DNA of 64,000 bases from Malaciobacter marinus (GTDB taxonomy: Bacteria > Campylobacterota > Campylobacteria > Campylobacterales > Arcobacteraceae): NCBI RefSeq assembly GCF_003544855.1, contig NZ_CP032101.1, positions 1,488,001 through 1,552,000 of the forward strand, in the 5' to 3' direction. Below are positions 1 through 64,000 of the stretch, in pieces. Both the position numbers and the translations under genes were made by a program. Position 1 is the stretch's first letter, and each line of letters opens with the position of its first letter. The notes under the pieces are model-generated. The model ran no database searches and had not been told where the DNA came from. It saw only the letters and a program-made list of their open reading frames with translations.

Positions 1-155
1 AGTGGAAAAGTAGAATCAATTAATTTTACTTGAGCTATTTTCAACTTTTTATCAAAAACTTTTCTTGATATTTTAAATATTCTAAATCTAGTTAATACAC
101 TAAAGTATTGCATAACTAATAAAGCAAAAAGAAGAACGAAAAAATATAATTCCAT
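1..155 (-). CDS. Partial small membrane protein (C-terminus outside window)
   Basis: An open frame starts with ATG at 155 and runs off the left edge. A well placed AAGGA lies just before the start. The 51 visible residues begin with a hydrophobic segment (about residues 3-21, MELYFFVLLFALLVMQYF) followed by a basic stretch rich in Lys and Arg, the pattern of a signal anchor with a cytoplasmic tail. It sits 12 bp beyond the stop of the upstream aldo/keto reductase and is probably co-transcribed with it. I do not recognise the family. Confidence 0.55.
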   Translation of the reverse strand, partial: MELYFFVLLFALLVMQYFSVLTRFRIFKISRKVFDKKLKIAQVKLIDSTFP

Positions 156-167
156 TTTGTTCCTTAG

Positions 168-1187
168 TTATCCCATAGGATATAAAATCTCATTTTGTAT
201 TTTCTGTATATTTTCTAATAACTCTTTATCTATTTTAAAGTTCAATGCTTTTAAAGAATCATCCAATTGTTCATGTTTTCTAGCTCCAATAATTGTAGAG
301 GCAACAAAATCAAAATGCTTAGAATAAGCAACTGCTAATGTTACTGGTGAAATTCCATACTCATTTGCTAAAGTTACATATCTTTTTGTAGCCTCAATAG
401 TTTTATCATTTACAAATCTTTTTGCCATAGCTTGAACTCTAGGACTTTTATTTTTCATATAAATACCAAATCTAGCATCATCAGGATAAAGTCCACTATT
501 GTATTTTCCTGCTAATACTCCTCCTGCAATTGGAGAATAAGGAAGTAGTGAGATATTCTCTTTTTTACAAACATTTGCTAATTCATCTAAAAATCTTGGA
601 TTTAATAATGAAAAGTTATTCTGAATTGATTGAAATCTTGCTAAGTTTTTATGTTTTGAAGTTTCATTTGCTTTCGTAAGTCCATAAGCACTATCATTTG
701 AAGTACCAATATACCTTACTTTTCCCTCTTTTATAAGCTCATCAAATGCCTTTAAAGACTCTTCAATAGGTACAATTGTATCTGGCCAATGCACTTGGTA
801 AAGATCTATATAATCTGTATCTAGTTTTTTTAAACTTTTTTCAACTGCTCTTTTTATATGAAAAGAGTCAATTGCAGTAAGCCCATGTCTAATAGGAGGA
901 ACAAACCATCCAGAAGCAGCCCCTGCTACTTTTGTAGCTAGAATTATAGAATCTCTTGGCTTTGTTTTTATCCATTGTCCTACTATTTCTTCTGTAATTC
1001 CTGCATCTTTAGCATTAGGTGGAACAGGATAAAGCTCAGCAGTATCAAAAAAATTGATTCCCAAATCATATGCTTTATCCATTATTTTAAATGCTTCTTC
1101 TTTTGTAGTTGTACTTCCAAATGTCATTGTTCCTAAGCAAATTGGAGTAACTCTTAATCCACTATTTCCTATATATCTATATTCCAT
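168..1187 (-). CDS. tas: Aldo/keto reductase, Tas-like
   Basis: A 339-residue NADPH-dependent aldo/keto reductase with a TIM-barrel fold. The catalytic tetrad of the superfamily is visible as D48, Y53, K86 and H133 (in QVHWPD). The segment AELYPVPP followed by GITEEIVGQW matches the loop typical of Escherichia coli Tas (346 residues), so it is closer to Tas than to generic YajO-type enzymes. The physiological carbonyl substrate cannot be told from sequence. ATG start at 1187; the next gene upstream is separated by 75 bp, so this is likely the first gene of a short leftward unit with the partial membrane protein. Confidence 0.85.
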   Translation of the reverse strand: MEYRYIGNSGLRVTPICLGTMTFGSTTTKEEAFKIMDKAYDLGINFFDTAELYPVPPNAKDAGITEEIVGQWIKTKPRDSIILATKVAGAASGWFVPPIRHGLTAIDSFHIKRAVEKSLKKLDTDYIDLYQVHWPDTIVPIEESLKAFDELIKEGKVRYIGTSNDSAYGLTKANETSKHKNLARFQSIQNNFSLLNPRFLDELANVCKKENISLLPYSPIAGGVLAGKYNSGLYPDDARFGIYMKNKSPRVQAMAKRFVNDKTIEATKRYVTLANEYGISPVTLAVAYSKHFDFVASTIIGARKHEQLDDSLKALNFKIDKELLENIQKIQNEILYPMG

Positions 1188-1262
1188 AATAACTATTACC
1201 TTTTGTATAAGTTAGCATGAGTATAACAAAAGGTTTCATAAATTATTATAAGAAATATTATT

Positions 1263-2234
1263 TTATTCCATTATACATATCTCTTTTTTAAACATATGCA
1301 CAATTGTATTATATGCAACTACTAAAACAATCATTGTTAAAATAAGACTAAAAAAGTATGAAAAGAACTCGTAAATATCCTTGTTTGTTAACTCATACAT
1401 CAAAATTGAAGCAAGGGCAATTGTAGCCATAGGAAAGGTAAATGCCCACCAAGATATAAAAAATTTAATTTTTACAAAATTTTTATACATAAAAAAAATC
1501 AAAAAAGTAAAAAACAATCCCAAATTAAATAATATTAAAGCAAAAAAATCCAAACTATGTGTCATTTTATAATATGCAATAAGCCCAACAGATGGTGGTG
1601 CTATTAAAATAAAAAGTGTTGGCATAAATTTTGGTGCAAATTGATTATGAAAAATTATTCTATTTAAAATAATTGATAACATAATAATCCAAAAGAATAT
1701 ACCAATTGAAAAGAAAAACATCAAATACATAGAATCTAAGTGATTTGCACCAACAACAGGAACAATTAAATTTCCAACAATAGGAATAAACCAAGCAGGA
1801 TTTGAGTGTTTCATCTCTAAGTTATTATTAATCCAGTATTTCAATGTATTTAAAGTAAAAAATAGATGTAAAAATAATCCAAAATAAAAAAGTATATTTG
1901 AAATATCAATACTATTTTTATAAATGGCAGACATTAATAAAAAAGAGATTGAAATTGCTGCAAAAAAGTTTATTCTAATTGGATGAGAAAACTCTTTTTT
2001 TACTTCATCTAAATACATAAATAGTTTAATTATATATGTTAATACTACAAAAATAAATATTACTGTTGTTATAGATTTAAGCACTAAATAAAAAAGAGAA
2101 CTTAATCCTAAAACTTCATGTGCTCTTTCATAAACCAATGTTAATCCACCAAGTCCCATTATAACAGCAAACATCATAACTGGAAAAAACTGTAATCTAT
2201 TTGATGGAATAGATTTTATTGTTTCATCGCTCAT
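1263..2234 (-). CDS. SLAC1/TehA family anion or dicarboxylate transporter
   Basis: A 323-residue polytopic membrane protein with about ten hydrophobic segments. The N-terminal FPVMMFAVIMGLGGL segment (residues 17-31) is the usual first helix of the TehA/SLAC1/Mae1 family, which forms passive anion channels or tellurite-resistance and malate carriers. ATG at 2234 is preceded by AAAGG. It is divergent from the small gene at 2289, so 2235-2288 must hold two promoters. Substrate is not deducible; naming it TehA would be inference. Confidence 0.75.
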   Translation of the reverse strand: MSDETIKSIPSNRLQFFPVMMFAVIMGLGGLTLVYERAHEVLGLSSLFYLVLKSITTVIFIFVVLTYIIKLFMYLDEVKKEFSHPIRINFFAAISISFLLMSAIYKNSIDISNILFYFGLFLHLFFTLNTLKYWINNNLEMKHSNPAWFIPIVGNLIVPVVGANHLDSMYLMFFFSIGIFFWIIMLSIILNRIIFHNQFAPKFMPTLFILIAPPSVGLIAYYKMTHSLDFFALILFNLGLFFTFLIFFMYKNFVKIKFFISWWAFTFPMATIALASILMYELTNKDIYEFFSYFFSLILTMIVLVVAYNTIVHMFKKEICIME

Positions 2235-2288
2235 TAAAAAAACCTTTTAAGATAAAATTATTTATAATTAGCAAAAAAAGGATTTTAT

Positions 2289-2498
2289 ATGGCAAAAAAA
2301 GCTTTAGTTAAATTAAACAAACAAAACCTATCTTTTGATAATGATAGAGGTCAAAACCTTAAGCTGTTAAATATAAATCCAAATAGTATGAATTTAGATG
2401 TAGCTATTTATGAAAAAAATCTATTTATCAAAAATAGCACTATTGCATTTGCACATATTCCAAAAAAACTAAAAGCAAAGATTAAGCCTTTATGCTAA
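2289..2498 (+). CDS. Hypothetical small basic protein (69 aa)
   Basis: A 69-residue ORF, ATG start with AAAGGA a few bases upstream. The product is basic (many Lys), has no membrane segment and no motif I recognise. It sits divergently from the SLAC1-type transporter and 119 bp before the AcpH-like gene. The ribosome binding site and the lack of a competing ORF on the other strand support it as a real gene. Function unknown. Confidence 0.55.
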   Translation: MAKKALVKLNKQNLSFDNDRGQNLKLLNINPNSMNLDVAIYEKNLFIKNSTIAFAHIPKKLKAKIKPLC

Positions 2499-2617
2499 TT
2501 AAAACATAATTATAACTTATCATTCTTAAATAAATTTTACTTATATATAAGCTTAGATTATAATCATTGATTTTTCATTTATTTTTTTATGTTAAAATAA
2601 TATTTAAAAGGTATTTA

Positions 2618-3232
2618 ATGAATTGGTTAGCACATATTTTTTTATCAGAACAACATATTGATTTTCAATTGGGTAATTTCTTAGCAGACCCTCTTAAAAC
2701 TAGACTTTGGAATCATGCAAGCAAAGAGTTAAAAGAAGGTGTTAGAGTACATAAAATTATCGATTCATATACAGACTCAAATAAAATAGTAACAAAAAGT
2801 AAAGCAAGACTAAAAGAGAAAGGTTTATTAAAATCAATTGTTATTGATTTGACTTATGATTATTTACTTACAAAAAACTGGGAAAAATTTTGTAATATCC
2901 CAATTGAAAAATTTTCATATGATTTTTATACAAAAGCAAATAAAAGAGCTATTTATTTCCCCAAAAAAGCAAATACTCTTATAAAAGGTCTTATAAAAAG
3001 AGATCTTTTAAATAAATATCAGGATTTAGAACATCTTAAAATAGCTTTTGAAAGAATCGATTTAAGATTATCAAAAAGACTTCTAGCAAGGGATACAACA
3101 ATTAGTTATTATAATGCTGTTTGCGATAATATCATTTTATTAGAAGAAGATTTCTTAGAGTTTTTTCCTATGCTTTGTGATATTGTAAAAAAAGAAATAA
3201 ATACTAAAAAAATCAAACACTGGAAAATTTAA
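2618..3232 (+). CDS. ACP phosphodiesterase-like protein (AcpH/DUF479)
   Basis: A 204-residue protein starting MNWLAHIFLS. ATG at 2618 is chosen because AAAAGG lies six bases upstream and homologues begin with MNFLAH; an in-frame ATG at 2567 would only add a hydrophobic tail lacking an RBS. The motif HIFLSEQ...GNFLADPLK with later YDYLLTKNWEKF is typical of AcpH, which removes 4'-phosphopantetheine from acyl carrier protein (E. coli AcpH 193 residues). Its 3' end overlaps the convergent btuC by four bases. Confidence 0.8.
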   Translation: MNWLAHIFLSEQHIDFQLGNFLADPLKTRLWNHASKELKEGVRVHKIIDSYTDSNKIVTKSKARLKEKGLLKSIVIDLTYDYLLTKNWEKFCNIPIEKFSYDFYTKANKRAIYFPKKANTLIKGLIKRDLLNKYQDLEHLKIAFERIDLRLSKRLLARDTTISYYNAVCDNIILLEEDFLEFFPMLCDIVKKEINTKKIKHWKI

Positions 3233-4194
3233 TTTAGTTTTTTATTTCTTCTAATTAACAAATATATAAAAAATGGTGCTCCTACAAATGCAGTAACAAC
3301 TCCAATAGGTAAAGCCGAATCTGTATTTAAATTTCTTGCAATCAAATCACAAATAACTAAAAAAATTCCTCCAAAGAAAAAAACAGGGAAAATAAGCTTT
3401 TCTGCACTTTTTTTGTATATAAGTTTAATAATATGAGGAACAATAAGACCTATAAAGCCAATAGGACCAACTATGCTTATAGATACACCAACACTTAAAG
3501 AAATTACTACAAGTAAAGTAATATTTGTTTTTTGTACATTTAATCCTTTTAAAAATGCTGTATCATTTGATACTAAAAGAAGTTTTATATTAAATCTATT
3601 TTTAAATATCACAAAATATAAAATAATTGAAAAAATAAAAACTACAAAAGAATCAAAAAAACCAACCGTATCTAAGCTCCCAAGAGTAAATCTAACAATC
3701 GAATAGTTTTCTTGTAAATTACTAATATAAAAAACCAACATCAAAGCAGATGAATAAAAATAAGATAAAGAGATACCAATAAGCAAGATTGTATTTGTAG
3801 AGACTGCTATTTGATTTTTATTTATATATCTTGATATAAAATATAAAATTAAAATCGTAAAGATTGAGCCAACTACTCCTGAAATAGACAAAACAAGTGT
3901 TGGAAAAAATACAATAGAAATTGCAGTAAACAAAGTAGTTCCACTTGCAATTCCTAAAGTATATGGAGTAATAAGTTGATTTTTAAAAATTATTTGAAAA
4001 ATCAAACCACTTAAAGCCAAAATAGCCCCAACAAAAAAAGCAAGTAAACTTCTAGGAACTCTTAAGTCCCAAAATATCTTATAATCTAAAGTATCTTTTG
4101 AAAATAAATTCGTAAAATCTAAATCCACCTCTCCTAAAAAAGGAGTTATTAATAAAATTATTATGGAAAAAATATATAAAAGACTCTTTTTCAT
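3229..4194 (-). CDS. btuC: Vitamin B12/iron-siderophore type ABC permease (FecCD family)
   Basis: A 321-residue inner membrane permease of the BtuC/FecCD type with about nine to ten hydrophobic segments. The family signature is visible at residues 45-85 (R45, P47-R48, then GAILALSGLIFQ and PYTLGIASG). It overlaps the ATPase gene by four bases (ATGA), signalling translational coupling. Placement behind a BtuB-like receptor, BtuF-like binding protein and BtuD-like ATPase, and next to corrin biosynthesis genes, makes corrinoid import the best inference; FecCD permeases also carry ferric siderophores, so substrate is not proven. Confidence 0.85.
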   Translation of the reverse strand: MKKSLLYIFSIIILLITPFLGEVDLDFTNLFSKDTLDYKIFWDLRVPRSLLAFFVGAILALSGLIFQIIFKNQLITPYTLGIASGTTLFTAISIVFFPTLVLSISGVVGSIFTILILYFISRYINKNQIAVSTNTILLIGISLSYFYSSALMLVFYISNLQENYSIVRFTLGSLDTVGFFDSFVVFIFSIILYFVIFKNRFNIKLLLVSNDTAFLKGLNVQKTNITLLVVISLSVGVSISIVGPIGFIGLIVPHIIKLIYKKSAEKLIFPVFFFGGIFLVICDLIARNLNTDSALPIGVVTAFVGAPFFIYLLIRRNKKLN

Positions 4195-4889
4195 AAGTTT
4201 ACCACCAAGTGGTCATTTACTTTTGATATTGAATTTTTATAAAATTTGTTTAAATTCTTATTTGTAAAAAACTCTTCATTCTCACCAAAAAACTCTATTT
4301 TTCCATCTTTTAAAAAAAGAATTTTAAACTTTAATGCATATGCTAAATCAAGATTATGTGTAATAACTATTTTTTGATTTAAAAAGTTTGATTTAAAAAT
4401 ATCAAAGACTTCTTTTAATCTATTTATATCTAAATTTGCTGTTAATTCATCAAAAATAGTGATTTTTGCATTATGCATTAAACTTGAAGCTAATAATAAA
4501 AGTTGTTTTTCTCCTGAACTTAAATCATTGCAGTATCTATTTTCTAATTTCTTTAAATTTAATAATAAAATTACTTTTTTTAATCTTTTTGCATCTACAC
4601 TATTTATACTTGAAAGCTCTAAAAACTCTTTTAATGTAATATACTCATCAAAAATTGATAATTTAGGTGGGATATAGTTTATAAAGTTTGCGCGTTCTTG
4701 TTGACTTAAACTATTTAGATTTTTTTCATAAAGCTCAATAGCTTCACTTTCAATAAGTCCACAAATAACTTTTGCAAGAGTACTTTTACCAGCTCCATTC
4801 TCTCCTAAAACTACTAAATTTTCATTTTCATTTAAAAAAAAACTTATATTTTTTAAAATAAAATTACTATAATTACTTATTTTTAACAT
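4191..4889 (-). CDS. btuD: ABC transporter ATPase for corrinoid import
   Basis: A 232-residue ABC ATPase. ATG at 4889 is preferred over an in-frame TTG one codon earlier. Walker A is GENGAGKS (29-36), signature LSSGEKQ (123-129), Walker B ITIFDE (143-148) and switch His H178. An oddity is the Q-loop: the usual Gln (YVPQ-like) is replaced by NYIPPK near residue 74. The gene overlaps btuF by 17 bases and btuC by 4, so the three form one tight operon. It powers the BtuC-type permease; substrate inferred from context. Confidence 0.85.
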   Translation of the reverse strand: MLKISNYSNFILKNISFFLNENENLVVLGENGAGKSTLAKVICGLIESEAIELYEKNLNSLSQQERANFINYIPPKLSIFDEYITLKEFLELSSINSVDAKRLKKVILLLNLKKLENRYCNDLSSGEKQLLLLASSLMHNAKITIFDELTANLDINRLKEVFDIFKSNFLNQKIVITHNLDLAYALKFKILFLKDGKIEFFGENEEFFTNKNLNKFYKNSISKVNDHLVVNL

Positions 4890-5697
4890 CAACTAATATC
4901 TTTTTATAATCTTTAATAAAATATTTAACTCTATGACTTGGAATACCAGCATATTCTTTATCAATAGCATAAATATTATCTTTTATACTTGCCTTTATTG
5001 GTAATTTTTTCCATACATTTATTACCTCATCAAGAGCTTTTTTATCGTTTTCAAAAAAAGCTGCTAATATTATAACAATATCCGGATTTAAAGCTATTAT
5101 TTTTTCTACATTTAATACAGGTTGAGCTTGATTTTTAGAAATATATGCATTTTTATTGCCTGATGCTTTTAAAATATCATTGAAATATAGATTATTTCCT
5201 GCAATAAAAATACTCTTTTTTAAATTTTTACTAGGATGAATTACAATCATTATCTTTTGATTTGTGATTATATTCTCTATACTTTTTAAACTTTTATCTA
5301 TTGAGTAAATAAGCTCATTTGCTTTTTTTTGTTTATCAAACTCTTTACCTAAAGTTTTAATTGTATGTTTAATTGACTCTATTGTATCAGTTTTAAAAAC
5401 TAAAGTTTTAATTCCCAAAGCTTTTAGATTGTTTATTAGTTTTTGATTATAGTTTTGTGTTAAAACAAGTGTAGGTTTTACTTTAAGTATTTTTTCTAAA
5501 GATATATTTGCATATCCACCTACTTTTTTAACTTTTTTTGATTCCTTTGGATAGTTGCAATAAGCTGTATTTGCAACTACTTCTTCGCCTTTATTTAAAG
5601 CATAAACTATCTCATTTATTGAAGGAGACAAGGTTACAATTCTTTGGTTTGCTAAACTAATACTAATAACACAAACTAAAAGTATGAAAAATCTCAT
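4873..5697 (-). CDS. btuF: Periplasmic corrinoid-binding protein (BtuF-like)
   Basis: A 274-residue protein with a signal peptide (about residues 1-16, ending SLA-NQ) and the class III substrate-binding fold. SPSINEIVYAL and VGGYANISLEKI...PTLVLT are the standard first-lobe motifs of BtuF/FhuD-type proteins. The helix linker and second lobe (NPDIVIILAA) follow. The start codon directly abuts the stop of the btuB-like receptor gene at 5697. It should deliver substrate to BtuCD in the periplasm. Confidence 0.85.
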   Translation of the reverse strand: MRFFILLVCVISISLANQRIVTLSPSINEIVYALNKGEEVVANTAYCNYPKESKKVKKVGGYANISLEKILKVKPTLVLTQNYNQKLINNLKALGIKTLVFKTDTIESIKHTIKTLGKEFDKQKKANELIYSIDKSLKSIENIITNQKIMIVIHPSKNLKKSIFIAGNNLYFNDILKASGNKNAYISKNQAQPVLNVEKIIALNPDIVIILAAFFENDKKALDEVINVWKKLPIKASIKDNIYAIDKEYAGIPSHRVKYFIKDYKKILVDVKNK

Positions 5698-7520
5698 TAA
5701 AAGCTAACCTTTAAACCAACATAAGCACTTCTTCCTGCTGTTGCATAGCCATCTACTGTTTGGTAATATTTATCTGTTATATTATCAAGTTTTAAATATA
5801 GTTTTGTTTTATCATTGATTGAGTAATTAATTACAGAGTTAAAAAGTGTATATCTACCTGTTTGTTCACCTTTAGTATCAGCTTCATCATATCTTGTACC
5901 TATATAAGAACCATTTAAATTTAAATGAATTTTTGAAAAACCATAATAATCTAAAGAAAAACCTAATTGTCTTTTGGGTCTTCTAGCTAAAGGCTCTTTA
6001 TCTTCATTTTCAGCACTTAAGTGAGTATAATTTAAAGAAAGTAAAGTATCTTGAAAAATTTGATTTGTATATTTTATTTCTATACCTTTAAATCTTGAAT
6101 TTCCTGAAGTATTAACATATTGATTTGATTCCCATGAAACTAAATCTTCAACCTTATTATTAAAATAAGTAAAACTTAAATTTTTATAATCAAGTGTTAA
6201 ATCATAACCTTTTGATTTTTCAGGTTTTAAATCAGGATTTGAAGTTCCCCAAGGATTTAAAATCTTAATAATATTTGGTGCATTATATGCTGTTCCATAG
6301 TTTCCAGAAAATGAAAGTTCTTTCATAAAGTTATATTTAAACCCAATTTTTCCAGTTACTTTATCATCAAAATTTGAATAACTATCTTTTCTTAAAGTTT
6401 GATTCAAAATTAATTTATCAAAAGTATTTGTATTTGACAGAAAGATTGCTTTATTTGTATTTTCATCTTCATTTGTAGTTTTATCTACTTGATTATAATC
6501 TACTTCATACTTCTCATTTGAAAAACCAGCAATTATAAAATCTTTTTTATTATAAAAAATAGTATCTGTTAACTCTAATATTTTCGTTTTACCTTGATAA
6601 TCTTTAACACCAAAGCTTGTATCTAAATTTGTTTTTTTAAATTTTGAAAGTTCATACTTAACTTTAATATCATGACCCTTATACTTTTTTGTATAAAAAA
6701 CTGAATATAGATTTGTTCTGCTTGTTGCTCTTTGTATTGCATTTGGAGCATTAAAAGCATCATACTCTACATTTGAATTAATATAATTATAAATAAACCC
6801 TACCCTATCATCTTGAGTAAAATAATAGTTTGTTTTTATACCAATATTTGTATTTTGATAACCATCTCTTTCAAATGCTTTTTCACTTTTTTTATCTTCT
6901 GTTTGAGAAGAAAAGCCATCAGTTAAAAATCTATTTGCACTAACTTTAAAATCATAATTATCTTCTTTATTTGATAAAACAAAACCATATTTTTTTGTTA
7001 GGTAACTTCCAGCTTCTAAATTAACAGAAGCATTTAAACCTTTCTTAGCTGAACTTGTAATTATATTTATAACACCTGCACTTGCATCAGAACCATAAAT
7101 ACCACTATAAGCACCTTTTATAAGCTCTATTCTTTCAATATCAGAAGCCATTAAATTTTCAAAAGAAGCTCCACTTGTATTTGATGGGTCTTGATACCTT
7201 ATTCCATCTACTAATACAAGTACTCTATTACTAGACATTCCCCTTACAAAAATACTTGAACTATTTCCTATTGAACCATTTGAAGTGAATGAAACTCCTG
7301 CTATTGAATTTAAAGCTTCACTAACAGTAGTAAATCTTTTCTCTTCAATCTCTTCTTTTGTAATTACTTCAACATTAGCTGTTACATCTTTTATTGATTG
7401 CTCTGTTTTAGAAGCACTTGTAATAGTAATTGGTGTAATATCATATTTTGCACATGCAGTTGTTGTAGCTATTAGTAAGCTTGCTACTAAGCTTGTAGAT
7501 AGTTTCTTATTCTGTTTCAT
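5697..7520 (-). CDS. btuB: TonB-dependent outer membrane receptor, BtuB-like
   Basis: A 607-residue outer membrane receptor. It has a signal peptide (about 1-25), a TonB-box region (around ITITSASKTEQ, residues 32-42), a plug domain with VLVLVDGIRYQDP and IERIELIKGAYSGIYGSDA, and a beta-barrel ending in a terminal aromatic (VGLKVSF). The length matches BtuB (about 594-614) rather than larger siderophore receptors. First gene of btuB-F-D-C and 250 bp downstream of a B12-operon kinase. Energy would come from the TonB-ExbB-ExbD set at 26.2-27.7 kb. No canonical cobalamin riboswitch was found in its leader. Confidence 0.85.
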   Translation of the reverse strand: MKQNKKLSTSLVASLLIATTTACAKYDITPITITSASKTEQSIKDVTANVEVITKEEIEEKRFTTVSEALNSIAGVSFTSNGSIGNSSSIFVRGMSSNRVLVLVDGIRYQDPSNTSGASFENLMASDIERIELIKGAYSGIYGSDASAGVINIITSSAKKGLNASVNLEAGSYLTKKYGFVLSNKEDNYDFKVSANRFLTDGFSSQTEDKKSEKAFERDGYQNTNIGIKTNYYFTQDDRVGFIYNYINSNVEYDAFNAPNAIQRATSRTNLYSVFYTKKYKGHDIKVKYELSKFKKTNLDTSFGVKDYQGKTKILELTDTIFYNKKDFIIAGFSNEKYEVDYNQVDKTTNEDENTNKAIFLSNTNTFDKLILNQTLRKDSYSNFDDKVTGKIGFKYNFMKELSFSGNYGTAYNAPNIIKILNPWGTSNPDLKPEKSKGYDLTLDYKNLSFTYFNNKVEDLVSWESNQYVNTSGNSRFKGIEIKYTNQIFQDTLLSLNYTHLSAENEDKEPLARRPKRQLGFSLDYYGFSKIHLNLNGSYIGTRYDEADTKGEQTGRYTLFNSVINYSINDKTKLYLKLDNITDKYYQTVDGYATAGRSAYVGLKVSF

Positions 7521-7537
7521 TGTGTGATTAATTCTCC

Positions 7538-7723
7538 CTAGATTATATTATTTGTTGAATAAAGTTTTATTGGTTTCAATTGTCTTAATAAAAGTATTTT
7601 ATGCACTTTTACAAAAGTATATTTGTTTAATGTAAAAATCAAACTATATAAGCTTAATATTTTAGATTCTACAGTTGCCAATAAAATAGTAAATAGCGTA
7701 AAATATCTTCTTTGCTTTTTCAA
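7538..7723 (-). CDS. Candidate small leader ORF upstream of btuB
   Basis: A 61-codon frame with a TTG start at 7723 and an unusually strong AAAGGAGAG ribosome binding site a few bases upstream; it ends 17 bp before the btuB start. The product is basic with a hydrophobic stretch (FTLFTILLAT) and matches nothing I recognise. The strong RBS suggests translation; the short length and lack of any known family argue for caution. It could be a leader peptide or a chance frame in the btuB 5' untranslated region. Confidence 0.35.
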   Translation of the reverse strand: MKKQRRYFTLFTILLATVESKILSLYSLIFTLNKYTFVKVHKILLLRQLKPIKLYSTNNII

Positions 7724-7777
7724 ACTTCTCTCCTTTAAAAATTTTTAAAATTATATTGTTTAAAAATTAACTCTTAT

Positions 7778-8611
7778 TTAATTAAAACTATTAGAAAATA
7801 TTTCATCATATTTTAAAAGAAACTCTTTATAACATACATCTTTATAGATTCCTTCTTTTAAGTTAATATATCTTTTTAAAGCATAGTATAAACATACATA
7901 CAAAAGATAGTATTTTATACACTTTAGTGTTATTTTTTTATCATATTCTTGTAAAAAAAAGTTTGCTTTGTTTTCATTGATACTATTTTTATCATAACAC
8001 CAAGTCAAAACTATAATTGCTAAATCAAATCTATAATCACTAATACATGAGTTTGAGAAATCTAAAACTGTATTTAAATTATCCTTGTAAAATAGTACAT
8101 TATCAAAAAATAAATCAGCATGAATTAAAGAGTTTTTTTCTACTTTAATATCTTTTATATGTTTATACCTTTGTATAAACTCTTCATTATTATCAAGCTT
8201 ATTTATTAAGGATTTTAAATCAAAATCATTACTTGTCTTAAAATCTAAATTTATTCTATGAAGTTGTTTAAAAAAAGTAGCTACTTGCTTAAGGTTTTGA
8301 AGACTTGCTTCTTTTTTTATCTCCCCTTTTTTAAATGAAAAAAGTACCAAAGGTTTAATATATTTTCTTGAAACATCCAAAACAATAGGAGTTTGTAAGT
8401 GTTTAATTGAGTTTAAAATTTTTATTTCTTCTTCTACTTTTTTAAAGCTATTAGTTTCATATAACTTTAAAACATAGGATTTATTATTTATATCTTTTAA
8501 AATATAAACCGTATCAGAAATTCCCTCTTTTGTCTTTTTTATATCTACAAATATATAATTATCAAAAAAACTATTTATCTGTTTTAAATCTAATTTTGTT
8601 TTTACACCCAT
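7778..8611 (-). CDS. APH/choline-kinase-fold small-molecule kinase in B12 operon
   Basis: A 277-residue kinase of the aminoglycoside phosphotransferase (APH) superfamily. Visible are the beta-3 Lys (K49 in YVLKLYE), the catalytic loop HADLFFDN (164-171, Brenner motif) and the metal-binding Asp in LDFSN (D184). It follows cbiL by two bases and is the last gene of the leftward cbiM-cbiK-cbiL operon. APH-fold kinases phosphorylate hydroxyls of homoserine, choline, ethanolamine and similar. Context suggests L-threonine or amino-alcohol phosphorylation for the nucleotide loop, but this is inference; homoserine kinase II is an alternative. Confidence 0.7.
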   Translation of the reverse strand: MGVKTKLDLKQINSFFDNYIFVDIKKTKEGISDTVYILKDINNKSYVLKLYETNSFKKVEEEIKILNSIKHLQTPIVLDVSRKYIKPLVLFSFKKGEIKKEASLQNLKQVATFFKQLHRINLDFKTSNDFDLKSLINKLDNNEEFIQRYKHIKDIKVEKNSLIHADLFFDNVLFYKDNLNTVLDFSNSCISDYRFDLAIIVLTWCYDKNSINENKANFFLQEYDKKITLKCIKYYLLYVCLYYALKRYINLKEGIYKDVCYKEFLLKYDEIFSNSFN

Positions 8612-8613
8612 AA

Positions 8614-9273
8614 TTACACAAAATCAATAAATAAAGTCATATACTTATCAACTCTTTCTTTCTTATAATTTAAGATCTCTTCACCTTCATAATTTAAATT
8701 CTCAAAAGTATAAATATCTTTTTTATCTTTTATAATATCTGTTTGCATACCTACTTTTGGACGCATATAAACTGTTGTAAAAGGAACTTTCCTTTTATGT
8801 AAAGGTCTTATAATAAAACTACTGTCTCCAACACATAAAGGCTTTTTAACTTTTGCAGAAGCATGGGAAAAAGAAGTAACTCCAGGTATTACCTCACAGT
8901 TATCATAAATAGCCCTATTTTGTTCTTTTATTATATCAAGAAGATAATAAACAGTACTATAAACTGCACTATCTCCTAAAGTTACAAAACATAAGTCTTC
9001 ATATAATTTAAATGAATCAAAAACTATATCCACTTGTCTTTGCCAATCTTCTTGTTTAAAGCGCATAGGAGAATACATAGGAATTATTGTTTTTTCAAAA
9101 CTAAACTCATCCATTAGTTTTTTTACTATTTTATAAGTCATTGACTTTTCAAAACTATTATTTGCACTTTTTGTAGGAATACAAATCGCATCACAAGATT
9201 GTAAAGCCTTTAATGCTTTTAATGTAATTAACTCATAATCACCAGGCCCTAAAGAAACCATATTTAATTTCAT
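8614..9273 (-). CDS. cbiL: Cobalt-precorrin-2 C20-methyltransferase
   Basis: A 219-residue SAM-dependent tetrapyrrole methylase. The N-terminal SLGPGDYELITLKALKAL (GPG at 9-11) is the class motif; IIPMYSPM and EVIPGVTSFSHASA mark the CbiL/CobI subgroup, which methylates C20 of (cobalt-)precorrin-2. Length fits CbiL (about 230). It is eight bases behind cbiK and two before the kinase gene, so is translated from the same message. The anaerobic route is implied by CbiK, CbiD and CbiG in the neighbourhood. Confidence 0.9.
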   Translation of the reverse strand: MKLNMVSLGPGDYELITLKALKALQSCDAICIPTKSANNSFEKSMTYKIVKKLMDEFSFEKTIIPMYSPMRFKQEDWQRQVDIVFDSFKLYEDLCFVTLGDSAVYSTVYYLLDIIKEQNRAIYDNCEVIPGVTSFSHASAKVKKPLCVGDSSFIIRPLHKRKVPFTTVYMRPKVGMQTDIIKDKKDIYTFENLNYEGEEILNYKKERVDKYMTLFIDFV

Positions 9274-9281
9274 ATATTTTC

Positions 9282-10124
9282 CTAATAAGTCATTGTTTTA
9301 TGGCTAATACCAAGCATTTTAAAAGACTCTTTTATATTACTTAATATAATCTCTTGTGTTTTTGCTAACTCCAAAAGATTAAAATTCTCACCTTGTGTTA
9401 AAGAAGGAGTAATAAAAGATTCAAAACTATCACTTAAATCCTCTTTTATTTCAGTCATATCTTTAATATAGTGATTTCCACTAACCAAAAGAAGTGGTAC
9501 AATTTGAACTTTTTTAAAGCCTTTTTCTTTTATTTTTTCTTTTATTACATTATTTACTACAAAATAAGGGAAAGCCCCCTCTAAAGAGCAAGTAAAATTT
9601 CTTTTGTCAATCATTTCTAATAATGAACTTGTGTAATTTATAGAATCAATTCCGATAGTATTTAATTTTGGTGTTCCATGAATAATATATAAATTTGCAG
9701 TATCATCTTTACTTATTTGTTCATTTAAAGAAGTTAAAAAAGAAGTTGTATTTTTTGATGTTGTAAGTATTGCATTTGTAATTGCAAGGTTTGCCATAGA
9801 AAACTGCTTAAAGCCATCAACAATCTTTTTTAAAAACTCATGTTCATCAGTTGGATATATATTAACAGATACTATTACAACATGCTTAAAGCCTTGCATA
9901 TCAACATCAGCTAAAGTTTGAGGAAGATTTTTATAAACTTCTTTTTTCTTTTTCTTTAGAAGTTTTATTACCATTCTTGAAGAAAATGAGGTAAAAACCT
10001 CACAGTCTGGATATGTTTGTTTTACTTTATCTTCTAAATCTAAATACTTTTGTTGTTCTATTACTGAACCAAAACAAGCTAAAACAATAGCTCTTTTTCT
10101 ATTATAGTGTCTAAATCTTTTCAT
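9282..10124 (-). CDS. cbiK: Sirohydrochlorin cobaltochelatase
   Basis: A 280-residue CbiK chelatase which inserts Co2+ into sirohydrochlorin, the entry step to the anaerobic B12 pathway. IVLACFGS at the start and metal-site candidates H149 (IIHG), E182 (LEGAFP) and H218 (LLLVSGNHYIKDM) correspond in order to the His-Glu-His set known in Salmonella CbiK. H95 lies in PTDEHEF. There is no periplasmic signal peptide, so it is the cytoplasmic form. It lies three bases behind cbiM, coupling cobalt uptake and insertion. Confidence 0.9.
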   Translation of the reverse strand: MKRFRHYNRKRAIVLACFGSVIEQQKYLDLEDKVKQTYPDCEVFTSFSSRMVIKLLKKKKKEVYKNLPQTLADVDMQGFKHVVIVSVNIYPTDEHEFLKKIVDGFKQFSMANLAITNAILTTSKNTTSFLTSLNEQISKDDTANLYIIHGTPKLNTIGIDSINYTSSLLEMIDKRNFTCSLEGAFPYFVVNNVIKEKIKEKGFKKVQIVPLLLVSGNHYIKDMTEIKEDLSDSFESFITPSLTQGENFNLLELAKTQEIILSNIKESFKMLGISHKTMTY

Positions 10125-10127
10125 TAA

Positions 10128-10808
10128 TTACTTCACGCTATTATATAATCTTGCTTCAACATAAGCACTTGATTTTAATGTATTTAAACTTTTTGCACCT
10201 GCAAGAACTGCTAAATCAATAAATGGTTCTAAAATAACAACACTCATATAAGCAAGAGCAAAACTCAATACAGAACTTAAGTTTTCAATACCAAAACCTT
10301 GTCCATAAAGTGCCCAAAAGGCAACCCAAGAAACAATTCCACCTTGATACATAACTGAAAGTTTTAAAGCATCTTTATATTTTATATCTTTATATGCTGT
10401 TTTTTTAGGAATAATTTTATTAGCAATATACATCATTGCAAATAAAGGCATTAATAAAGTAGTTACATTTATAGTATATTGAGGTAAATCAAATGGTGCA
10501 AAAAATAAGCCTTGAATTAATAAACCAAAAGCTAAACCAAAAGCAGTAGGTGCAGCTCCAAAGATTAAAAACAGTGTTGAACCTAAAATAAGATGTACTT
10601 CTGAAACACCTACTCCATGATGAGGTAAAAGCTCAAAAAACATAAATACAAAAACCGTAGCTAAAACAGTTTTTACAATTGTAGGTAAAAATCCACTTTG
10701 TTTAATACTATTGATTGCTAATTTTGTAGCAATACCAAATGAAACGGCAGCCGTTCCATAACTTAAAACCATTTTTGCGCCTTGCACAACTCCTGCTTCT
10801 ATATGCAT
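10128..10808 (-). CDS. cbiM: Cobalt ECF transporter substrate-capture protein
   Basis: A 226-residue membrane protein. ATG at 10808 is chosen (an upstream in-frame start at 10838 is possible) because CbiM/NikM proteins need an N-terminal Met-His, whose amino group and His2 bind the metal; here the protein starts MHIEAGVVQG, with AAAGGA just upstream. About seven hydrophobic segments. His residues in LLPHHGVGVSEVH fit metal handling. Genes for CbiN, CbiQ and CbiO are not adjacent and not in the window, so it is either a solo CbiM or borrows an ECF module elsewhere. Confidence 0.85.
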   Translation of the reverse strand: MHIEAGVVQGAKMVLSYGTAAVSFGIATKLAINSIKQSGFLPTIVKTVLATVFVFMFFELLPHHGVGVSEVHLILGSTLFLIFGAAPTAFGLAFGLLIQGLFFAPFDLPQYTINVTTLLMPLFAMMYIANKIIPKKTAYKDIKYKDALKLSVMYQGGIVSWVAFWALYGQGFGIENLSSVLSFALAYMSVVILEPFIDLAVLAGAKSLNTLKSSAYVEARLYNSVK

Positions 10809-10867
10809 AGATAGTCCTTTATTGTATATAAATTTCAATTATGAAATATTTGTATGTTAAGTAATGA

Positions 10868-11056
10868 TTATTTTGTTAATAATAGTAAAATTTGGGATTT
10901 TTTTGGTGGGTCTAAAGAGTTTATTTCGTTTTCATAAGCTCTTTTGTGGTATAAATTATTATTAGTTTCTGCTGTACATAATTTATTAATTGTCGAGAAC
11001 ATCGCAATTGTTGACAATTTAAAATAACGCTTATTATACCCTCTAAGATTTTTCAT
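10868..11056 (-). CDS. Doubtful small leader ORF upstream of cbiM
   Basis: A 62-codon ATG frame fills most of the 286-bp cbiM-cbiA divergent intergenic region. No clear ribosome binding site precedes it, and a TATAAT (11033-11038, minus strand) that could be the cbiM promoter lies inside it, so it may not be transcribed from its start. Like the ORF ahead of btuB it starts with MK, is basic and contains an Arg-x-Tyr near the N-terminus. Kept as low-confidence because both B12 transport genes have such a frame. Confidence 0.2.
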   Translation of the reverse strand: MKNLRGYNKRYFKLSTIAMFSTINKLCTAETNNNLYHKRAYENEINSLDPPKKSQILLLLTK

Positions 11057-11072
11057 AGCTAAATTTTAGCTA
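11033..11072 (-). promoter_or_regulatory. Candidate cbiM/cbiA divergent control region with 17-bp palindrome
   Basis: A perfect palindrome with eight-base arms around one base (TAGCTAAA-T-TTTAGCTA) spans 11056-11072. On the minus strand a TATAAT lies at 11033-11038, placing the palindrome across the -35 position of a putative cbiM promoter and 22 bp upstream of the cbiA start codon. This geometry would suit a repressor acting on both operons. The site is seen in sequence; its regulator and function are inference. Confidence 0.35.
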
Positions 11073-11094
11073 AAATTTTTTATAAAGAGGTAAA

Positions 11095-12363
11095 ATGAAA
11101 GCTTTTGTAATATCTGCTATTGCATCAAATCAAGGTAAAACTATTTTAACTACTGCATTACTTTATAATTACAGAAAAAGTGTGCGTCCTTTCAAAATAG
11201 GTCCAGATTATATAGACCCACAATTTCATAAAACTATTTGTGATACAAATTCAATAAATCTTGATACTTTTATGATGAATAAATCTCAAGTCAAATGGAT
11301 TTTTAATAAATATAACAATAAAGATATTTGTATTGTTGAGGGTGTAATGGGTTTTTATGATGGAATGGACAAAGCTTGTTCTGCTTATGATGTTTCAAAA
11401 CTTTTAAAAATACCTACTATTTTAATTCTTGATGCTAGTGGATCTTATATAACTATTAGTGCAGTTTTGAAAGGATTAAAAACTTATAAAAAAGACAATA
11501 CAATCAAAGCAATTGTATTAAATAATATTTCATCAAGTATGCATTATGAGTTAATAAAAAGACAAGTAAATGAAGATTTTGATGATATTGAAATTTTAGG
11601 ATGGATAGAAAAAAATCTTCCTTGCTTAAAAGATACACACTTAGGACTTGATTTAAATGATGCAAAAAAAGACACTTTACAAAAGCTATCAAAAGAAGTT
11701 TTAAAACATATAGATTTAGAAAAACTTCAAAAGATTTCAGTTTATACAAAAAAGAAAAATAATAATTATCCCTTTGAAAAAATTGAAAAAGTAAATAAAA
11801 AAGCAACTATTATAAAAGATGGGAATTTTTCATTTTTATATTATGATAACTTGAAAGTTTTAAAAGAGCTTTTCAATAAAGTGGAAATAGTTAACCCCAG
11901 TAAAGATGAACAAATAAGCAAAGATTCAGATTTTGTATATATCTTAGGGGGCTATATTGAAACACAAAAAGCATATGATAAGATTAAGAATTCAAAGAAT
12001 TTTAAAGACTCTTTATTAAGACATGTTAAAGATAAAAGGTACGTTTATGCTGAATGTGCTGGATTATTATTTCTTTCAAAAAATGTTGATGATAAGAAAA
12101 TGATGAATATTTTAGATGTTAGTTTTACCCTTACAAATAAAAGAAATCGATTAGGTTATTATTATAATCAAAAGGGATTAAAAGGTCATGCTTTTCACTA
12201 TACAAAACCAATTGATACTAAAAATGCAATTGATATTTTAAGCAAAAAAAAGAATTCTAAAGGAGAGTTTGGAGCTTGGAAAAAAGAGAATGTATATGGC
12301 ACATATTTACATACAATGTTTAGAAATAATTTAAATATATTGAAGGATTACTTTGGAATTTAA
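11095..12363 (+). CDS. cbiA: Cobyrinic acid a,c-diamide synthase
   Basis: A 422-residue glutamine amidotransferase. The P-loop SNQGKTILTT (11-20), PFKIGPDYIDPQFH and the later class I glutaminase motif YAECAGLLFLS with nucleophile C321 define CbiA/CobB, which amidates side chains a and c of cob(II)yrinate. The length is a little under typical (about 460). It opens the rightward corrin operon, with AAGAGG before the ATG. The stop overlaps the start region of cbiC. Confidence 0.9.
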   Translation: MKAFVISAIASNQGKTILTTALLYNYRKSVRPFKIGPDYIDPQFHKTICDTNSINLDTFMMNKSQVKWIFNKYNNKDICIVEGVMGFYDGMDKACSAYDVSKLLKIPTILILDASGSYITISAVLKGLKTYKKDNTIKAIVLNNISSSMHYELIKRQVNEDFDDIEILGWIEKNLPCLKDTHLGLDLNDAKKDTLQKLSKEVLKHIDLEKLQKISVYTKKKNNNYPFEKIEKVNKKATIIKDGNFSFLYYDNLKVLKELFNKVEIVNPSKDEQISKDSDFVYILGGYIETQKAYDKIKNSKNFKDSLLRHVKDKRYVYAECAGLLFLSKNVDDKKMMNILDVSFTLTNKRNRLGYYYNQKGLKGHAFHYTKPIDTKNAIDILSKKKNSKGEFGAWKKENVYGTYLHTMFRNNLNILKDYFGI

Positions 12364-13063
12364 AATGGAACAACCACCTATAAATTTAGGTGCAGATATC
12401 TCAAATAAATCATTTGAAATAATAAACAATGAACTAAAAGATTATGAAAAAATAGATGAGTTTACAAAAGAGCAACAAGAGGTAATAAGTAGATTAATTC
12501 ATACAACTACTTGCTTTGATGAAGTACTAAATAATATCTATTTTTCAAAAGATTCTATTAAAAAAGTACAAACATTGCTTTTAAATGAAGCAAAAATAAT
12601 AGTTGATGTAAATATGATAAAAGTTGGGCTTAGTGATTTTTACTTAAAAAAGTATGACAATGAAGTTATTTGTTATATAAATGAGTCTTTTACTTATGAA
12701 AATGCACAAAAAAATAAAACCACAAGAAGTTATGCAGCTGTAGTTGAAGCTATTAAAAGACATAAAGACAAACCACTAGTTCTTGTTTGTGGGAATGCTC
12801 CTACATTTATTTATGCAGCTATTAATACTTTAATAGAGCAAAAAGTAGATTTAAACAATGTTGCTTTATTACTATTTCCAGTTGGATTTGTAAATGTAGT
12901 TGAATCAAAAGCTTATGCAAGAAAATTTTGCGATACTTTTAATGTAGCTGGAATTATTATGCAAGGAAGATTTGGAAGTTCAACTATGAGTGTAGCCACA
13001 CTTCATGCTATTTATAAACTAATAAAAGATTATGATAAGGATGATAAATATAATGGAAAATAA
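12353..13063 (+). CDS. cbiC: Cobalt-precorrin-8 methylmutase
   Basis: CbiC moves the methyl group from C11 to C12 to give cobyrinic acid. The catalytic His is H50 in RLIHTTTCF, and LVCGNAPTFIYAA and LLFPVGFVNVVESK are family motifs. The TTG at 12353 is chosen because AAGGA lies five bases upstream; ATG at 12365 (giving MEQPPINLG) is the alternative with a weak RBS. The gene overlaps cbiA by 11 bases. Product 236 residues, slightly longer than CbiC of Salmonella (210), the extra being N-terminal. Confidence 0.9.
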   Translation: MEFKMEQPPINLGADISNKSFEIINNELKDYEKIDEFTKEQQEVISRLIHTTTCFDEVLNNIYFSKDSIKKVQTLLLNEAKIIVDVNMIKVGLSDFYLKKYDNEVICYINESFTYENAQKNKTTRSYAAVVEAIKRHKDKPLVLVCGNAPTFIYAAINTLIEQKVDLNNVALLLFPVGFVNVVESKAYARKFCDTFNVAGIIMQGRFGSSTMSVATLHAIYKLIKDYDKDDKYNGK

Positions 13064-13514
13064 AAAGCTATTTAATGCAATGGGAAGTGAAGTTGCTGAT
13101 GGTTTTACATGCAAACCAAAAAATTTTGATGCAAATAAGCCAATAATGCACTTAAAAACACAACTTTTTATTTGTGATGATGAAAGATGTGGAAAAGCTC
13201 ATAAAGATGAAAATATCGCTGCAACATTAAGAGAAGTATTAAAAGAGTTAAATCTATCAAAAGGAAAAGATAGAATCAAAATAGTTAGAACAGGATGTTT
13301 TGGAGCTTGTAGATTTAGAAGTGTTGCAAATATTTATGAAAATACTAAAATCAATGGGAATATTAATAACAATGGAATTTGGCTTAAAAATATTCATAAA
13401 TATGATAAAGATAAATGGAAAAGACTTTTTATTTCATTAAAAGAAAATAGAAATATTGATGAAATTGATGAGTTTGAACAAGTACCAATGAGTGATCCAA
13501 GTTTTTATAAATGA
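13053..13514 (+). CDS. Thioredoxin-like [2Fe-2S] protein of the B12 operon
   Basis: A 153-residue soluble protein, start taken as ATG 13053 (in-frame ATGs at 13032 and 13041 are possible; the frame overlaps cbiC). Four cysteines are arranged as C-x4-C (ICDDERCGKAH) and C-x3-C (TGCFGACRFR), the pattern of thioredoxin-fold [2Fe-2S] ferredoxins. The C-terminal part is charged. It lies between cbiC and cbiD in a gapless operon, so an electron-transfer or reductive role in corrin synthesis is likely, for example at the CbiJ or cobalt reduction step. Exact role unknown. Confidence 0.7.
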   Translation: MENKKLFNAMGSEVADGFTCKPKNFDANKPIMHLKTQLFICDDERCGKAHKDENIAATLREVLKELNLSKGKDRIKIVRTGCFGACRFRSVANIYENTKINGNINNNGIWLKNIHKYDKDKWKRLFISLKENRNIDEIDEFEQVPMSDPSFYK

Positions 13515-14536
13515 GAAACCAAAAAGTTTTAAGAAAAGGCTATACAACAGGTACACACACTGTTGCATCATTTAGAAGTTGTTTAGATACATTGCTTGTT
13601 ACAAATAAAGCGTGTATTACAAAAACAACAAAAATTGATAATGATGACTTAGATGTAACAAAAGGTTGTGAGATTATTGTAAGTTTAGACTTTTCTATTG
13701 AAAATTTTTTATTAAATCCTACATTTCAAAAAGCACAACTATTTAAATGTGAAACAAATAGTTTGGAAATTTATGCAGGAATTGGAGTTGGAGTAGTTAC
13801 AAAAAAAGGTTTAAAAGTTCCACCACCCTACCCAGCAATCAATCCTGCTCCTTTAAATGCGATACAAGACTATTTTAAGATAAAAACAAACAAGAGACAA
13901 CACTTACATTTAAAATGTTGTATAAGTGTTGTAAATGGACAAGAAATAGCTAAACAAACAGCTAATGCAAAAGTTGGTGTTCTTGAGGGTATTTCAATAT
14001 TAGGAACAACAGGAGTTGTAAAACCTGTTTCAAGTTCTGCTTATATTGATTCAGTTAAAACACAAATAGAGTTTGCCATACAAAATAGATATGAAACTAT
14101 CTATTTTACACTAGGTAATTCTGCTTTTAATATAGCTTGTTCAAAAGCAAATAAAGAAGCAATTATTGAAATAGGTAATTTTGTATATGATTCTATTGAA
14201 GTAGCAACAAATCAAAATGCAAAAGAAGTGATATTTTTATGTGGAATTGGGAAAATGACAAAAGTCTATCAAGGTTTTAAAAATACACATAATAGATTTG
14301 GTGTGATTGATTTTGATAAATTACAAGCTGATATAAAAAGAAATCTTAATTATGAAGTGGATATAGAAGCTACTTTAACCGTAAAAGGAATATCTCAAGA
14401 ACTTGAAAAAGCAGGTTTAGTAAAAGAGTTTTATGAGATGATAACATTAAAAGCAAATAAACAAATAAAAAAGTGGTTTAAAACTTCAAATGTAAAAGCC
14501 ATAATATTAGAAGAAAAAGAGGTTTTAGGATGGTAA
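13511..14536 (+). CDS. cbiD: Cobalt-precorrin-5B C1-methyltransferase
   Basis: A 341-residue CbiD. The hallmark LRKGYTTGTHTVAS near the N-terminus and GNSAFNIA, FLCGIGKMTKV in the second half are seen. CbiD is specific to the anaerobic pathway and methylates C1 during ring contraction. It overlaps the preceding gene by four bases and the next by seven. Typical length is about 360-380, so it is compact but complete. Confidence 0.9.
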   Translation: MRNQKVLRKGYTTGTHTVASFRSCLDTLLVTNKACITKTTKIDNDDLDVTKGCEIIVSLDFSIENFLLNPTFQKAQLFKCETNSLEIYAGIGVGVVTKKGLKVPPPYPAINPAPLNAIQDYFKIKTNKRQHLHLKCCISVVNGQEIAKQTANAKVGVLEGISILGTTGVVKPVSSSAYIDSVKTQIEFAIQNRYETIYFTLGNSAFNIACSKANKEAIIEIGNFVYDSIEVATNQNAKEVIFLCGIGKMTKVYQGFKNTHNRFGVIDFDKLQADIKRNLNYEVDIEATLTVKGISQELEKAGLVKEFYEMITLKANKQIKKWFKTSNVKAIILEEKEVLGW

Positions 14537-15693
14537 CTATTGCAGGAAATGGAATGGGAGAGTATGATTTTTCAAATCTTGATTTTGATATATCAAAATT
14601 TGATAAAGTTATTTGTGATTTAAATTTTTTAGAAGACGGTAAAAATATTCTAAAATTAAAATACAAACAAGCAAAAGAGTATATTTTGCAAAACTATGAA
14701 AAAGAAGAGATTTTATATGTAGTAACTGGTTCACCTTTATTTTATAGTGCAGGAACTATTATTGCAAAAAATTTACCAAAAAATAAAGTAAAAATCATAA
14801 ACAACACATCTTCAAAAAGCTATTTGTTAGAAAAACTATTTATTAGTGAAACAGATGTAAATACAATATCTTTACATGGAAGAGTTGATATTGATTTAAC
14901 TAAATTTTTACAAAATAAATATACTTTTATACTTTGTGATAAATCTACTATCTCAAGATTAAAAACTGCCCTATGCTATTTTGAAGCAAACTCTATTTCT
15001 ACTATACTTGGATATAAACTTGGATTTAATGAAGAGAAAATTGAAAAAATTGATTTATTAAATTTTGATGAGCATTTACTTGATTTAACAGCTCCTTTTG
15101 TTTTACTTATTAAAAAAGAGTTTAAAAATAAAAATATAATTAGTGAAGATATTGAGTTTGAAACACAAAGAGGAATGATTACAAAAAAATACAAAAGACA
15201 ACTTACTTTACAAAATCTAGATTTACAAGCAAATAATCTACTGTGGGATATTGGTGCAGGAAGTGGAAGTTGCGCAATAGAAGCTTTTAAAAGATATAAA
15301 GTAAAAACAATACTTTTTGAAAAAAATGAAACAAGAATAGATTTTATAAAACAGAATTTAAAAAATCATTATGTAATTGATACAAAACTTTTAAGTGGAG
15401 AAGCACAAGTTCTCTTTCAAACACTTAAAGAGACACCTCAAAGGATATTTGTAGGAGGTGGAGGAATTGAGGTTATAAAACAACTTCCAAAACTTTATGA
15501 AATATTAGATGAAAAAGGGATTTTATTGATAAATGCAATTACCTTAAAACATCTAAATCTTATGCTAACTGTTTTAAATGAAGCAAAGATTGAATATGAA
15601 GTTTACTCTATCTCTCTTACAACATATAAAGGTAAACTTGATTTAGTAGAGCCTGAAAGACAATTATTTCAAATAAAGGTAAATAAAAAATGA
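14530..15693 (+). CDS. cbiET: Fused cobalt-precorrin-7 C5-methyltransferase / C15-methyltransferase-decarboxylase
   Basis: A 387-residue fusion. The N-terminal half (about 1-195) is a CbiE methylase starting VTIAGNGMG with YVVTGSPLFYSAG. The C-terminal half (about 210-387) is CbiT: GMITKKYKRQLTL then the SAM motif LWDIGAGSGSCAIEAF. The enzyme methylates C5 and C15 and decarboxylates the C12 acetate side chain, as CobL does in the aerobic route. The fusion is common in this group. Coupled at both ends to cbiD and cbiF by overlaps. Confidence 0.9.
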   Translation: MVTIAGNGMGEYDFSNLDFDISKFDKVICDLNFLEDGKNILKLKYKQAKEYILQNYEKEEILYVVTGSPLFYSAGTIIAKNLPKNKVKIINNTSSKSYLLEKLFISETDVNTISLHGRVDIDLTKFLQNKYTFILCDKSTISRLKTALCYFEANSISTILGYKLGFNEEKIEKIDLLNFDEHLLDLTAPFVLLIKKEFKNKNIISEDIEFETQRGMITKKYKRQLTLQNLDLQANNLLWDIGAGSGSCAIEAFKRYKVKTILFEKNETRIDFIKQNLKNHYVIDTKLLSGEAQVLFQTLKETPQRIFVGGGGIEVIKQLPKLYEILDEKGILLINAITLKHLNLMLTVLNEAKIEYEVYSISLTTYKGKLDLVEPERQLFQIKVNKK

Positions 15694-16436
15694 TATATTT
15701 TATAGGTGCTGGATGTGGAGATCCAGATTTAGTTACAGTAAAAGCACAAAAAATACTTCAAAAAGCTGATGCTGTTTTATATACTGGTTCATTAGTTCCA
15801 AAAGAGGTTCTTTCTTGGTGCAAAGCTGATGCAATTATAGAAGATTCTCAAGGTATGAAATATCCTGAGATTTTTGCTTTTTTAAAAAAGCAAAAAGATA
15901 AAGTTGTAGCAAGAGTTCATACAGGCGATCCTTCTATTTACTCAACTATTGCAAAACAGATTGAGTTTTTACAAAAAGAAAATATATCATATGAAGTAAT
16001 ACCAGGAATTACAGCTGCTTTTGGAGCAGCTGCTAGTTTAGGAATTGAATATACAATTCCAGGAGTTTCACAAACCATGATTTTAACAAGAGTTGAAGGA
16101 AAAACACCAAATCCTGAAAGTCTTGAGAATATATTAGCTTGTAAAAACTCTTCGTTGGTATTTTATTTATCTATTTTACTTCTTGAAAAATTAAAGAAAA
16201 AAGCTTTGAAGTTAGGATATAGCAAAGATACACCTTGTTGGGTAGTTGAAAAAGCAACATGGAAAGAAGAACAAATTTTCAAAGGAACAATTTCAAATAT
16301 ACAAGAACAAGTATCTCATATAAAAGGTGTAGCACTAATTCTTTTGGGAGATTTTTTAAAACAAGAAGAGACTCAAGAATCACATTTGTATGTAAAACCA
16401 CTAGTTAAAGAGTTAAAGGCAGACAATGAGCAATAA
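15690..16436 (+). CDS. cbiF: Cobalt-precorrin-4 C11-methyltransferase
   Basis: A 248-residue methylase with IYFIGAGCGDPDLVTVKAQKIL at the N-terminus (GAGxGD motif), VLYTGSLVPKEVL, RVHTGDPSIYS and YEVIPGITAAFGAAASLGIEYT, all diagnostic for CbiF/CobM. It methylates C11. Length matches Salmonella CbiF (257). Four-base overlap with cbiET and eleven-base overlap with cbiG. Confidence 0.92.
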   Translation: MIYFIGAGCGDPDLVTVKAQKILQKADAVLYTGSLVPKEVLSWCKADAIIEDSQGMKYPEIFAFLKKQKDKVVARVHTGDPSIYSTIAKQIEFLQKENISYEVIPGITAAFGAAASLGIEYTIPGVSQTMILTRVEGKTPNPESLENILACKNSSLVFYLSILLLEKLKKKALKLGYSKDTPCWVVEKATWKEEQIFKGTISNIQEQVSHIKGVALILLGDFLKQEETQESHLYVKPLVKELKADNEQ

Positions 16437-17445
16437 ACTAAAGATTGCAGTTGTATCAATAAATCAACCAAGTTTAAATAGTGCTTGTGAACTTTTAAAA
16501 TACTTAGATGATTTTGAAGTTGATGTATATGGTAAAAAAGATTTAAATCATAATCTTTCAAATCTTATAATCTATGAAAAAATAGATACTGTATTAGAAA
16601 ATGCTTGGAAAAAATATGATGCAATTATTTGTATTTTAGCTATGGGAATTGTTGTAAGAAAGATTGCTCCTTTTTTAAAAAATAAGGCTACAGATCCTGC
16701 AATTATTGTTATGAGTATGGATTTAAGTAAGATTATTCCTCTTTTAAGTGGTCATATTGGTGGAGCAAATGAACTAAGTGACTTAATTGCTTCAAGAATT
16801 AAAGGGTGTATAAATTTTATCTCAACTGCAACAGATCAAACAAATACTTTTGCTTTTGATATATTTGCAAAGAAAAATAACTTTGAAATACAAAACCTAC
16901 AATGTTTAGCAAAAATCTCAAATGCATTATTAAACAATAAAGAAGTTGAAGTTAAAACTTATAAAAGCATCTTTGAAACAATCCCTGATAAAACAAATTT
17001 AAAAAGAGTAGATGAACAAAGTTTAGAACTTTGTGTAAATATAACTCCATTTTCGAACAAGAATCTAACTTTAAAACCAAAAGTTTATCTAGGAATGGGT
17101 TGTAATAAAAATACAACTTTTCAAGAAATTGAAAAAGCCTTTTTGTGCTTTTTAGATAAATACAACTTAAGCAAACATCAAATAGAAAATATAGCTTCAT
17201 TTGAAGCAAAAGCTGATGAGGTAGGACTTTTAGAATTTGCTTCAAAATATAGTTTTGATATAAAATTTTATAACAAAGAGCAAATAAACTCACTTCAAGC
17301 AGATTTTTCTCCATCACAAGCAACAAAGTTTTTTAATTTAAAAGGTGTAGCTGAGCCATCAGCAATTTTACTTTCAAAATATAAAGAACTAATACTAAAA
17401 AAAGAAGTATATAATAAAAAAATAACAATCGCAGGAGCAATTTAA
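16426..17445 (+). CDS. cbiG: Cobalt-precorrin-5A hydrolase
   Basis: A 339-residue CbiG, which opens the delta-lactone with loss of acetaldehyde, a step only in the anaerobic route. AIICILAMGIVVRKIAPFL and LLSGHIGGANELSDLIA in the N-terminal half, and the C-terminal VYLGMGCNKNTTFQEIEKA followed by GVAEPSAIL, are the family's hallmarks. The start overlaps cbiF, and cbiH follows two bases after the stop. Confidence 0.92.
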   Translation: MSNKLKIAVVSINQPSLNSACELLKYLDDFEVDVYGKKDLNHNLSNLIIYEKIDTVLENAWKKYDAIICILAMGIVVRKIAPFLKNKATDPAIIVMSMDLSKIIPLLSGHIGGANELSDLIASRIKGCINFISTATDQTNTFAFDIFAKKNNFEIQNLQCLAKISNALLNNKEVEVKTYKSIFETIPDKTNLKRVDEQSLELCVNITPFSNKNLTLKPKVYLGMGCNKNTTFQEIEKAFLCFLDKYNLSKHQIENIASFEAKADEVGLLEFASKYSFDIKFYNKEQINSLQADFSPSQATKFFNLKGVAEPSAILLSKYKELILKKEVYNKKITIAGAI

Positions 17446-17447
17446 AT

Positions 17448-18233
17448 ATGGCAAAAAGATTATATATAGTAAGTTCAGGAGCAGGAGGAACTTCATATAT
17501 CACACCAGAAGCAACAAAAGCAATAGAAAATAGTGAAGTTATAGTCTCATATAGTAAATATGCACGAGAACTAAAAGAGTTATTAAAAGAAAAAGAAGTT
17601 TATACATCAGGTATGACACATGAAATACAAAGATGTAATCAAGCAATACAATATGCAAAAAGTGGAAAAACAACTTCAATCATCTCAAACGGAGATGTCA
17701 ATGTATATGGAATGGCAACATTAATTGTTGAAATAATGGATGAAAAAGATTTATGGGATGAAATTGAACTTATTTCACTTCCTGGAGTTACTTCTTTTTT
17801 AGCAGCAGCTAGTAAAGCAGGAGCTCCTGTATCTCAAGACTTTTCTATTATTTCATTATCAGATAGATTAACAGATATAAATTTAATAGATAAAAGAGTA
17901 AAAGCAGCACTTGAATGTGATTTTGTTCTAGGAATTTATAATCCAAAATCAAAAAAAAGAATTAAACCATATCAAAATTTCTTAAAAGCTTTAGAAAATG
18001 GATATGAAAATAGAATTACAATAATTGCTTCAAATGTAGGAAGAGTAGAAAAAGAAAAAATCACAATAACAACTGCACAAGATTTAATAAACAAAGATAT
18101 AGAACATGAAGCTGTTTCAATGTCAACACTTATTATAATTTGTAATTCAAATTCAAAATTAACAAAAAATAATCAAGTCCTAACTCCAAGGGGATATTTA
18201 AATAAATATGAACTTGATGGAGAATTAAAATAA
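17448..18233 (+). CDS. cbiH: Cobalt-precorrin-3 C17-methyltransferase
   Basis: A 261-residue methylase: LYIVSSGAGGTSYITPEA at the start, VIVSYSKYARELKELL, SGMTHEIQRCNQAI, ISNGDVNVYGMA and LPGVTSFLAAASKAGAPVSQDF identify CbiH/CobJ, which methylates C17 and contracts the ring. Last gene of the rightward corrin operon; followed by a strong hairpin. CbiJ (precorrin-6A reductase) does not follow and is not elsewhere in the window. Confidence 0.92.
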   Translation: MAKRLYIVSSGAGGTSYITPEATKAIENSEVIVSYSKYARELKELLKEKEVYTSGMTHEIQRCNQAIQYAKSGKTTSIISNGDVNVYGMATLIVEIMDEKDLWDEIELISLPGVTSFLAAASKAGAPVSQDFSIISLSDRLTDINLIDKRVKAALECDFVLGIYNPKSKKRIKPYQNFLKALENGYENRITIIASNVGRVEKEKITITTAQDLINKDIEHEAVSMSTLIIICNSNSKLTKNNQVLTPRGYLNKYELDGELK

Positions 18234-18240
18234 ATATTGC

Positions 18241-18269
18241 TATCTAAGAAAGTTAATCTTTCTTAGATA
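18241..18269. terminator. Bidirectional terminator between cbiH and the TauE/SafE-like gene
   Basis: A perfect 12-bp stem (18241-18252 with 18258-18269) closes a five-base loop. It lies eight bases past the cbiH stop and covers the stop of the convergent gene at 18263, so it can end both operons. Confidence 0.75.
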
Positions 18270-18973
18270 TGACAACTAAGTATTGTTTTTGTAGGATCTA
18301 CTATATATTCATATCCTAAATATGCAATATAAATCCCAAATCCAATAACAACAAGAGAGGCTATTTTTATCATGGTATTTCTTAATGCTGTTTGTTTAAA
18401 AATAGATACAAAAAAGCCTAAAGAAAAAAGTGCTGGAATTGTACTAAGTCCAAAAATCAACATTACAAATGCTCCCCACAAAGGACTTCCTGTACTTGCA
18501 GCTGTAATAGCAAAAACATATACAAAACCACATGGCAAAAGACCATTTAACATCCCTAAAAGATAAAAGCTAGTCAAAGAATCTGAACCAATTAATGATT
18601 TAAATGTTTTTTGATATAAAGGTGATTTTGAAACTGAATGTTCAAGATTTGTTAAGAACTTGATTTTCCCACTTAAAGAAAGACCAATTAGCACCATCAA
18701 AAATCCTGTAGTTAGTAGTAAAATACCACTTGTAAGATTATCAAAAGTAACTACTCCTCCAACATATCCAAAAATAAAGCCAAGTATTACATAAGTTGTT
18801 ATTCTTCCAAAAGAGTATAAAAGATGAGAAAGAGCTTGAAGTTGCTTACTCCATCCACTTTTTACCTTTGTGCTTGAATAAGCAACAACAATTCCACCAC
18901 ACATTCCAACACAGTGCCCAAAAGAGCCTAAAAAAGCAATTGTTATTATAGTTACTATACTTATTGTTTCCAT
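18263..18973 (-). CDS. TauE/SafE-like (UreH/DsbD-type) transmembrane protein
   Basis: A 236-residue membrane protein with about six helices. The N-terminal FLGSFGHCVGMCGGIVVAYSS holds the H-C-x3-C-G-G motif of the sulfite exporter TauE/SafE-type or DsbD-gamma-like family found near cytochrome oxidase and copper genes in Campylobacterota. The paired Cys and Met suit metal or thiol transfer across the inner membrane. It is the last gene of the leftward operon beginning at 22523 and starts at the stop of the NosL-like gene (shared base at 18973). Confidence 0.75.
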   Translation of the reverse strand: METISIVTIITIAFLGSFGHCVGMCGGIVVAYSSTKVKSGWSKQLQALSHLLYSFGRITTYVILGFIFGYVGGVVTFDNLTSGILLLTTGFLMVLIGLSLSGKIKFLTNLEHSVSKSPLYQKTFKSLIGSDSLTSFYLLGMLNGLLPCGFVYVFAITAASTGSPLWGAFVMLIFGLSTIPALFSLGFFVSIFKQTALRNTMIKIASLVVIGFGIYIAYLGYEYIVDPTKTILSCHI

Positions 18974-19476
18974 TATTTACCTAACAATTTTTGTTTTACA
19001 TATGGGTCAGTTAAGTTCTCACCTCTTAACATATATAAAAGCATTTGATTAAAATTTATAAAACCATCTTTTTTCTTTTCATATGCACCAAAACCATAAG
19101 ACATAGGTGTTTTTGATACTCTACTGTACCAAGCAGTTCTACCATCTATGTATTTATTTGTATCATGAGAATATACCCAAATTGTTGCTTCATCTTTAAA
19201 ATCAATATCTTTAAACCACAAAGCCATACAGCCAACATCATCAAAAAACCATGTTTTACCATCAGGAGATACAGCTTGTGCAGAGTTTTCTTTTGTTGTA
19301 ATAGTCATTCCACATTGTGTATCTTGAAAATGATTTAGTGTAATATCTATAGGTTTTTTTTCATGATTTCCACTATGAATTACCACCATCTTTTTTTGTT
19401 CACTCATTGATAAAAATATTGTTATAATTATTGCTATAACAACAAAAACGCTTAATATTGGTATTAATTTTTTCAT
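18973..19476 (-). CDS. NosL-like membrane-anchored periplasmic protein
   Basis: A 167-residue protein. ATG at 19476 is chosen; it overlaps the upstream stop as TAATG, whereas the longer frame from 19527 runs inside the neighbouring gene. An N-terminal membrane anchor (about 5-23) precedes a periplasmic domain with QCGM (C55-M57) and DDVGCMALW (C83-M84), matching the NosL pattern, a Cu(I) chaperone for nitrous oxide reductase. It lacks a lipoprotein cysteine at the usual place. Copper binding is inferred from the family; no nosZ is in the window. Confidence 0.65.
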   Translation of the reverse strand: MKKLIPILSVFVVIAIIITIFLSMSEQKKMVVIHSGNHEKKPIDITLNHFQDTQCGMTITTKENSAQAVSPDGKTWFFDDVGCMALWFKDIDFKDEATIWVYSHDTNKYIDGRTAWYSRVSKTPMSYGFGAYEKKKDGFINFNQMLLYMLRGENLTDPYVKQKLLGK

Positions 19477-20444
19477 TATAAAAATACTCCATTTTTTAAA
19501 TAGTAAATCCCAACATATAAAGTACAAATTAGTACAAAAATTGTATTAAATATTATTGAATATTTATATGTATAAGCCAACTCTTTTTTAATTAGAAATT
19601 TTAGCACAAAGGAACTTATTGCATAAAATACACCTAAAAACAACATACTCCATAATAAATACCCTATATAATAATACTCTTTTTGCAACATACAAAAAGG
19701 ACATTTATGAGTTGGAAGTTCATAAATATATGTTCCAAAGAACTCAACCACACTTAAATATGCAACATACAAAAAGATTATATTAACTACAAAACTAAGT
19801 AAAGCTTGTTTTGATATATTTGCCATGATATTCAATAAATAAAACAGATAAAAAAGTATCAATAACTTTGTTGTATCTAAACCTAAAGGAAGAGTGTTCT
19901 CTCCTTGTACACCAAATATCACAGAACAACAAAGCACAATCTCATCTAATGAAATATTTGTAAAATATAAAATATCTAAGATATACTCTATTAAAACAAG
20001 AAAAAATATAAACATAAAAAAATATAGTTTTATTTTTATATATGGGTAGTTTTTCTCTTTTAAATCCTCACTATTTACAATAATCCAAATAGAATTAAAA
20101 AACACTATAAAAACTTTTAAAGCAAGAAGCTTTACTCCATAATCATTTGCACTAATCACTCCTGCTGCACACATGGCTCCTGGAACAATATTTGATAAGT
20201 TATCAATAACATAAGCAAAATATGGAATCAATGCTATTTTTACAATTAGTGCAAAAAATATTATAAGCATTACTAAATAAGACTTCTTTTCTAAACTATA
20301 CTGTTTTGGTTTTGTACTATTAAAATCCCAATTCTTTACAATATCAAAAACCCAAAATAAAGCAAATACTTGCAATATTAAAAGTATAGTTTGTGATATA
20401 AGATAGATTATCACTTCATTTGATAATAAAACTTCATTAAACAT
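19476..20444 (-). CDS. Multi-pass membrane protein with conserved-looking cysteines (CPFC)
   Basis: A 322-residue protein with about eight hydrophobic segments. Cysteines stand out: C92 in VPGAMCAAG, C172-C173 in LCCSVIFG, and a C-x2-C in PTHKCPFCMLQ (C248, C251, flanked by His246 and Met252). The CxxC loop resembles those of DsbB/VKOR-like thiol oxidoreductases or of copper sites, but overall I do not recognise the family. It sits between an ABC ATPase gene and the NosL-like gene, so a role in copper or thiol delivery is plausible. Confidence 0.6.
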   Translation of the reverse strand: MFNEVLLSNEVIIYLISQTILLILQVFALFWVFDIVKNWDFNSTKPKQYSLEKKSYLVMLIIFFALIVKIALIPYFAYVIDNLSNIVPGAMCAAGVISANDYGVKLLALKVFIVFFNSIWIIVNSEDLKEKNYPYIKIKLYFFMFIFFLVLIEYILDILYFTNISLDEIVLCCSVIFGVQGENTLPLGLDTTKLLILFYLFYLLNIMANISKQALLSFVVNIIFLYVAYLSVVEFFGTYIYELPTHKCPFCMLQKEYYYIGYLLWSMLFLGVFYAISSFVLKFLIKKELAYTYKYSIIFNTIFVLICTLYVGIYYLKNGVFL

Positions 20445-21113
20445 TTAAACTATTTTTCCATCTTGCATATTTATAGTTTCAAATAAAACATTACTTTGTT
20501 CAAAAATAGAGTCATGAGTAGCTATAATAACTGTTTTTTTAAGCTTTTTAAAATCCTCTAGTAAAGATAAAAATTTTAAAGAGTTTTGTTTATCTAAATT
20601 TGCTGTTGGTTCATCAAAAAGTAAGATATTAGCATCACAAACTAAAGCCCTTGCTATTGCTACTCTTTGTTTTTCTCCTCCACTTAAATTTGATACAAAT
20701 TCATCTTTTTTATGTTTTATATTAGCTAAAGATAAGGCATGTATAACTTTTGCTTTTATTTCATCTTTAGAAAGATTTTGAACTATTAAAGGAGTCATTA
20801 CATTATGAAATACATTTAAACTATTTATCAAATTGAAATCTTGAAAAACATACCCTATTTTTTTGTTTCTAAATTTTGAAGCATGCAAATCAGGTAGTTT
20901 TGCAATATGCTCATCATCTACAATAACATCACCACTTGTAGGTTTTTGTAAACTTGAGATTATAGATAATAAAGTAGATTTTCCACTACCACTTACACCT
21001 TTTAAAAGAACAATTTGCTCTTTTGGAATAAATAAACTTACATTTTCAAGTGCGGTAAACTCATTTTTTCTATTTTGATTAAAGATTTTATAAAGATTTT
21101 TAACTTCTATCAT
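20445..21113 (-). CDS. ABC transporter ATPase, LolD/MacB type
   Basis: A 222-residue ATPase with Walker A GVSGSGKST, Q-loop GYVFQDFNL, signature NLSGGEKQRVAIARAL and Walker B ILLFDEPTANLD. The sequence pattern groups it with LolD/MacB/FtsE proteins that pair with FtsX/MacB-like permeases, which is what the next gene upstream encodes (overlap of four bases). The complex would work on envelope substrates by mechanotransmission rather than as a classical importer. Confidence 0.85.
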   Translation of the reverse strand: MIEVKNLYKIFNQNRKNEFTALENVSLFIPKEQIVLLKGVSGSGKSTLLSIISSLQKPTSGDVIVDDEHIAKLPDLHASKFRNKKIGYVFQDFNLINSLNVFHNVMTPLIVQNLSKDEIKAKVIHALSLANIKHKKDEFVSNLSGGEKQRVAIARALVCDANILLFDEPTANLDKQNSLKFLSLLEDFKKLKKTVIIATHDSIFEQSNVLFETINMQDGKIV

Positions 21114-22288
21114 TTTATACTCTTTATTACATCAACTGTAGCTATTTTCCACACAGGAATTAAAATTACACATAAAAATGGTACCACATAAAATATAAAC
21201 AAAGTTACAATTGAACCAAATGGTATATAAGGTGTTAATTCATAACTAAAATCTAAATTTGAAAAACCTAAAAATATTTGCATTAAAAAAGGTGCTTTTG
21301 TCACAAATATATAAATAAAAGATAAGATAATTCCAATACTAAAAGAGAAAAATGCAACTAAAAAGTTTTCGAAAACTTTTAGTTTTAATATATCTTTAAT
21401 ACTCCACCCTACTGCTTTAAGTATTGCTATCTCTTTTTTATCACTTGAATTTATCATAGAATATCTTTGATATAGTATTAGTAAAAATGTAAGAATAGCA
21501 ACAATATAAAGCACTAAAAAAAGTCCAGTTTTATAATTAAAAAGATTTAAATAGTATGATTTCATATCATCTTTTGAAATTACTCTTAAGTTATCATCTT
21601 TTAATATAATTTCTACTTTTGCATTTGCTCTTTCTAACTCATTAGGAACATTCAATGCAATATCAGAAGTTTTATACTCATCTACGCCTAAAACTATTTT
21701 TGCTAACTCTTTTGGTAAAATTATCATATCATTTGAAAGAAGTGAGGTTGTATCATCAAAAGCATCATAAATTTCAACTTCTATTGATTCACCTAAAGGT
21801 GTTGTAAAAAAATAACTCTTTTCATATTTAAACTTATCAAAAAGTTTTTTAACTCCACTTCCTATTATCATGTACTCTTTTTCTAAAAATTTTGACATAT
21901 CAAGTTTTTTAGATAATGTTTTTAGGTTTTTACTATTTTGCTCTTCAAAAAAATCTACTCCAACGATTGTAAAACTTTGTTTTAATGGTTTGAAAAAGTA
22001 CTTGCCATATACTCTTGAAGTTACATTTTTTACACCATAAATTTGTTCAATTTTTTCAATCAATGATAGATCAATATCAATAACTTCCCCTGCTTTCATT
22101 TTTTGAACTACAAAATCAGCTTGTGAATCTAATGTGTACTGAATATCTTTTGATAATGAAGTTGAGATAAACATCACAGAACTTAAAATAAAAACTAAAA
22201 TTATTGAGATGACAAATATAGAAAAGTGCTTACTTCTATGAATAAAAAGCATAAGAAATAAAAAACTATAAAAAGATTTATTTAACAT
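21110..22288 (-). CDS. FtsX/MacB-type ABC permease
   Basis: A 392-residue permease. ATG at 22288 (MLNKSFYSFL) is preferred over a longer frame from 22369 because the extra 27 residues lie inside the upstream small gene. One N-terminal helix (about 23-43), a long periplasmic domain (about 44-260) and three C-terminal helices give the MacB/FtsX topology; KKEIAILKAVGWSIKDIL is the typical coupling motif. Partner of the ATPase gene downstream. Substrate unknown; the operon suggests metal-centre maturation. Confidence 0.8.
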   Translation of the reverse strand: MLNKSFYSFLFLMLFIHRSKHFSIFVISIILVFILSSVMFISTSLSKDIQYTLDSQADFVVQKMKAGEVIDIDLSLIEKIEQIYGVKNVTSRVYGKYFFKPLKQSFTIVGVDFFEEQNSKNLKTLSKKLDMSKFLEKEYMIIGSGVKKLFDKFKYEKSYFFTTPLGESIEVEIYDAFDDTTSLLSNDMIILPKELAKIVLGVDEYKTSDIALNVPNELERANAKVEIILKDDNLRVISKDDMKSYYLNLFNYKTGLFLVLYIVAILTFLLILYQRYSMINSSDKKEIAILKAVGWSIKDILKLKVFENFLVAFFSFSIGIILSFIYIFVTKAPFLMQIFLGFSNLDFSYELTPYIPFGSIVTLFIFYVVPFLCVILIPVWKIATVDVIKSIK

Positions 22289-22523
22289 ATATGAAATCCA
22301 TGTGATTAGTACTTTTATGAAATAGATATGGTTTATTTTGAAGTTGAGAGTTATCTTCACTATAAGCATTGGAAAAAGATATTTTAAAGCTGTTTGTTAA
22401 TGATACCATGCTATTTAACTTATTGTATTTATCTTCTTTATTGTAAGAAAAGTCAAAATAGAAAATAAAACAAAATCCTAAAAAAATTGTAAAAAATATT
22501 GTAAAAAAAACTTTAAAAATCAT
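22278..22523 (-). CDS. Small membrane-anchored protein at head of NosL/ABC operon
   Basis: An 81-residue frame with an N-terminal hydrophobic anchor (about 2-24, rich in Phe) and a polar exported tail rich in Ser, Asn and Lys. It overlaps the permease gene by 11 bases (MDFIYVK-stop across ATGTTAAATAA), the usual sign of coupling. ATG start at 22523; RBS weak. No recognised family. A 10-bp hairpin with a U-rich run lies 33 bp upstream. Confidence 0.55.
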   Translation of the reverse strand: MIFKVFFTIFFTIFLGFCFIFYFDFSYNKEDKYNKLNSMVSLTNSFKISFSNAYSEDNSQLQNKPYLFHKSTNHMDFIYVK

Positions 22524-22555
22524 TTTATTATCTTATTTAAACTTTATTAAAAATA

Positions 22556-22576
22556 AGCTTCACTTAAAGTGAAGCT
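22556..22576 (-). terminator. Hairpin with U-tract just upstream of NosL/ABC operon
   Basis: Ten-base arms AGCTTCACTT/AAGTGAAGCT surround a single base. Read on the minus strand it is followed by TTATTTTTAAT, the look of an intrinsic terminator, but it lies only 33 bp before the first ATG (22523) of the minus-strand operon. It is either an attenuator in the leader or the end of an unseen transcript. Confidence 0.5.
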
Positions 22577-22663
22577 AACCTGATATATAAAAAATCCGCA
22601 AGATATTAAATTGTGTAGGAGGAATCTAATTCTTGTTTTGTAAAATAATTATAACTTCTGTTT

Positions 22664-22693
22664 GTTAAGTAAGTGTTAATTTTCTTACTTAAC
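22664..22693. repeat. 10-bp inverted repeat upstream of HAD phosphatase
   Basis: GTTAAGTAAG and CTTACTTAAC form a perfect inverted repeat with a 10-base spacer, in the divergent region between the NosL/ABC operon and the HAD gene. There is no U-tract, so a regulator-binding site is likelier than a terminator. Confidence 0.4.
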
Positions 22694-22749
22694 CTAATAT
22701 TTGAGCTCAAAAGCGTATAATAAGATAAATTTTTTATAAAGAGAATTAA

Positions 22750-23373
22750 ATGAGATTAATCATGTTTGATATGGATGGAACTTTAGTAAATAGTTCAAAA
22801 GCCATCACAAATACTATAAACTACGTTAGAGAGAATACTGGACTTCATAGATTAGAAGATAAGTATATTTTAGAGCATATTAATAAACCAGAAATCAACT
22901 CAGCAGAGTTCTTTTATGGAACAAAAGAGTTTACAGATGAACAAGTGCACTTATTTGAAAACTATTATAATGAACACTGTTTGACTGATTTGGAACTATA
23001 TGATGGAATAGCAACTTTACTTGATGATTTAAAAAACGACTTTACACTTGCTGTTGCAACAAATGCAAACTCACAATATGCAAAAAAGATGCTAGACCAT
23101 GTGGGAATTGGCTCATTATTTCCTACAATCTTAGGATATGATAGCGTTACAAATCCAAAACCTCACCCAGAAATGGTGCAAAAAATTCTTGATAAACATA
23201 GTATTTTAAATACAAATGCACAACTAATAGGAGATAGCTTAAAAGATACAATGGCAGCTGCTAAAGCAAATGTTGATTCAGTTTTAGTTAACTGGGGCTT
23301 TTCAGACCATGAAGAAGATGCTATTGAAACTATACAAGAATTAGAAGCAAAAATCATAGAAAAATTTAAATAA
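22750..23373 (+). CDS. HAD-family phosphatase (phosphoglycolate phosphatase-like)
   Basis: A 207-residue HAD hydrolase. Motif I is MFDMDGTLVNSS (nucleophile D7, acid D9), motif II is LAVATNANS, motif III Lys lies in TNPKPHPEM and motif IV is LIGDSLKDTMAA. The helical cap between motifs I and II makes it subclass IA, like Gph. Substrate unproven. It stands alone, 125 bp before the next small ORF. Confidence 0.85.
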   Translation: MRLIMFDMDGTLVNSSKAITNTINYVRENTGLHRLEDKYILEHINKPEINSAEFFYGTKEFTDEQVHLFENYYNEHCLTDLELYDGIATLLDDLKNDFTLAVATNANSQYAKKMLDHVGIGSLFPTILGYDSVTNPKPHPEMVQKILDKHSILNTNAQLIGDSLKDTMAAAKANVDSVLVNWGFSDHEEDAIETIQELEAKIIEKFK

Positions 23374-23497
23374 TAATTTTTTATCCTTAAATAAATAATT
23401 TTAAATAATTTAAAAAGTGTTAATATATTGATACTATTTTTATATATAATTTTAAAACACAAAATATATAATAAAATTATTTGAAGGATTTTTTTTA

Positions 23498-23719
23498 ATG
23501 AAAGAAAAAGAACAAGATAAATTCTTCTTTATTTCAATTGAGACTTTAACTAAAAAGAAAAAACATCCTTACTATATGATATATAGAACAACTAACGAAA
23601 AAATCTACTTTTTACCTTTTAGAGAAAATAAGACCTATTTAAAAGATATAATAAAATTTCTTACAAAAAAGCTTGTATCAAAAACAATAAATATATCTTT
23701 TAAAGTTTTCAAAACTTAA
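23498..23719 (+). CDS. Hypothetical small basic protein (73 aa)
   Basis: A 73-residue frame, ATG start with AAGGA upstream. The product is very Lys-rich with alternating aromatic residues (ISIETL...YYMIYRTT...IYFLPF), suggesting a small beta-rich soluble protein. No known motif. It lies between the HAD gene and a chemoreceptor with its own leader of 180 bp. Confidence 0.5.
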   Translation: MKEKEQDKFFFISIETLTKKKKHPYYMIYRTTNEKIYFLPFRENKTYLKDIIKFLTKKLVSKTINISFKVFKT

Positions 23720-23899
23720 GCAAAATAGATTTAATGGTTAATAAAAATAATAATTGAGAAAGAATAAATAAAATTTAATCCTTTATAAATAATTTTTATA
23801 TGTATATTTGTAACTTAAATAAAAAATAAGTTGTATTTTAAACTAAGCTTGAATAATAATGCTTGTCATAATGCACTTATTTTTGAGGAGAAATATTCT

Positions 23900-26197
23900 A
23901 TGAAAAATCTATCTATTAAATTAAAATTAATAGTCTCATTTATCACTATTAGTTTACTAATTATTTCATTGGCTGCATATAGTATATATGGTTTATCAAA
24001 ATCTTCAAATGGCTTTGATAAATATAAAAATATGGCAAATAATAGTAACCTTGCAAGTAGTGTTCAAGAAAATATGCTTATGGTAAGGATGGAAGTAAAG
24101 GACTTTATTAATAAAAATGAAAACTTTAGTCTAAACCGTTTTGAACAATATTATAAAAAAACTAGTGATTTTGAAAAACAACTAAAAAACAGTACTAAAA
24201 ATCCTAAAGAAAAGAAACTTGTAGATACTTTAGCACAATTATTAGAAGTCTATAGTGTGAATTTTTATGAACTAAATGATTATAGAAGTCAAAACAATGG
24301 CATTGTAGAAAATAATTTAGCAATTAATGGTAAAAAAATAGAACAACTTTTAAATGAAATCATGTTAAGTTCTAACAAACAAAATAATGTAAATGCTTCT
24401 TTAAAAACTGCAAAAGCTATCAGAACTCTACTTTTAGGAAGACTTTATGCACTTAAATTTGTTACATCAAATAAAAAAGAGCATAATTACGAAGTAATAA
24501 AAAAGTTTGATACTTTACGAACACAAATAAATAAAATAAAACCTACATTGTATTCTAATGCAAATATTCAAAAGTTAAACAATGCAACAAACTTAATTGA
24601 TATTTATAAACAAGGCGTTGATAAACTTATGTTCATAATAGATAAGGAAAATACATTAATTAAGGAACTAAGAACAATCGGTCCTAAAATTGCAAAAATA
24701 ACTGCTGATATAAAATTATCAATTAAAAATGAACAAAAGCTTGTTGGAACACAAGTAGAAAGTATCAATAAAAGTTTAACATTAACAATTGAAATACTAT
24801 CTGCAATTGTTCTTTTAATTATTTTATTACTTGGTGCATATATTCCAAAAGATATAAATACACAAATTCATGAATTTCAAGAAGGCTTATTAAACTTCTT
24901 TAGATACTTAAATAGAGAAACAAATGAAGTAAAACCTTTAACAAACAATTCAAATAATGAGTTTGGAGTTATGTCCAAAGTAGTAAATAAAAATATTACT
25001 ATTACTAAAAATTCTATTGAAGAAGATAGAGCCATTATAAATGAAACAATTGCTGTTTTAAATGAGTTCCAACAAGGAGACTTATGTCAAAGAATTTCAA
25101 CAAATGTAACAAATCCAGCACTTAATGAGTTAAAAGATGTGTTAAACAATATGGGACAAAATCTTGAAAATAATATAGATAATATCTTAGATGTTTTAGA
25201 AGAGTTTTCAAAATATAATTATCTAAAAAAAGTAAATACGCATGGAATAAAAAAACATTTAGAAAAACTTGCAACAGGGGTAAATAATTTAGGCCTTTCT
25301 ATTACACAAATGTTATTAGAGAATAAAGCAAATGGATTAACTCTTAATGAAAGTTCAAATATCTTATTACAAAATGTTGATACATTAAATACAAGTTCAA
25401 ATGAAGCTGCAACAAGTTTAGAAGAAACTGCAGCAGCAATTGAACAAATAACAGGAAATATAAAATTAACAACAAATAAAATTTCAGAAATTGATACTTT
25501 AACAAAAGATGTCTCTTCATCTACTTTAAATGGTGAACACTTAGCTATTAAAACAACTTCTTCTATGGAAGATATAAATGAACAAGTAAGTTCAATAAAT
25601 GAAGCAATAACAGTAATTGACCAAATCGCTTTTCAAACAAATATCTTAAGTTTAAATGCAGCTGTTGAAGCTGCAACAGCAGGTGAAGCAGGAAAAGGTT
25701 TTGCAGTTGTAGCACAAGAAGTAAGAAACCTTGCAAGTAGAAGTGCACAAGCAGCAAAAGAGATTAAAGAGTTAGTTGAAAATGCTACACTTAAAACAAA
25801 TGAAGGTAAAAATATTGCAAATGAAATGATAAAAGGTTATAACCATTTAAAAGAGGATATTAATAAAACAAGTTTTTTAATCTCTGATGTTTCAAATGCA
25901 GCAAAAGAACAAGAAAGTGGTATCATTCAAATCAATGATGCAATCAATAATTTAGATCAACAAACACAGCAAAATGCACTTATTGCAACACAAACTCAAG
26001 AAGTTGCATTAAATACATCTGAAATTGCAAAAAAAGTAGTTGAAAATGCAAATGAAAAAGAGTTTGAAGGTAAAGATAGTGTAAAAGCAAAACAACTTCA
26101 TGTTGATATAAAAAAAGAAAAAACAACTAAAGAAGAAAAAGCACCCTTAGAATTTAAATCTTCATTAAAAGATGATGACTCATGGGAGAGTTTTTAA
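23900..26197 (+). CDS. Methyl-accepting chemotaxis protein with C-terminal CheR-docking-like pentapeptide
   Basis: A 765-residue chemoreceptor. ATG at 23900 is preferred over a frame from 23831 because GAGGAG lies ten bases upstream and a signal anchor follows directly. TM1 (about 9-32), a periplasmic four-helix-type sensor region (about 33-295), TM2 (about 300-318), then a long linker and the signalling domain whose tip includes [20 protein letters not shown] and [16 protein letters not shown]. The tail ends [13 protein letters not shown] fits the xWxxF pentapeptide that tethers CheR/CheB in enterobacterial receptors. Ligand unknown. Confidence 0.9.
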
Positions 26198-26201
26198 TTT
26201 A

Positions 26202-26879
26202 CTAAATTAATCTATACTCAATAGGTAGAGTAATAATTAAGCTTTTAGGAACCTTTGGAAAGTTCTTAGAAGCTTTTTTTATAGCTTCAATAGTTGACTT
26301 TCTTAGTAAGCTATGCCCTTTTAGAATATCTATTTTATTAATCTTACCATCTTTTGATATTTTAAACTTCACTTTTACTACACCTTGAATATTGAATCTT
26401 TTTGCTCTTTTTGAATAGACTATATTTTTTTGAATCAATTTTCTAATTAGAAGTAAATTTTTATCTATATAAATTTTTGATTGATTTAAAGTTACTTGTG
26501 ATGAAGTTATATTATTTTTTGGTTTTGATGTTTTTTTAGATGATTTCGATACTATTTTTTTATTATCTTTTGATTTTTTGATAGTATCTTTAACAATTTT
26601 TGTCTCTTTTTTAATAATTTTCTTATTTTTTTTAGGTTTATTTTTTATTAGTTTACTTTTTCTAATAGTCTGTTTTATCTCTTTTTTCTTTATGCTTTTT
26701 TTTTGAATATTTTTTTCTTTTATCTCTTTTTTTATTTGAACATAATTTAAAGAGATTTTTTTTGTATCCTTTTTTTTATTAATTATCATCTTTTCATTTG
26801 CAAACAAAACATAAAAACTAGCAATTATACTAATATATATAAATAGTGCAATAAAAAAAGAGCTAATATATCTTTTCAT
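26202..26879 (-). CDS. tonB: TonB energy transducer
   Basis: A 225-residue protein: N-terminal membrane anchor (about 5-27), a long Lys-rich spacer (about 30-135; in place of the Pro-rich one of E. coli) and a C-terminal TonB domain with VVKVKFKISKDGKINKIDIL and the final LPIEYRLI. It spans the periplasm and drives outer membrane receptors such as the BtuB-like protein in this window. Overlaps exbD by four bases. Confidence 0.85.
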   Translation of the reverse strand: MKRYISSFFIALFIYISIIASFYVLFANEKMIINKKKDTKKISLNYVQIKKEIKEKNIQKKSIKKKEIKQTIRKSKLIKNKPKKNKKIIKKETKIVKDTIKKSKDNKKIVSKSSKKTSKPKNNITSSQVTLNQSKIYIDKNLLLIRKLIQKNIVYSKRAKRFNIQGVVKVKFKISKDGKINKIDILKGHSLLRKSTIEAIKKASKNFPKVPKSLIITLPIEYRLI

Positions 26880-27253
26880 TTTTTTGTTACTATTGATATG
26901 TTTTGAAAATCATTACTTTTTAATATATCAAGAACTTGAACAAAACTATCAAATCTTGCATTCTTATCACTTTTTATATAAACTTGTGTCTCTTTTTTGA
27001 ATTTTAAAATATGATTTTTCATATTTTTAGAATTTACAAGATTATTATTACAAAAAAACTCTCCTTTTTTATTTATAACAATTACTAGCTTTTTATCTAT
27101 TTTTAAATTACTAGTACTCTTTGCACTTGGTAAAGACACAGGAATAAGCCCTTTTGTGATAAAAGTTGAAGTCATAAGAATTATTGTTAAAAGTACTAAT
27201 AGTACATCAATAAAAGGCAATACATTTATGCTATCAAATTTCTTTAATTTCAT
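26876..27253 (-). CDS. exbD: ExbD biopolymer transport protein
   Basis: A 125-residue ExbD. ATG at 27253 (MKLKKFDSINVLPFIDV) is preferred because the longer frame from 27277 lies within exbB. The single helix LPFIDVLLVLLTIILM carries the proton-binding Asp (in FIDV), and the periplasmic domain ends with a DILKSNDFQNISIVT motif. It works with ExbB as the proton channel that energises TonB. Overlaps exbB by 20 bases. Confidence 0.88.
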   Translation of the reverse strand: MKLKKFDSINVLPFIDVLLVLLTIILMTSTFITKGLIPVSLPSAKSTSNLKIDKKLVIVINKKGEFFCNNNLVNSKNMKNHILKFKKETQVYIKSDKNARFDSFVQVLDILKSNDFQNISIVTKK

Positions 27254-27659
27254 ATTTACTTTCCAGAACTTCTGCATATCTGCTTAATATATTATAAAAT
27301 ATCATTGAAACTATTGCTACTACTAAGCCAACAGCTGTTGCTTTAAGTGCAAGAGCCAAAGAAGACATTATTTTTTCAGCTTCAATATTTGTGCCACTCA
27401 TAGTCATAAAAGTAAGCATGATAGCTAACACAGTTCCAAGAAGACCAATATAAACAGAGTTTGAAGCAATAGTTCCTATAATTGTCAAGTGTCTTGTAAG
27501 AGCAATTTCTAAAGCTTTTTTATTTTTATATATATTTATATCAAGTTTCTTATAAAAAATAACTCTTTCAATAAAAAACCAAACAGAAATAAAACTCATA
27601 AAAATCAATAATGCTATAACTCCATAATCTATCAAGTGTTTTAATACTTCAATATTCAT
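27234..27659 (-). CDS. exbB: ExbB proton-channel subunit
   Basis: A 141-residue ExbB of the short form with three hydrophobic segments. The third, LALKATAVGLVVAIVSMIFYNIL, and the second, IASNSVYIGLLGTVLAIMLTF, carry the usual Gly, Thr and Ala pattern. First gene of exbB-exbD-tonB, ATG at 27659. This set is the only TonB motor in the window. Confidence 0.88.
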   Translation of the reverse strand: MNIEVLKHLIDYGVIALLIFMSFISVWFFIERVIFYKKLDINIYKNKKALEIALTRHLTIIGTIASNSVYIGLLGTVLAIMLTFMTMSGTNIEAEKIMSSLALALKATAVGLVVAIVSMIFYNILSRYAEVLESKYEIKEI

Positions 27660-27716
27660 AATTCACCTAAATTAAATTTTATAGATTTTAATTTAAATGT
27701 GTTAAATAAATGTTAA

Positions 27717-28598
27717 TTAAATATTAGTATCTTGTGAAAGATTATTAAAAAAATGTTTTTTTAAATTTAATTCAAACCTTGAACCGTCTTTTAAGGGGAT
27801 TATATTTATTGCTATTTTATTTTTATCACAAAACTCTTTTACTATACTAAGTCCTAAGCCAAAACCTTTTTTTGAACTATCTTCTTGAAAGAAAGTATCA
27901 AATACATCAAAAAGATATTTTGTATCTATTGTATTACCACTATTTTCTATAAATAAAATAGTATTCTCCTTTAATCCTATTTTTACATATCCATCTGATT
28001 TATTATATTTTATGGCATTTGATAAAAGGTTATCAATTACTTTATAAAAACCATTTTTATCAGTCTTAAGTAAGAGTTCTTTATCAATATTATTTTCTAT
28101 TCTTATATCTTTTTTTATATCTTCAAACTTATCAATTGAATTATTGACAACTTCATATAAAAAGAATGTATCTTTATCAACATTGTCAATCTCTTTTTTT
28201 ATGCTATATTCCATATCTTCATATAATTTTAGTAAATCACTTGAAGCTTTTTTTATTCTTTCTAATCTTTTTAAAGCTTTTTCATCTGTTATTTTTCTTT
28301 CAAGCATTTGAGTATTTAACATTATTGTAGAAACAGGTATATTTAACTCATGCAAAGTCTTTTTTACTGTTTTTTGTAAGTTTTCATCACTTTTAAAAAG
28401 TGGTTCAAGAATAGATTTGCTTAAAGCCAAAAAAAGAACAAGAGAGCACACAAGTAATGGTAAAACTATAATTATAAAATTATCTTTATTCAATCCAAAA
28501 TAACTAATCAAAATATAATTCATAAATAGAGTCAAGATAGTTGTAAATGTAAATACAATTGAGATTGAAATTAAAAAATCTTTTATTTTAGAATTCAA
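27717..28598 (-). CDS. Sensor histidine kinase
   Basis: A 293-residue kinase with two N-terminal membrane helices (about 10-34 and 41-62) and almost no periplasmic loop. The phospho-acceptor is H83 in TLHELNIPVS; N box NLLSNAIKYN, G1 region IENSGNTID and G2 GFGLGLSIVK complete the ATPase domain. The lack of a sensor loop suggests intramembrane or cytoplasmic sensing. Overlaps the response regulator by 11 bases. Confidence 0.88.
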   Translation of the reverse strand: MNSKIKDFLISISIVFTFTTILTLFMNYILISYFGLNKDNFIIIVLPLLVCSLVLFLALSKSILEPLFKSDENLQKTVKKTLHELNIPVSTIMLNTQMLERKITDEKALKRLERIKKASSDLLKLYEDMEYSIKKEIDNVDKDTFFLYEVVNNSIDKFEDIKKDIRIENNIDKELLLKTDKNGFYKVIDNLLSNAIKYNKSDGYVKIGLKENTILFIENSGNTIDTKYLFDVFDTFFQEDSSKKGFGLGLSIVKEFCDKNKIAINIIPLKDGSRFELNLKKHFFNNLSQDTNI

Positions 28599-29247
28599 TT
28601 TTATATCCTATACCTTTTATATTAGTAATTTTCTCTTTTCCTAAAATCTTTTTTAGATTGTTTATATACACTCTAATTGAACCCTCACTATACTCTTCAC
28701 TAACACTCCAAAGTCTAGAAATAATCATCTCTTTTGAAACAATTGAATCACGGTTTTCCAAAAATAATTCAAGCAATGAAACTATTTTTATGGGAAGATT
28801 TAAGTCTTTTCCTTCTTTATAAACTCGTCTTAAAATAGGATTGAAAGTTAACTCATCAAAAAGCTCAAGCTCTTTTACTGGCTTTCCACATCTTTTAAGT
28901 ACAGATTTAATCCTAAGTAATAGCTCATCTAAATCAACTGGCTTTTTTAAATAATCATCACAACCATTTAAAAATCCCTCTTCTAATGTCTGCTTATCTT
29001 TATATGATGTAAGAAAAATAGTAGCAGTTGTATCTCCACTTCCCCTTAACTCTTTTAATAAATCTAATCCATTTATCAAAGGAACATTAATATCAAGTAA
29101 ATATAAATCATAATTACTATTAAAGTTTAGCTCTAAAGCCTCTTGTCCATCATAAGCAATATCTACTTCAAAGTTTTCTTCTTCTAAAAAATCTTCTAAT
29201 GTTTGAGCAAAAAGCTCATCGTCTTCTAATACTAATATTTTATTCAT
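28588..29247 (-). CDS. OmpR-family response regulator
   Basis: A 219-residue regulator: receiver domain with acidic pair D9-D10, phospho-acceptor D52, T80 and K102, then a winged-helix DNA-binding domain (about 125-219) with SVSEEYSEGSIRVYINNLKKILG. Partner of the kinase directly downstream. Divergent from the Na/Pi transporter gene by 106 bp, so regulation of that gene is possible but not shown. Confidence 0.9.
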   Translation of the reverse strand: MNKILVLEDDELFAQTLEDFLEEENFEVDIAYDGQEALELNFNSNYDLYLLDINVPLINGLDLLKELRGSGDTTATIFLTSYKDKQTLEEGFLNGCDDYLKKPVDLDELLLRIKSVLKRCGKPVKELELFDELTFNPILRRVYKEGKDLNLPIKIVSLLELFLENRDSIVSKEMIISRLWSVSEEYSEGSIRVYINNLKKILGKEKITNIKGIGYKIEF

Positions 29248-29353
29248 GATTACTTTCTTTATTAAAAATCTGTAAAATTTTATCTAAACAAGCCTTATTT
29301 AATAAAAAATCTTGTTATAATATATAATTAAACTATATTATATAGGATTTTTT

Positions 29354-31123
29354 ATGGTTAAAAACTTGGCAATTGCATTAGGATTCTTGATTACAGCATA
29401 TTTTATCTCGTCATCTGAGAATCTAAAAATAATCTTGAGTGGTATTGCAATTTTTTTAATTGGTATGTATTTTATGGAAAATGGTTTTAAACTATTTTCA
29501 GGTGGTGCACTAGAGAATATTTTAAAAAGATTTACTAGTAATCTTTTTAAGGCTATAACAACTGGTTTTTTAGCCACTTCTATTGTGCAAAGTTCTTCTT
29601 TAATTACAGTAATTGTAATCTCCTTTTTATCAGTTGAATTATTAACCTTAGCACAAGGTATTGGTATTGTATTTGGTTCAAACCTAGGTAGTACGACAAC
29701 AGCTTGGATAGTATCAAGTGTAGGATTAAAAATAAAAATCTCAGCTTATGCTATGCCTATGTTAATCTTTGGTGTAGTACTTAGATTTTTTAAAAACAAT
29801 ACATACAAAGGCTTGGGAAATGTATTGTTAGGTCTTGGATTTATCTTTTTGGGTATTTCTTATATGAAAGATGGATTTGATACTTTAAAAGATTCAATTG
29901 ATTTAGCTCAATTTTCATTACCTGGTATAAAAGGAATTATTCTTTACATCCTAATTGGTGCAGTTGCAACTATTGTTATCCAATCAAGTAGTGCTACTAT
30001 GGCCATAATAATAACAGCATTAAGTGCAGGAAATATAATTTATATAAATGCTTTAGCTTTGGCAATTGGAGCAAATATTGGAACAACAGTAACAGCAATA
30101 ATTGGCTCATTTGCATCAAATGAAAATGGGAAGCGTTTAGCTTTTGCTCATCTTATATTCAATGTAATTACAGCTTTAGTTGCTGTAATCTTTATATATT
30201 CATTAAAAGATTTTGTAGATTATTTAGCTCCTTTATTTGGGATTGGTGCAGAAAGCTTTAGTATGAAACTTGCACTATTTCATACTATATTTAATCTACT
30301 AGGAATAATCATAGTTGCTCCTTTTATAAATATAATTGTAAATTTAGCAAAAAGAATTATTAAGAAAAAAGTTGCAAAAAGTTCAAAACCTAAATATCTG
30401 TTAAAATCAAATATTGAAATTCCAAACAGTTCATTACTTTCACTTAAAAAAGAGTGTATAAATCTTTATGAAAACTGCCAAAGAGCAATGCTTCATGCCC
30501 TTAATTTGCACTCAACAAAATTAAAAACAAAAGAAGATTTACAAAAACAACTAATGGATGAAATAAGAAAATCAAATACAAATATTGATGAAATTTATCA
30601 AACAAATCTAAAATTATTATATAGTGAGATTATACAATATTCTTCTTTTGCACAAGAACACATGACAAGTTCTCAACACAAAGTTGCTAGTAACTTCAAA
30701 AAAAGTGCAACATTAATAATTGAAGTACTAAAAGATACAAGAGATGTTCAAAAAAACTTAGATTTTTACTTAAAAAGTAAAAATGAATATATTAAAAAAG
30801 AGTATAATAATTTAAGAGAAGAATTAGGAAATCTTTTTATTGATATAAATGGCTTAAATAATGAAAACTTAAGTGAGCTTGATAAAATAACTCAAATTGA
30901 AGTTATAAAAAGTACATTGAACAAAAATGATTTATCAAATAGTGAAACAATTGATACTTTAATTAGAACACAAAAAATCAAAGCATCAATGGCAACTTCA
31001 CTTATAAATGATAGTGCAACAGTTTACTCAATACAAAAGAAATTAGTAGAAGTTGCGATGATTTTATTCATTGAAGATGAATTACTAAAAGAGATAGGAG
31101 AAGAGAACAATGCCTCTAAATGA
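29354..31123 (+). CDS. Na+/Pi cotransporter family protein with PhoU-like tail
   Basis: A 589-residue protein. The membrane half (about 1-340) has the inverted repeats of the NptA/Na-Pi II family, with the QSSS motifs TSIVQSSSLITV and IVIQSSSATMAI. The C-terminal half (about 360-589) is a helical PhoU-like domain. Homologues take up phosphate or leak it under control of PhoU. AAAGAT-poor RBS; ATG at 29354. It overlaps the small Lys-rich ORF by 14 bases. Confidence 0.85.
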   Translation: MVKNLAIALGFLITAYFISSSENLKIILSGIAIFLIGMYFMENGFKLFSGGALENILKRFTSNLFKAITTGFLATSIVQSSSLITVIVISFLSVELLTLAQGIGIVFGSNLGSTTTAWIVSSVGLKIKISAYAMPMLIFGVVLRFFKNNTYKGLGNVLLGLGFIFLGISYMKDGFDTLKDSIDLAQFSLPGIKGIILYILIGAVATIVIQSSSATMAIIITALSAGNIIYINALALAIGANIGTTVTAIIGSFASNENGKRLAFAHLIFNVITALVAVIFIYSLKDFVDYLAPLFGIGAESFSMKLALFHTIFNLLGIIIVAPFINIIVNLAKRIIKKKVAKSSKPKYLLKSNIEIPNSSLLSLKKECINLYENCQRAMLHALNLHSTKLKTKEDLQKQLMDEIRKSNTNIDEIYQTNLKLLYSEIIQYSSFAQEHMTSSQHKVASNFKKSATLIIEVLKDTRDVQKNLDFYLKSKNEYIKKEYNNLREELGNLFIDINGLNNENLSELDKITQIEVIKSTLNKNDLSNSETIDTLIRTQKIKASMATSLINDSATVYSIQKKLVEVAMILFIEDELLKEIGEENNASK

Positions 31124-31340
31124 ACTGATAAAAAAAGTAAAAAAATTCTTAAAACAAACAGAAGAAAATAAAGATATCAAAAAAAAGAAAATATTAAAAG
31201 TCTTAGAAGAGTTATATATAAAAAAAGCTAAATTAAAAAAACAAAAGAAAAGAACTTCAAATAAAAGTGATAAAAAACAGCTTCAAAATAAACTTGAAGC
31301 TGTAAATCAGCTAATCAAAAAAAGCAAAAAACTTATTTGA
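31110..31340 (+). CDS. Small lysine-rich helical protein
   Basis: A 76-residue frame with about 27 Lys, predicted wholly helical, possibly coiled coil (heptad-like Leu/Ile/Leu). It overlaps the 3' end of the Na/Pi transporter gene by 14 bases with AGGAGAAGAG as RBS, which supports it being real. The 3' end overlaps the convergent trmL by eight bases and carries a 10-bp hairpin at 31277-31303. No family recognised; nucleic-acid or phosphate-polymer binding would be guesswork. Confidence 0.55.
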   Translation: MPLNELIKKVKKFLKQTEENKDIKKKKILKVLEELYIKKAKLKKQKKRTSNKSDKKQLQNKLEAVNQLIKKSKKLI

Positions 31341-31797
31341 AGTTAGCAAAGTTTTGTCTTAAAGCCTCATAAGCTACAATAGACACAGAGTTAGCAATAT
31401 TTAGACTTCTTGCGTTATTTGTCATAGGAATAGTAATACATCCTTGCTCATTTTTAGTTAAAAAACTCTCAGGAAGTCCAGCATCTTCTCTACCAAAATA
31501 AAAAAAATCGCCTTCTTTAAATTTTTGTTCAAAATAGACTTGTTTAGTTTTTGTTGTAGCAAAAAAATGTCTATCACTCATAGGATATTTTTCCCAAAAC
31601 TCTTCAATATTTTCATATTCAAAAACTTCTAAATCATACCAATAATCAAGCCCTGCTCTTCTTACTTGTTTTTCATTTATCTCACCAAAACCATAAGGTT
31701 TTATTAGATGAAGTTTACAATTAAGTGCAAAAGCAAGTCTTCCTATTGTTCCTACATTTCCTGGAATTCTTGGTTCGTGAAGTACTATATTAAACAT
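31333..31797 (-). CDS. trmL: tRNA (cytidine/uridine-2'-O-)-methyltransferase
   Basis: A 154-residue SPOUT enzyme. EPRIPGNVGTIGRLAFALNCKLHLI, the middle FYFGREDAGLPES and C-terminal IPMTNNARSLNIANSVSIVAYEALRQ are the three SPOUT knot motifs; the size matches E. coli TrmL (157). It 2'-O-methylates the wobble base of tRNA-Leu. It follows purU by one base. Confidence 0.9.
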   Translation of the reverse strand: MFNIVLHEPRIPGNVGTIGRLAFALNCKLHLIKPYGFGEINEKQVRRAGLDYWYDLEVFEYENIEEFWEKYPMSDRHFFATTKTKQVYFEQKFKEGDFFYFGREDAGLPESFLTKNEQGCITIPMTNNARSLNIANSVSIVAYEALRQNFANFK

Positions 31798-31798
31798 T

Positions 31799-32635
31799 TT
31801 ATAAAATCACCGTTTTATTTTTATATACAAATACCTTATCATCAAGTAAAAGTTGAAAAGCATTATATAAAACAATCTTTTCAACATTTCTTCCTGCATT
31901 TCTCATCTCTTGCCAAGAGTAACTATGATCAACTCTTACAACATCTTGAAAGATAATTGGACCTTCATCCAAATCATCAGTAACATAATGCGCAGTTGCT
32001 CCTATAATTTTAACACCTCTTTCATAGGCTTGTTTATATGGATTTGCACCAATAAATGCAGGTAAAAATGAGTGGTGAATATTTAAAACTCTTTTTGGAT
32101 AGGTATTAACAAATTTTGAAGTTAAAATTCTCATATATTTTGCCAAGACAATAAGTTCTGGTTCAAATTCATTAATTTTTTCAATCATCTTATCTTCATG
32201 TTCTTCTCTACTTAATCCCTCTGCACTCACACAATAAAATGGAATATCAAACTTCTCCACTAAATCTCTTAAATGCTCATGATTTGCAATGACAGCTTTT
32301 ATATTTGCATTTAATTCGCCATCAAAATATCTAATTAATAAATCACCTAAAACATGCGACTCTTTTGTTGCTAATATCACAACATCTTTATTTTGTTTTT
32401 CATTTAGTTTTATTGTAGAGTTTAAAGGAAGAACTTCTTTTAACTCTTTTAGAAGTATATCTTTTTTTATATCACCAGTTATAACTGTTCTCATGAAAAA
32501 TTTTAGTGTATCTGGATCAACGTATTCTGAATTTTGTTCTATATTTAAGTTATTTGCGTAAAGGACTTTTGAAATATTATAAACAAGTCCTTTATCATCT
32601 GTAGTATCAATTAAAAGTATGTACTCTTTCATCAT
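31799..32635 (-). CDS. purU: Formyltetrahydrofolate deformylase
   Basis: A 278-residue protein with an N-terminal ACT domain (about 1-80) and a formyl-transferase fold. LNIHHSFLPAFIGANPYKQAYERGVKIIGATAHYV contains the catalytic His, with the Asp in DDLDEGPIIFQD. PurU hydrolyses 10-formyl-THF to formate and THF. Operon with trmL. ATG ATG at the start; either may be used. Confidence 0.9.
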   Translation of the reverse strand: MMKEYILLIDTTDDKGLVYNISKVLYANNLNIEQNSEYVDPDTLKFFMRTVITGDIKKDILLKELKEVLPLNSTIKLNEKQNKDVVILATKESHVLGDLLIRYFDGELNANIKAVIANHEHLRDLVEKFDIPFYCVSAEGLSREEHEDKMIEKINEFEPELIVLAKYMRILTSKFVNTYPKRVLNIHHSFLPAFIGANPYKQAYERGVKIIGATAHYVTDDLDEGPIIFQDVVRVDHSYSWQEMRNAGRNVEKIVLYNAFQLLLDDKVFVYKNKTVIL

Positions 32636-32706
32636 TATCCTAGTATTATTCTCATTAAGTTTAAAACGAGAATAATACCATTTTATTGATTAATAGATAA
32701 TTGAAA

Positions 32707-33963
32707 TTATACTAATGCTGCTAAATTTTTTCTATAAGCTTCTAAATCAAACTCTGTAACTCTTGCAACACCTGTTTCAACTGCTGCATTTGCCACAGCA
32801 CTTGAAACTTCTACCATAAGTCTTTTATCAAAAGGAATTGGAATAATGTACTCTCTTCCATAAACTAAATCACCAAATGCCTCTTTTAATTCATCTGTTA
32901 ATGGTTGTTTAGCTAAATCAGCAATTGCTCTTGCAGCAGCAATTTTCATAGTCATATTAATTTTTCTAGTTTTTACGTCTAGCGCTCCTCTAAATATAAA
33001 AGGAAAACCTAAAACATTATTTACTTGATTAGGGAAATCACTTCTTCCTGTTCCAATAATAGCTTTTGGTCTTACTTCTTTTACTTCTTCTGGAAATAAT
33101 TCAGGAGTAGGATTTGCAAGTGTAAAAATAATTGGTTCTTCACTCATAAGTGCAATATGTTTTTTTGTAAATGTCCCCGGTCTTGATAGTCCAAGAACCA
33201 TATCAGCATTAGTAAATGCTTCTTCTAAAGTCAAAGGCTCATCAATCATAAAATCTTTTTTATATTTATTTAAATCTTTTCTTCCTTTATGAATAACCCC
33301 TTTAGAATCACACATAATTAAGTTTTTTACACCTAATTCTTTATACATAGTAGAACAAGCAATAGCTGAAGCTCCCGCACCAACAACTACAATTTTGATA
33401 TCTTCAATAGCTTTATTCATCATCTCACTAGCATTTAAAAGAGCAGAACTTGTAATAATTGCTGTTCCATGTTGATCATCATGCATAACTGGAATATTTA
33501 ATTCATCAACTAATCTTTTTTCAATTTCAAAACACTCAGGTGCTTTTATATCTTCAAGATTAATACCACCAAATGTAGGAGCAATTGCTTTTATAGCTTC
33601 ACAAAACTTGTCTACATCTGTTGTATCTACTTCAATATCAAATGAATCAACAGCAGCAAATTTTTTAAATAATACAGCTTTACCTTCCATTACAGGTTTT
33701 GATGCAAGTGCCCCAATATCACCTAAACCTAGTACAGCTGTACCATTTGAAACTACTGCTACAAGATTACTTTTTGCAGTATATTCATATGCTAACTTTG
33801 GATCTCTTTTAATTTCTTCGCAAGGAAAAGCAACACCTGGTGAATATGCAAGGGATAAATCTCTTTGATTATTTAATTCTGTTGTTGTTGCAATGGCAAC
33901 TTTTCCTGGATTTGGGCTTCTATGATATTCTAAAGCCTCTTCTTTTGTAACTTTAACGCTCAT
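32707..33963 (-). CDS. maeB: NAD(P)-dependent malic enzyme (short form)
   Basis: A 418-residue malic enzyme which decarboxylates malate to pyruvate. [59 protein letters not shown] and the NAD(P) site [13 protein letters not shown] are all seen. It lacks the C-terminal phosphotransacetylase-like domain of E. coli MaeB, as expected of the short bacterial form. AGAAAGG lies before the ATG. Confidence 0.9.
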
Positions 33964-34128
33964 CTCTAACCTTTCTCAGTGTAATTTGAAGCGCAATTGT
34001 AACAAATCGAAACTTAATTTTATGAATATTTTATTAAAAATCTCTATTTTTTATATACTTAAGCTCATTTTTAGCTATAATTTACATAATTCTTACACAT
34101 AATTTAGTTTTATAATAAACATAAGATA

Positions 34129-34794
34129 TTATTTTAATTCTATAACTCCTGCAAATCTTCCAGTACTACTTGAAACCCTATATGAAAAGTAACTATTATC
34201 AGTACATTTTGTACAATGATTTGAAATCTCTATGTCTTTAATACCCACTTTTTCTAACTGCTGTTTGTTTATTCCTTGTAAATCAATATTTCTATTATTT
34301 ACAAACTCTTTTCCAAAAGAAGTTTTTACAATATTCGCTAACTCTTGACTTACTTCATAACAACATTTTTGAATAGAAGGCCCTAATATTGCTTTTATAT
34401 TTTTTGCTTCACAAGCAAACTCTTTTATCATTTTTTTAGCAGTTTTTTCACTAATATTTAAAAAAGTTGAGTTTCTACCTGCGTGAATAGCAGCAATTAC
34501 ACCTTTTTCTTTGTCGTATAAAAGTACAGGTATACAATCAGCAACCATGACTAATAAAGGAATATTTTTTTCATTTGTTATCAAAGCATCACAATTATCA
34601 ATAAGTTTTGAAGAATCACTATTTATAATCTCAATATTATTTTTATGAATTTGATTCATAAATCTTAAGTTTTTTATTGTAAAACCATATCTTTGTAAAT
34701 CTTGCCTATTTTTATCTACATTTACTTTTTTATCGTTCACATGATAAGCAAGATTCCCATCTTTTTTATTTGTAAAAATTTTTAAAACTTCCAT
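34129..34794 (-). CDS. pgeF: Peptidoglycan editing factor / YfiH-family (laccase domain)
   Basis: A 221-residue protein of the YfiH/DUF152 family. VADCIPVLLYD, VIAAIHAGRNSTF and the C-terminal HCTKCTDNSYFSYR supply the His/Cys zinc-type active site. PgeF cleaves L-Ser from wrongly built UDP-MurNAc peptides; family members also have purine nucleoside phosphorylase activity. Slightly shorter than E. coli PgeF (243). Divergent from aroE. Confidence 0.85.
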   Translation of the reverse strand: MEVLKIFTNKKDGNLAYHVNDKKVNVDKNRQDLQRYGFTIKNLRFMNQIHKNNIEIINSDSSKLIDNCDALITNEKNIPLLVMVADCIPVLLYDKEKGVIAAIHAGRNSTFLNISEKTAKKMIKEFACEAKNIKAILGPSIQKCCYEVSQELANIVKTSFGKEFVNNRNIDLQGINKQQLEKVGIKDIEISNHCTKCTDNSYFSYRVSSSTGRFAGVIELK

Positions 34795-34893
34795 AAATAC
34801 TCTCCTTTAAAGAAATTATTTAATTGTAACTTTTTTCATTTAATTTTATATTATAATATTTTAGATAAAATCACGTCTTCATAAAGGTAGATA

Positions 34894-35709
34894 ATGTCGG
34901 AAAATATAACAAACAACACAAAAGCATATGCGATTTTTGGTAATCCTGTAGAACACTCTAAATCACCTCAAATGCATAATAGCGCTTTTGAGCATTTAAA
35001 TATTGATGCAGTTTATAAAAAACATCATTTAAAAGATGGTAAAAAATTAAAAAATGAATTTTTAAATAATTTATACACTGGTGCTAATATTACAGTTCCT
35101 CATAAAGAACAAGCTTTTAAACAAGCAGATGAAGTTATAGGAATAGCAAATGAAATTGAAGCTGTAAATACATATATAAAAAAAGATGATAAAGTTATTG
35201 CTTATAATACAGATGCGCCAGGTTTTCTAAAAGCAATTGAAAGCTTTGGAGATATAAAAAAAGTTTTAGTATTAGGAGCTGGAGGAACTGCAAAAGCAAT
35301 TGCACTTGCACTACAGCAAAAAAATATAGAAGTAACAGTCGTAAATAGAAGTGATTCAAAACTTGACTTTTTTAAACAAAAAAATATCAAATGTTTTACA
35401 TGGAAAGATTTTAGACTTGATTATTTTGATTTAGTAGTTAACTCAACAAGTGCAGGATTAAAAGATGATGAACTTCCTATGAGTAAACCACAATTAGAAA
35501 ATGTATTTTTAAATTCAAGCTACGCTTTTGACTGTGTATATGGAAAAGAAACACCATTTTTAGCCCTAGCAAAAAAAGAGGGTCTAAAAACAAAAGATGG
35601 CGAAGATATGCTTTTATATCAAGGCTTACTTGCATTTGAACTTTTTACTAACACAAAAGCTGATAATTCGGTAGTTGAAGCAATGAGAAAAGGATTAAGA
35701 GGAGAATAG
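34894..35709 (+). CDS. aroE: Shikimate dehydrogenase
   Basis: A 271-residue AroE, reducing 3-dehydroshikimate with NADPH. Shikimate site: GNPVEHSKSPQMHN (18-29), catalytic K71 in NITVPHK and D107 in NTD. NADP site GAGGTAKAIA (128-137) and NRS for the 2'-phosphate. AAAGG lies ten bases upstream of ATG. A TATAAT at 34852-34857 may be its promoter. Marks the left border of the accessory island. Confidence 0.92.
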   Translation: MSENITNNTKAYAIFGNPVEHSKSPQMHNSAFEHLNIDAVYKKHHLKDGKKLKNEFLNNLYTGANITVPHKEQAFKQADEVIGIANEIEAVNTYIKKDDKVIAYNTDAPGFLKAIESFGDIKKVLVLGAGGTAKAIALALQQKNIEVTVVNRSDSKLDFFKQKNIKCFTWKDFRLDYFDLVVNSTSAGLKDDELPMSKPQLENVFLNSSYAFDCVYGKETPFLALAKKEGLKTKDGEDMLLYQGLLAFELFTNTKADNSVVEAMRKGLRGE

Positions 35710-35724
35710 AATTCCTCTTTTTTC
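35698..35724 (+). terminator. Intrinsic terminator of aroE
   Basis: AGAGGA pairs with TCCTCT across a nine-base loop and runs into a T-tract (35716-35723). It overlaps the aroE stop codon. Confidence 0.65.
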
Positions 35725-35772
35725 TAGCTTATAGCTACCTATATATATAAGAAATAATAAATATAAACCTTT

Positions 35773-38700
35773 TTATTTAAATATTTCATTACAAATTTCA
35801 TTCATAATGTTTATTTCATATCCAAAGAAATTTTTTGAATTAAGAGCTTGGCTTTTACATTCTTGATTTTTATCTGCAATTGAAATATTTTTCTCATTAA
35901 TCCTTTTTGCTTCATTCAAAATATAAATCTTTGTATTAATATCTTTCTGTTCTTGCTGGTTATTACCCTGAATATTTATAGTAGTTAAATTAATTAGATT
36001 ATCAATTTTTTTTGTTATTTCAACATTATTATAAATTGATTGATTTTTAGAACTATCAATATTATAAATTATATTTCCATGATTTTCTTGAATAATTGGG
36101 CTTTGATTATTGTTGTTTATTTTAACATTAGTTGATGATAAGTTTAACCAAATAGGTAATATTATAGTTCCAATTATAGCTACAGTTATCGTAATTTTTT
36201 GATACATCGTTAATTTTTCCCATTTGTTTTTAATTTTTTCAAGATTTGACTTACTCATCACATAATCCTTATCAAATATTTTTTTATAGTAATTATTTAG
36301 ATGGCTTCTATTTTTATTTTGATTATTAAAGGCTTCTTGTAAATAATACTTTGCCGAATCAGATAATCTTTTGCATCTATTGTTGGATAATTGTTTGAGT
36401 AAGTTAATATGATTACTATCTGAACCAATACTTTTCCAAATATAATTGATATATTCATTCATGCCATCATATATTCCTGGGGAATAAACACCTGTGGGTC
36501 TTTGATACTCATTGAAAAACAGATAGTAGTCATTTATAATCACATGAATATATTCATCTTTAAGAAAATCAATACCTTTATTTTTTTTCAAAGCACTAAT
36601 TAAATCTTTAAAGAGTTTAATTTTGTATTGATTAATATTTTGTTTGTCATATGAATTTTTATTATCTTCATCTTTTATTTTGAGATTAAAAAGCTTTTTT
36701 AGTTTGTAAAATTTTATTTTTGTTGGTATTGTTTTGTACTCTAAAAAATAACTAGATAAAGCTCTTTTGGGGTCAATTTTTAATAAATATTCCAAATACA
36801 AATATGCTCTATCGCTATCAATGATTCTAAGATTATCTATAAAATCATAAGATTTTTCTTCTAGTGAAATTATCTTTAGTATCTCTTCAATTTTGTAATC
36901 ATCCTTAATGATTTTAAAAATATTTTTATCTAAATTTAATAAGCTTTGAATGAAACGTGATAAGTTTTCTTTATTAAATTTTTTAATTTTTTCAATAACT
37001 TCCCTAAATTCATATAAATAAATTAAGTCTTTATGTTCACTTTGTTCGAGTGATAATTCAACTAACTCTTGGATTAGTAAAATAAAATTATCAAAATATT
37101 CATTAGCCAATAAAATAAAATACTTTTCTTTTATTTTGTGAAATCTAAAAGTATGAAAAAATATTTTCTCAAAAATCAAATTAGATTGTTCTAAACTCAC
37201 AATTTTTGAAGAATCATTATTTACTAAAAAATAAATATAAAGAGCTGTAGGTAAAACATTGTACTGAGTTGCATTTACATTTTCTTTGATCTTTTTATAC
37301 GATACATCTTTGACTAAATCATTTTTTATAAAATCCAAAAATTGTTTATGTTGTTCAGGTGTTAAAATTTCAAATAATTTGTTGCTATTTTCATCTCTAA
37401 AAATCTCTTCACATATAAAGACATTATAAAAATCTTGTTTTATAGCTAAAGCTTTTAAGCTATCTTCACATATTTTTTTATACTTTGCCTTATTTTGAAT
37501 TCTTTGTTGATATACTTCATCCTCTAGAAGTTGATTTTCTAATTCTTGTTTATGTTTTTTTCTTTCTTCTTCCCAGTATTTATTTGTTGCTTTAACATGA
37601 GCTTCAAAAGTATTATTTGACATTAAATATTTATCTATATCTTTATTAAATTTCAACTTTTCATAATACTTAACATAATTTTCAACAGGATACTTCAAAG
37701 TTACTTTTTTTATATCTTCTAGAGAAATATTTAAGAATTTAAAAATAGCATCAACATGATGAATTTTTTCAATATTTATTGAAAAATATATTTCCCAGAA
37801 ATTATTAGAAATCTTTTTAAAATCAAAAGGCATTTGCTCTATTTCAATATTATCTACATATATAAAATGAGTATTTAGAAATTCAAAAACCTTCTTAATT
37901 GAATCTTTAGAATTATTATGAAGAAATACTGCATAAACACACCACAAATTAGTATGATTGTTATGTTCTTTATCATTCTTTTTTTCTATATACTCTAACC
38001 ACTTTAAAGTATCCATGGGTTTTAAATAAGGAACAATATACTCTAGTTCTCTATTTGGTATAGCATCTAATAATTCTATTAAATTTTCAAATTCAAATTT
38101 TGTATCTATGAAATCTGCTTTTTTATTATCTCCATATCTAATTATATACTTAATCCCATACAAAGATTCAAAAAGTTGAACTTCTAAATCCAACATTGAT
38201 ATTTTATGCATATTTGAATTTAAGAGTTTTTTTGATTTTAGAAATTCAAAAAGTCTTTTATTAAAATCAAGATTATCTATGAAGTTATCTTCAATTAGTT
38301 CTCTAAGATTTTTATTTCCAGCAAATTTACTATGAGATATTTCATCATATTCTTCATTTGAAGATAAATTGCCATTAGAATAATTTTCAAGATATTTAAA
38401 TATCAAATCTTCCATCTCTTTTGAATAATTATATTCTAGCAGTGCAATCAAATAGGCAAATACCAACTTGTCAATATCTGACGATTTTATAAAGTTTTGT
38501 ATTAAAGTTGATAGTTTTAATTTGTCAAATCTTACTAAAGTAGTACCTTCAAAATCATGCCATCTACCCCAAGCCATAGATTTCTCATTTTTAAGTTTAT
38601 ATAGCATTGAAGTTAAAAGTGTTTGCTGTTGTTCCTTAGTTAAACTAGGATGTCTTTTAAAAATAAATGGGTCAAACTCTACAAATTTATTAAATAAATC

Positions 38701-39732
38701 ATTATTTAAATTTGTTAGGTAAATAATAACTTCCTCAAACTCTTCATAAAATCTTAATTCATGTGAAAAAAGTTCTTTAATAGTTTGCAAATCGAGTTTT
38801 TTTTCATTGATAAAATGAGCCATTAAAAATTCTTGAACAGATTTATGAAAAAAACTAAAGTTTCCGCCATCTTTTTTAAATAAGGAAGTATTCAAAATAG
38901 TTTCTAATTCTTCTTGTTTTATAGGTTTATTGTCAATTTCGTATAACTCATCAACCAATTTATTAGGATTTTTAAAAGATATAGACGACTTTCTATTTAA
39001 TAGCATGTAGGTAGCTAAAGATGAAGATATATTAATCAACCTTATTAAAGTTTCAGAACTAAGTACTTCCCTATCATCTCCTTTTACAGAAAGATGCTCC
39101 TTAATCAAATCAAAATAAATATCTATGAAATTTAATTCTTTATTTTGATACTCTTTATAATTATCAATTATATTAAATATTACGAGTATATTTTTCAATA
39201 AGAAGTCTAAATAGTTTTTAGAAATAAATTCCCAAAACTCATCAGTGTCTATTTTAACTTGAATAAGAAGTTGATTTATTTCATCTTTTGTTAGGTCTTG
39301 AATTTGGTACACAGTAAGTGTTTTATCCAATTCTTCTAACTCACTTTTGAAGTAATCATTCCACTCAAGTTGCCTACAAGTAAGTACAAATTTAATATTT
39401 GGATTTTGATTCCTGTAGCTTTTAATAAATTCAGTTAATTGTTTTTGTAATTTTTTGTGGTTTTTATAATCTACCAAAGCTTCATCTATAGAATCAAGTA
39501 AAATGTATTTTTTATTCTGTATCAACTCTAAATTTTTTTCTGACTCAATATTTATCAAATTTACAAAATGAACAACTTCATTATTCTCTTTTTTAAATTG
39601 CCTTAATTGGTATGTTTTTCCAGAAGCGGGTTCACCAAGTATTACAGATATATTTTGAGTCAATAATTCAGAAAAATAAACAATTTTATTTGTTTTTAAA
39701 TCTTTGAAACTTCTATTTATAAAATCCTGCAT
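35773..39732 (-). CDS. Large NACHT/STAND-like NTPase with C-terminal membrane helix
   Basis: A 1319-residue protein. The NTPase starts at the very N-terminus: Walker A GEPASGKT (33-40), Walker B YILLDSIDEA (76-85) and an Arg sensor in LTCRQLEW (R120). A very long helical-repeat region follows (about 250-1170), then one hydrophobic helix (about 1179-1197) and a polar Asn-rich tail with SPIIQENHGNIIYN. STAND proteins of this size serve as pathogen sensors in bacterial defence, but normally carry an N-terminal effector; here none precedes the NTPase, so the membrane tail may be the effector. Not close to any named Avs by eye. Confidence 0.7.
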   Translation of the reverse strand: MQDFINRSFKDLKTNKIVYFSELLTQNISVILGEPASGKTYQLRQFKKENNEVVHFVNLINIESEKNLELIQNKKYILLDSIDEALVDYKNHKKLQKQLTEFIKSYRNQNPNIKFVLTCRQLEWNDYFKSELEELDKTLTVYQIQDLTKDEINQLLIQVKIDTDEFWEFISKNYLDFLLKNILVIFNIIDNYKEYQNKELNFIDIYFDLIKEHLSVKGDDREVLSSETLIRLINISSSLATYMLLNRKSSISFKNPNKLVDELYEIDNKPIKQEELETILNTSLFKKDGGNFSFFHKSVQEFLMAHFINEKKLDLQTIKELFSHELRFYEEFEEVIIYLTNLNNDLFNKFVEFDPFIFKRHPSLTKEQQQTLLTSMLYKLKNEKSMAWGRWHDFEGTTLVRFDKLKLSTLIQNFIKSSDIDKLVFAYLIALLEYNYSKEMEDLIFKYLENYSNGNLSSNEEYDEISHSKFAGNKNLRELIEDNFIDNLDFNKRLFEFLKSKKLLNSNMHKISMLDLEVQLFESLYGIKYIIRYGDNKKADFIDTKFEFENLIELLDAIPNRELEYIVPYLKPMDTLKWLEYIEKKNDKEHNNHTNLWCVYAVFLHNNSKDSIKKVFEFLNTHFIYVDNIEIEQMPFDFKKISNNFWEIYFSINIEKIHHVDAIFKFLNISLEDIKKVTLKYPVENYVKYYEKLKFNKDIDKYLMSNNTFEAHVKATNKYWEEERKKHKQELENQLLEDEVYQQRIQNKAKYKKICEDSLKALAIKQDFYNVFICEEIFRDENSNKLFEILTPEQHKQFLDFIKNDLVKDVSYKKIKENVNATQYNVLPTALYIYFLVNNDSSKIVSLEQSNLIFEKIFFHTFRFHKIKEKYFILLANEYFDNFILLIQELVELSLEQSEHKDLIYLYEFREVIEKIKKFNKENLSRFIQSLLNLDKNIFKIIKDDYKIEEILKIISLEEKSYDFIDNLRIIDSDRAYLYLEYLLKIDPKRALSSYFLEYKTIPTKIKFYKLKKLFNLKIKDEDNKNSYDKQNINQYKIKLFKDLISALKKNKGIDFLKDEYIHVIINDYYLFFNEYQRPTGVYSPGIYDGMNEYINYIWKSIGSDSNHINLLKQLSNNRCKRLSDSAKYYLQEAFNNQNKNRSHLNNYYKKIFDKDYVMSKSNLEKIKNKWEKLTMYQKITITVAIIGTIILPIWLNLSSTNVKINNNNQSPIIQENHGNIIYNIDSSKNQSIYNNVEITKKIDNLINLTTINIQGNNQQEQKDINTKIYILNEAKRINEKNISIADKNQECKSQALNSKNFFGYEINIMNEICNEIFK

Positions 39733-39922
39733 TCTCTTTCTTATTTTAAAATATTATATATAATTATTTTATCTTAAATTGTATTATAATCAGTATATTT
39801 AATATTTTAAAATATAACTAGAATTAAAGAAAATACTAATTTAAATCATTACTTTATATTAATATCTTTTTCTTTTTTAAAATACTCTTCAAAAAGGTAT
39901 ATGTAATCTTCTGTAGTAGCAA

Positions 39923-39951
39923 TTGACAAAATTACGATATTCGTATATAAT
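39923..39951 (+). promoter_or_regulatory. Consensus sigma-70 promoter with embedded operator-like palindrome
   Basis: TTGACA (39923-39928), a 17-bp spacer and TATAAT (39946-39951) match the consensus at every position. Between them TACGA-TAT-TCGTA (39933-39945) is an inverted repeat directly beside the -10 box, and AATTAC/GTAATT (39930-39935, 39952-39957) bracket it. It lies 23 bp before the antitoxin-like gene. A binding site for the HTH antitoxin is likely. Confidence 0.7.
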
Positions 39952-39973
39952 GTAATTATATAAAGGATATAAA

Positions 39974-40495
39974 ATGACTCAGGCACAAATTAGTAAATAT
40001 TTAGATATACCATGTTCAACACTTAATGATTGGAAAAAAGAAGATAGCAATAGAAATAAACTATATCAACTTCTTATCAATCTTGAAGAAAAAGAAGTAC
40101 AAAATAAATTAAGTAAAAAAACTAATCATAGATTCTTTCATATCCTAAATAGAAATATTAATAACTATTCAAAATTTACAGCAGATGATATAAGAAAAGC
40201 TTTTGATAGAAAAAATTATCATGAAGCAACTCTAAAAGAACAAAGTATTTATTCAAAGTTTTTTAAAGAACTTGAACCAAATGAATTAGATGAATTTATC
40301 AAAACTTTTAATGTATCAAAAAAAAATATAAAGAGTATATATGCCTCTTCTCCTTTTAGAACTTTAAAAGGTGTTGCAAAAACTTGGGATAGAAGATTTA
40401 GATTAAAACATATTGATTCAAATACAGAAAACAAAAAATCTATACCATCTGCATTGCAAAATATTCTAAATAGAAAAAACTTAACTCATGTATGA
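39974..40495 (+). CDS. HTH protein, probable AbiEi-like antitoxin
   Basis: A 173-residue protein beginning with a helix-turn-helix (MTQAQISKYLDIPCSTLNDWKK). The middle holds charged helices and the end is basic. It overlaps the downstream nucleotidyltransferase gene by eight bases (ATGTATGA). Position, size and HTH fit the antitoxin of type IV AbiE-like systems; sequence similarity to classical AbiEi is not obvious, so it may be a distinct partner. AAGGA lies nine bases before the ATG. Confidence 0.6.
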   Translation: MTQAQISKYLDIPCSTLNDWKKEDSNRNKLYQLLINLEEKEVQNKLSKKTNHRFFHILNRNINNYSKFTADDIRKAFDRKNYHEATLKEQSIYSKFFKELEPNELDEFIKTFNVSKKNIKSIYASSPFRTLKGVAKTWDRRFRLKHIDSNTENKKSIPSALQNILNRKNLTHV

Positions 40496-41243
40496 TTTTT
40501 CTAAACAACAAGCTATGCTTGATGCAACTTTATTACTTTTAGAAGAAAATAACTTAAGTGAAGTATCAACACTTGGTGGTGGTACTGCTTTGGCTTCTTA
40601 TTATTGGAATCATAGATACTCAACTGATATTGATATTTTTATATATGATGAAGTTGATAAAAAACATCTATTAAAAGAATCTACATGGAGTAAAAAAGTA
40701 AAAAGTGAAATGAAGTCAATTGGATACAATGGTAATTTTAGAAATCATCCAATCTATTCTGAGATAGTTATAAATGAAGAATGTAAAATTCAGTTCTTTG
40801 ATGTTGTTAAGAAATCATATATTCCTTATGTTAAAGTAAATCTATGGGGTCATGAACTTTTAATTGATACAGTAGAAGAAATTATTGCTAAGAAGATTTA
40901 TTATAGAGCTGATAAAGGTAATTCAAGAGATTTATTTGATATTGCAATTGCATTTCATAATGAGCCTGATATTTTAACAAGAACACTTCTAAAAAAAGAC
41001 AAAGTTATTACTCTTTTTGAAACTGTATCAAATATTTATGATAACCAAGAATTAAAAGATTTATACCTAGAAGAAATACACCAAATGAATCCAAATAAAG
41101 AGTATAACTTTTTAGCTATTAATGCTATTGAATATTTATACAACATACTTGAAAATATTTGTGGAGCTTATGACATAGCTCATGATTTGTCAACTGAAGA
41201 GTATATTGAGATAGAAAGCTATGTCTATACTTCATTGACTTAA
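40488..41243 (+). CDS. AbiEii/AbiGii-family nucleotidyltransferase toxin
   Basis: A 251-residue nucleotidyltransferase. GGGTALASYYW (30-40) and HRYSTDIDIF (42-51) carry the metal-binding Asp pair; VEEIIAKKIYYRADKGNSRDLFDIA contains the conserved Lys and RDxxD-like motif. AbiEii transfers nucleotides to cellular targets to stop growth during phage infection. Translationally coupled to the HTH gene upstream. Classical AbiEii is about 300 residues; this is a shorter DUF1814-type form. Confidence 0.75.
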   Translation: MYDFSKQQAMLDATLLLLEENNLSEVSTLGGGTALASYYWNHRYSTDIDIFIYDEVDKKHLLKESTWSKKVKSEMKSIGYNGNFRNHPIYSEIVINEECKIQFFDVVKKSYIPYVKVNLWGHELLIDTVEEIIAKKIYYRADKGNSRDLFDIAIAFHNEPDILTRTLLKKDKVITLFETVSNIYDNQELKDLYLEEIHQMNPNKEYNFLAINAIEYLYNILENICGAYDIAHDLSTEEYIEIESYVYTSLT

Positions 41244-41287
41244 GTAAAAGTTGATCTATAAATAAGAAATAGGACACAAAGTATGAA

Positions 41288-41309
41288 CAGTTTTTCTTAG
41301 GAAAAACTG
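41288..41309. repeat. 9-bp hairpin downstream of AbiE-like operon
   Basis: CAGTTTTTC and GAAAAACTG form a perfect stem with loop TTAG, 45 bp past the toxin stop. It lacks a U-tract. Part of it (GAAAAACTG, with the rest of the repeat at 41302-41323) recurs at 43197-43218, and GAAAAACTG also occurs within the attC at 41382-41390. May be a weak terminator or a relic of a mobile element end. Confidence 0.45.
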
Positions 41310-41323
41310 CTCCAAAAGTAAGA
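41302..41323 (+). repeat. Direct repeat copy 1 flanking cassette array
   Basis: A 22-base segment (AAAAACTGCTCC then AAAAGTAAGA) that matches 43197-43218 at 21 of 22 positions in the same orientation. It ends nine bases before the outer edge of the first attC. GAACAG precedes both copies (41285 and 43179). Confidence 0.6.
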
Positions 41324-41331
41324 GATTTAGT

Positions 41332-41427
41332 AACTAACGCTTAGCTAAGCTGCACGGAACCTTGGCATATACTTTTGCGGAGAAAAACTGCCAAGCATGA
41401 AGTGTCTGCTTAAGCGCCTTGTTAGGC
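41332..41427 (-). other. attC recombination site of GNAT cassette (attC1)
   Basis: Read on the minus strand: R'' box GCCTAAC (overlapping the GNAT stop codon TAA), then a 96-bp imperfect palindrome with CTTGGCA/TGCCAAG as inner stem and GCTTAAGC-like against GCTTAGC outer arms, ending GTTAGTT. R'' fits the RYYYAAC consensus. The outer R' (GTTAGTT) deviates at one base from GTTRRRY, as expected if its last six bases come from the insertion target. Position immediately after the gene on the coding strand is diagnostic of integron cassettes. Confidence 0.75.
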
Positions 41428-41911
41428 AAAATCTTCAACATTCAACTCGTAAGTTGTAAACCTATCTCCTAGCATCTCTGTCAAAAACACTTTTTGAGAC
41501 AACCTACGGAGAAATTCGTACTCTGGGCGTGTGTGCAACAAATGGATATAGACCAAATCATGCCCATAGTTTTTAGACCAAGCCATAAGTGACTTAAACA
41601 CCACCTTACCGATACCCCAACAACCATCATCAAGCACTATTGCAATTTCAAAGCCTAACTCCGATGATTGAATACCACACCACCCAACTAGATTCCCATC
41701 AAGCTCCACAGCTCGAACAGTACAGCCATCAATTCGGCTTTCGTTTAGTTTGTTGTCAATCCAGCTTTTAACTGACTCAGAATCAAACTCATCGTGCGCC
41801 ACAAGATGCTTACGAGTACTTAGCTTATTTAGTATCGGAAGAAATCTTTCTGGTTCAATTTCATCTAGAGGAACATACTGAATTTTATTCATAAGTCACC
41901 ATTTTGCCTAA
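41338..41911 (-). mobile_element. Integron gene cassette 1 (GNAT acetyltransferase)
   Basis: From crossover to crossover this unit is 574 bp: leading TTAGGC, short 5' spacer, the GNAT gene, and attC1. The leading six bases plus the junction G (GTTAGGC) are the exact complement of its own R'' (GCCTAAC), as in any cassette integrated by an integron integrase. G+C is visibly higher than the surrounding AT-rich DNA. No integrase gene is present in the window. Confidence 0.7.
41422..41892 (-). CDS. GNAT-family acetyltransferase (cassette-borne)
   Basis: A 156-residue N-acetyltransferase-like protein. Motif A is seen as EIAIVLDDGCWGIGKVVFKSLMAW, where GCWGIGK replaces the usual Q/RxxGxG/A pyrophosphate loop; VGWCGI is the preceding strand. 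Such GNATs are very common passengers of chromosomal integrons in Vibrio and Alteromonadales. Substrate unknown. The codon use and base composition differ from the flanking genes. ATG at 41892; only 19 bp separate it from the attC2 boundary. Stop codon lies in the attC1 R'' box. Confidence 0.75.
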   Translation of the reverse strand: MNKIQYVPLDEIEPERFLPILNKLSTRKHLVAHDEFDSESVKSWIDNKLNESRIDGCTVRAVELDGNLVGWCGIQSSELGFEIAIVLDDGCWGIGKVVFKSLMAWSKNYGHDLVYIHLLHTRPEYEFLRRLSQKVFLTEMLGDRFTTYELNVEDFA

Positions 41912-42037
41912 CGGTGAAGCTGTGTGGCAGCAAGAGAAACGAACCTTTCTGAAAACCTTGATTGCCATTACAGCCGAATTATTATTAAAAATTAAAACCG
42001 CGCTCCTCTTGCTGTCCATACAAGCGCCTGGTTAGCT
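41906..42037 (-). other. attC recombination site of HEPN-like cassette (attC2)
   Basis: On the minus strand: R'' AGCTAAC at 42031-42037 (9 bp after the stop), then a 132-bp imperfect palindrome, then R' GTTAGGC (41906-41912, fits GTTRRRY). Inner arms pair GGACAGCAAGAG with CTCTTGCTGCC, leaving one unpaired A, the extrahelical base typical of the L'' arm of attC sites. An AT-rich loop (around 41965-41995) separates the arms. Confidence 0.8.
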
Positions 42038-42808
42038 GAGTTTCTCTAGAAGACAGTTTTGACGACACCATTGACGCCTTCGATTAACTCCATTACCTGA
42101 TCTTTAGTTGGCTCATTTTCTTTTTGATGGCTACAGAGATTACGAATATCTGCAAGAAACTGAATCTTTCGCCAGACGGGCAAACCATAAACAGATTTTT
42201 CTTTGAGAGGATCGTTGAGATCTGAAATTGTTGGCGCCTTCTTACGGAGTTTTATTCCGTGGTTATCAGCTGTACGCTGTAAATGGCGTTCAAGAACCAC
42301 ACCAGCCAATGCTCCCGCTGCTCTCGGACTTGCCTTTATTAGTTTTGATGCGGCCTCTAACTCTTTGTCTTGTAGGTCAGCGAACAGGTGGCCAGTGACA
42401 TCTTGCAAGACGCTATCGATACGACTGCGAAGAGAGGCCAAAATTTGAACCTGATTAACCACTCGTATTTGAATCAAGTTGTTGCAATCCCAGAGTTCCT
42501 CGCCGTAACTATTTTTTCTTGCCCCGATTGCTTTGATGTAATCTTGAATTACGTAGTTACTGACATCCATAACTTTTCTCTTTGGATCGATCAGGTAATA
42601 ACTGCCAAATTCCTCAAGCCTTTCAGGTGCTAGAGCCTCAACGATTTTTATGGCGCGCGAGTACCACGCTTGGTATTTCGTACCAAACTTAATCGTATCG
42701 TCAGTATCTGTCGCAAGTTCAATTAGTTTTGATTGGTCGTCAATCAAGCTATCGAGTTCTTCCTTGATTTCATCTGTAGTGCTCAATCGAGACTCCTTTT
42801 ATAGCTAA
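41912..42808 (-). mobile_element. Integron gene cassette 2 (HEPN/DUF4145-like protein)
   Basis: A 897-bp unit: leading TTAGCT at 42803-42808, 5' spacer with AAAGGAG, the gene, and attC2. GTTAGCT is the exact complement of this cassette's own R'' (AGCTAAC), so its borders are consistent with integrase-mediated insertion. It sits upstream (on the coding strand) of cassette 1. Higher G+C than the host DNA. Confidence 0.7.
42046..42786 (-). CDS. HEPN/Abi-C-like protein (cassette-borne)
   Basis: A 246-residue soluble protein with a TTG start at 42786 behind AAAGGAG. The C-terminal half (about 115-246) is helical with the DUF4145-like SPRAAGALAGVVLERHLQ and IRNLCSHQKENEPT; RNLCSH (215-220) fits the R-x4-H motif of HEPN RNases. 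The N-terminal half (about 1-110) is helical and acidic with no known motif. Related domains occur in abortive infection proteins and toxin-like RNases. Function as an RNase is inferred from the motif only. Confidence 0.65.
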   Translation of the reverse strand: MSTTDEIKEELDSLIDDQSKLIELATDTDDTIKFGTKYQAWYSRAIKIVEALAPERLEEFGSYYLIDPKRKVMDVSNYVIQDYIKAIGARKNSYGEELWDCNNLIQIRVVNQVQILASLRSRIDSVLQDVTGHLFADLQDKELEAASKLIKASPRAAGALAGVVLERHLQRTADNHGIKLRKKAPTISDLNDPLKEKSVYGLPVWRKIQFLADIRNLCSHQKENEPTKDQVMELIEGVNGVVKTVF

Positions 42809-43129
42809 CTATTTATTAAACATACATTATATATAAAATAGCCTGAAAATCAACAAATAACATACACAAAATATGTCGTATATCAAAATGCCTACAAACA
42901 TCTTAAATAAGGTGTTTTTGCAGATATTATTATAAAAAACATTGGAAATTGAGATGATTTTTAAGTTTATGATATGCTTTTTATGTATGTTTAATATGGA
43001 TATTTAGACAATAATAGTACATATTGTTTGTATATTAAGGTGATATCGTAATAAACCTGCAAAATGTTAAATATATTATGAGAAGTAATGTGAACAGAAA
43101 ATTACTACAAAGATAAGTTATAAAATAAA

Positions 43130-43152
43130 TTCAACAACCTGTACTTATTGAA
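43130..43152 (+). repeat. Repeat flanking GntR-MFS pair, copy 1
   Basis: TTCAACAACCTGTACTTATT plus GAA; it matches 45422-45444 at 20 of 23 positions in the same orientation. The two copies lie on either side of the gntR-MFS unit. Confidence 0.55.
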
Positions 43153-43196
43153 CATGATCCGAATTCCAACTCTTTTTGGAACAGGCTATTTTTAGT

Positions 43197-43218
43197 AAAA
43201 ACTGCTTCAAAAGTAAGA
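43197..43218 (+). repeat. Direct repeat copy 2 flanking cassette array
   Basis: Second copy of the 22-base repeat at 41302-41323 (one mismatch), 389 bp beyond the upstream border of cassette 2. Read on the minus strand both copies encode LTF-(G/E)-AVF, suggesting a shared coding ancestor. Confidence 0.6.
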
Positions 43219-43384
43219 AGTTGAGGAAAAGAGACTGTTCAGAAATTAGTACTCAGATTAAATCTTTTTCTCTAATATTATTCTACTTATACAAAAATAA
43301 GCACTTTCCCAATAAAAAATATCTAATAAAGCTTTCAATGGATTTTATTTGACTTTTCTTTTAATTTCTATTATTATTAACTTG

Positions 43385-43397
43385 TCCAATGATTGGA
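43385..43397. promoter_or_regulatory. Operator-like palindrome before GntR gene
   Basis: TCCAAT-G-ATTGGA is a perfect 13-bp palindrome 23 bp before the GntR start codon. FadR-subfamily regulators bind short palindromes of this kind and usually control their own gene, so it is the likely autoregulatory site. Confidence 0.6.
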
Positions 43398-43419
43398 TGA
43401 TTAAAACTATAGGGAAATC

Positions 43420-44076
43420 ATGAAAATAAAAAAACCAATTAGAATATCACTACCAAAACAAACATCAATTGAAATTGAAAAAGCTATAAAAAATGGATTA
43501 TTTAAAATAGGAGAAAAAATTCCTTCTGAACCTGATTTAGTAAAAGAATTTGGGGTTAGTAGAAATACAATTCGTGAAGCTATTCAATCTTTAATACAAG
43601 CAGGAGTTTTAGAATCGCGACAAGGTAATGGAACTTATGTTATTGCAATAAGTAAATTTGAAGCAAATATTTTAAATCGTTTAAATAACTCAAAAACTTC
43701 AGAAGTTCATGAAGTTCGTATCTGTTTGGAAAAAGAAATTGTTAAACTAGCAGCACAAAGAAGAAGTGACGATGATTTGGAAAATATTAAAAATGCACTT
43801 AATCAAAGAAATTTGACAAAAAGTTCTTTCATAGAAAATAGTGAAGCTGATTTAGAGTTTCATTTAGCTATAGCAAAAGCTTCACATAATTCAATTTTTT
43901 ACGATTTATATAAATCTTTATCTCAATATATTTGTACTTCCGTAGCCCAAAGATTAAAATCAACAAATATGGAAGAAAAAATGATTTATCAATTGCATAT
44001 AGAACTTTTTGAAGCAATCTCTTCTCAAAATATTGAGAAGTCAGAAGAAATTATAATTAAAATTCTAGAAATTTAA
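43420..44076 (+). CDS. GntR/FadR-family transcription regulator
   Basis: A 218-residue regulator. The N-terminal winged helix has KIPSEPDLVKEFGVSRNTIREAIQSLIQ and VLESRQGNGTYV; the C-terminal FCD domain (about 85-218) shows the metal/ligand His pattern (EFHLAIAKASHN, YQLHIELFEAI). AGGGAAA lies before ATG. It precedes the MFS gene by 14 bp and so probably controls that exporter together with itself. Effector unknown. Confidence 0.88.
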   Translation: MKIKKPIRISLPKQTSIEIEKAIKNGLFKIGEKIPSEPDLVKEFGVSRNTIREAIQSLIQAGVLESRQGNGTYVIAISKFEANILNRLNNSKTSEVHEVRICLEKEIVKLAAQRRSDDDLENIKNALNQRNLTKSSFIENSEADLEFHLAIAKASHNSIFYDLYKSLSQYICTSVAQRLKSTNMEEKMIYQLHIELFEAISSQNIEKSEEIIIKILEI

Positions 44077-44090
44077 AAAAAGTTAAGAAT

Positions 44091-45275
44091 ATGAAATCAA
44101 ATCCCCATTTATTAATAATTTTTTTAGGAATTATTTTTGTATCATTTAACTTAAGAGCACCCATTACATCAGTAGGTCCTGTTATTGATTTGATCCAAGC
44201 GCAATATAATTTAAACAGTAGTATGGCTGGATTCATTACTACTCTTCCATTATTAGCTTTTGCAATATTCTCTCCCTTTGTTGCGAAGATAAACCATAAA
44301 ATTGGTCATGGTTTAACTATGTTTGCGGGACTTCTTTTAATAATAATAGGAGAATTAGTTCGTTCTTATACAAATGTTTATGGATTATTCATAGGTACTA
44401 TATTAATAGGAATAGGAATTGCTATTGGAAACGTATTAATACCTAGTGTAATAAAACATAAATTTGAAAAAAATGTTGGAAGTATTATAAGTATTTATAT
44501 TACCGGCATGTGTATATTTGCAGCTTTAGGCTCAGGATTAAGTATTCCTGCAACCGAAATTTTTGGTTGGAATACATCTTTAGCAATTTGGGTAATATTA
44601 GCTTTACTTGCTTTAGTAATATGGCTTCCTCAACTTAGGAAAAGTGAAAACTATAATAATAGTGATGACTTAAAACTAGAAGAAATTATGCAAAGTAAAT
44701 CAATATGGAAATCTCCTCTTGCATGGTGGGTAACATTATATATGGGAACACAATCTTTATTGTTTTATACTTTAATTACGTGGATTCCTTCTATTCTTAT
44801 ATTTAAAGATTTTGATAGCCATTTTTCTGGAATGATGTTATTGTTATTTCAATTAGTGGGATTACCAGCTACTCTAATTGTTCCAATAATTGCAGATAAA
44901 ATCAAACACCAAAAGTTTATTGCTACTATTATTTCTTTAATCTATTTACTTGGAATAGTTACACTTTTATTTGCGCAATCTACATTTAGTGTTATTTTAT
45001 CTATGATATTTATAGGTCTTGGAACTGGTGGTGCTATTAGTTTAGCAATTGGATTTATATCATTAAGAACTCCTCATGTTAAAAAAGCTGCAGAGCTTTC
45101 AGGTATGTCACAATCAGCTGGATATTTATTTGCAGCTGTTGGACCGATATTAATTGGTTTTATATTTGATGTAACAAAATCATGGACAAATGCACTTTTA
45201 GTATTAATCGCATTAATCTTGTTATTAATTCTTTTTGGATTAAAAGCTGGGAGAGATGAATTAACCCACTATTAA
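44091..45275 (+). CDS. MFS transporter, CynX/NimT type
   Basis: A 394-residue protein with twelve hydrophobic segments. The first helix FVSFNLRAPITSVGPVIDLIQ is the hallmark of the CynX/NimT (cyanate/2-nitroimidazole) subgroup; motif A-like loop AKINHKIGHGLTMFAG follows helix 2, and ADKIKHQKFIATI the central loop. These carriers export or import small organic anions or nitroimidazoles. Operon with the GntR gene. Confidence 0.85.
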   Translation: MKSNPHLLIIFLGIIFVSFNLRAPITSVGPVIDLIQAQYNLNSSMAGFITTLPLLAFAIFSPFVAKINHKIGHGLTMFAGLLLIIIGELVRSYTNVYGLFIGTILIGIGIAIGNVLIPSVIKHKFEKNVGSIISIYITGMCIFAALGSGLSIPATEIFGWNTSLAIWVILALLALVIWLPQLRKSENYNNSDDLKLEEIMQSKSIWKSPLAWWVTLYMGTQSLLFYTLITWIPSILIFKDFDSHFSGMMLLLFQLVGLPATLIVPIIADKIKHQKFIATIISLIYLLGIVTLLFAQSTFSVILSMIFIGLGTGGAISLAIGFISLRTPHVKKAAELSGMSQSAGYLFAAVGPILIGFIFDVTKSWTNALLVLIALILLLILFGLKAGRDELTHY

Positions 45276-45421
45276 TATAAATTTTAAATAAAAGACAAGA
45301 TAAAAAAGAGATATTTGAATATATAAGAATAGGAAAATTTACTAAAAACATACGGTTTTCTTAAATACCTAGTGTGTGTTAAATGTCATATATAAAAATA
45401 ACAAACACAATGTTCCTTAAG

Positions 45422-45444
45422 TTCAACAACCTATACTTTCTGAA
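45422..45444 (+). repeat. Repeat flanking GntR-MFS pair, copy 2
   Basis: Second copy of the 23-base repeat at 43130-43152 (20 of 23 identical), about 2.3 kb apart, in direct orientation. 147 bp downstream of the MFS stop. Confidence 0.55.
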
Positions 45445-45471
45445 ATAAAACTTTGGGCAATCTGGGTTAAA

Positions 45472-45501
45472 ATAAAAGAGATATTAAAAAATCTCTTTTA
45501 T
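45472..45501. terminator. Hairpin between MFS and thiI
   Basis: A perfect 11-bp stem ATAAAAGAGAT/ATCTCTTTTAT with an eight-base A-rich loop lies between the convergent MFS and thiI genes, 86 bp beyond thiI. T-rich on both flanks, so probably a bidirectional terminator. Confidence 0.6.
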
Positions 45502-45587
45502 ATTTTAATGATGTCTTTAAAATGTTCAGTTCTTTCACTTAATGTAGTAGTTTCATTATCACTATTAAGTACAATAATTATCTATTA

Positions 45588-47063
45588 TTAAGACTCTTTG
45601 GGTCTATAAACTTTGATATTTGTGTAGTTTTCTGCATCTCTTAAGTATTGTCCATGTAGTTGGCTTAGTATTCCTTTTTCACAGTAAAAAAGGTACTCTT
45701 TATCTTGTGGAAGTTTTTTGAAATCTCTTTTTAGATTAAAAAATGGGATTTTTAAAACTTCTTGATTTTCTACTTTGATACAATCTTGTCCTTGTCTAAT
45801 ATCAATAATAGTATATTTTTTAGACTCTTCAAAATCTGTTACAACTTCCATTTGCCCTATTTCTGAGATATCAGCTATTATTTCATTTATATTAGTAATT
45901 TGTCTATTTTCAACTGCTTTATCAACAACTGAATAATCAAATTTACTTGACTCTTTTTCCATTCTTTCATATGAGCCGTGTGTTACTGGTGATTTTGAAA
46001 TTACTCCGCAATACTCAGGCATTGCTTCAGCAAATTTTTTAGTTCCTATTTTTGCTGCTATATCCATGATTTCTGGTTTATTCATAGTACAAAGAGGTCT
46101 TAATACTAATTTATTAGTAAATTGATCAATTAATGCTAGATTTCTTAGAGTTTGACTTGATACTTGAGCAACACTTTCACCTGTTAAAAGTGCATCAATT
46201 TTCATCTCATTTGCTATTTTCTCTGCTGCTTTTAACATCACTCTTTTTAGTGTAACTCCCATATATGGTTCACTTGTTGAGTTAAATATCTCAGTTACAA
46301 CATCATCAAAAGGTACAGAAATAAAAGAGACTCTATGAGAAGAACCAAATCTTTTCCATAAGTAATATGCTACTTGTTTTACCCCTATTTCATGGGCAAC
46401 TCCACCAAGATTAAAGAAAATAAAGTGAGTTTTAACTCCTCTTTTCATTGTCATATAACTTGCAACTGTTGAATCAAATCCTCCAGACATCAAAGAAAGA
46501 ATACTTCCTTGTGTTCCTAAAGGAAAACCGCCTAATCCTTTATGTTTAAATGTAATTATATTCAATTGATTATGTATTAACTCAACATTTATAGTTACTT
46601 CTGCATTTTTTAAATTTACACCTTTAGTTTCATTATGCGCAAGCATATATCCACCAACTGTTTGTTCTATATTTGTTGACTTAAAATCTTGTTCACCAGT
46701 TCTTTTAGCTCTAATAACAAAAGTTTTACCAATTATCTCTTTTGCCATATGTTCATTTACTTTTACTTTTATTTCATCTAAAGTATTTACATCATCAATT
46801 TGAATAGCTTCTAAAACCAGCTCTATTCCTGGTGTTTCTATTAATAATTGTCTAATTTCTGGTGTTACTTGTATTGGGCAAACAACTTCAACTTTATCGA
46901 AAAATTTTTTTATTGTTATCTCTTCTGAAACTCTTTTAACCAATAATCTTACATTATTATAAATTTGAGCAATCATTTGCCTTTTTGCTTTTTGACCTTT
47001 GATCATAACTTCTGGGAAAAATTTAATGATAAATTTTTGTGTTTTTATTTCTGTTTTGTCCAT
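45588..47063 (-). CDS. thiI: tRNA 4-thiouridine synthase / thiazole sulfur carrier enzyme
   Basis: A 491-residue ThiI. ATG at 47063 (MDKTEIKTQKF) is preferred over a TTG 33 bp upstream because AAGAAGG precedes it. Order: NFLD/ferredoxin-like and THUMP domain (about 1-165), PP-loop SLMSGGFDSTVASYM (about 190-205) and a C-terminal rhodanese domain (about 410-491) with active-site Cys in FYCEKGILS. It makes s4U8 in tRNA and can supply sulfur for thiazole synthesis. Confidence 0.92.
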   Translation of the reverse strand: MDKTEIKTQKFIIKFFPEVMIKGQKAKRQMIAQIYNNVRLLVKRVSEEITIKKFFDKVEVVCPIQVTPEIRQLLIETPGIELVLEAIQIDDVNTLDEIKVKVNEHMAKEIIGKTFVIRAKRTGEQDFKSTNIEQTVGGYMLAHNETKGVNLKNAEVTINVELIHNQLNIITFKHKGLGGFPLGTQGSILSLMSGGFDSTVASYMTMKRGVKTHFIFFNLGGVAHEIGVKQVAYYLWKRFGSSHRVSFISVPFDDVVTEIFNSTSEPYMGVTLKRVMLKAAEKIANEMKIDALLTGESVAQVSSQTLRNLALIDQFTNKLVLRPLCTMNKPEIMDIAAKIGTKKFAEAMPEYCGVISKSPVTHGSYERMEKESSKFDYSVVDKAVENRQITNINEIIADISEIGQMEVVTDFEESKKYTIIDIRQGQDCIKVENQEVLKIPFFNLKRDFKKLPQDKEYLFYCEKGILSQLHGQYLRDAENYTNIKVYRPKES

Positions 47064-47240
47064 TAATTGAAAACCTTCTTTATTTATTACGCGCAATTAT
47101 AACATAAGAATTTTAATCTTTGAAAATCTAGGTACTTTCTTATTTAAAAATTTATATATTTCCTCTTCATCTACTTCATAGCAACTATTTAGTAATATAT
47201 ATAAACTTTTAAACTATAAGAATATAAAAGGATTTTAAAC

Positions 47241-47873
47241 TTGAAAAAGAAAAGTCATATTAAAAAAATATCAGATTATGCGATGGTTGGTGGTCTTGGA
47301 GCACTTTTAGTGACAGGGCTAGTTGGTTGTCAAGAAAAAACAAATGATCAACAACAAACTCAACAAGGAGCATTTTCAAATGCTTCTAAAAAACAAGATG
47401 CCTTCGTAGTAGTAGAACAACTACCTAACAATGGTGGATATACAATTGTAGATGAATTTCCAGCAAATAAAACTACTATTGTTTTAAGAAAGCCAGATGG
47501 AACAGAAAGAATATTAACACAAAATGAAATTGATCAATTAGTAAAACAAGAAGCACAAAGAATTGACAATGGAACATCACCACTTACAAATCCTGAGGTA
47601 TCAAGTGGAAGTATGGGATTAGGTGGAGTATTATTATCTTCAATTGCTGGGGCTATGATTGGTTCTTGGATTGGTAATAAACTATTTAATAATCAAAACT
47701 ATCAAAACCAAAGAAAGACTCAATACAAGTCTCCACAAACATACAGTAGATCACAAAGTTCGTTTAAAAAAGCTGCAAGTTCAGCAAATAGAACAAGTTC
47801 TACAAAAAGAAGTGGATTTTTTGGAAGCAAATCTTCATCTACTAGATCATCAAGTTCATTTTTTGGTGGATAA
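47241..47873 (+). CDS. UPF0323 family lipoprotein
   Basis: A 210-residue protein starting with TTG at 47241 behind AAAGGA. Signal region with lipobox-like VTGLVGC (Cys at 30), a soluble part FVVVEQLPNNGGYTIVDEFP...TTIVLR, a Gly-rich hydrophobic segment (LGGVLLSSIAGAMIGSWIGN) and a Ser/Arg-rich tail ending SSFFGG. This pattern matches the UPF0323 family restricted to Campylobacterota. Function unknown; upstream of the GspS-like gene by 18 bp in an operon. Confidence 0.8.
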   Translation: MKKKSHIKKISDYAMVGGLGALLVTGLVGCQEKTNDQQQTQQGAFSNASKKQDAFVVVEQLPNNGGYTIVDEFPANKTTIVLRKPDGTERILTQNEIDQLVKQEAQRIDNGTSPLTNPEVSSGSMGLGGVLLSSIAGAMIGSWIGNKLFNNQNYQNQRKTQYKSPQTYSRSQSSFKKAASSANRTSSTKRSGFFGSKSSSTRSSSSFFGG

Positions 47874-47891
47874 TTATATTAAAGGTACAAA

Positions 47892-49070
47892 ATGAAATTA
47901 GAAAAACTAGAAGCTCTTACAAATGAATATTTGGAGTCTATTGGTTTTATTTGGCACACGGATGAAGATAAAACTTCTTATATTGCAAACGAAGTAGTTC
48001 AAATCACTCAAGAAGAAGCAGAGTCATATTATGAAGCTTGCAATGAGTTATATGATATGTTTTGTGAAGCTGGTGATTATGTAATAGAAAATAATCTATT
48101 TCATGAAATAAATATTCCTTTTAACTTAGTTGATGCTATTAAAGAGTCTTGGGAAAATGATGTTCATTGGCATTTGTATTCAAGATTTGATTTAGCAGGT
48201 GGTATAGATGGTAAACCTATTAAATTAATAGAGTTTAATGCTGATACTCCAACATCACTATTTGAAACTGCGATTATTCAATGGGCTTTACTAAAAGCAA
48301 ATGGACTTGATGAAGCTAGTCAATTTAATAACGTATATGAAGCATTGAAAGATAACTTTAAAAGAATAATTACACTTGATACAGATATAGAAAAATTTGA
48401 AGAACATTATCAAGAGTTAGGTTGGAAGATACTATTTTCATCAATTGCAGGTTCAATCGAAGATGAAAATACAACAAAACTACTTCAACATATTGCAACA
48501 GAAGCTGGCTTTAATACAGACTTTGAGTATATAGATAAAGTTGAGTTTAGTGATGATGGGATTTTTGCAAAAGAACAAAGTTTTGAATTTTGGTTTAAAT
48601 TAATTCCATGGGAAGATATAGCTATTGATGAAAATGAGTTAGCCTTATTATTAACAGAAATACTTGAAAATAGAAAAGCGATTATTTTTAACCCAGCTTA
48701 TACTTTGATGTTTCAGTCAAAAGGATTTATGAAGATTTTATGGGACTTATACCCAAATCATCCATTACTTTTAGAAACTTCATTTGAACCTTTACAGGAC
48801 AAAAAACAAGTTGAAAAAAGATGTTTTGGAAGAGAAGGTGCAAACACTAAAATCATAAACAAAGATGGTTCTATTGATGTAGAAACTGACGGTGCATATG
48901 AAGGTCATAAAGCAATTTATCAAGAGTATGTAGAACTACCTAAAGACGAACAAGGTATGACATATCAAGCTGGCGTATTTTTTGCATATGAAGCTTGTGG
49001 ATTAGGATTTAGAAGAGGTGAAAAGATTTTAGACAATATGTCTAAATTTGTAGGACATATCATCAAATAA
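47892..49070 (+). CDS. Glutathionylspermidine synthase-like ATP-grasp enzyme
   Basis: A 392-residue GspS-domain protein of the YgiC/YjfC group: WHLYSRFDLAGG, IKLIEFNADTPTSLFETAIIQW, NHPLLLETSFEP and CFGREGANTKI are conserved ATP-grasp segments. It lacks the amidase domain of true glutathionylspermidine synthetase, so its amide-bond substrate is unknown. Pairing with the UPF0323 gene is often seen in this phylum. Confidence 0.82.
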   Translation: MKLEKLEALTNEYLESIGFIWHTDEDKTSYIANEVVQITQEEAESYYEACNELYDMFCEAGDYVIENNLFHEINIPFNLVDAIKESWENDVHWHLYSRFDLAGGIDGKPIKLIEFNADTPTSLFETAIIQWALLKANGLDEASQFNNVYEALKDNFKRIITLDTDIEKFEEHYQELGWKILFSSIAGSIEDENTTKLLQHIATEAGFNTDFEYIDKVEFSDDGIFAKEQSFEFWFKLIPWEDIAIDENELALLLTEILENRKAIIFNPAYTLMFQSKGFMKILWDLYPNHPLLLETSFEPLQDKKQVEKRCFGREGANTKIINKDGSIDVETDGAYEGHKAIYQEYVELPKDEQGMTYQAGVFFAYEACGLGFRRGEKILDNMSKFVGHIIK

Positions 49071-49096
49071 ACCAAAGATTTAAATCTTTGGTTTAT
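49067..49096. terminator. 30-bp perfect palindrome between convergent genes
   Basis: Fifteen-base arms (starting ATAAACCAAAG) without any loop base cover both stop codons of the GspS-like gene and the convergent gene at 49080. On each strand the hairpin would serve as terminator of the facing gene. Confidence 0.65.
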
Positions 49097-49577
49097 CCTT
49101 TTTATATAACTCATTTTCTTTTTCAATATGAGATAATAATAGTTTAAAACTTTGCTCTATTATTCTAAAGTTTTTTACAGATAAAACAGGAGAATGACTT
49201 AATCTATCTTTTGGTCTTAGTCTTCTAATAGAAGTATCTCTAATGTCTAATTCTCCATTGATTAATACTATATCATAAGAGGCTTTTGTATTTGCAAAAC
49301 CAATACTCAAAGGAATATAGTATTCTCTTTCGCCCTCAACATAATACCAAATCGGCTCATTTCTAAACATCACATAATTTAGAGGTGCATCAATAGTACA
49401 CCCTATTGAATTATGAGAATTATGCAAAATTTTTCTAACATTTTCAACTGTTATTGTTGATTTTTTTAGTTTTTTTTGAACTCTTTTATACATGAGTTTC
49501 CACAATAAAGATTTTATAACTTTTGCACCATCATAGTGATTTAAAATCTCTTCTTCCAAATAATATATATTATTCAT
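49080..49577 (-). CDS. Hypothetical protein downstream of lpxK
   Basis: A 165-residue soluble protein with no signal or membrane segment. Notable parts are KILHNSHNSIGCTIDAPL and WYYVEGEREYYIPLSIGFAN, but I do not recognise the family. It overlaps lpxK by eight bases, being the last gene of the leftward operon that begins at 53889. Real by context and coding quality. Confidence 0.65.
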   Translation of the reverse strand: MNNIYYLEEEILNHYDGAKVIKSLLWKLMYKRVQKKLKKSTITVENVRKILHNSHNSIGCTIDAPLNYVMFRNEPIWYYVEGEREYYIPLSIGFANTKASYDIVLINGELDIRDTSIRRLRPKDRLSHSPVLSVKNFRIIEQSFKLLLSHIEKENELYKKDKPKI

Positions 49578-50532
49578 TTATCTTCTTATAGCTATTTATA
49601 TAATCATTCATTAAAGAAAAATCAATATTTTTATTATCTAGTTGTAACTCTAAGTTCATCAAATAAACATCACCTAAATCAAACTTTTTTAATTTTACAT
49701 AATCTTTTTGTGTAGTAACTATAAAGTAGCCTTTATATTCATTTTTGATTTTTTCTATTTCTTCATTTGTAAAAGTATGGTGATCTTCAAAAGCTACAAC
49801 TTTCACACCTTTTGGTAGATAATCAAGTAGTCTTTTTGGTTTTGAAATTGCTGTAAGTAAAAGTAGTTTATGTGGGAGAACATTTACATTCTTTTGGTTT
49901 AAACTATATGAAACAAATCTTTTAAAACTCTTGCCTTCTTGTAAAACAATTTGTGCAAATGAGTAGAACATTCTTGGTTCTCTATAACCACCACTTGGAA
50001 GACAAAATATATTTGTTGGCTCATCTTTTGGTTTAATTAAGATATCGAATTTATTTATATTATATTTTGAAAAACCATCATCTAAAAATACTATTTTACA
50101 ACCTAGCTCTTTTGCTTTTTTTATTGCTTCTACCCTATCTTCACTTACAATAACTGTAGCTTCAGGAAGTGAATTTGCTAAAAGCATTGCTTCATCACCA
50201 CTTACATCTATATCTTGAAGAATCTTACCTTTATTTGATATTATATAAAGACCTTTGGACTTCCTGCCATAACCCCTAAGTATTACACAAGCATCTTCTT
50301 TGTTTTTTACAAGTGCGATTGTCAAAGGAGTTTTTCCACTCCCACCTGCAATCAAATTACCTACACTAATTACAGGTATGCCAAAATCTTGAGGTTTTGA
50401 CAAGCCTCTTTTTATTAAAATAATAAAAAGATATATTAAAGTTAGAGGTAAAAATAAAAAAGATATGATTTTTTGCAAAGTATTAGGATAGAAGAGATAA
50501 TCTTCTATCCATAAAAAAAGCTTTTGTTTCAA
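49570..50532 (-). CDS. lpxK: Tetraacyldisaccharide 4'-kinase
   Basis: A 320-residue LpxK. An N-terminal membrane helix (about 16-38), then ISVGNLIAGGSGKTPLTIAL with the P-loop, VILRGYGRKSKG and VFLDDGFSKYNI; the last holds the Asp pair that acts in catalysis. It phosphorylates the 4' position of the lipid A precursor at the inner membrane. Four bases behind the aminotransferase gene. Confidence 0.92.
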   Translation of the reverse strand: MKQKLFLWIEDYLFYPNTLQKIISFLFLPLTLIYLFIILIKRGLSKPQDFGIPVISVGNLIAGGSGKTPLTIALVKNKEDACVILRGYGRKSKGLYIISNKGKILQDIDVSGDEAMLLANSLPEATVIVSEDRVEAIKKAKELGCKIVFLDDGFSKYNINKFDILIKPKDEPTNIFCLPSGGYREPRMFYSFAQIVLQEGKSFKRFVSYSLNQKNVNVLPHKLLLLTAISKPKRLLDYLPKGVKVVAFEDHHTFTNEEIEKIKNEYKGYFIVTTQKDYVKLKKFDLGDVYLMNLELQLDNKNIDFSLMNDYINSYKKINE

Positions 50533-50536
50533 CTAT

Positions 50537-51673
50537 TTATATCCATTCAGAAGCAATATCAATAATCGTATCACAAATATAGTTAACTTCTTCATTTGTT
50601 AAACTAGGATACATAGGTATTGATAAAATTTGCTGATATGAAGTAAGTGCAGCTGGGAACTCTGTAATTTTAATTGAGTATTTACTTTTATAATAACTTA
50701 ATAAATGTAAAGGAATATAGTGTAATCCTGTTGCAATTCCTTTTTCTTTTAAAGCTCTTGCAAAAGCATCTCTATTTCTTGATATCTTAATAATAAAATG
50801 AGTAAAAATATGTTCTTCTTTTGAAGAAGCAATAGTTATATGTTTTACATTAGATAATCTTTCTTGATAGATTTTCGCTATCTCTTTTCTTCTTTTAATA
50901 AATTTATTTGTTTTTTGAAGTTGTGCTAAAGAAAATGCTGCATCAAGCTCACTCATATCATACTTATGACCTATATCAACAACATCATAAATATAATCTA
51001 AGTTTCCATAATCATCATATGTTGTAGTAATAGCATGAGTTCTTAATAATCTTGCTCTATTAGCTATTTCTTCATTATTTGTAACAATAATTCCTGATCT
51101 ACTTAAAGCATGCTTACCATTTGATGGGTTAGTAGAAAAAATAGTCATATCAGCTCTTAATGAACCAACTGTTTCATCATTATAAGTTACTCCCAATGCA
51201 CAAGTTGCATCTTCTATTAATATAATTCCATATTTTTCACAAATATCATATAATCTATTTAAATCTGGAGTTTGTCCTGCAATAAATGAAATAATTGCAC
51301 CTCTTAGTTTTTTTGATTTATTCTCTTCTAAAGTTTTTTCAAATTTATTTAAATCAATATTCATATCATCATTATTTATATCAATAAAAATAGGTTCTGC
51401 ATCAAAATGTCTTACAACTTCAGGAATATTCACAAAAGAGTTAACAGACATCAAGATTTTGTCCCCTCTTTTTAGCTTGATTGAACTTAATGCAAGGTGT
51501 ATTGCAGAAGTTGAGTTACAAGTTGCAATTGCATGTCTTGCACCAACAAATTTTGCCATGTTTTCTTCAAACTCTAAAACCTTTGAACCATCTTTACTGT
51601 TTTCTAAAACTGATTTAATTTGATTTAACTCTTCTTCATTAACAGAAGAGTTATAAAATAATATTTCTTTCAT
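50537..51673 (-). CDS. DegT/DnrJ/EryC1/StrS-type aminotransferase
   Basis: A 378-residue PLP-dependent sugar aminotransferase. TCNSTSAIHLAL (51-62), LIEDATCALG and K187 (FSTNPSNGKHALSRSGI) are the family sites; the usual EDAAHA and HP-K-GEGG motifs are altered, so substrate may differ from common perosamine or PseC enzymes. It sits between lpxK and nadE in a leftward operon, possibly for lipid A or surface sugar modification. Confidence 0.82.
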   Translation of the reverse strand: MKEILFYNSSVNEEELNQIKSVLENSKDGSKVLEFEENMAKFVGARHAIATCNSTSAIHLALSSIKLKRGDKILMSVNSFVNIPEVVRHFDAEPIFIDINNDDMNIDLNKFEKTLEENKSKKLRGAIISFIAGQTPDLNRLYDICEKYGIILIEDATCALGVTYNDETVGSLRADMTIFSTNPSNGKHALSRSGIIVTNNEEIANRARLLRTHAITTTYDDYGNLDYIYDVVDIGHKYDMSELDAAFSLAQLQKTNKFIKRRKEIAKIYQERLSNVKHITIASSKEEHIFTHFIIKISRNRDAFARALKEKGIATGLHYIPLHLLSYYKSKYSIKITEFPAALTSYQQILSIPMYPSLTNEEVNYICDTIIDIASEWI

Positions 51674-51676
51674 GTG

Positions 51677-52438
51677 TTAACTCCATTTTATATTTGCAAT
51701 TATAGGTAATTTACCTTTGAATTCATTTGCTTTAATTCTGTATTTCAACATATCTACTAACTTATCATCATGTCCTAAAGATACAATCTCTTCTTTAGTT
51801 TTCTTTTCATCAACTAATAACTTTAGTGCATCATCCATTTGTTTATATGTGTAACCTAATTCTTCTTCATCTGTTTGATTTTCCCATAAATCTGCACTTG
51901 GTTTTTTATTGATTATTTCATCAATAACATTTAAGTATTTAGCAAATTCAAATTCATCACTTTTATAAATTTCTCCAATAGGATTAATTGCACACGCAAT
52001 ATCACCAAATATTGTTCCATATCCTAATAGTAGTTCACTTTTATTTGATGTTCCTACTACAATTGATGAATCTCTTGAAGATATATCATAAAGTACAGAC
52101 ATTCTTACTCTTGCAGAATAGTTTCCAATTCTAAGTTTATCATTGTCCATTTTATCAATATATGCATTTATCATTGGTGTAATATCAACTATCTCATAAT
52201 CAATAGAAAAAGTTTCGCAAAGCTTTTTTGCATCTTCGACACTACTTTTACTTGAAAATTGTGAGGGCATAAGTACACATTTTATATTTTCTTTGAAAGC
52301 TTTTTTACATAATACTGCAACCACTGCAGAATCTAAACCACCTGACAGCCCAACTGTAACTTTAGAAAGTCCAGTTTTACTTAGTTGGTTCTTTAAAAAT
52401 TCTATTAATTGTTTCTCTATATCATTCCAGTTAATCAA
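51677..52438 (-). CDS. nadE: NH3-dependent NAD synthetase
   Basis: A 253-residue NadE. The N-type ATP PPase motif is VGLSGGLDSAVVAVL, and VVGTSNKSELLLGYGTIFGD is the second family motif. There is no glutaminase domain, so it uses ammonia to amidate deamido-NAD. Length fits (about 245-275). Three bases upstream of the aminotransferase gene. Confidence 0.92.
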   Translation of the reverse strand: MINWNDIEKQLIEFLKNQLSKTGLSKVTVGLSGGLDSAVVAVLCKKAFKENIKCVLMPSQFSSKSSVEDAKKLCETFSIDYEIVDITPMINAYIDKMDNDKLRIGNYSARVRMSVLYDISSRDSSIVVGTSNKSELLLGYGTIFGDIACAINPIGEIYKSDEFEFAKYLNVIDEIINKKPSADLWENQTDEEELGYTYKQMDDALKLLVDEKKTKEEIVSLGHDDKLVDMLKYRIKANEFKGKLPIIANIKWS

Positions 52439-52458
52439 TTTTTATCCTTTGACAATAA

Positions 52459-52683
52459 TTATATCTCATCTTTTTTTGTTTTTTCATAAAGCTCATCTAA
52501 ATATCCTAAACTAGTTTGCGAAATATTACTTTTTTTAACTTTTAATTCATTTTTTATTGATAATAATTCATCTATTTCAAAATATTCTAAAAAACTTGGA
52601 TTTATATCTACTGTTTCATCTTTATTTACTACTATAAGTTTTTTTATTTCTTCAATTAATTCTTTTTTTTCTTCCATAATCAT
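52459..52683 (-). CDS. Hypothetical small acidic protein (74 aa)
   Basis: A 74-residue helical, highly charged protein (Glu/Lys) with no Cys. Its ATG overlaps the stop of the upstream BFD-like gene as ATGA, a sign of coupled translation. Probably a coiled-coil adapter; family not recognised. Confidence 0.6.
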   Translation of the reverse strand: MIMEEKKELIEEIKKLIVVNKDETVDINPSFLEYFEIDELLSIKNELKVKKSNISQTSLGYLDELYEKTKKDEI

Positions 52684-52907
52684 TTCTTAAATTTTTTTAA
52701 TATTTGTGTTAAGTATAGTTCCATTTTTTCTTCACCAATGTCACAACTTGAATCTTGACAACATTTACAACAAGTCCCAGCATCAGTTAAATGACCTAAA
52801 TCTTCTAATGTACTTGCATCTCTTTCTTTAATTGCATAAATAATTTCACCTAAAGTTACATGTTTGCAATTACAAACTTCATAAGAATGAGGGAAACTTT
52901 TAGCCAT
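52680..52907 (-). CDS. BFD-like [2Fe-2S]-binding protein, copy 2
   Basis: A 75-residue protein; ATG at 52907 preferred to a TTG one codon before. CNCKHVTLGEI and TDAGTCCKCC give the CxC...CxxC spacing of the bacterioferritin-associated ferredoxin (BFD-like) domain. It adds two further Cys (CCKCC and SSCDIG). Overlaps the second BFD-like gene by eight bases; the two are paralogues. Confidence 0.8.
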   Translation of the reverse strand: MAKSFPHSYEVCNCKHVTLGEIIYAIKERDASTLEDLGHLTDAGTCCKCCQDSSCDIGEEKMELYLTQILKKFKK

Positions 52908-53133
52908 CAATTCTCCTTATATAATCATTTAAAATATCTTTACAATAAACTTTCTTTTTAATTTTACCAAAGTCAGTCTCTTTCATAAGGCAAAATCTAC
53001 ACTCAGTTCCTGCGTTTGTAAGCTCTTGTATTTTACCTAAATTACAGTTTTTGTAACTAATAACTTTTTTTATGTCCCTAACAGTAACATTTTTACAATT
53101 ACAAACTTCATAAGCGTCATCAAAACTTTGCAA
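52900..53133 (-). CDS. BFD-like [2Fe-2S]-binding protein, copy 1
   Basis: A 77-residue paralogue of the next gene: VCNCKNVTVRDI and TNAGTECRFC supply the same CxC...CxxC set. Such domains mobilise iron from bacterioferritin or deliver electrons or clusters. It abuts the J-domain gene (53134) with no gap. Confidence 0.8.
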   Translation of the reverse strand: MQSFDDAYEVCNCKNVTVRDIKKVISYKNCNLGKIQELTNAGTECRFCLMKETDFGKIKKKVYCKDILNDYIRRIDG

Positions 53134-53889
53134 TTATTCGCCTCTTGATTTTTTTATTATTTCATAAGCTTCGTTAATTTCTTGAAGTTTATTTGTTGCT
53201 TCATCAATAATATTTTGACTTGCTCCTTGACCTGCAATTATATCTGGATGATGTTTTTTTACTAAAGTTCTATATTTTTTCTTAATAATATTACTATCAT
53301 CATCTTTTCTTGCTTCTAAAACTTCATATGCTTTTTCTAACGATATTCCCTCTGCTTCTTTTTGCTTTTTATAAAACGTCTCAAAAGCATTTACTAGTTT
53401 TTGAAAATCTTCTGTTTTAATTTGCAATGCTTTTGCAATATCTTCTGTTATCATAAACTCTGTATTTGAAAAATCTTTATCAATAAATGCAAGATTTAAT
53501 AAATACTCCATTATTTTAACTCTTTTTTGATAATTGTTTTTAGTTAATTTGTATAAATTTTGACAAATTTCAAGAGTATTGTTAAAGCTCTCTTTCTCTT
53601 TTTTATAAATATCTTTTAATTTTTCTCTAATTTCATCTTGATTTTCAAAATGTCTTGAAATATCATTTAACGTATGTTTTAAAAGTTGTGCTTCAAGTTC
53701 ACATACTTCTCCATCTGCTTTTGCAACCTTTGCCATCAACGCTACAAGCAAGCCTGCTTCGTGTTGCATAAGATCGCCTTCAAATTTTTCTTTGATATCC
53801 AACTTAATATTTGCGAACTTTTCTGTTTTATAACTTCGTGCTATAAAATACAATATAACTGCAATAATCAATAGAACTATAAGTTTCAT
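53134..53889 (-). CDS. TerB/DjlA-like J-domain protein
   Basis: A 251-residue protein. An N-terminal membrane helix (about 2-15), a TerB-like acidic helical domain (about 38-165: LVALMAKVAKADGEVCELEAQLL) and a C-terminal J domain (about 182-251) with KYRTLVKKHHPDII (HPD motif intact). The arrangement is that of DjlA, a membrane-anchored co-chaperone of DnaK. Head of the leftward operon with BFD-like proteins, NadE and LpxK. Confidence 0.85.
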   Translation of the reverse strand: MKLIVLLIIAVILYFIARSYKTEKFANIKLDIKEKFEGDLMQHEAGLLVALMAKVAKADGEVCELEAQLLKHTLNDISRHFENQDEIREKLKDIYKKEKESFNNTLEICQNLYKLTKNNYQKRVKIMEYLLNLAFIDKDFSNTEFMITEDIAKALQIKTEDFQKLVNAFETFYKKQKEAEGISLEKAYEVLEARKDDDSNIIKKKYRTLVKKHHPDIIAGQGASQNIIDEATNKLQEINEAYEIIKKSRGE

Positions 53890-53981
53890 AAATTTCCCTT
53901 AAACATATTATTTAATTAATAGGGAGATTTTATCAAAAATTAGATAAAATTTTTTCTTTTAATACTATTTTGGAGAATTAT

Positions 53982-54473
53982 ATGTTTGGAATGGGCTTTT
54001 TTGAAATAACGCTAGTTGCAGTAATTGCAATTATTGCATTAGGACCTGAAAAATTACCTAAAGCTATGGTAGAAATAGCTAGATTTTTAAAGAAATTTAA
54101 ATCTGGTGTAGAAGATGCAAAATCTACACTTGACAATGAATTAAGTATATCTGAGATGAGAGAAGAAGCTAACAAATTTAAAGCTCAAATTGAAGATGCA
54201 AAATCATCAGTAAATGTAAATAATATGGATTTAGGACTAAATGATATTATGAATGATACTAATTATGAAGAAAATGAAGTAGCTTCAAAAAAAGAAGTGA
54301 CTTCTAAAAAAGAAAAAAAGAAAAAAAAGAAATCTCAAGAAAAAGATGAGATTAAAAATCTTGAAACAAATCAAGAAGAAATTTCAACAAAAGATGAAGT
54401 TTCAAAAAACGAAGACCCATCAAACAAATTTAAAGTTAAATTTGATGATGAGAAAGTAAAGGAAGATAGTTAA
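53982..54473 (+). CDS. tatB: Sec-independent translocase subunit TatB
   Basis: A 163-residue TatB. ATG at 53982 (MFGMGFFEI) is preferred to TTG at 53970 because GGAGA lies six bases upstream. A single helix FFEITLVAVIAIIALGPEKLP, an amphipathic helix and a long charged tail (Lys/Glu-rich) are seen. GPEKLP is the TatA/B hinge. The stop overlaps the tatC start by one base. Confidence 0.88.
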   Translation: MFGMGFFEITLVAVIAIIALGPEKLPKAMVEIARFLKKFKSGVEDAKSTLDNELSISEMREEANKFKAQIEDAKSSVNVNNMDLGLNDIMNDTNYEENEVASKKEVTSKKEKKKKKKSQEKDEIKNLETNQEEISTKDEVSKNEDPSNKFKVKFDDEKVKEDS

Positions 54474-55213
54474 TGTTAGAAGATTTAAAACCCCATATTG
54501 CTGACCTTAGAAAAAGATTAGTTAATGCAACAATTGCACTTGTACTAGGTTTTATTGTATGTTTTTTCTTTTATGAACCAATTTTAGAGTGGATGATGGT
54601 ACCAGTTGAAGCTGTATTACCAGAAAAATCTCAAATGGTTGCAATTGAAGTTCAAGAGACATTCTTTACTGCATTAAAAGTTGCATTTTTCTCTGGATTT
54701 ATTCTAGTATTACCTGTTATTTTTTGGCAATTATGGCTATTTTTAGCTCCAGGTCTTTATGACCATGAAAAAAAATTAGTAATTCCATTTGTATTTTTTG
54801 GAACACTAATGTTTTTAATTGGTGCATCATTTGCTTATTATATTGTTATTCCTTATGGATTTGAGTTTTTAATTAATTTTGGTTCAACAGTTGTAACAGT
54901 ATTACCAAGTATTGGTAAATATGTAGGTTTTTTTACAAAATTATTATTAGGTTTTGGAATTGCATTTGAGTTACCCGTAGTTACTTTTTTCTTAGCAAAA
55001 ATTGGACTTGTTGATGACAAAATGTTAAAAGACTTCTTTAAATATGCAGTTGTAATTATATTTATTGTAGCTTCGCTTTTAACTCCACCAGATGTTTTAA
55101 CACAATTTTTAATGGCAGGTCCACTAATTATACTTTATTGTGTTTCAATTTATATTGCAAAAGTATTTAACCCAGCAAAAGATTTAGATGAAGAAGATGA
55201 TGACGAAGAATAG
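54473..55213 (+). CDS. tatC: Sec-independent translocase subunit TatC
   Basis: A 246-residue TatC with six membrane helices. MLEDLKPHIADLRKRLVNA holds the E/D-HI-ELRxR signal-peptide contact site; FLAPGLYDHEKKLVIPF and YYIVIPYGFEFLINFG are conserved. Acidic tail (DLDEEDDDEE). Overlaps queA by 14 bases. Confidence 0.92.
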   Translation: MLEDLKPHIADLRKRLVNATIALVLGFIVCFFFYEPILEWMMVPVEAVLPEKSQMVAIEVQETFFTALKVAFFSGFILVLPVIFWQLWLFLAPGLYDHEKKLVIPFVFFGTLMFLIGASFAYYIVIPYGFEFLINFGSTVVTVLPSIGKYVGFFTKLLLGFGIAFELPVVTFFLAKIGLVDDKMLKDFFKYAVVIIFIVASLLTPPDVLTQFLMAGPLIILYCVSIYIAKVFNPAKDLDEEDDDEE

Positions 55214-56240
55214 TTTATTAGATCCATTAAAGACTTCAAGTTATGATTATACACTTCCTAAAGAACTTATAGCAACACATCCAGTAAGCCCAGCAGATAG
55301 TGCTAGGCTTTTGGTTTATGATAGAAAAACTGACAAAATAATCCATAGTACTTTCAAGAATCTTCTTGACTTTATTCCTAATGATGTAAATATTTTTTTA
55401 AATGATACAAAAGTTATCAAAGCAAGAATTTTTGGACATAAAGACTCAGGTGGAAAAGTTGAGCTTTTATTAAATAAACCTTTATTTATGAATAGATATT
55501 TAGTGATGATTAGAGGTAAGGTCAAGGTTGGAACAGTTTTAACTTTTGATAAAAATTTAAAAGCAGAAGTTTTAGAAGTAAGTGAAGATGGAAGTAGAGT
55601 TGTAAAGTTCTTCTTAAATGAAAAAGAGAACTTAGAGTTTTTAGAGTTAGTAGATATTTTAAATGATATAGGACACTTGCCTTTACCTCCTTATATGAAT
55701 AGAGAAGATGAAGAAAAAGACAATGAAAACTATCAAACACTTTTTGCAAAAAAATATGGTGCAGTTGCAGCACCAACTGCTTCATTACATTTTACTCCTG
55801 AGTTATTTAAAAAACTTGAAAATAAATTTAATATAGATTATTTAACCCTACATGTAGGCGCTGGAACTTTTAAACCTGTTGATACAGAAAAGATATTAAA
55901 TCACCCTATGCATAGTGAATATTTTGAAATAAATGAAAATTCAAAAAAATCATTAGATAATTCAAAAAAAGTATTAGCAGTAGGAACAACTGTAACAAGA
56001 ACTATAGAATACTATGCAAGAACAAACAAGATACAAGGTGAGTGTGATTTATTTTTAAATCCATCAAACACTCCAATAAAAGTAAACCATTTACTTACAA
56101 ATTTCCATTTGCCTAAATCTACTTTAATAATGCTAATTGCTTCTTTTGTAGGTTTAGAAAAAACTTTAGAAATTTATGAAGAAGCTATAAATGAAAAATA
56201 CAGGTTTTATTCATATGGCGATGGAATGTTAATAATATAA
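55200..56240 (+). CDS. queA: S-adenosylmethionine:tRNA ribosyltransferase-isomerase
   Basis: A 346-residue QueA, making epoxyqueuosine in tRNA. ATG at 55200 (MTKNSLLDPL) is chosen; a frame from 55188 is possible. FDYTLPKELIATHP-like start, GKVELLL, LPLPPYMNR and the C-terminal VGTTVTRTIEYYAR and NHLLTNFHLPKSTLIMLIASF are diagnostic. It follows tatC in an operon and precedes the exonuclease gene by 21 bp. Confidence 0.92.
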   Translation: MTKNSLLDPLKTSSYDYTLPKELIATHPVSPADSARLLVYDRKTDKIIHSTFKNLLDFIPNDVNIFLNDTKVIKARIFGHKDSGGKVELLLNKPLFMNRYLVMIRGKVKVGTVLTFDKNLKAEVLEVSEDGSRVVKFFLNEKENLEFLELVDILNDIGHLPLPPYMNREDEEKDNENYQTLFAKKYGAVAAPTASLHFTPELFKKLENKFNIDYLTLHVGAGTFKPVDTEKILNHPMHSEYFEINENSKKSLDNSKKVLAVGTTVTRTIEYYARTNKIQGECDLFLNPSNTPIKVNHLLTNFHLPKSTLIMLIASFVGLEKTLEIYEEAINEKYRFYSYGDGMLII

Positions 56241-56261
56241 ACAAAAGCAAGGAAAGAATAC

Positions 56262-57005
56262 ATGCCAAAATATGTACTTTTTGATACTGAGACTACTGGA
56301 AATCAAGAGGAAGATAGAGTTATTCAATTTGGAGCAATGATAGTTGATCAAACTGGTAAAGTAGAAGCTTATGATGAGTTTTGTCAAAGTGATATACCAA
56401 TAAAAATAGAAGCTATGGAAGTTCATAATATCACACCTGATATGATTGAAAATAAACCAAAAGCAACTGAAACTATATTTTATAAAAAACTTTTAGAATT
56501 AAACAATGAAGATAACTTTTTAATAGCACATAATATAAAGTTTGATTTAGGAATGATTGAAAAAGAAGGCTTTGAAAACCATTTTCAAATTATTGATACG
56601 CTAAGATGTGCAAAACATCTGTTCCCACAAATGCCTTATCATAGACTTCAATACTTAAGATATGCATTAGAACTTTACAAGGTTGAACAAATAGAAGCAA
56701 AAAAACACAATATTACTATAAAAGCCCATGATGCTATTGGTGATGTTTTGGTAATGAAACTTTTTTTATCAAAACTTGTAAAAGAGTGTAGAAAACAATA
56801 TCCTGATTATAATCCTATGGAAAAATTAGTTGAACTTTCAAAAACACCTGTATTTATAACAACTTTCAAGTTTGGAAAATACAAAGGTAAAGAAGTAGTT
56901 GAAGTTGCTAAAGAAGATAGTGGATATTTAAACTGGATGAAAAGTAATTTAGATTTGGATGAAGATTTAAAATACACTTTAGAAAAAGTACTTAGTAAAA
57001 TTTAA
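56262..57005 (+). CDS. DnaQ-like 3'-5' exonuclease with DUF3820 tail
   Basis: A 247-residue protein. An N-terminal DEDDh exonuclease domain (about 1-180) with FDTETTG (D8, E10), HNIKFDLGMIE and HDAIGDV for the four acidic residues and His. The C-terminal module (about 200-247) FKFGKYKGKEVVEVAKEDSGYLNWM is the DUF3820 fold. Such fusions are seen in Campylobacterota; substrate could be RNA or DNA ends. Confidence 0.8.
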   Translation: MPKYVLFDTETTGNQEEDRVIQFGAMIVDQTGKVEAYDEFCQSDIPIKIEAMEVHNITPDMIENKPKATETIFYKKLLELNNEDNFLIAHNIKFDLGMIEKEGFENHFQIIDTLRCAKHLFPQMPYHRLQYLRYALELYKVEQIEAKKHNITIKAHDAIGDVLVMKLFLSKLVKECRKQYPDYNPMEKLVELSKTPVFITTFKFGKYKGKEVVEVAKEDSGYLNWMKSNLDLDEDLKYTLEKVLSKI

Positions 57006-57025
57006 ATTTAAAAAGAGGGGTATAT

Positions 57026-58363
57026 TTGAAGAATCATTTTTCAAGAGTTGGTTTTATTTTAGCAGCTGCTGGTTCAGCTGTTGGTTTAGGTAATATATGG
57101 AAGTTTCCTTATGTTACAGGTGAATATGGTGGAGGAGCTTTTGTATTAGTTTACTTACTAGCTATTTTATTTATTGGATTGACAGTTTTTTTAGCAGAAG
57201 CAGTAATTGGTCAAAATGCCCAATCAGATGTTGCAACTTCTTTTATAAAAACATCAAAATCAAAAAATAAAAACTGGAAATTTGCTGGTTTTATAATCTT
57301 TTCAGGTTTAATAATACTATCATTTTATTCAGTAGTATTAGGATGGATTTTAAATTATGTATTTACATCTTTTGGAACATTGCCAACTGATTCAAAAACA
57401 GCAGGAAGTGCTTTTGAAACTTTAATTTCAAAAGATATAGCATCACAAATAATATATCATACTGTTATTGCAGGTTCAGTTATTTTTATTGTCTTAAAAG
57501 GTATAAAAAGAGGTATTGAAAAAATAAATCTTATTTTGATGCCATTATTAGGATTAATTTTACTAGGACTTTTATTTTACTCTTTTACATTAGATAGCTT
57601 TTCAACTGCACTTAACTTTATGTTTTATCCTGATTGGAGTAAAATTGATAGTAATGCCCTACTTGCAGCACTAGGACAAGCATTTTTTACACTTTCTCTT
57701 GGAGTTGGTGCGATTATGACTTATTCTGCATCATTACCTAAAAATGCCAATTTTGTAAAATCATCAATTATTGTTGCAATTGTTGATACTGCTATTGCAA
57801 TAACTGCTGGTTTAATAATTTTCTCATTTTTATTTGAAGCAGGAGCTCAAAGTTCTGCTGGTCCTGGACTTGTATTTATTTCACTACCTGTTATTTTTTC
57901 AGGTTGGGGAGTTTTAGGACAAGTTATTTCTATTTCATTTTTTGTTGCATTAGTATTTGCAGGTATTACATCTGCTGTTTCTATGATTGAACCATCTTTG
58001 AAATTTTTTATTGAAAGATTTAATTTTACAAGAAAAAAAGCAACTATCCTTTGTGGTGGAATTTTTTATATTCTTGGTATTATTGCCCTACTTTCAATGA
58101 CAATTGCCTTTAAAGATTCATTAACATTTTTTGGTAAAAATGCATTTGACTGGATGGATTTTATGACTTCTTCTGTTATGATGCCTCTTGCAGCGATTTT
58201 AACTTGTGTATTTTTAGGTTATTTTGTAGAAAAAGAGTTATTAAAAAGAATCTTTACTGCACATGTATCAGTAACTGCATTTAATATTTGGTATTTTTTA
58301 ATTAAATTTATTGTACCAATTGCTATTGTCACACTATTTTTAAATAAACTTGGAATAATATAA
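57026..58363 (+). CDS. Na+-dependent amino acid/neurotransmitter transporter (SNF family)
   Basis: A 445-residue protein with about 11-12 helices, TTG start at 57026 behind AGAGGGG. The first helix AAGSAVGLGNIWKFPYVTGEYGGGAF carries the Na+-site Gly-Asn and unwound-helix motif of the NSS/LeuT family. Substrate probably an amino acid. Isolated unit ending in a strong hairpin. Confidence 0.88.
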   Translation: MKNHFSRVGFILAAAGSAVGLGNIWKFPYVTGEYGGGAFVLVYLLAILFIGLTVFLAEAVIGQNAQSDVATSFIKTSKSKNKNWKFAGFIIFSGLIILSFYSVVLGWILNYVFTSFGTLPTDSKTAGSAFETLISKDIASQIIYHTVIAGSVIFIVLKGIKRGIEKINLILMPLLGLILLGLLFYSFTLDSFSTALNFMFYPDWSKIDSNALLAALGQAFFTLSLGVGAIMTYSASLPKNANFVKSSIIVAIVDTAIAITAGLIIFSFLFEAGAQSSAGPGLVFISLPVIFSGWGVLGQVISISFFVALVFAGITSAVSMIEPSLKFFIERFNFTRKKATILCGGIFYILGIIALLSMTIAFKDSLTFFGKNAFDWMDFMTSSVMMPLAAILTCVFLGYFVEKELLKRIFTAHVSVTAFNIWYFLIKFIVPIAIVTLFLNKLGII

Positions 58364-58390
58364 TATGTAAAGGTTTCTACCTTTACATAT
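58363..58390. terminator. Bidirectional terminator between SNF transporter and ComEC
   Basis: An 11-bp perfect stem ATATGTAAAGG/CCTTTACATAT around a six-base loop lies between the convergent genes and overlaps both ends. Confidence 0.7.
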
Positions 58391-59633
58391 AAATATACAA
58401 ATTAAAAAAAACCAATAAAATATTCACTCCATAAAAGAACTCTTTTTTTACTACTGCAAAAACTGAAAAACATAAATATATTACTAAAAACCATAAAGGC
58501 GTTTGTACACTATAAGTTACATAATTTATAGCTAAAAACATCTCTAAAACATCATCTAATATATATGATATTCCAAATAAATGCAAAAACAATTCCAATG
58601 GATAAAATATAGTAAAAATCAATGTAATAATAGGAGAAAAAAGCTGTAAATGGGAAGTTTGAGAAAAAACATAATGAACAATAGGATTAACAGCTAAAAA
58701 TATCCAAAAATTAAATATCAAAATCATGTACATCTTAGGAAGATTTTTAAAATAGTGTAAAAATAAAAATATATAAAAAACTCCAAGTATAGAAAACCAC
58801 AATGACAATGAAAATATATAATTAGGGAAAAGTGCAATTATGAATAAAAAAGTAATAAAAAGTGTATTAAAAGATAGAACTTTTATATTAGAACGTAAAA
58901 ATAGTATTGCTAAAACGAACATAATAAAACTTCTTAAAAAAGAAGGTATCATATCTATTAAAATCAAATAGAATAAAAGAATAAGAGAGCTTATTATTAA
59001 TATATCAAATTTTTTATTTCTATGATTAAAATATTTTTGATGAATATAGGTATAAAAAAGATTTAGTATAAAGTATATTATTATAGAAAATAAACCAAGG
59101 TGAAAACCTGATATTGCAATCAAATGAGAAATTCCAAGATTTGAACAAAACTCTCTTAAATCTTTTGAAATAGGCAAAGCTAAAAAAAGTGCATTAAATA
59201 GTTCACTTATTTTACTATTATCATGGGCTGAGTCTATTTTATCGCTTAAATAAAAACGAAGATTGAAGTTTTTTGACTTTTCCTTTTCAATAAATAAAGT
59301 TTTTGCAAAAAAACCTTTTAAATAGTCATAAAAACCAATATATTTAGAAATAAATAAAATATTTACTTTTTCAAACTTTTCATAATAATACTCTTTACTC
59401 AACCTTGTATAAAAAGTACTATAAGTGTCTATTTTTAGTTTATAAATATAGTAATTACTCTTTTCATACTTATTTAAAATAGTTGCAGAAGAAAAGAAAA
59501 CTTCATCATTTGTAAGCTCTTGATATTTTGAATATTCATAAAAAATATTCAATAAAAAAATAGATAATATTATAACAAAAGCAAAAGTTAGTTCACTTTT
59601 GTTTTTTATTAGACTTATTGCTTCATTCTTCAT
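58383..59633 (-). CDS. ComEC/Rec2-family competence protein (short form)
   Basis: A 416-residue membrane protein. HLIAISGFHLGLFSIIIYF is the core ComEC motif and the remaining helices match the competence domain. The C-terminal metallo-beta-lactamase domain of full-length ComEC (about 700-770 residues) is absent; the short form is common in Campylobacterota. It would form the inner membrane DNA channel in natural transformation, which fits with uptake of foreign cassettes. Confidence 0.8.
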   Translation of the reverse strand: MKNEAISLIKNKSELTFAFVIILSIFLLNIFYEYSKYQELTNDEVFFSSATILNKYEKSNYYIYKLKIDTYSTFYTRLSKEYYYEKFEKVNILFISKYIGFYDYLKGFFAKTLFIEKEKSKNFNLRFYLSDKIDSAHDNSKISELFNALFLALPISKDLREFCSNLGISHLIAISGFHLGLFSIIIYFILNLFYTYIHQKYFNHRNKKFDILIISSLILLFYLILIDMIPSFLRSFIMFVLAILFLRSNIKVLSFNTLFITFLFIIALFPNYIFSLSLWFSILGVFYIFLFLHYFKNLPKMYMILIFNFWIFLAVNPIVHYVFSQTSHLQLFSPIITLIFTIFYPLELFLHLFGISYILDDVLEMFLAINYVTYSVQTPLWFLVIYLCFSVFAVVKKEFFYGVNILLVFFNLYIYM

Positions 59634-59676
59634 ACGAATAATTATATCAGCAAAAAATAAAAAATAATATTATTTA

Positions 59677-61095
59677 TTATCTATATCTTATATTATTCTT
59701 TCCTGTAGTTTTTACTTCATAAAGATATGAATCAGCAGTATGAAGTATTTTATCTATATTATTGCTCTTTCTATTATCACTTATACCAAAACTTGCGGTA
59801 AAGTTAAATGTTTTATCTTTATTTACTATTATTGGTGTTTCTTCTGTCTCTTTTCTTATTCTTTCAACCTTTTCTAAAACCTCTTTAGTTTTTAGATTAT
59901 GAAAAGCAATAACAAACTCTTCTCCACCAAGTCTTGCACAAATATCTTTATTGGAAATATTGTTTTTAAGTATTTGTGCAAATTTTTTAAGGACAACATC
60001 TCCTACATCATGACTATATGTATCATTTATTTGTTTAAAGTTATCAATATCTATCATTACTATATGAACTAAATCTTTTCTAAAAACTGTATCTTTAAGT
60101 AATCTTTGAACTTTTGAAAAGAAACTTCTTCTATTATCAAGTTTTGTCAAATAATCTTTATAAGCTAAATCATGCAACTCTTTATTTGATTTTTCAAGTT
60201 CATTTGTTCTTTTTGCTACACTATATTCTAATTTTTGAGTATTACTTTCTAATATAATTTGATATCTATATGAAAAATAAAAAATTATCAATAAAATAAC
60301 TGCAATTATTATATTGAACAATAATATTGTATTTCTTCCTTGCATCATATAATCTCTATCACTAATGGCTTTAATAGTTACAATGTACTTATTCTTATCA
60401 TCTCTTATTTCTAAATAGTTTATTATTTTTGTTTTTGTTTTTTCAACTTTATATCGGATATTATTTAAGCTATTATAAGATATTGCACTATCATAATTAT
60501 AAAGTTCTTTTTGTACTAAATCTATTTTATAAAAGTTTGAATTTATATAATTAAAAAGATTTTTGTCAAATAATTTACCAGCATACATATATCCTGTTTT
60601 TTTACCACTATAATCAGTTTGTAAAACTTTAGATTTTAATACATAATAAATATTGCTTTTTTCTAAAAAAACAGATTGAGTCTCTTTGTCAATAGGCAAT
60701 AACTTTACTACTTTATCATAAAATTTACTATTATGATTTAATGAAGAAAATTTTAGCTTAATATTGTTTTTTAAATCAGTATAAAAGATAAAATCTACTG
60801 GTAAGTTTTCCAGTATTTTATTATTTCTAAAGTTTCTATAAGCAAATTTATGATTTTTATTGGCTAAAAAATCATATGCATCGTCCCATTTACTATATAT
60901 TTTTGCAGTTGTATTTATAAAATCCAATTGCATATTTAAATTTTTTACTAGATTTTCAATACTTTTTTTGTTATGAATTGTTTCGATTACTTCATAGTTA
61001 CCAATAAAATATTTATGACTAAAGTTATACATTAAAGTTAATAATATAAAAAAACTACTTATAAATATTACTTTAAGTTTTCTTTTTTTTGTCAT
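59677..61095 (-). CDS. CHASE4-domain diguanylate cyclase
   Basis: A 472-residue protein: TM1 (about 8-24), periplasmic CHASE4-like domain (about 25-255, with KWDDAYDFL), TM2 (about 256-273), a short coiled coil and a GGDEF domain (about 300-472) with LDNRRSFF, DIDNFKQIND and RLGGEEF. The active-site loop is intact so it should make cyclic-di-GMP. No RxxD inhibitory site is seen five residues before GGEEF. Confidence 0.88.
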   Translation of the reverse strand: MTKKRKLKVIFISSFFILLTLMYNFSHKYFIGNYEVIETIHNKKSIENLVKNLNMQLDFINTTAKIYSKWDDAYDFLANKNHKFAYRNFRNNKILENLPVDFIFYTDLKNNIKLKFSSLNHNSKFYDKVVKLLPIDKETQSVFLEKSNIYYVLKSKVLQTDYSGKKTGYMYAGKLFDKNLFNYINSNFYKIDLVQKELYNYDSAISYNSLNNIRYKVEKTKTKIINYLEIRDDKNKYIVTIKAISDRDYMMQGRNTILLFNIIIAVILLIIFYFSYRYQIILESNTQKLEYSVAKRTNELEKSNKELHDLAYKDYLTKLDNRRSFFSKVQRLLKDTVFRKDLVHIVMIDIDNFKQINDTYSHDVGDVVLKKFAQILKNNISNKDICARLGGEEFVIAFHNLKTKEVLEKVERIRKETEETPIIVNKDKTFNFTASFGISDNRKSNNIDKILHTADSYLYEVKTTGKNNIRYR

Positions 61096-61172
61096 TGTAG
61101 TGTTTAACCTTTGTAGAGCATGTATTTTATTATTTTAGTATTAAAATGAGTTTAAAAAGTTTATATAATTAT

Positions 61173-61196
61173 AAAAAGTAGCTTATGCTACTTTTT
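61173..61196 (-). terminator. Intrinsic terminator of ovoA
   Basis: A 10-bp perfect stem AAAAAGTAGC/GCTACTTTTT with loop TTAT overlaps the ovoA stop; minus strand reads into a T-run. Confidence 0.7.
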
Positions 61197-63285
61197 ATTT
61201 TCTCTTCCAAATACTCATTTGTGAAATTGTATGTTGATATTTTCTTGATGTCTCTTTTATGACAAATGGAACATCAATTAATTTAAGAAGCTCATATTTA
61301 TCTTCAAAATTTTTCTTTAAAGTATCAATAGTTTTAATCAGTTTATTATCTTTATAATATCCTCCAAGCCAGTTTGCTTTTGGAGTATAATCTTCAAGCC
61401 AAGTATATGGAGATAAAAGAACAAGTAATCCACCCTCATTTACCCTATTTGGGATATCATCTAAAAATTTTTGTGGATAGTATAGTCTATCTATTAAATT
61501 TGAACAAAATATCAAATCATAACCTGTATATAAAGTTTTTAAATTACAAGCATCACCTTGCATAAATTCAACTTTATCTTTAATATCTCCTAAACCTAAA
61601 TCTTTTAATGAAATAGTTTTATCTTCAAATATTTCACCCTCAGATTTTAATTTAAATGTTAAGTTATCATATTTTTTAAGTTTAACCCCAACATTAATAA
61701 AATTAGCACTAAAATCAATCCCAAGTACTTCATCAAATACTTTTGCTAATTCAAAGCTACTTCTTCCAACAGAACATCCTAAATCTAATGCTTTTTTTGT
61801 TTTGATATTATTTAAATATGGTTTTAAAATATCAACTGATGCTTTAGCAAAGTTTTTTACATTAAAAAACTCTTCTCCATAATGAAACTCACAATATTGA
61901 GAAATCAACTCATCTGTTTCATAAACATTATTATTTAATTTTGTTCTACACTCATTGTCAGATTTAACATATCTAAAACCTGCATGTTGAAAAAAATGTT
62001 TTCTAAAAGCATATCTTGCACTTTTAAGTGTTTCATTTCCTAAAGAGATAAAAGAACCACCTTTCATAAGAGCATGTCTATCATCAAAAGTTGGTGTTGT
62101 AAAATCATCATATATAGGGTGTGCTTGAAAATCATCAAAAGGGTAAGTAGGTGTTATACTCCATTGCCAAACATTTCCTATTACATCATAAAACTCACCA
62201 AATTTGTATTTATCAACTGGTGTTTGATTAAAGTATTTCAAGCCTATATTTGCTTTTTTATTACCTGCATTTACATAATCATACAATCTATAATATTCAT
62301 CTTCAGTAGGAAGTCTAACTTCAAAACCTAATTTTTCACTTTTATATTTACAAAAAGCTTCTGCTTCATATATATTTATATCCACAGGATAATTTAAAGG
62401 AAGAGAAACAATATTATTTATTTGTCTTAGAAAATATTTTTCATCTTTTTTTATCCAAAATATTGGCATTTTTGTTTGTGTAAAATCCAACCATCTTAAA
62501 CCATCTTCTGAAAAGTATTTTAATTTTGAATATCCACCATCTTTTACAAACTCTAAGAACTCACCGTTTGATACTAAGTATTTACTTGCTTTAAAATCTT
62601 TAATATTTGCCTTATGATAAGAAAATTCATTATCCCATCCATAATAAATAGGATTTTTTCTATCTTTTTGTAAAACTATTTCTCCTGCACTTACATCAAG
62701 AAGTTCATTTTTTAAATAATCATCTTTATACTCTTTACAATATAAAAAAGATTCCTCATTTTTAAAGTGAGATATTTCTAATTCTCTTAAAAGTACAGAA
62801 GAAGTCTCGATATGAATATTTTCATGCTCAATTCCCATCAAAATAATCCACATTGGACTATCCCAATTTATTGGCATTGTAAACTCAATAGTATCAATCA
62901 AATCTAAAACAATTTTTTTTACTTCATCTCTATATGCCTTAACTTCTTCAAAAGCTGGCCAAGCATAGTTTTTACTATTTAAATCATCCCAACTCATTTC
63001 ATCAACACCAATTGCAAATATTGATTCAAAGTATTTGTTTACTCTTTTATTTATAATTTTACTAACCATTAGTTTATTTATAAAAAATGTTGAAGTATGC
63101 CCATAATAAAAAATCAAAGGATGTCTTAATCTATTTGGTTGTTCATAGATTGATTTTTTATCTTTTAGTAGGTCAAACAGCTTTTCATCTAATTCATAAG
63201 CTTGAAGAAAATACTCTTTAATCTCTTCTCTTTTTTCTTCAATTGTACCCTCTTGTAAATTTATAGTGCCTGTTTTATATTCCAT
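61195..63285 (-). CDS. ovoA: 5-histidylcysteine sulfoxide synthase / mercaptohistidine methyltransferase (OvoA)
   Basis: A 696-residue OvoA, the ovothiol enzyme. The N-terminal DinB-like domain carries the iron ligands H63 and the H-x3-H-x-E motif (H154, H158, E160). A formylglycine-generating-enzyme-like domain (about 190-445) ends with KGGSFISLGNE and SARYAFRKHF. The C-terminal SAM methyltransferase domain (about 490-696) has ALDLGCSVGRSSFELA. It joins Cys and His oxidatively and later methylates the imidazole to give ovothiol A, an antioxidant. Fifteen bases downstream of the TPR-like gene. Confidence 0.88.
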   Translation of the reverse strand: MEYKTGTINLQEGTIEEKREEIKEYFLQAYELDEKLFDLLKDKKSIYEQPNRLRHPLIFYYGHTSTFFINKLMVSKIINKRVNKYFESIFAIGVDEMSWDDLNSKNYAWPAFEEVKAYRDEVKKIVLDLIDTIEFTMPINWDSPMWIILMGIEHENIHIETSSVLLRELEISHFKNEESFLYCKEYKDDYLKNELLDVSAGEIVLQKDRKNPIYYGWDNEFSYHKANIKDFKASKYLVSNGEFLEFVKDGGYSKLKYFSEDGLRWLDFTQTKMPIFWIKKDEKYFLRQINNIVSLPLNYPVDINIYEAEAFCKYKSEKLGFEVRLPTEDEYYRLYDYVNAGNKKANIGLKYFNQTPVDKYKFGEFYDVIGNVWQWSITPTYPFDDFQAHPIYDDFTTPTFDDRHALMKGGSFISLGNETLKSARYAFRKHFFQHAGFRYVKSDNECRTKLNNNVYETDELISQYCEFHYGEEFFNVKNFAKASVDILKPYLNNIKTKKALDLGCSVGRSSFELAKVFDEVLGIDFSANFINVGVKLKKYDNLTFKLKSEGEIFEDKTISLKDLGLGDIKDKVEFMQGDACNLKTLYTGYDLIFCSNLIDRLYYPQKFLDDIPNRVNEGGLLVLLSPYTWLEDYTPKANWLGGYYKDNKLIKTIDTLKKNFEDKYELLKLIDVPFVIKETSRKYQHTISQMSIWKRK

Positions 63286-63298
63286 TGTCTCACCTTTA

Positions 63299-64000
63299 TT
63301 AACTTAAATTATCTAAAAAATTTAAACTTGTAATATTATGATTATTTTTAAATAGTTTGTAGATATTTAATATCTGTTCATGTTCATTATTATCCATGTT
63401 TTGCCAGTGTTGTTTTAGTAATTGTTCTATTTCTTCACAAGGAAGCAACAACATACTTTTTGCTAAATAATTTTCAACTAATAACATTCCTAATCTTTTA
63501 ATAGAGTTTGTTCTATTTAATGTTTCAATTCCTGTATCTGTCATAGTTATAATTGTATTTAATTCTTCTTTTGATAATTGCATTTTATTTAATATATTTA
63601 ATGCTTGATTGTGTAGAACAACTGGCATTTCATCTCTATCTCCAACTGAATCTTTTAAAGCTACTCCAATTGAACCAAGATTAATACATTTTGTGATTAA
63701 ATCTTCATCTTTGTTTTGTTTATTAAGATAGATAAATCTATAAGCAATTGACATATTTAAAAAAGTCGCACCATATTCAAAAGCACCAAGTGCTGGTATT
63801 GATAAACATTTTTTATAATAACTCACTGCTTTTTCATAATCACAATCCCACTCTGCATAATTTGCTTTTATATTATAAAAATGCCATAGCCATAAAGGTT
63901 CATTATCTTCATTGTGTGCAAATAATAACTCTTTTAGTTTAAATATCAAATCTAAACCTTCTTGTTTTTTCTGCTCTTTTCTTTGACTTACAATAATCCA
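63299..64000 (-). CDS. TPR-like helical protein, N-terminus outside window
   Basis: The frame is open to the right edge (64000), adding at least 17 residues before the TTG at 63949, so the N-terminus is missing. Visible residues are helical with TPR-like spacing (NYAEWDCDYEKAVSYYKKCLS and GATFLNMSIAYRFI). Not recognised as a named family. Its closeness to ovoA suggests one operon. Confidence 0.6.
   Translation of the reverse strand, partial: WIIVSQRKEQKKQEGLDLIFKLKELLFAHNEDNEPLWLWHFYNIKANYAEWDCDYEKAVSYYKKCLSIPALGAFEYGATFLNMSIAYRFIYLNKQNKDEDLITKCINLGSIGVALKDSVGDRDEMPVVLHNQALNILNKMQLSKEELNTIITMTDTGIETLNRTNSIKRLGMLLVENYLAKSMLLLPCEEIEQLLKQHWQNMDNNEHEQILNIYKLFKNNHNITSLNFLDNLS

Follow-up and report, generated by a model that had tools for sequence, protein, structure and literature searches.

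The six-gene operon at positions 18263–22523 on the minus strand of the analysed stretch of Malaciobacter marinus DNA (64 kb, hereafter the window) is, in the reading that we favour with some reserve, one copy, standing by itself, of a mobile module that assembles copper-containing respiratory enzymes. Its task is probably to help these enzymes acquire their copper, a role suggested by the module's location elsewhere, where it adjoins genes for copper-containing respiratory enzymes; no client gene adjoins the operon in the window's own genome. In the literature searched, which left most subscription journals outside, no title or abstract dealt with a module combining the membrane protein here termed CPFC with FtsX and NosL-type components.

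Composition of the operon

The preliminary description of six tightly coupled genes holds throughout: all six open reading frames were confirmed in place on the same strand, and consecutive genes overlap or abut, with spacings of −11, −4, 0, −1 and −1 bp.

22278..22523, minus strand: small protein of 81 aa with a single TM helix at the N terminus and the motif DFIYVK at the C terminus (open reading frame)
21110..22288, minus strand: FtsX/MacB-type ABC permease, 392 aa (PF02687, E = 9.5e-13)
20445..21113, minus strand: LolD/FtsE-like ABC ATPase, 222 aa (PF00005, ABC_tran, E = 4.7e-36)
19476..20444, minus strand: CPFC protein, 322 aa, eight TM helices (conservation, AF2 model and loop charges; no family)
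18973..19476, minus strand: NosL-like protein, 167 aa, TM-anchored, with C55-G-M57 and FDDxGCM (hhalign, Foldseek)
18263..18973, minus strand: SafE/DsbD_2 membrane protein, 236 aa, with HCxxMCGG and LPCG motifs (PF13386, E = 1.5e-48)

The permease most likely starts at 22288 rather than 22369, as judged from relatives of 392 aa. This order is not a product of chance, given that the ATPase gene lies immediately upstream of the CPFC gene in 76 of 79 cases of a first neighbourhood set and a NosL-type gene immediately downstream in 46 of 79; the corresponding counts in a second set were 38 of 44 and 23 of 44. The neighbourhood comparison took in 80 stretches, 79 of them picked around CPFC places out of 126. 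The ORF picker returned no full CPFC ORF for L046 (a nos locus), L105 and L187–L189, and a viral scan confirmed none of 29 candidate stretches.

The CPFC protein matched no Pfam or NCBIfam family. Its cysteines C92, C172, C173, C248 and C251, listed correctly in the preliminary description, include a CPxC motif and are invariant in all 79 relatives and in all 38 of a second set; together with H246 they lie on loops whose charges predict a periplasmic location. The AF2 model (pLDDT 88.6) found no PDB fold match at E ≤ 0.001, and the matches seen on a second look, COX3 and designed proteins among them, covered mostly residues 1–166 as a helical bundle and were not read as a sign of kinship.

By profile, modelled fold and copper motif, the protein encoded by the next gene is of NosL type, as it had been labelled from the outset. 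Aligned with canonical NosL it reached a probability of 100 (hhalign, E = 2.9e-39), its AF2 model retrieved with Foldseek at E ≤ 0.001 only the four NosL chains of NosDFYL (7znq, 7osf, 7osg and 7osj; TM 0.55–0.68), and its CXM motif (C55/M57), which one study proposes as the site where NosL binds Cu(I) (PMC6530538), is invariant in 24 of 24 NosL-like proteins. Against PF05573 it scored below the cut-off (13.4 versus 24 bits, E = 0.098) and 4 of 24 relatives matched at E ≤ 0.01, while the NosL from the same genome's nos cluster scored 25.1 bits; a PDB sequence search gave chance matches only. Its anchor is a plain TM segment, and residues 1–30 contain no cysteine and hence no lipobox, which is why we call the protein NosL-like and not NosL.

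The permease belongs to the FtsX-like superfamily (PF02687, 48.7 bits against a cut-off of 25.5). In joining an FtsX permease to a LolD/FtsE-like ATPase the module resembles the MacB, LolCDE and FtsEX systems, but it has a single permease and other partners, and its scores stay below every equivalog cut-off (LolD, 185 versus 308 bits; FtsE, 195 versus 265; LolCE, 28 versus 362; MacB likewise). The earlier SafE-like label was borne out by the match to DsbD_2 (PF13386, 165.8 bits against 24.9), with cysteines invariant in 10 of 10 relatives, and relatives of the small protein in the same slot have C termini with [DE]F[VI]Y[VG]K-like motifs.

Association with mcc and nos genes

MccA is a haem-copper sulfite reductase. 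All 48 genomes with a close MccA (at least 64% identity; 39 genomes with distant homologues were set apart) carry CPFC, and in 47 of them the module lies 9–13 kb downstream of mccA (counted with a limit of 15 kb), the remaining close MccA being at a contig end. One close, module-linked MccA is 100% identical to the crystallised enzyme 4rkm over 690 aa, and in that genome the module follows genes of the mccA/C/D/ccsA1 type. The accessory genes after mccABCD-ccsA1, which we take to be those lettered mccH to mccL (with the name MccL), share with the window operon the order small TM protein, FtsX, ATPase, CPFC and NosL-like protein. The window's genome differs in having no MccA match, and the window operon in lacking a di-NosL or Sel1 gene, in its added SafE gene and in keeping CXM; the methionine of CXM and the second cysteine are lost from the NosL-like protein in 12 of 16 aligned mcc-linked operons. 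In the CPFC tree, a 19-row set including all 16 mcc-labelled rows formed one branch (SH-aLRT 90).

If the module tracked copper, distant MccA homologues should have lost the cysteines equivalent to C399 and C495, presumably the copper ligands; this expectation was contradicted, as both are kept in 20 of 20 examined. Octahaem enzymes with presumed copper cysteines can thus dispense with the module, since 34 of the 39 genomes with distant MccA lack CPFC and the module was absent from all eight of their neighbourhoods examined. The CX15CH haem site was found in 12 of 12 module-associated MccA examined and in none of 20 distant homologues, most of them from genomes without CPFC.

The operon had also been described as standing without nosZ, which is correct locally, nosZ being absent from the 64-kb window, but not genome-wide: a complete nos cluster with its own NosL, NosD, NosF and NosY lies about 730 kb away (nosZ at G000:C1:2236006-2237802, G000 being the window's genome). 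Elsewhere 15 of 126 CPFC copies (14 genomes) lie within 20 kb of nosZ, several of them inside the nos cluster. A published nos cluster has a five-gene slot in which, in the available part of the account, two genes are named ABC permease and ATP-binding protein; in nos-linked loci such as L073 the same slot holds the small, FtsX, ATPase, CPFC and NosL-like genes. These loci differ from the window operon, which stands alone, in lying inside nos and in carrying a CPFC of subfamily B (for example in G248, G206 and G209; 34–38% identity to that of the window).

Across 298 Campylobacterota genomes, of which 107 carry CPFC, the gene is present in 68 and absent from 21 of the 89 with nosZ (39 with CPFC only, 170 with neither; Fisher p = 3e-21, a value that ignores phylogeny). 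These counts exclude weak NosZ matches in G146, G165, G176, G191, G285, G288 and G295 and include the split nosZ genes of G167 and G238. Within the window's family (21 genomes, 13 with CPFC) there was no association (5 with both, 8 with CPFC only, 2 with nosZ only, 6 with neither; p = 0.66). Co-occurrence with nosZ only, the pattern against which the preliminary description had set its reading, was not what we found: 39 of the 107 CPFC-bearing genomes lack nosZ, 27 of them also lacking a close MccA, and strict nosZ dependence was rejected. Among window-type (A1) genomes, assigned manually from neighbourhood comparison, nosZ occurs in 12 of 23; the set counts G218, despite an FtsX that clusters with those of mcc type and a CPFC that adjoins the mcc branch. 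Of five Malaciobacter-clade tree rows, G000 and G241 have nosZ and G207, G256 and M. halophilus have none; the M. halophilus CPFC gene is 95% identical to that of the window.

The module is widespread, and its stand-alone copies imply clients still to be recognised; 65 of 126 CPFC copies are near neither mccA nor nosZ. CPFC loci beyond the Campylobacterota include three in Krumholzibacteriota MAGs and one in a further bacterium, all from genomes with nosZ (the nosZ check covered 23 of 47 loci), and one in a Desulfosarcina MAG with two COX2-type cupredoxin genes shortly downstream.

Proposed role and alternatives

As a copper-enzyme assembly module, the operon would use ATP, through the FtsX permease and the ATPase, to move periplasmic parts with no solute being pumped, in the manner proposed for type VII ABC machines and NosDFY. 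Through their thiols, the CPFC and NosL-like proteins would pass on either Cu(I) or a unit of the Cu-thiolate or Cu-sulfur kind. SafE would carry reducing equivalents through the membrane, and a structural role may fall to the small protein. NosDFY–NosL, which serves CuZ assembly, is analogous in combining an ABC ATPase and permease with a NosL-type Cu(I) chaperone; the window module differs in its FtsX-type permease and in having a five-cysteine membrane protein in place of NosD. The "copper/thiol delivery machine" of the preliminary description thus gains credence from the NosL fold, CXM, the five predicted periplasmic thiols and the nos and mcc relatives. As a first guess, NosZ is served in trans in this species; where relatives have the operon but no nosZ, there must be another client.

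That the operon is a dedicated in-trans helper of nosZ, left over from a split of the nos cluster, appears to us the less probable account: the genome has nosZ, about half of the window-type genomes do, and window-type copies sit inside the nos clusters of several genomes, but the nos cluster here already has its own NosL, NosD, NosF and NosY, and three of the five Malaciobacter-clade rows come from genomes without nosZ. The proposal that the machine acts for oxidases found no support in the wider survey. Co-occurrence with cbb3 oxidase is uninformative as a test (ccoN in 286 of 298 genomes), 183 ccoN-bearing genomes lack CPFC and four CPFC-bearing genomes lack a ccoN match. Delivery of copper specifically to cbb3 is hence improbable, the more so as the available text on C. 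jejuni cbb3 assembly describes CcoG/I/S/H, PCuAC and Sco and mentions neither NosL nor an ABC transporter (PMC8267372). In its favour, all nine window-type genomes without nosZ and close MccA have ccoN, with no PF07732 match in seven and no COX2 match in any of the nine. In the window's genome, NosZ and cbb3 oxidase were the only copper enzymes found among those tested for. An oxidase client is possible, by exclusion, where cbb3 is the sole copper enzyme found.

A machine for thiol-disulfide redox chemistry, akin to DsbB or CcdA and acting on disulfides or haem-ligating cysteines of periplasmic respiratory enzymes, with copper incidental, would suit the five invariant cysteines with their CPxC, the DsbD_2 membership of SafE, the position of the module in mcc operons between the CcsBA haem lyase and a thioredoxin-like gene, and its tracking of CX15CH-bearing MccA; Arcobacter genomes are also said, in the available text of a review, to lack DsbA and DsbB (PMC4460558). 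We nevertheless consider it unlikely: the NosL-type partner with its CXM points to copper, and CPFC cannot be the missing general DsbB because only 13 of 21 genomes in the family have it. Sequence and fold searches, in which the C-terminal half of CPFC was queried only as part of the protein, returned no DsbB or VKOR match, an absence that does not amount to proof. Least probable is that the operon encodes a common MacB/Lol-type exporter for a peptide or lipoprotein and has its copper-like neighbours by chance; the FtsX and LolD-like subunits would fit this, but the sub-threshold equivalog scores, the tight coupling of the ABC genes to CPFC and the repeated occurrence inside nos and mcc clusters do not.

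Returning to copper assembly, a bolder and distinctly speculative version would make the CPFC family a new membrane metallo- or sulfur-chaperone: the eight-TM core of an FtsX machine powered by ATP would use its five outer thiols to build and insert a unit of Cu-thiolate or Cu-sulfide type, which would serve in turn CuZ of NosZ, the MccA haem-Cu site, CuA-type proteins and at least one further client in genomes without these, including relatives of the window's. Its presence in every close-MccA genome and in most nosZ genomes makes CPFC a concrete candidate for supplying copper, and for CuZ also sulfur, to CuZ and the MccA haem-copper centre. If nosZ of marine Arcobacter relatives and of Sulfurospirillum depends on the module, it would be relevant to N2O reduction.

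The operon and its proteins

The tightly coupled six-gene operon of the preliminary description is present at 18263–22523 on the minus strand, with gaps of -11, -4, 0, -1 and -1 bp. Its genes, with FtsX, ATPase and SafE assigned by family searches, are in transcription order:

Gene 1, minus strand: small protein, one transmembrane (TM) segment, 81 aa
Gene 2, minus strand: FtsX permease, 392 aa with the start at 22288
Gene 3, minus strand: LolD/FtsE-like ATPase, 222 aa
Gene 4, minus strand: CPFC membrane protein, 322 aa
Gene 5, minus strand: NosL-like protein, 167 aa
Gene 6, minus strand: DsbD_2/SafE protein, 236 aa

The upstream neighbour is a divergent HAD hydrolase gene. Cobalamin biosynthesis genes (CbiG-like, CobJ/CbiH-like and others; window 11095–18233) converge from the opposite strand on the operon's downstream end. 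The operon's source belongs to Malaciobacter or stands close to it, M. halophilus being the best named relative (95%).

The CPFC protein gave no convincing match in Pfam or NCBIfam, as a single sequence or via 38 relatives, and no match among PDB sequences. Its AlphaFold2 model (38-sequence input, pLDDT 88.6) has eight long helices and returned zero Foldseek matches at E ≤ 0.001; in a second look mainly residues 1–166 aligned, as a common helical bundle. C92, C172, C173, C248, C251 and H246 are invariant in two sets of relatives (79/79 and 38/38). Loop charges place the N terminus, C92, CC172-173, the CPFC motif and the C terminus on the outside, a topology that is likely rather than proven because mean K+R per loop overlaps between outside (0 to 1.6) and inside (1.1 to 3.4).

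The NosL-like protein, TM-anchored and without a lipobox cysteine, scores under the Pfam NosL cut-off; its profile matches that of 15 canonical NosL proteins at E 2.9e-39, and the only significant PDB matches of its predicted model are NosL chains of NosDFYL. CXM, proposed as a Cu(I) motif by Bennett et al. (PMC6530538), is invariant in 24/24 relatives, while the second cysteine (FDDxGC) is G in four of the 24.

A conserved module in mcc and nos clusters

The module of small TM protein, FtsX, ATPase, CPFC and NosL-like protein is real and conserved. Of 298 Campylobacterota genomes, 107 carry CPFC, in 126 copies altogether. Across two sets of copies, an ATPase gene lies directly upstream of CPFC (76/79 and 38/44), a NosL-type gene directly downstream (46/79 and 23/44), a NosL-domain gene, often double, at most five genes upstream (46/79 and 28/44) and a SafE gene at most three genes downstream (10/79 and 22/44). 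Unlike copies with an upstream double-NosL gene, the window operon has none; in its genome that gene stands elsewhere (G000:C1:918968-919942). The surrounding operon-like run (G000:C1:918959-923815, L196:10960-15816) encodes the double-NosL protein (PF05573 twice), a periplasmic binding protein, an ABC permease, an ATPase and a DUF364/DUF4213 'heavy-metal chelation' protein, and is possibly a metal-chelate importer passing metal to NosL domains. At three loci of Arcobacter-type genomes (L180, L183, L184), opposite-strand NosL-like and SafE genes adjoin a B-type module, followed at L180 by NosY and NosZ genes.

One subtype comes after the gene for a cytochrome of about 700 aa with seven CXXCH motifs, followed by 4Fe-4S, NrfD, CcsBA and Sel1 genes. 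This cytochrome is MccA, the octahaem haem-copper sulfite reductase; in one genome, where gene order was checked, it is 100% identical to PDB 4rkm over 690 residues. CPFC is found in 48/48 genomes with an MccA at least 64% identical ('close'), 9.4–13.3 kb away in 47, the remaining MccA lying at a contig end, and the mcc copies form one tree branch (SH-aLRT 90). In G056 (L141, L078), transposase-like genes, together with a shortened mccC-like gene, replace the mccA end of the cluster, the downstream module is intact and a genome search gave no MccA match.

In 14 genomes nosZ is no more than 20 kb from a CPFC gene (15 copies), and at several loci (L056, L073, L088, L098, L107) the module sits within the nos cluster. 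The 'nos' label is dispersed over the CPFC tree with 16 changes, which suggests repeated recruitment into nos clusters. Five published nos-cluster genes, two of them named ABC permease and ATP-binding protein, are very probably the same module. Outside Campylobacterota, three Krumholzibacteriota MAGs and one further bacterium carry module copies with about 50% identity, and nosZ is present in all four. A Desulfosarcina MAG (L185:261-8432) encodes two NosL-domain stretches, ATPase, CPFC (29%), one gene without assignment and then, downstream, two COX2-type cupredoxin proteins, with no FtsX gene found at the locus. Of these two, one is a membrane protein that joins COX2-cupredoxin to Fer4_5 and the other joins COX2-cupredoxin to cytochrome c; the locus as a whole is an unusual CuA-type system.

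Proposed mechanism and possible client

In type VII ABC machines and NosDFY, ATP hydrolysis probably drives periplasmic movement. By analogy, hydrolysis would shift the periplasmic domain of FtsX, Cu(I) would be exchanged between CPFC and the NosL-like protein and then handed to the apo-enzyme, and SafE may act as electron conduit. The gene anatomy fits this mechanism, all of whose copper-handling steps we infer from that analogy.

Thiol or haem-site chemistry is a live rival for the module's role, since close and distant MccA differ at the eighth haem site: CX15CH is present in 12/12 close and 0/20 distant proteins, and it is this site, not the presumed copper cysteines, that separates them. 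The distant homologues (39 genomes, nearly all 46–53% identical) keep both C399 and C495, which we take to be the copper ligands, in 20/20 examined, yet CPFC occurs in just 5/39 of these genomes, and eight of eight neighbourhoods inspected hold no FtsX, CPFC or NosL gene. Also counting against copper delivery, CXM and GCM are lost from the NosL-like protein in 12/16 mcc-linked operons aligned, where the first cysteine of CXM stays. Both motifs are retained in L049, L051, L052 and L070, from G165 and three genomes of the window's genus. The distant homologues (L199–L226), with seven CXXCH and a six-haem partner of about 690 aa, form an octahaem system of their own that lacks the ABC module.

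In the window's genome nosZ belongs to a complete nos cluster that also encodes NosD, NosF, NosY and NosL, and cbb3 is present; searches found no MccA, no PF07732 oxidase or NirK, and no CuA COX2 apart from NosZ's own domain. NosZ can be a client here, but not everywhere, because nine of the 23 genomes with a window-type copy have neither nosZ nor MccA (12 have nosZ, two an MccA with its own module copy) and CPFC and nosZ are independent within the window's family (5/8/2/6, p 0.66). Among all 298 genomes, 68 have both, 39 CPFC alone, 21 nosZ alone and 170 neither. The proposed specificity for oxidases is not supported. The machine does appear 'uncharacterised', as had been suggested: the literature searched, with most subscription journals outside its scope, gave no functional study of the module. 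The window operon is a client-less variant of the module found in mcc and nos clusters.
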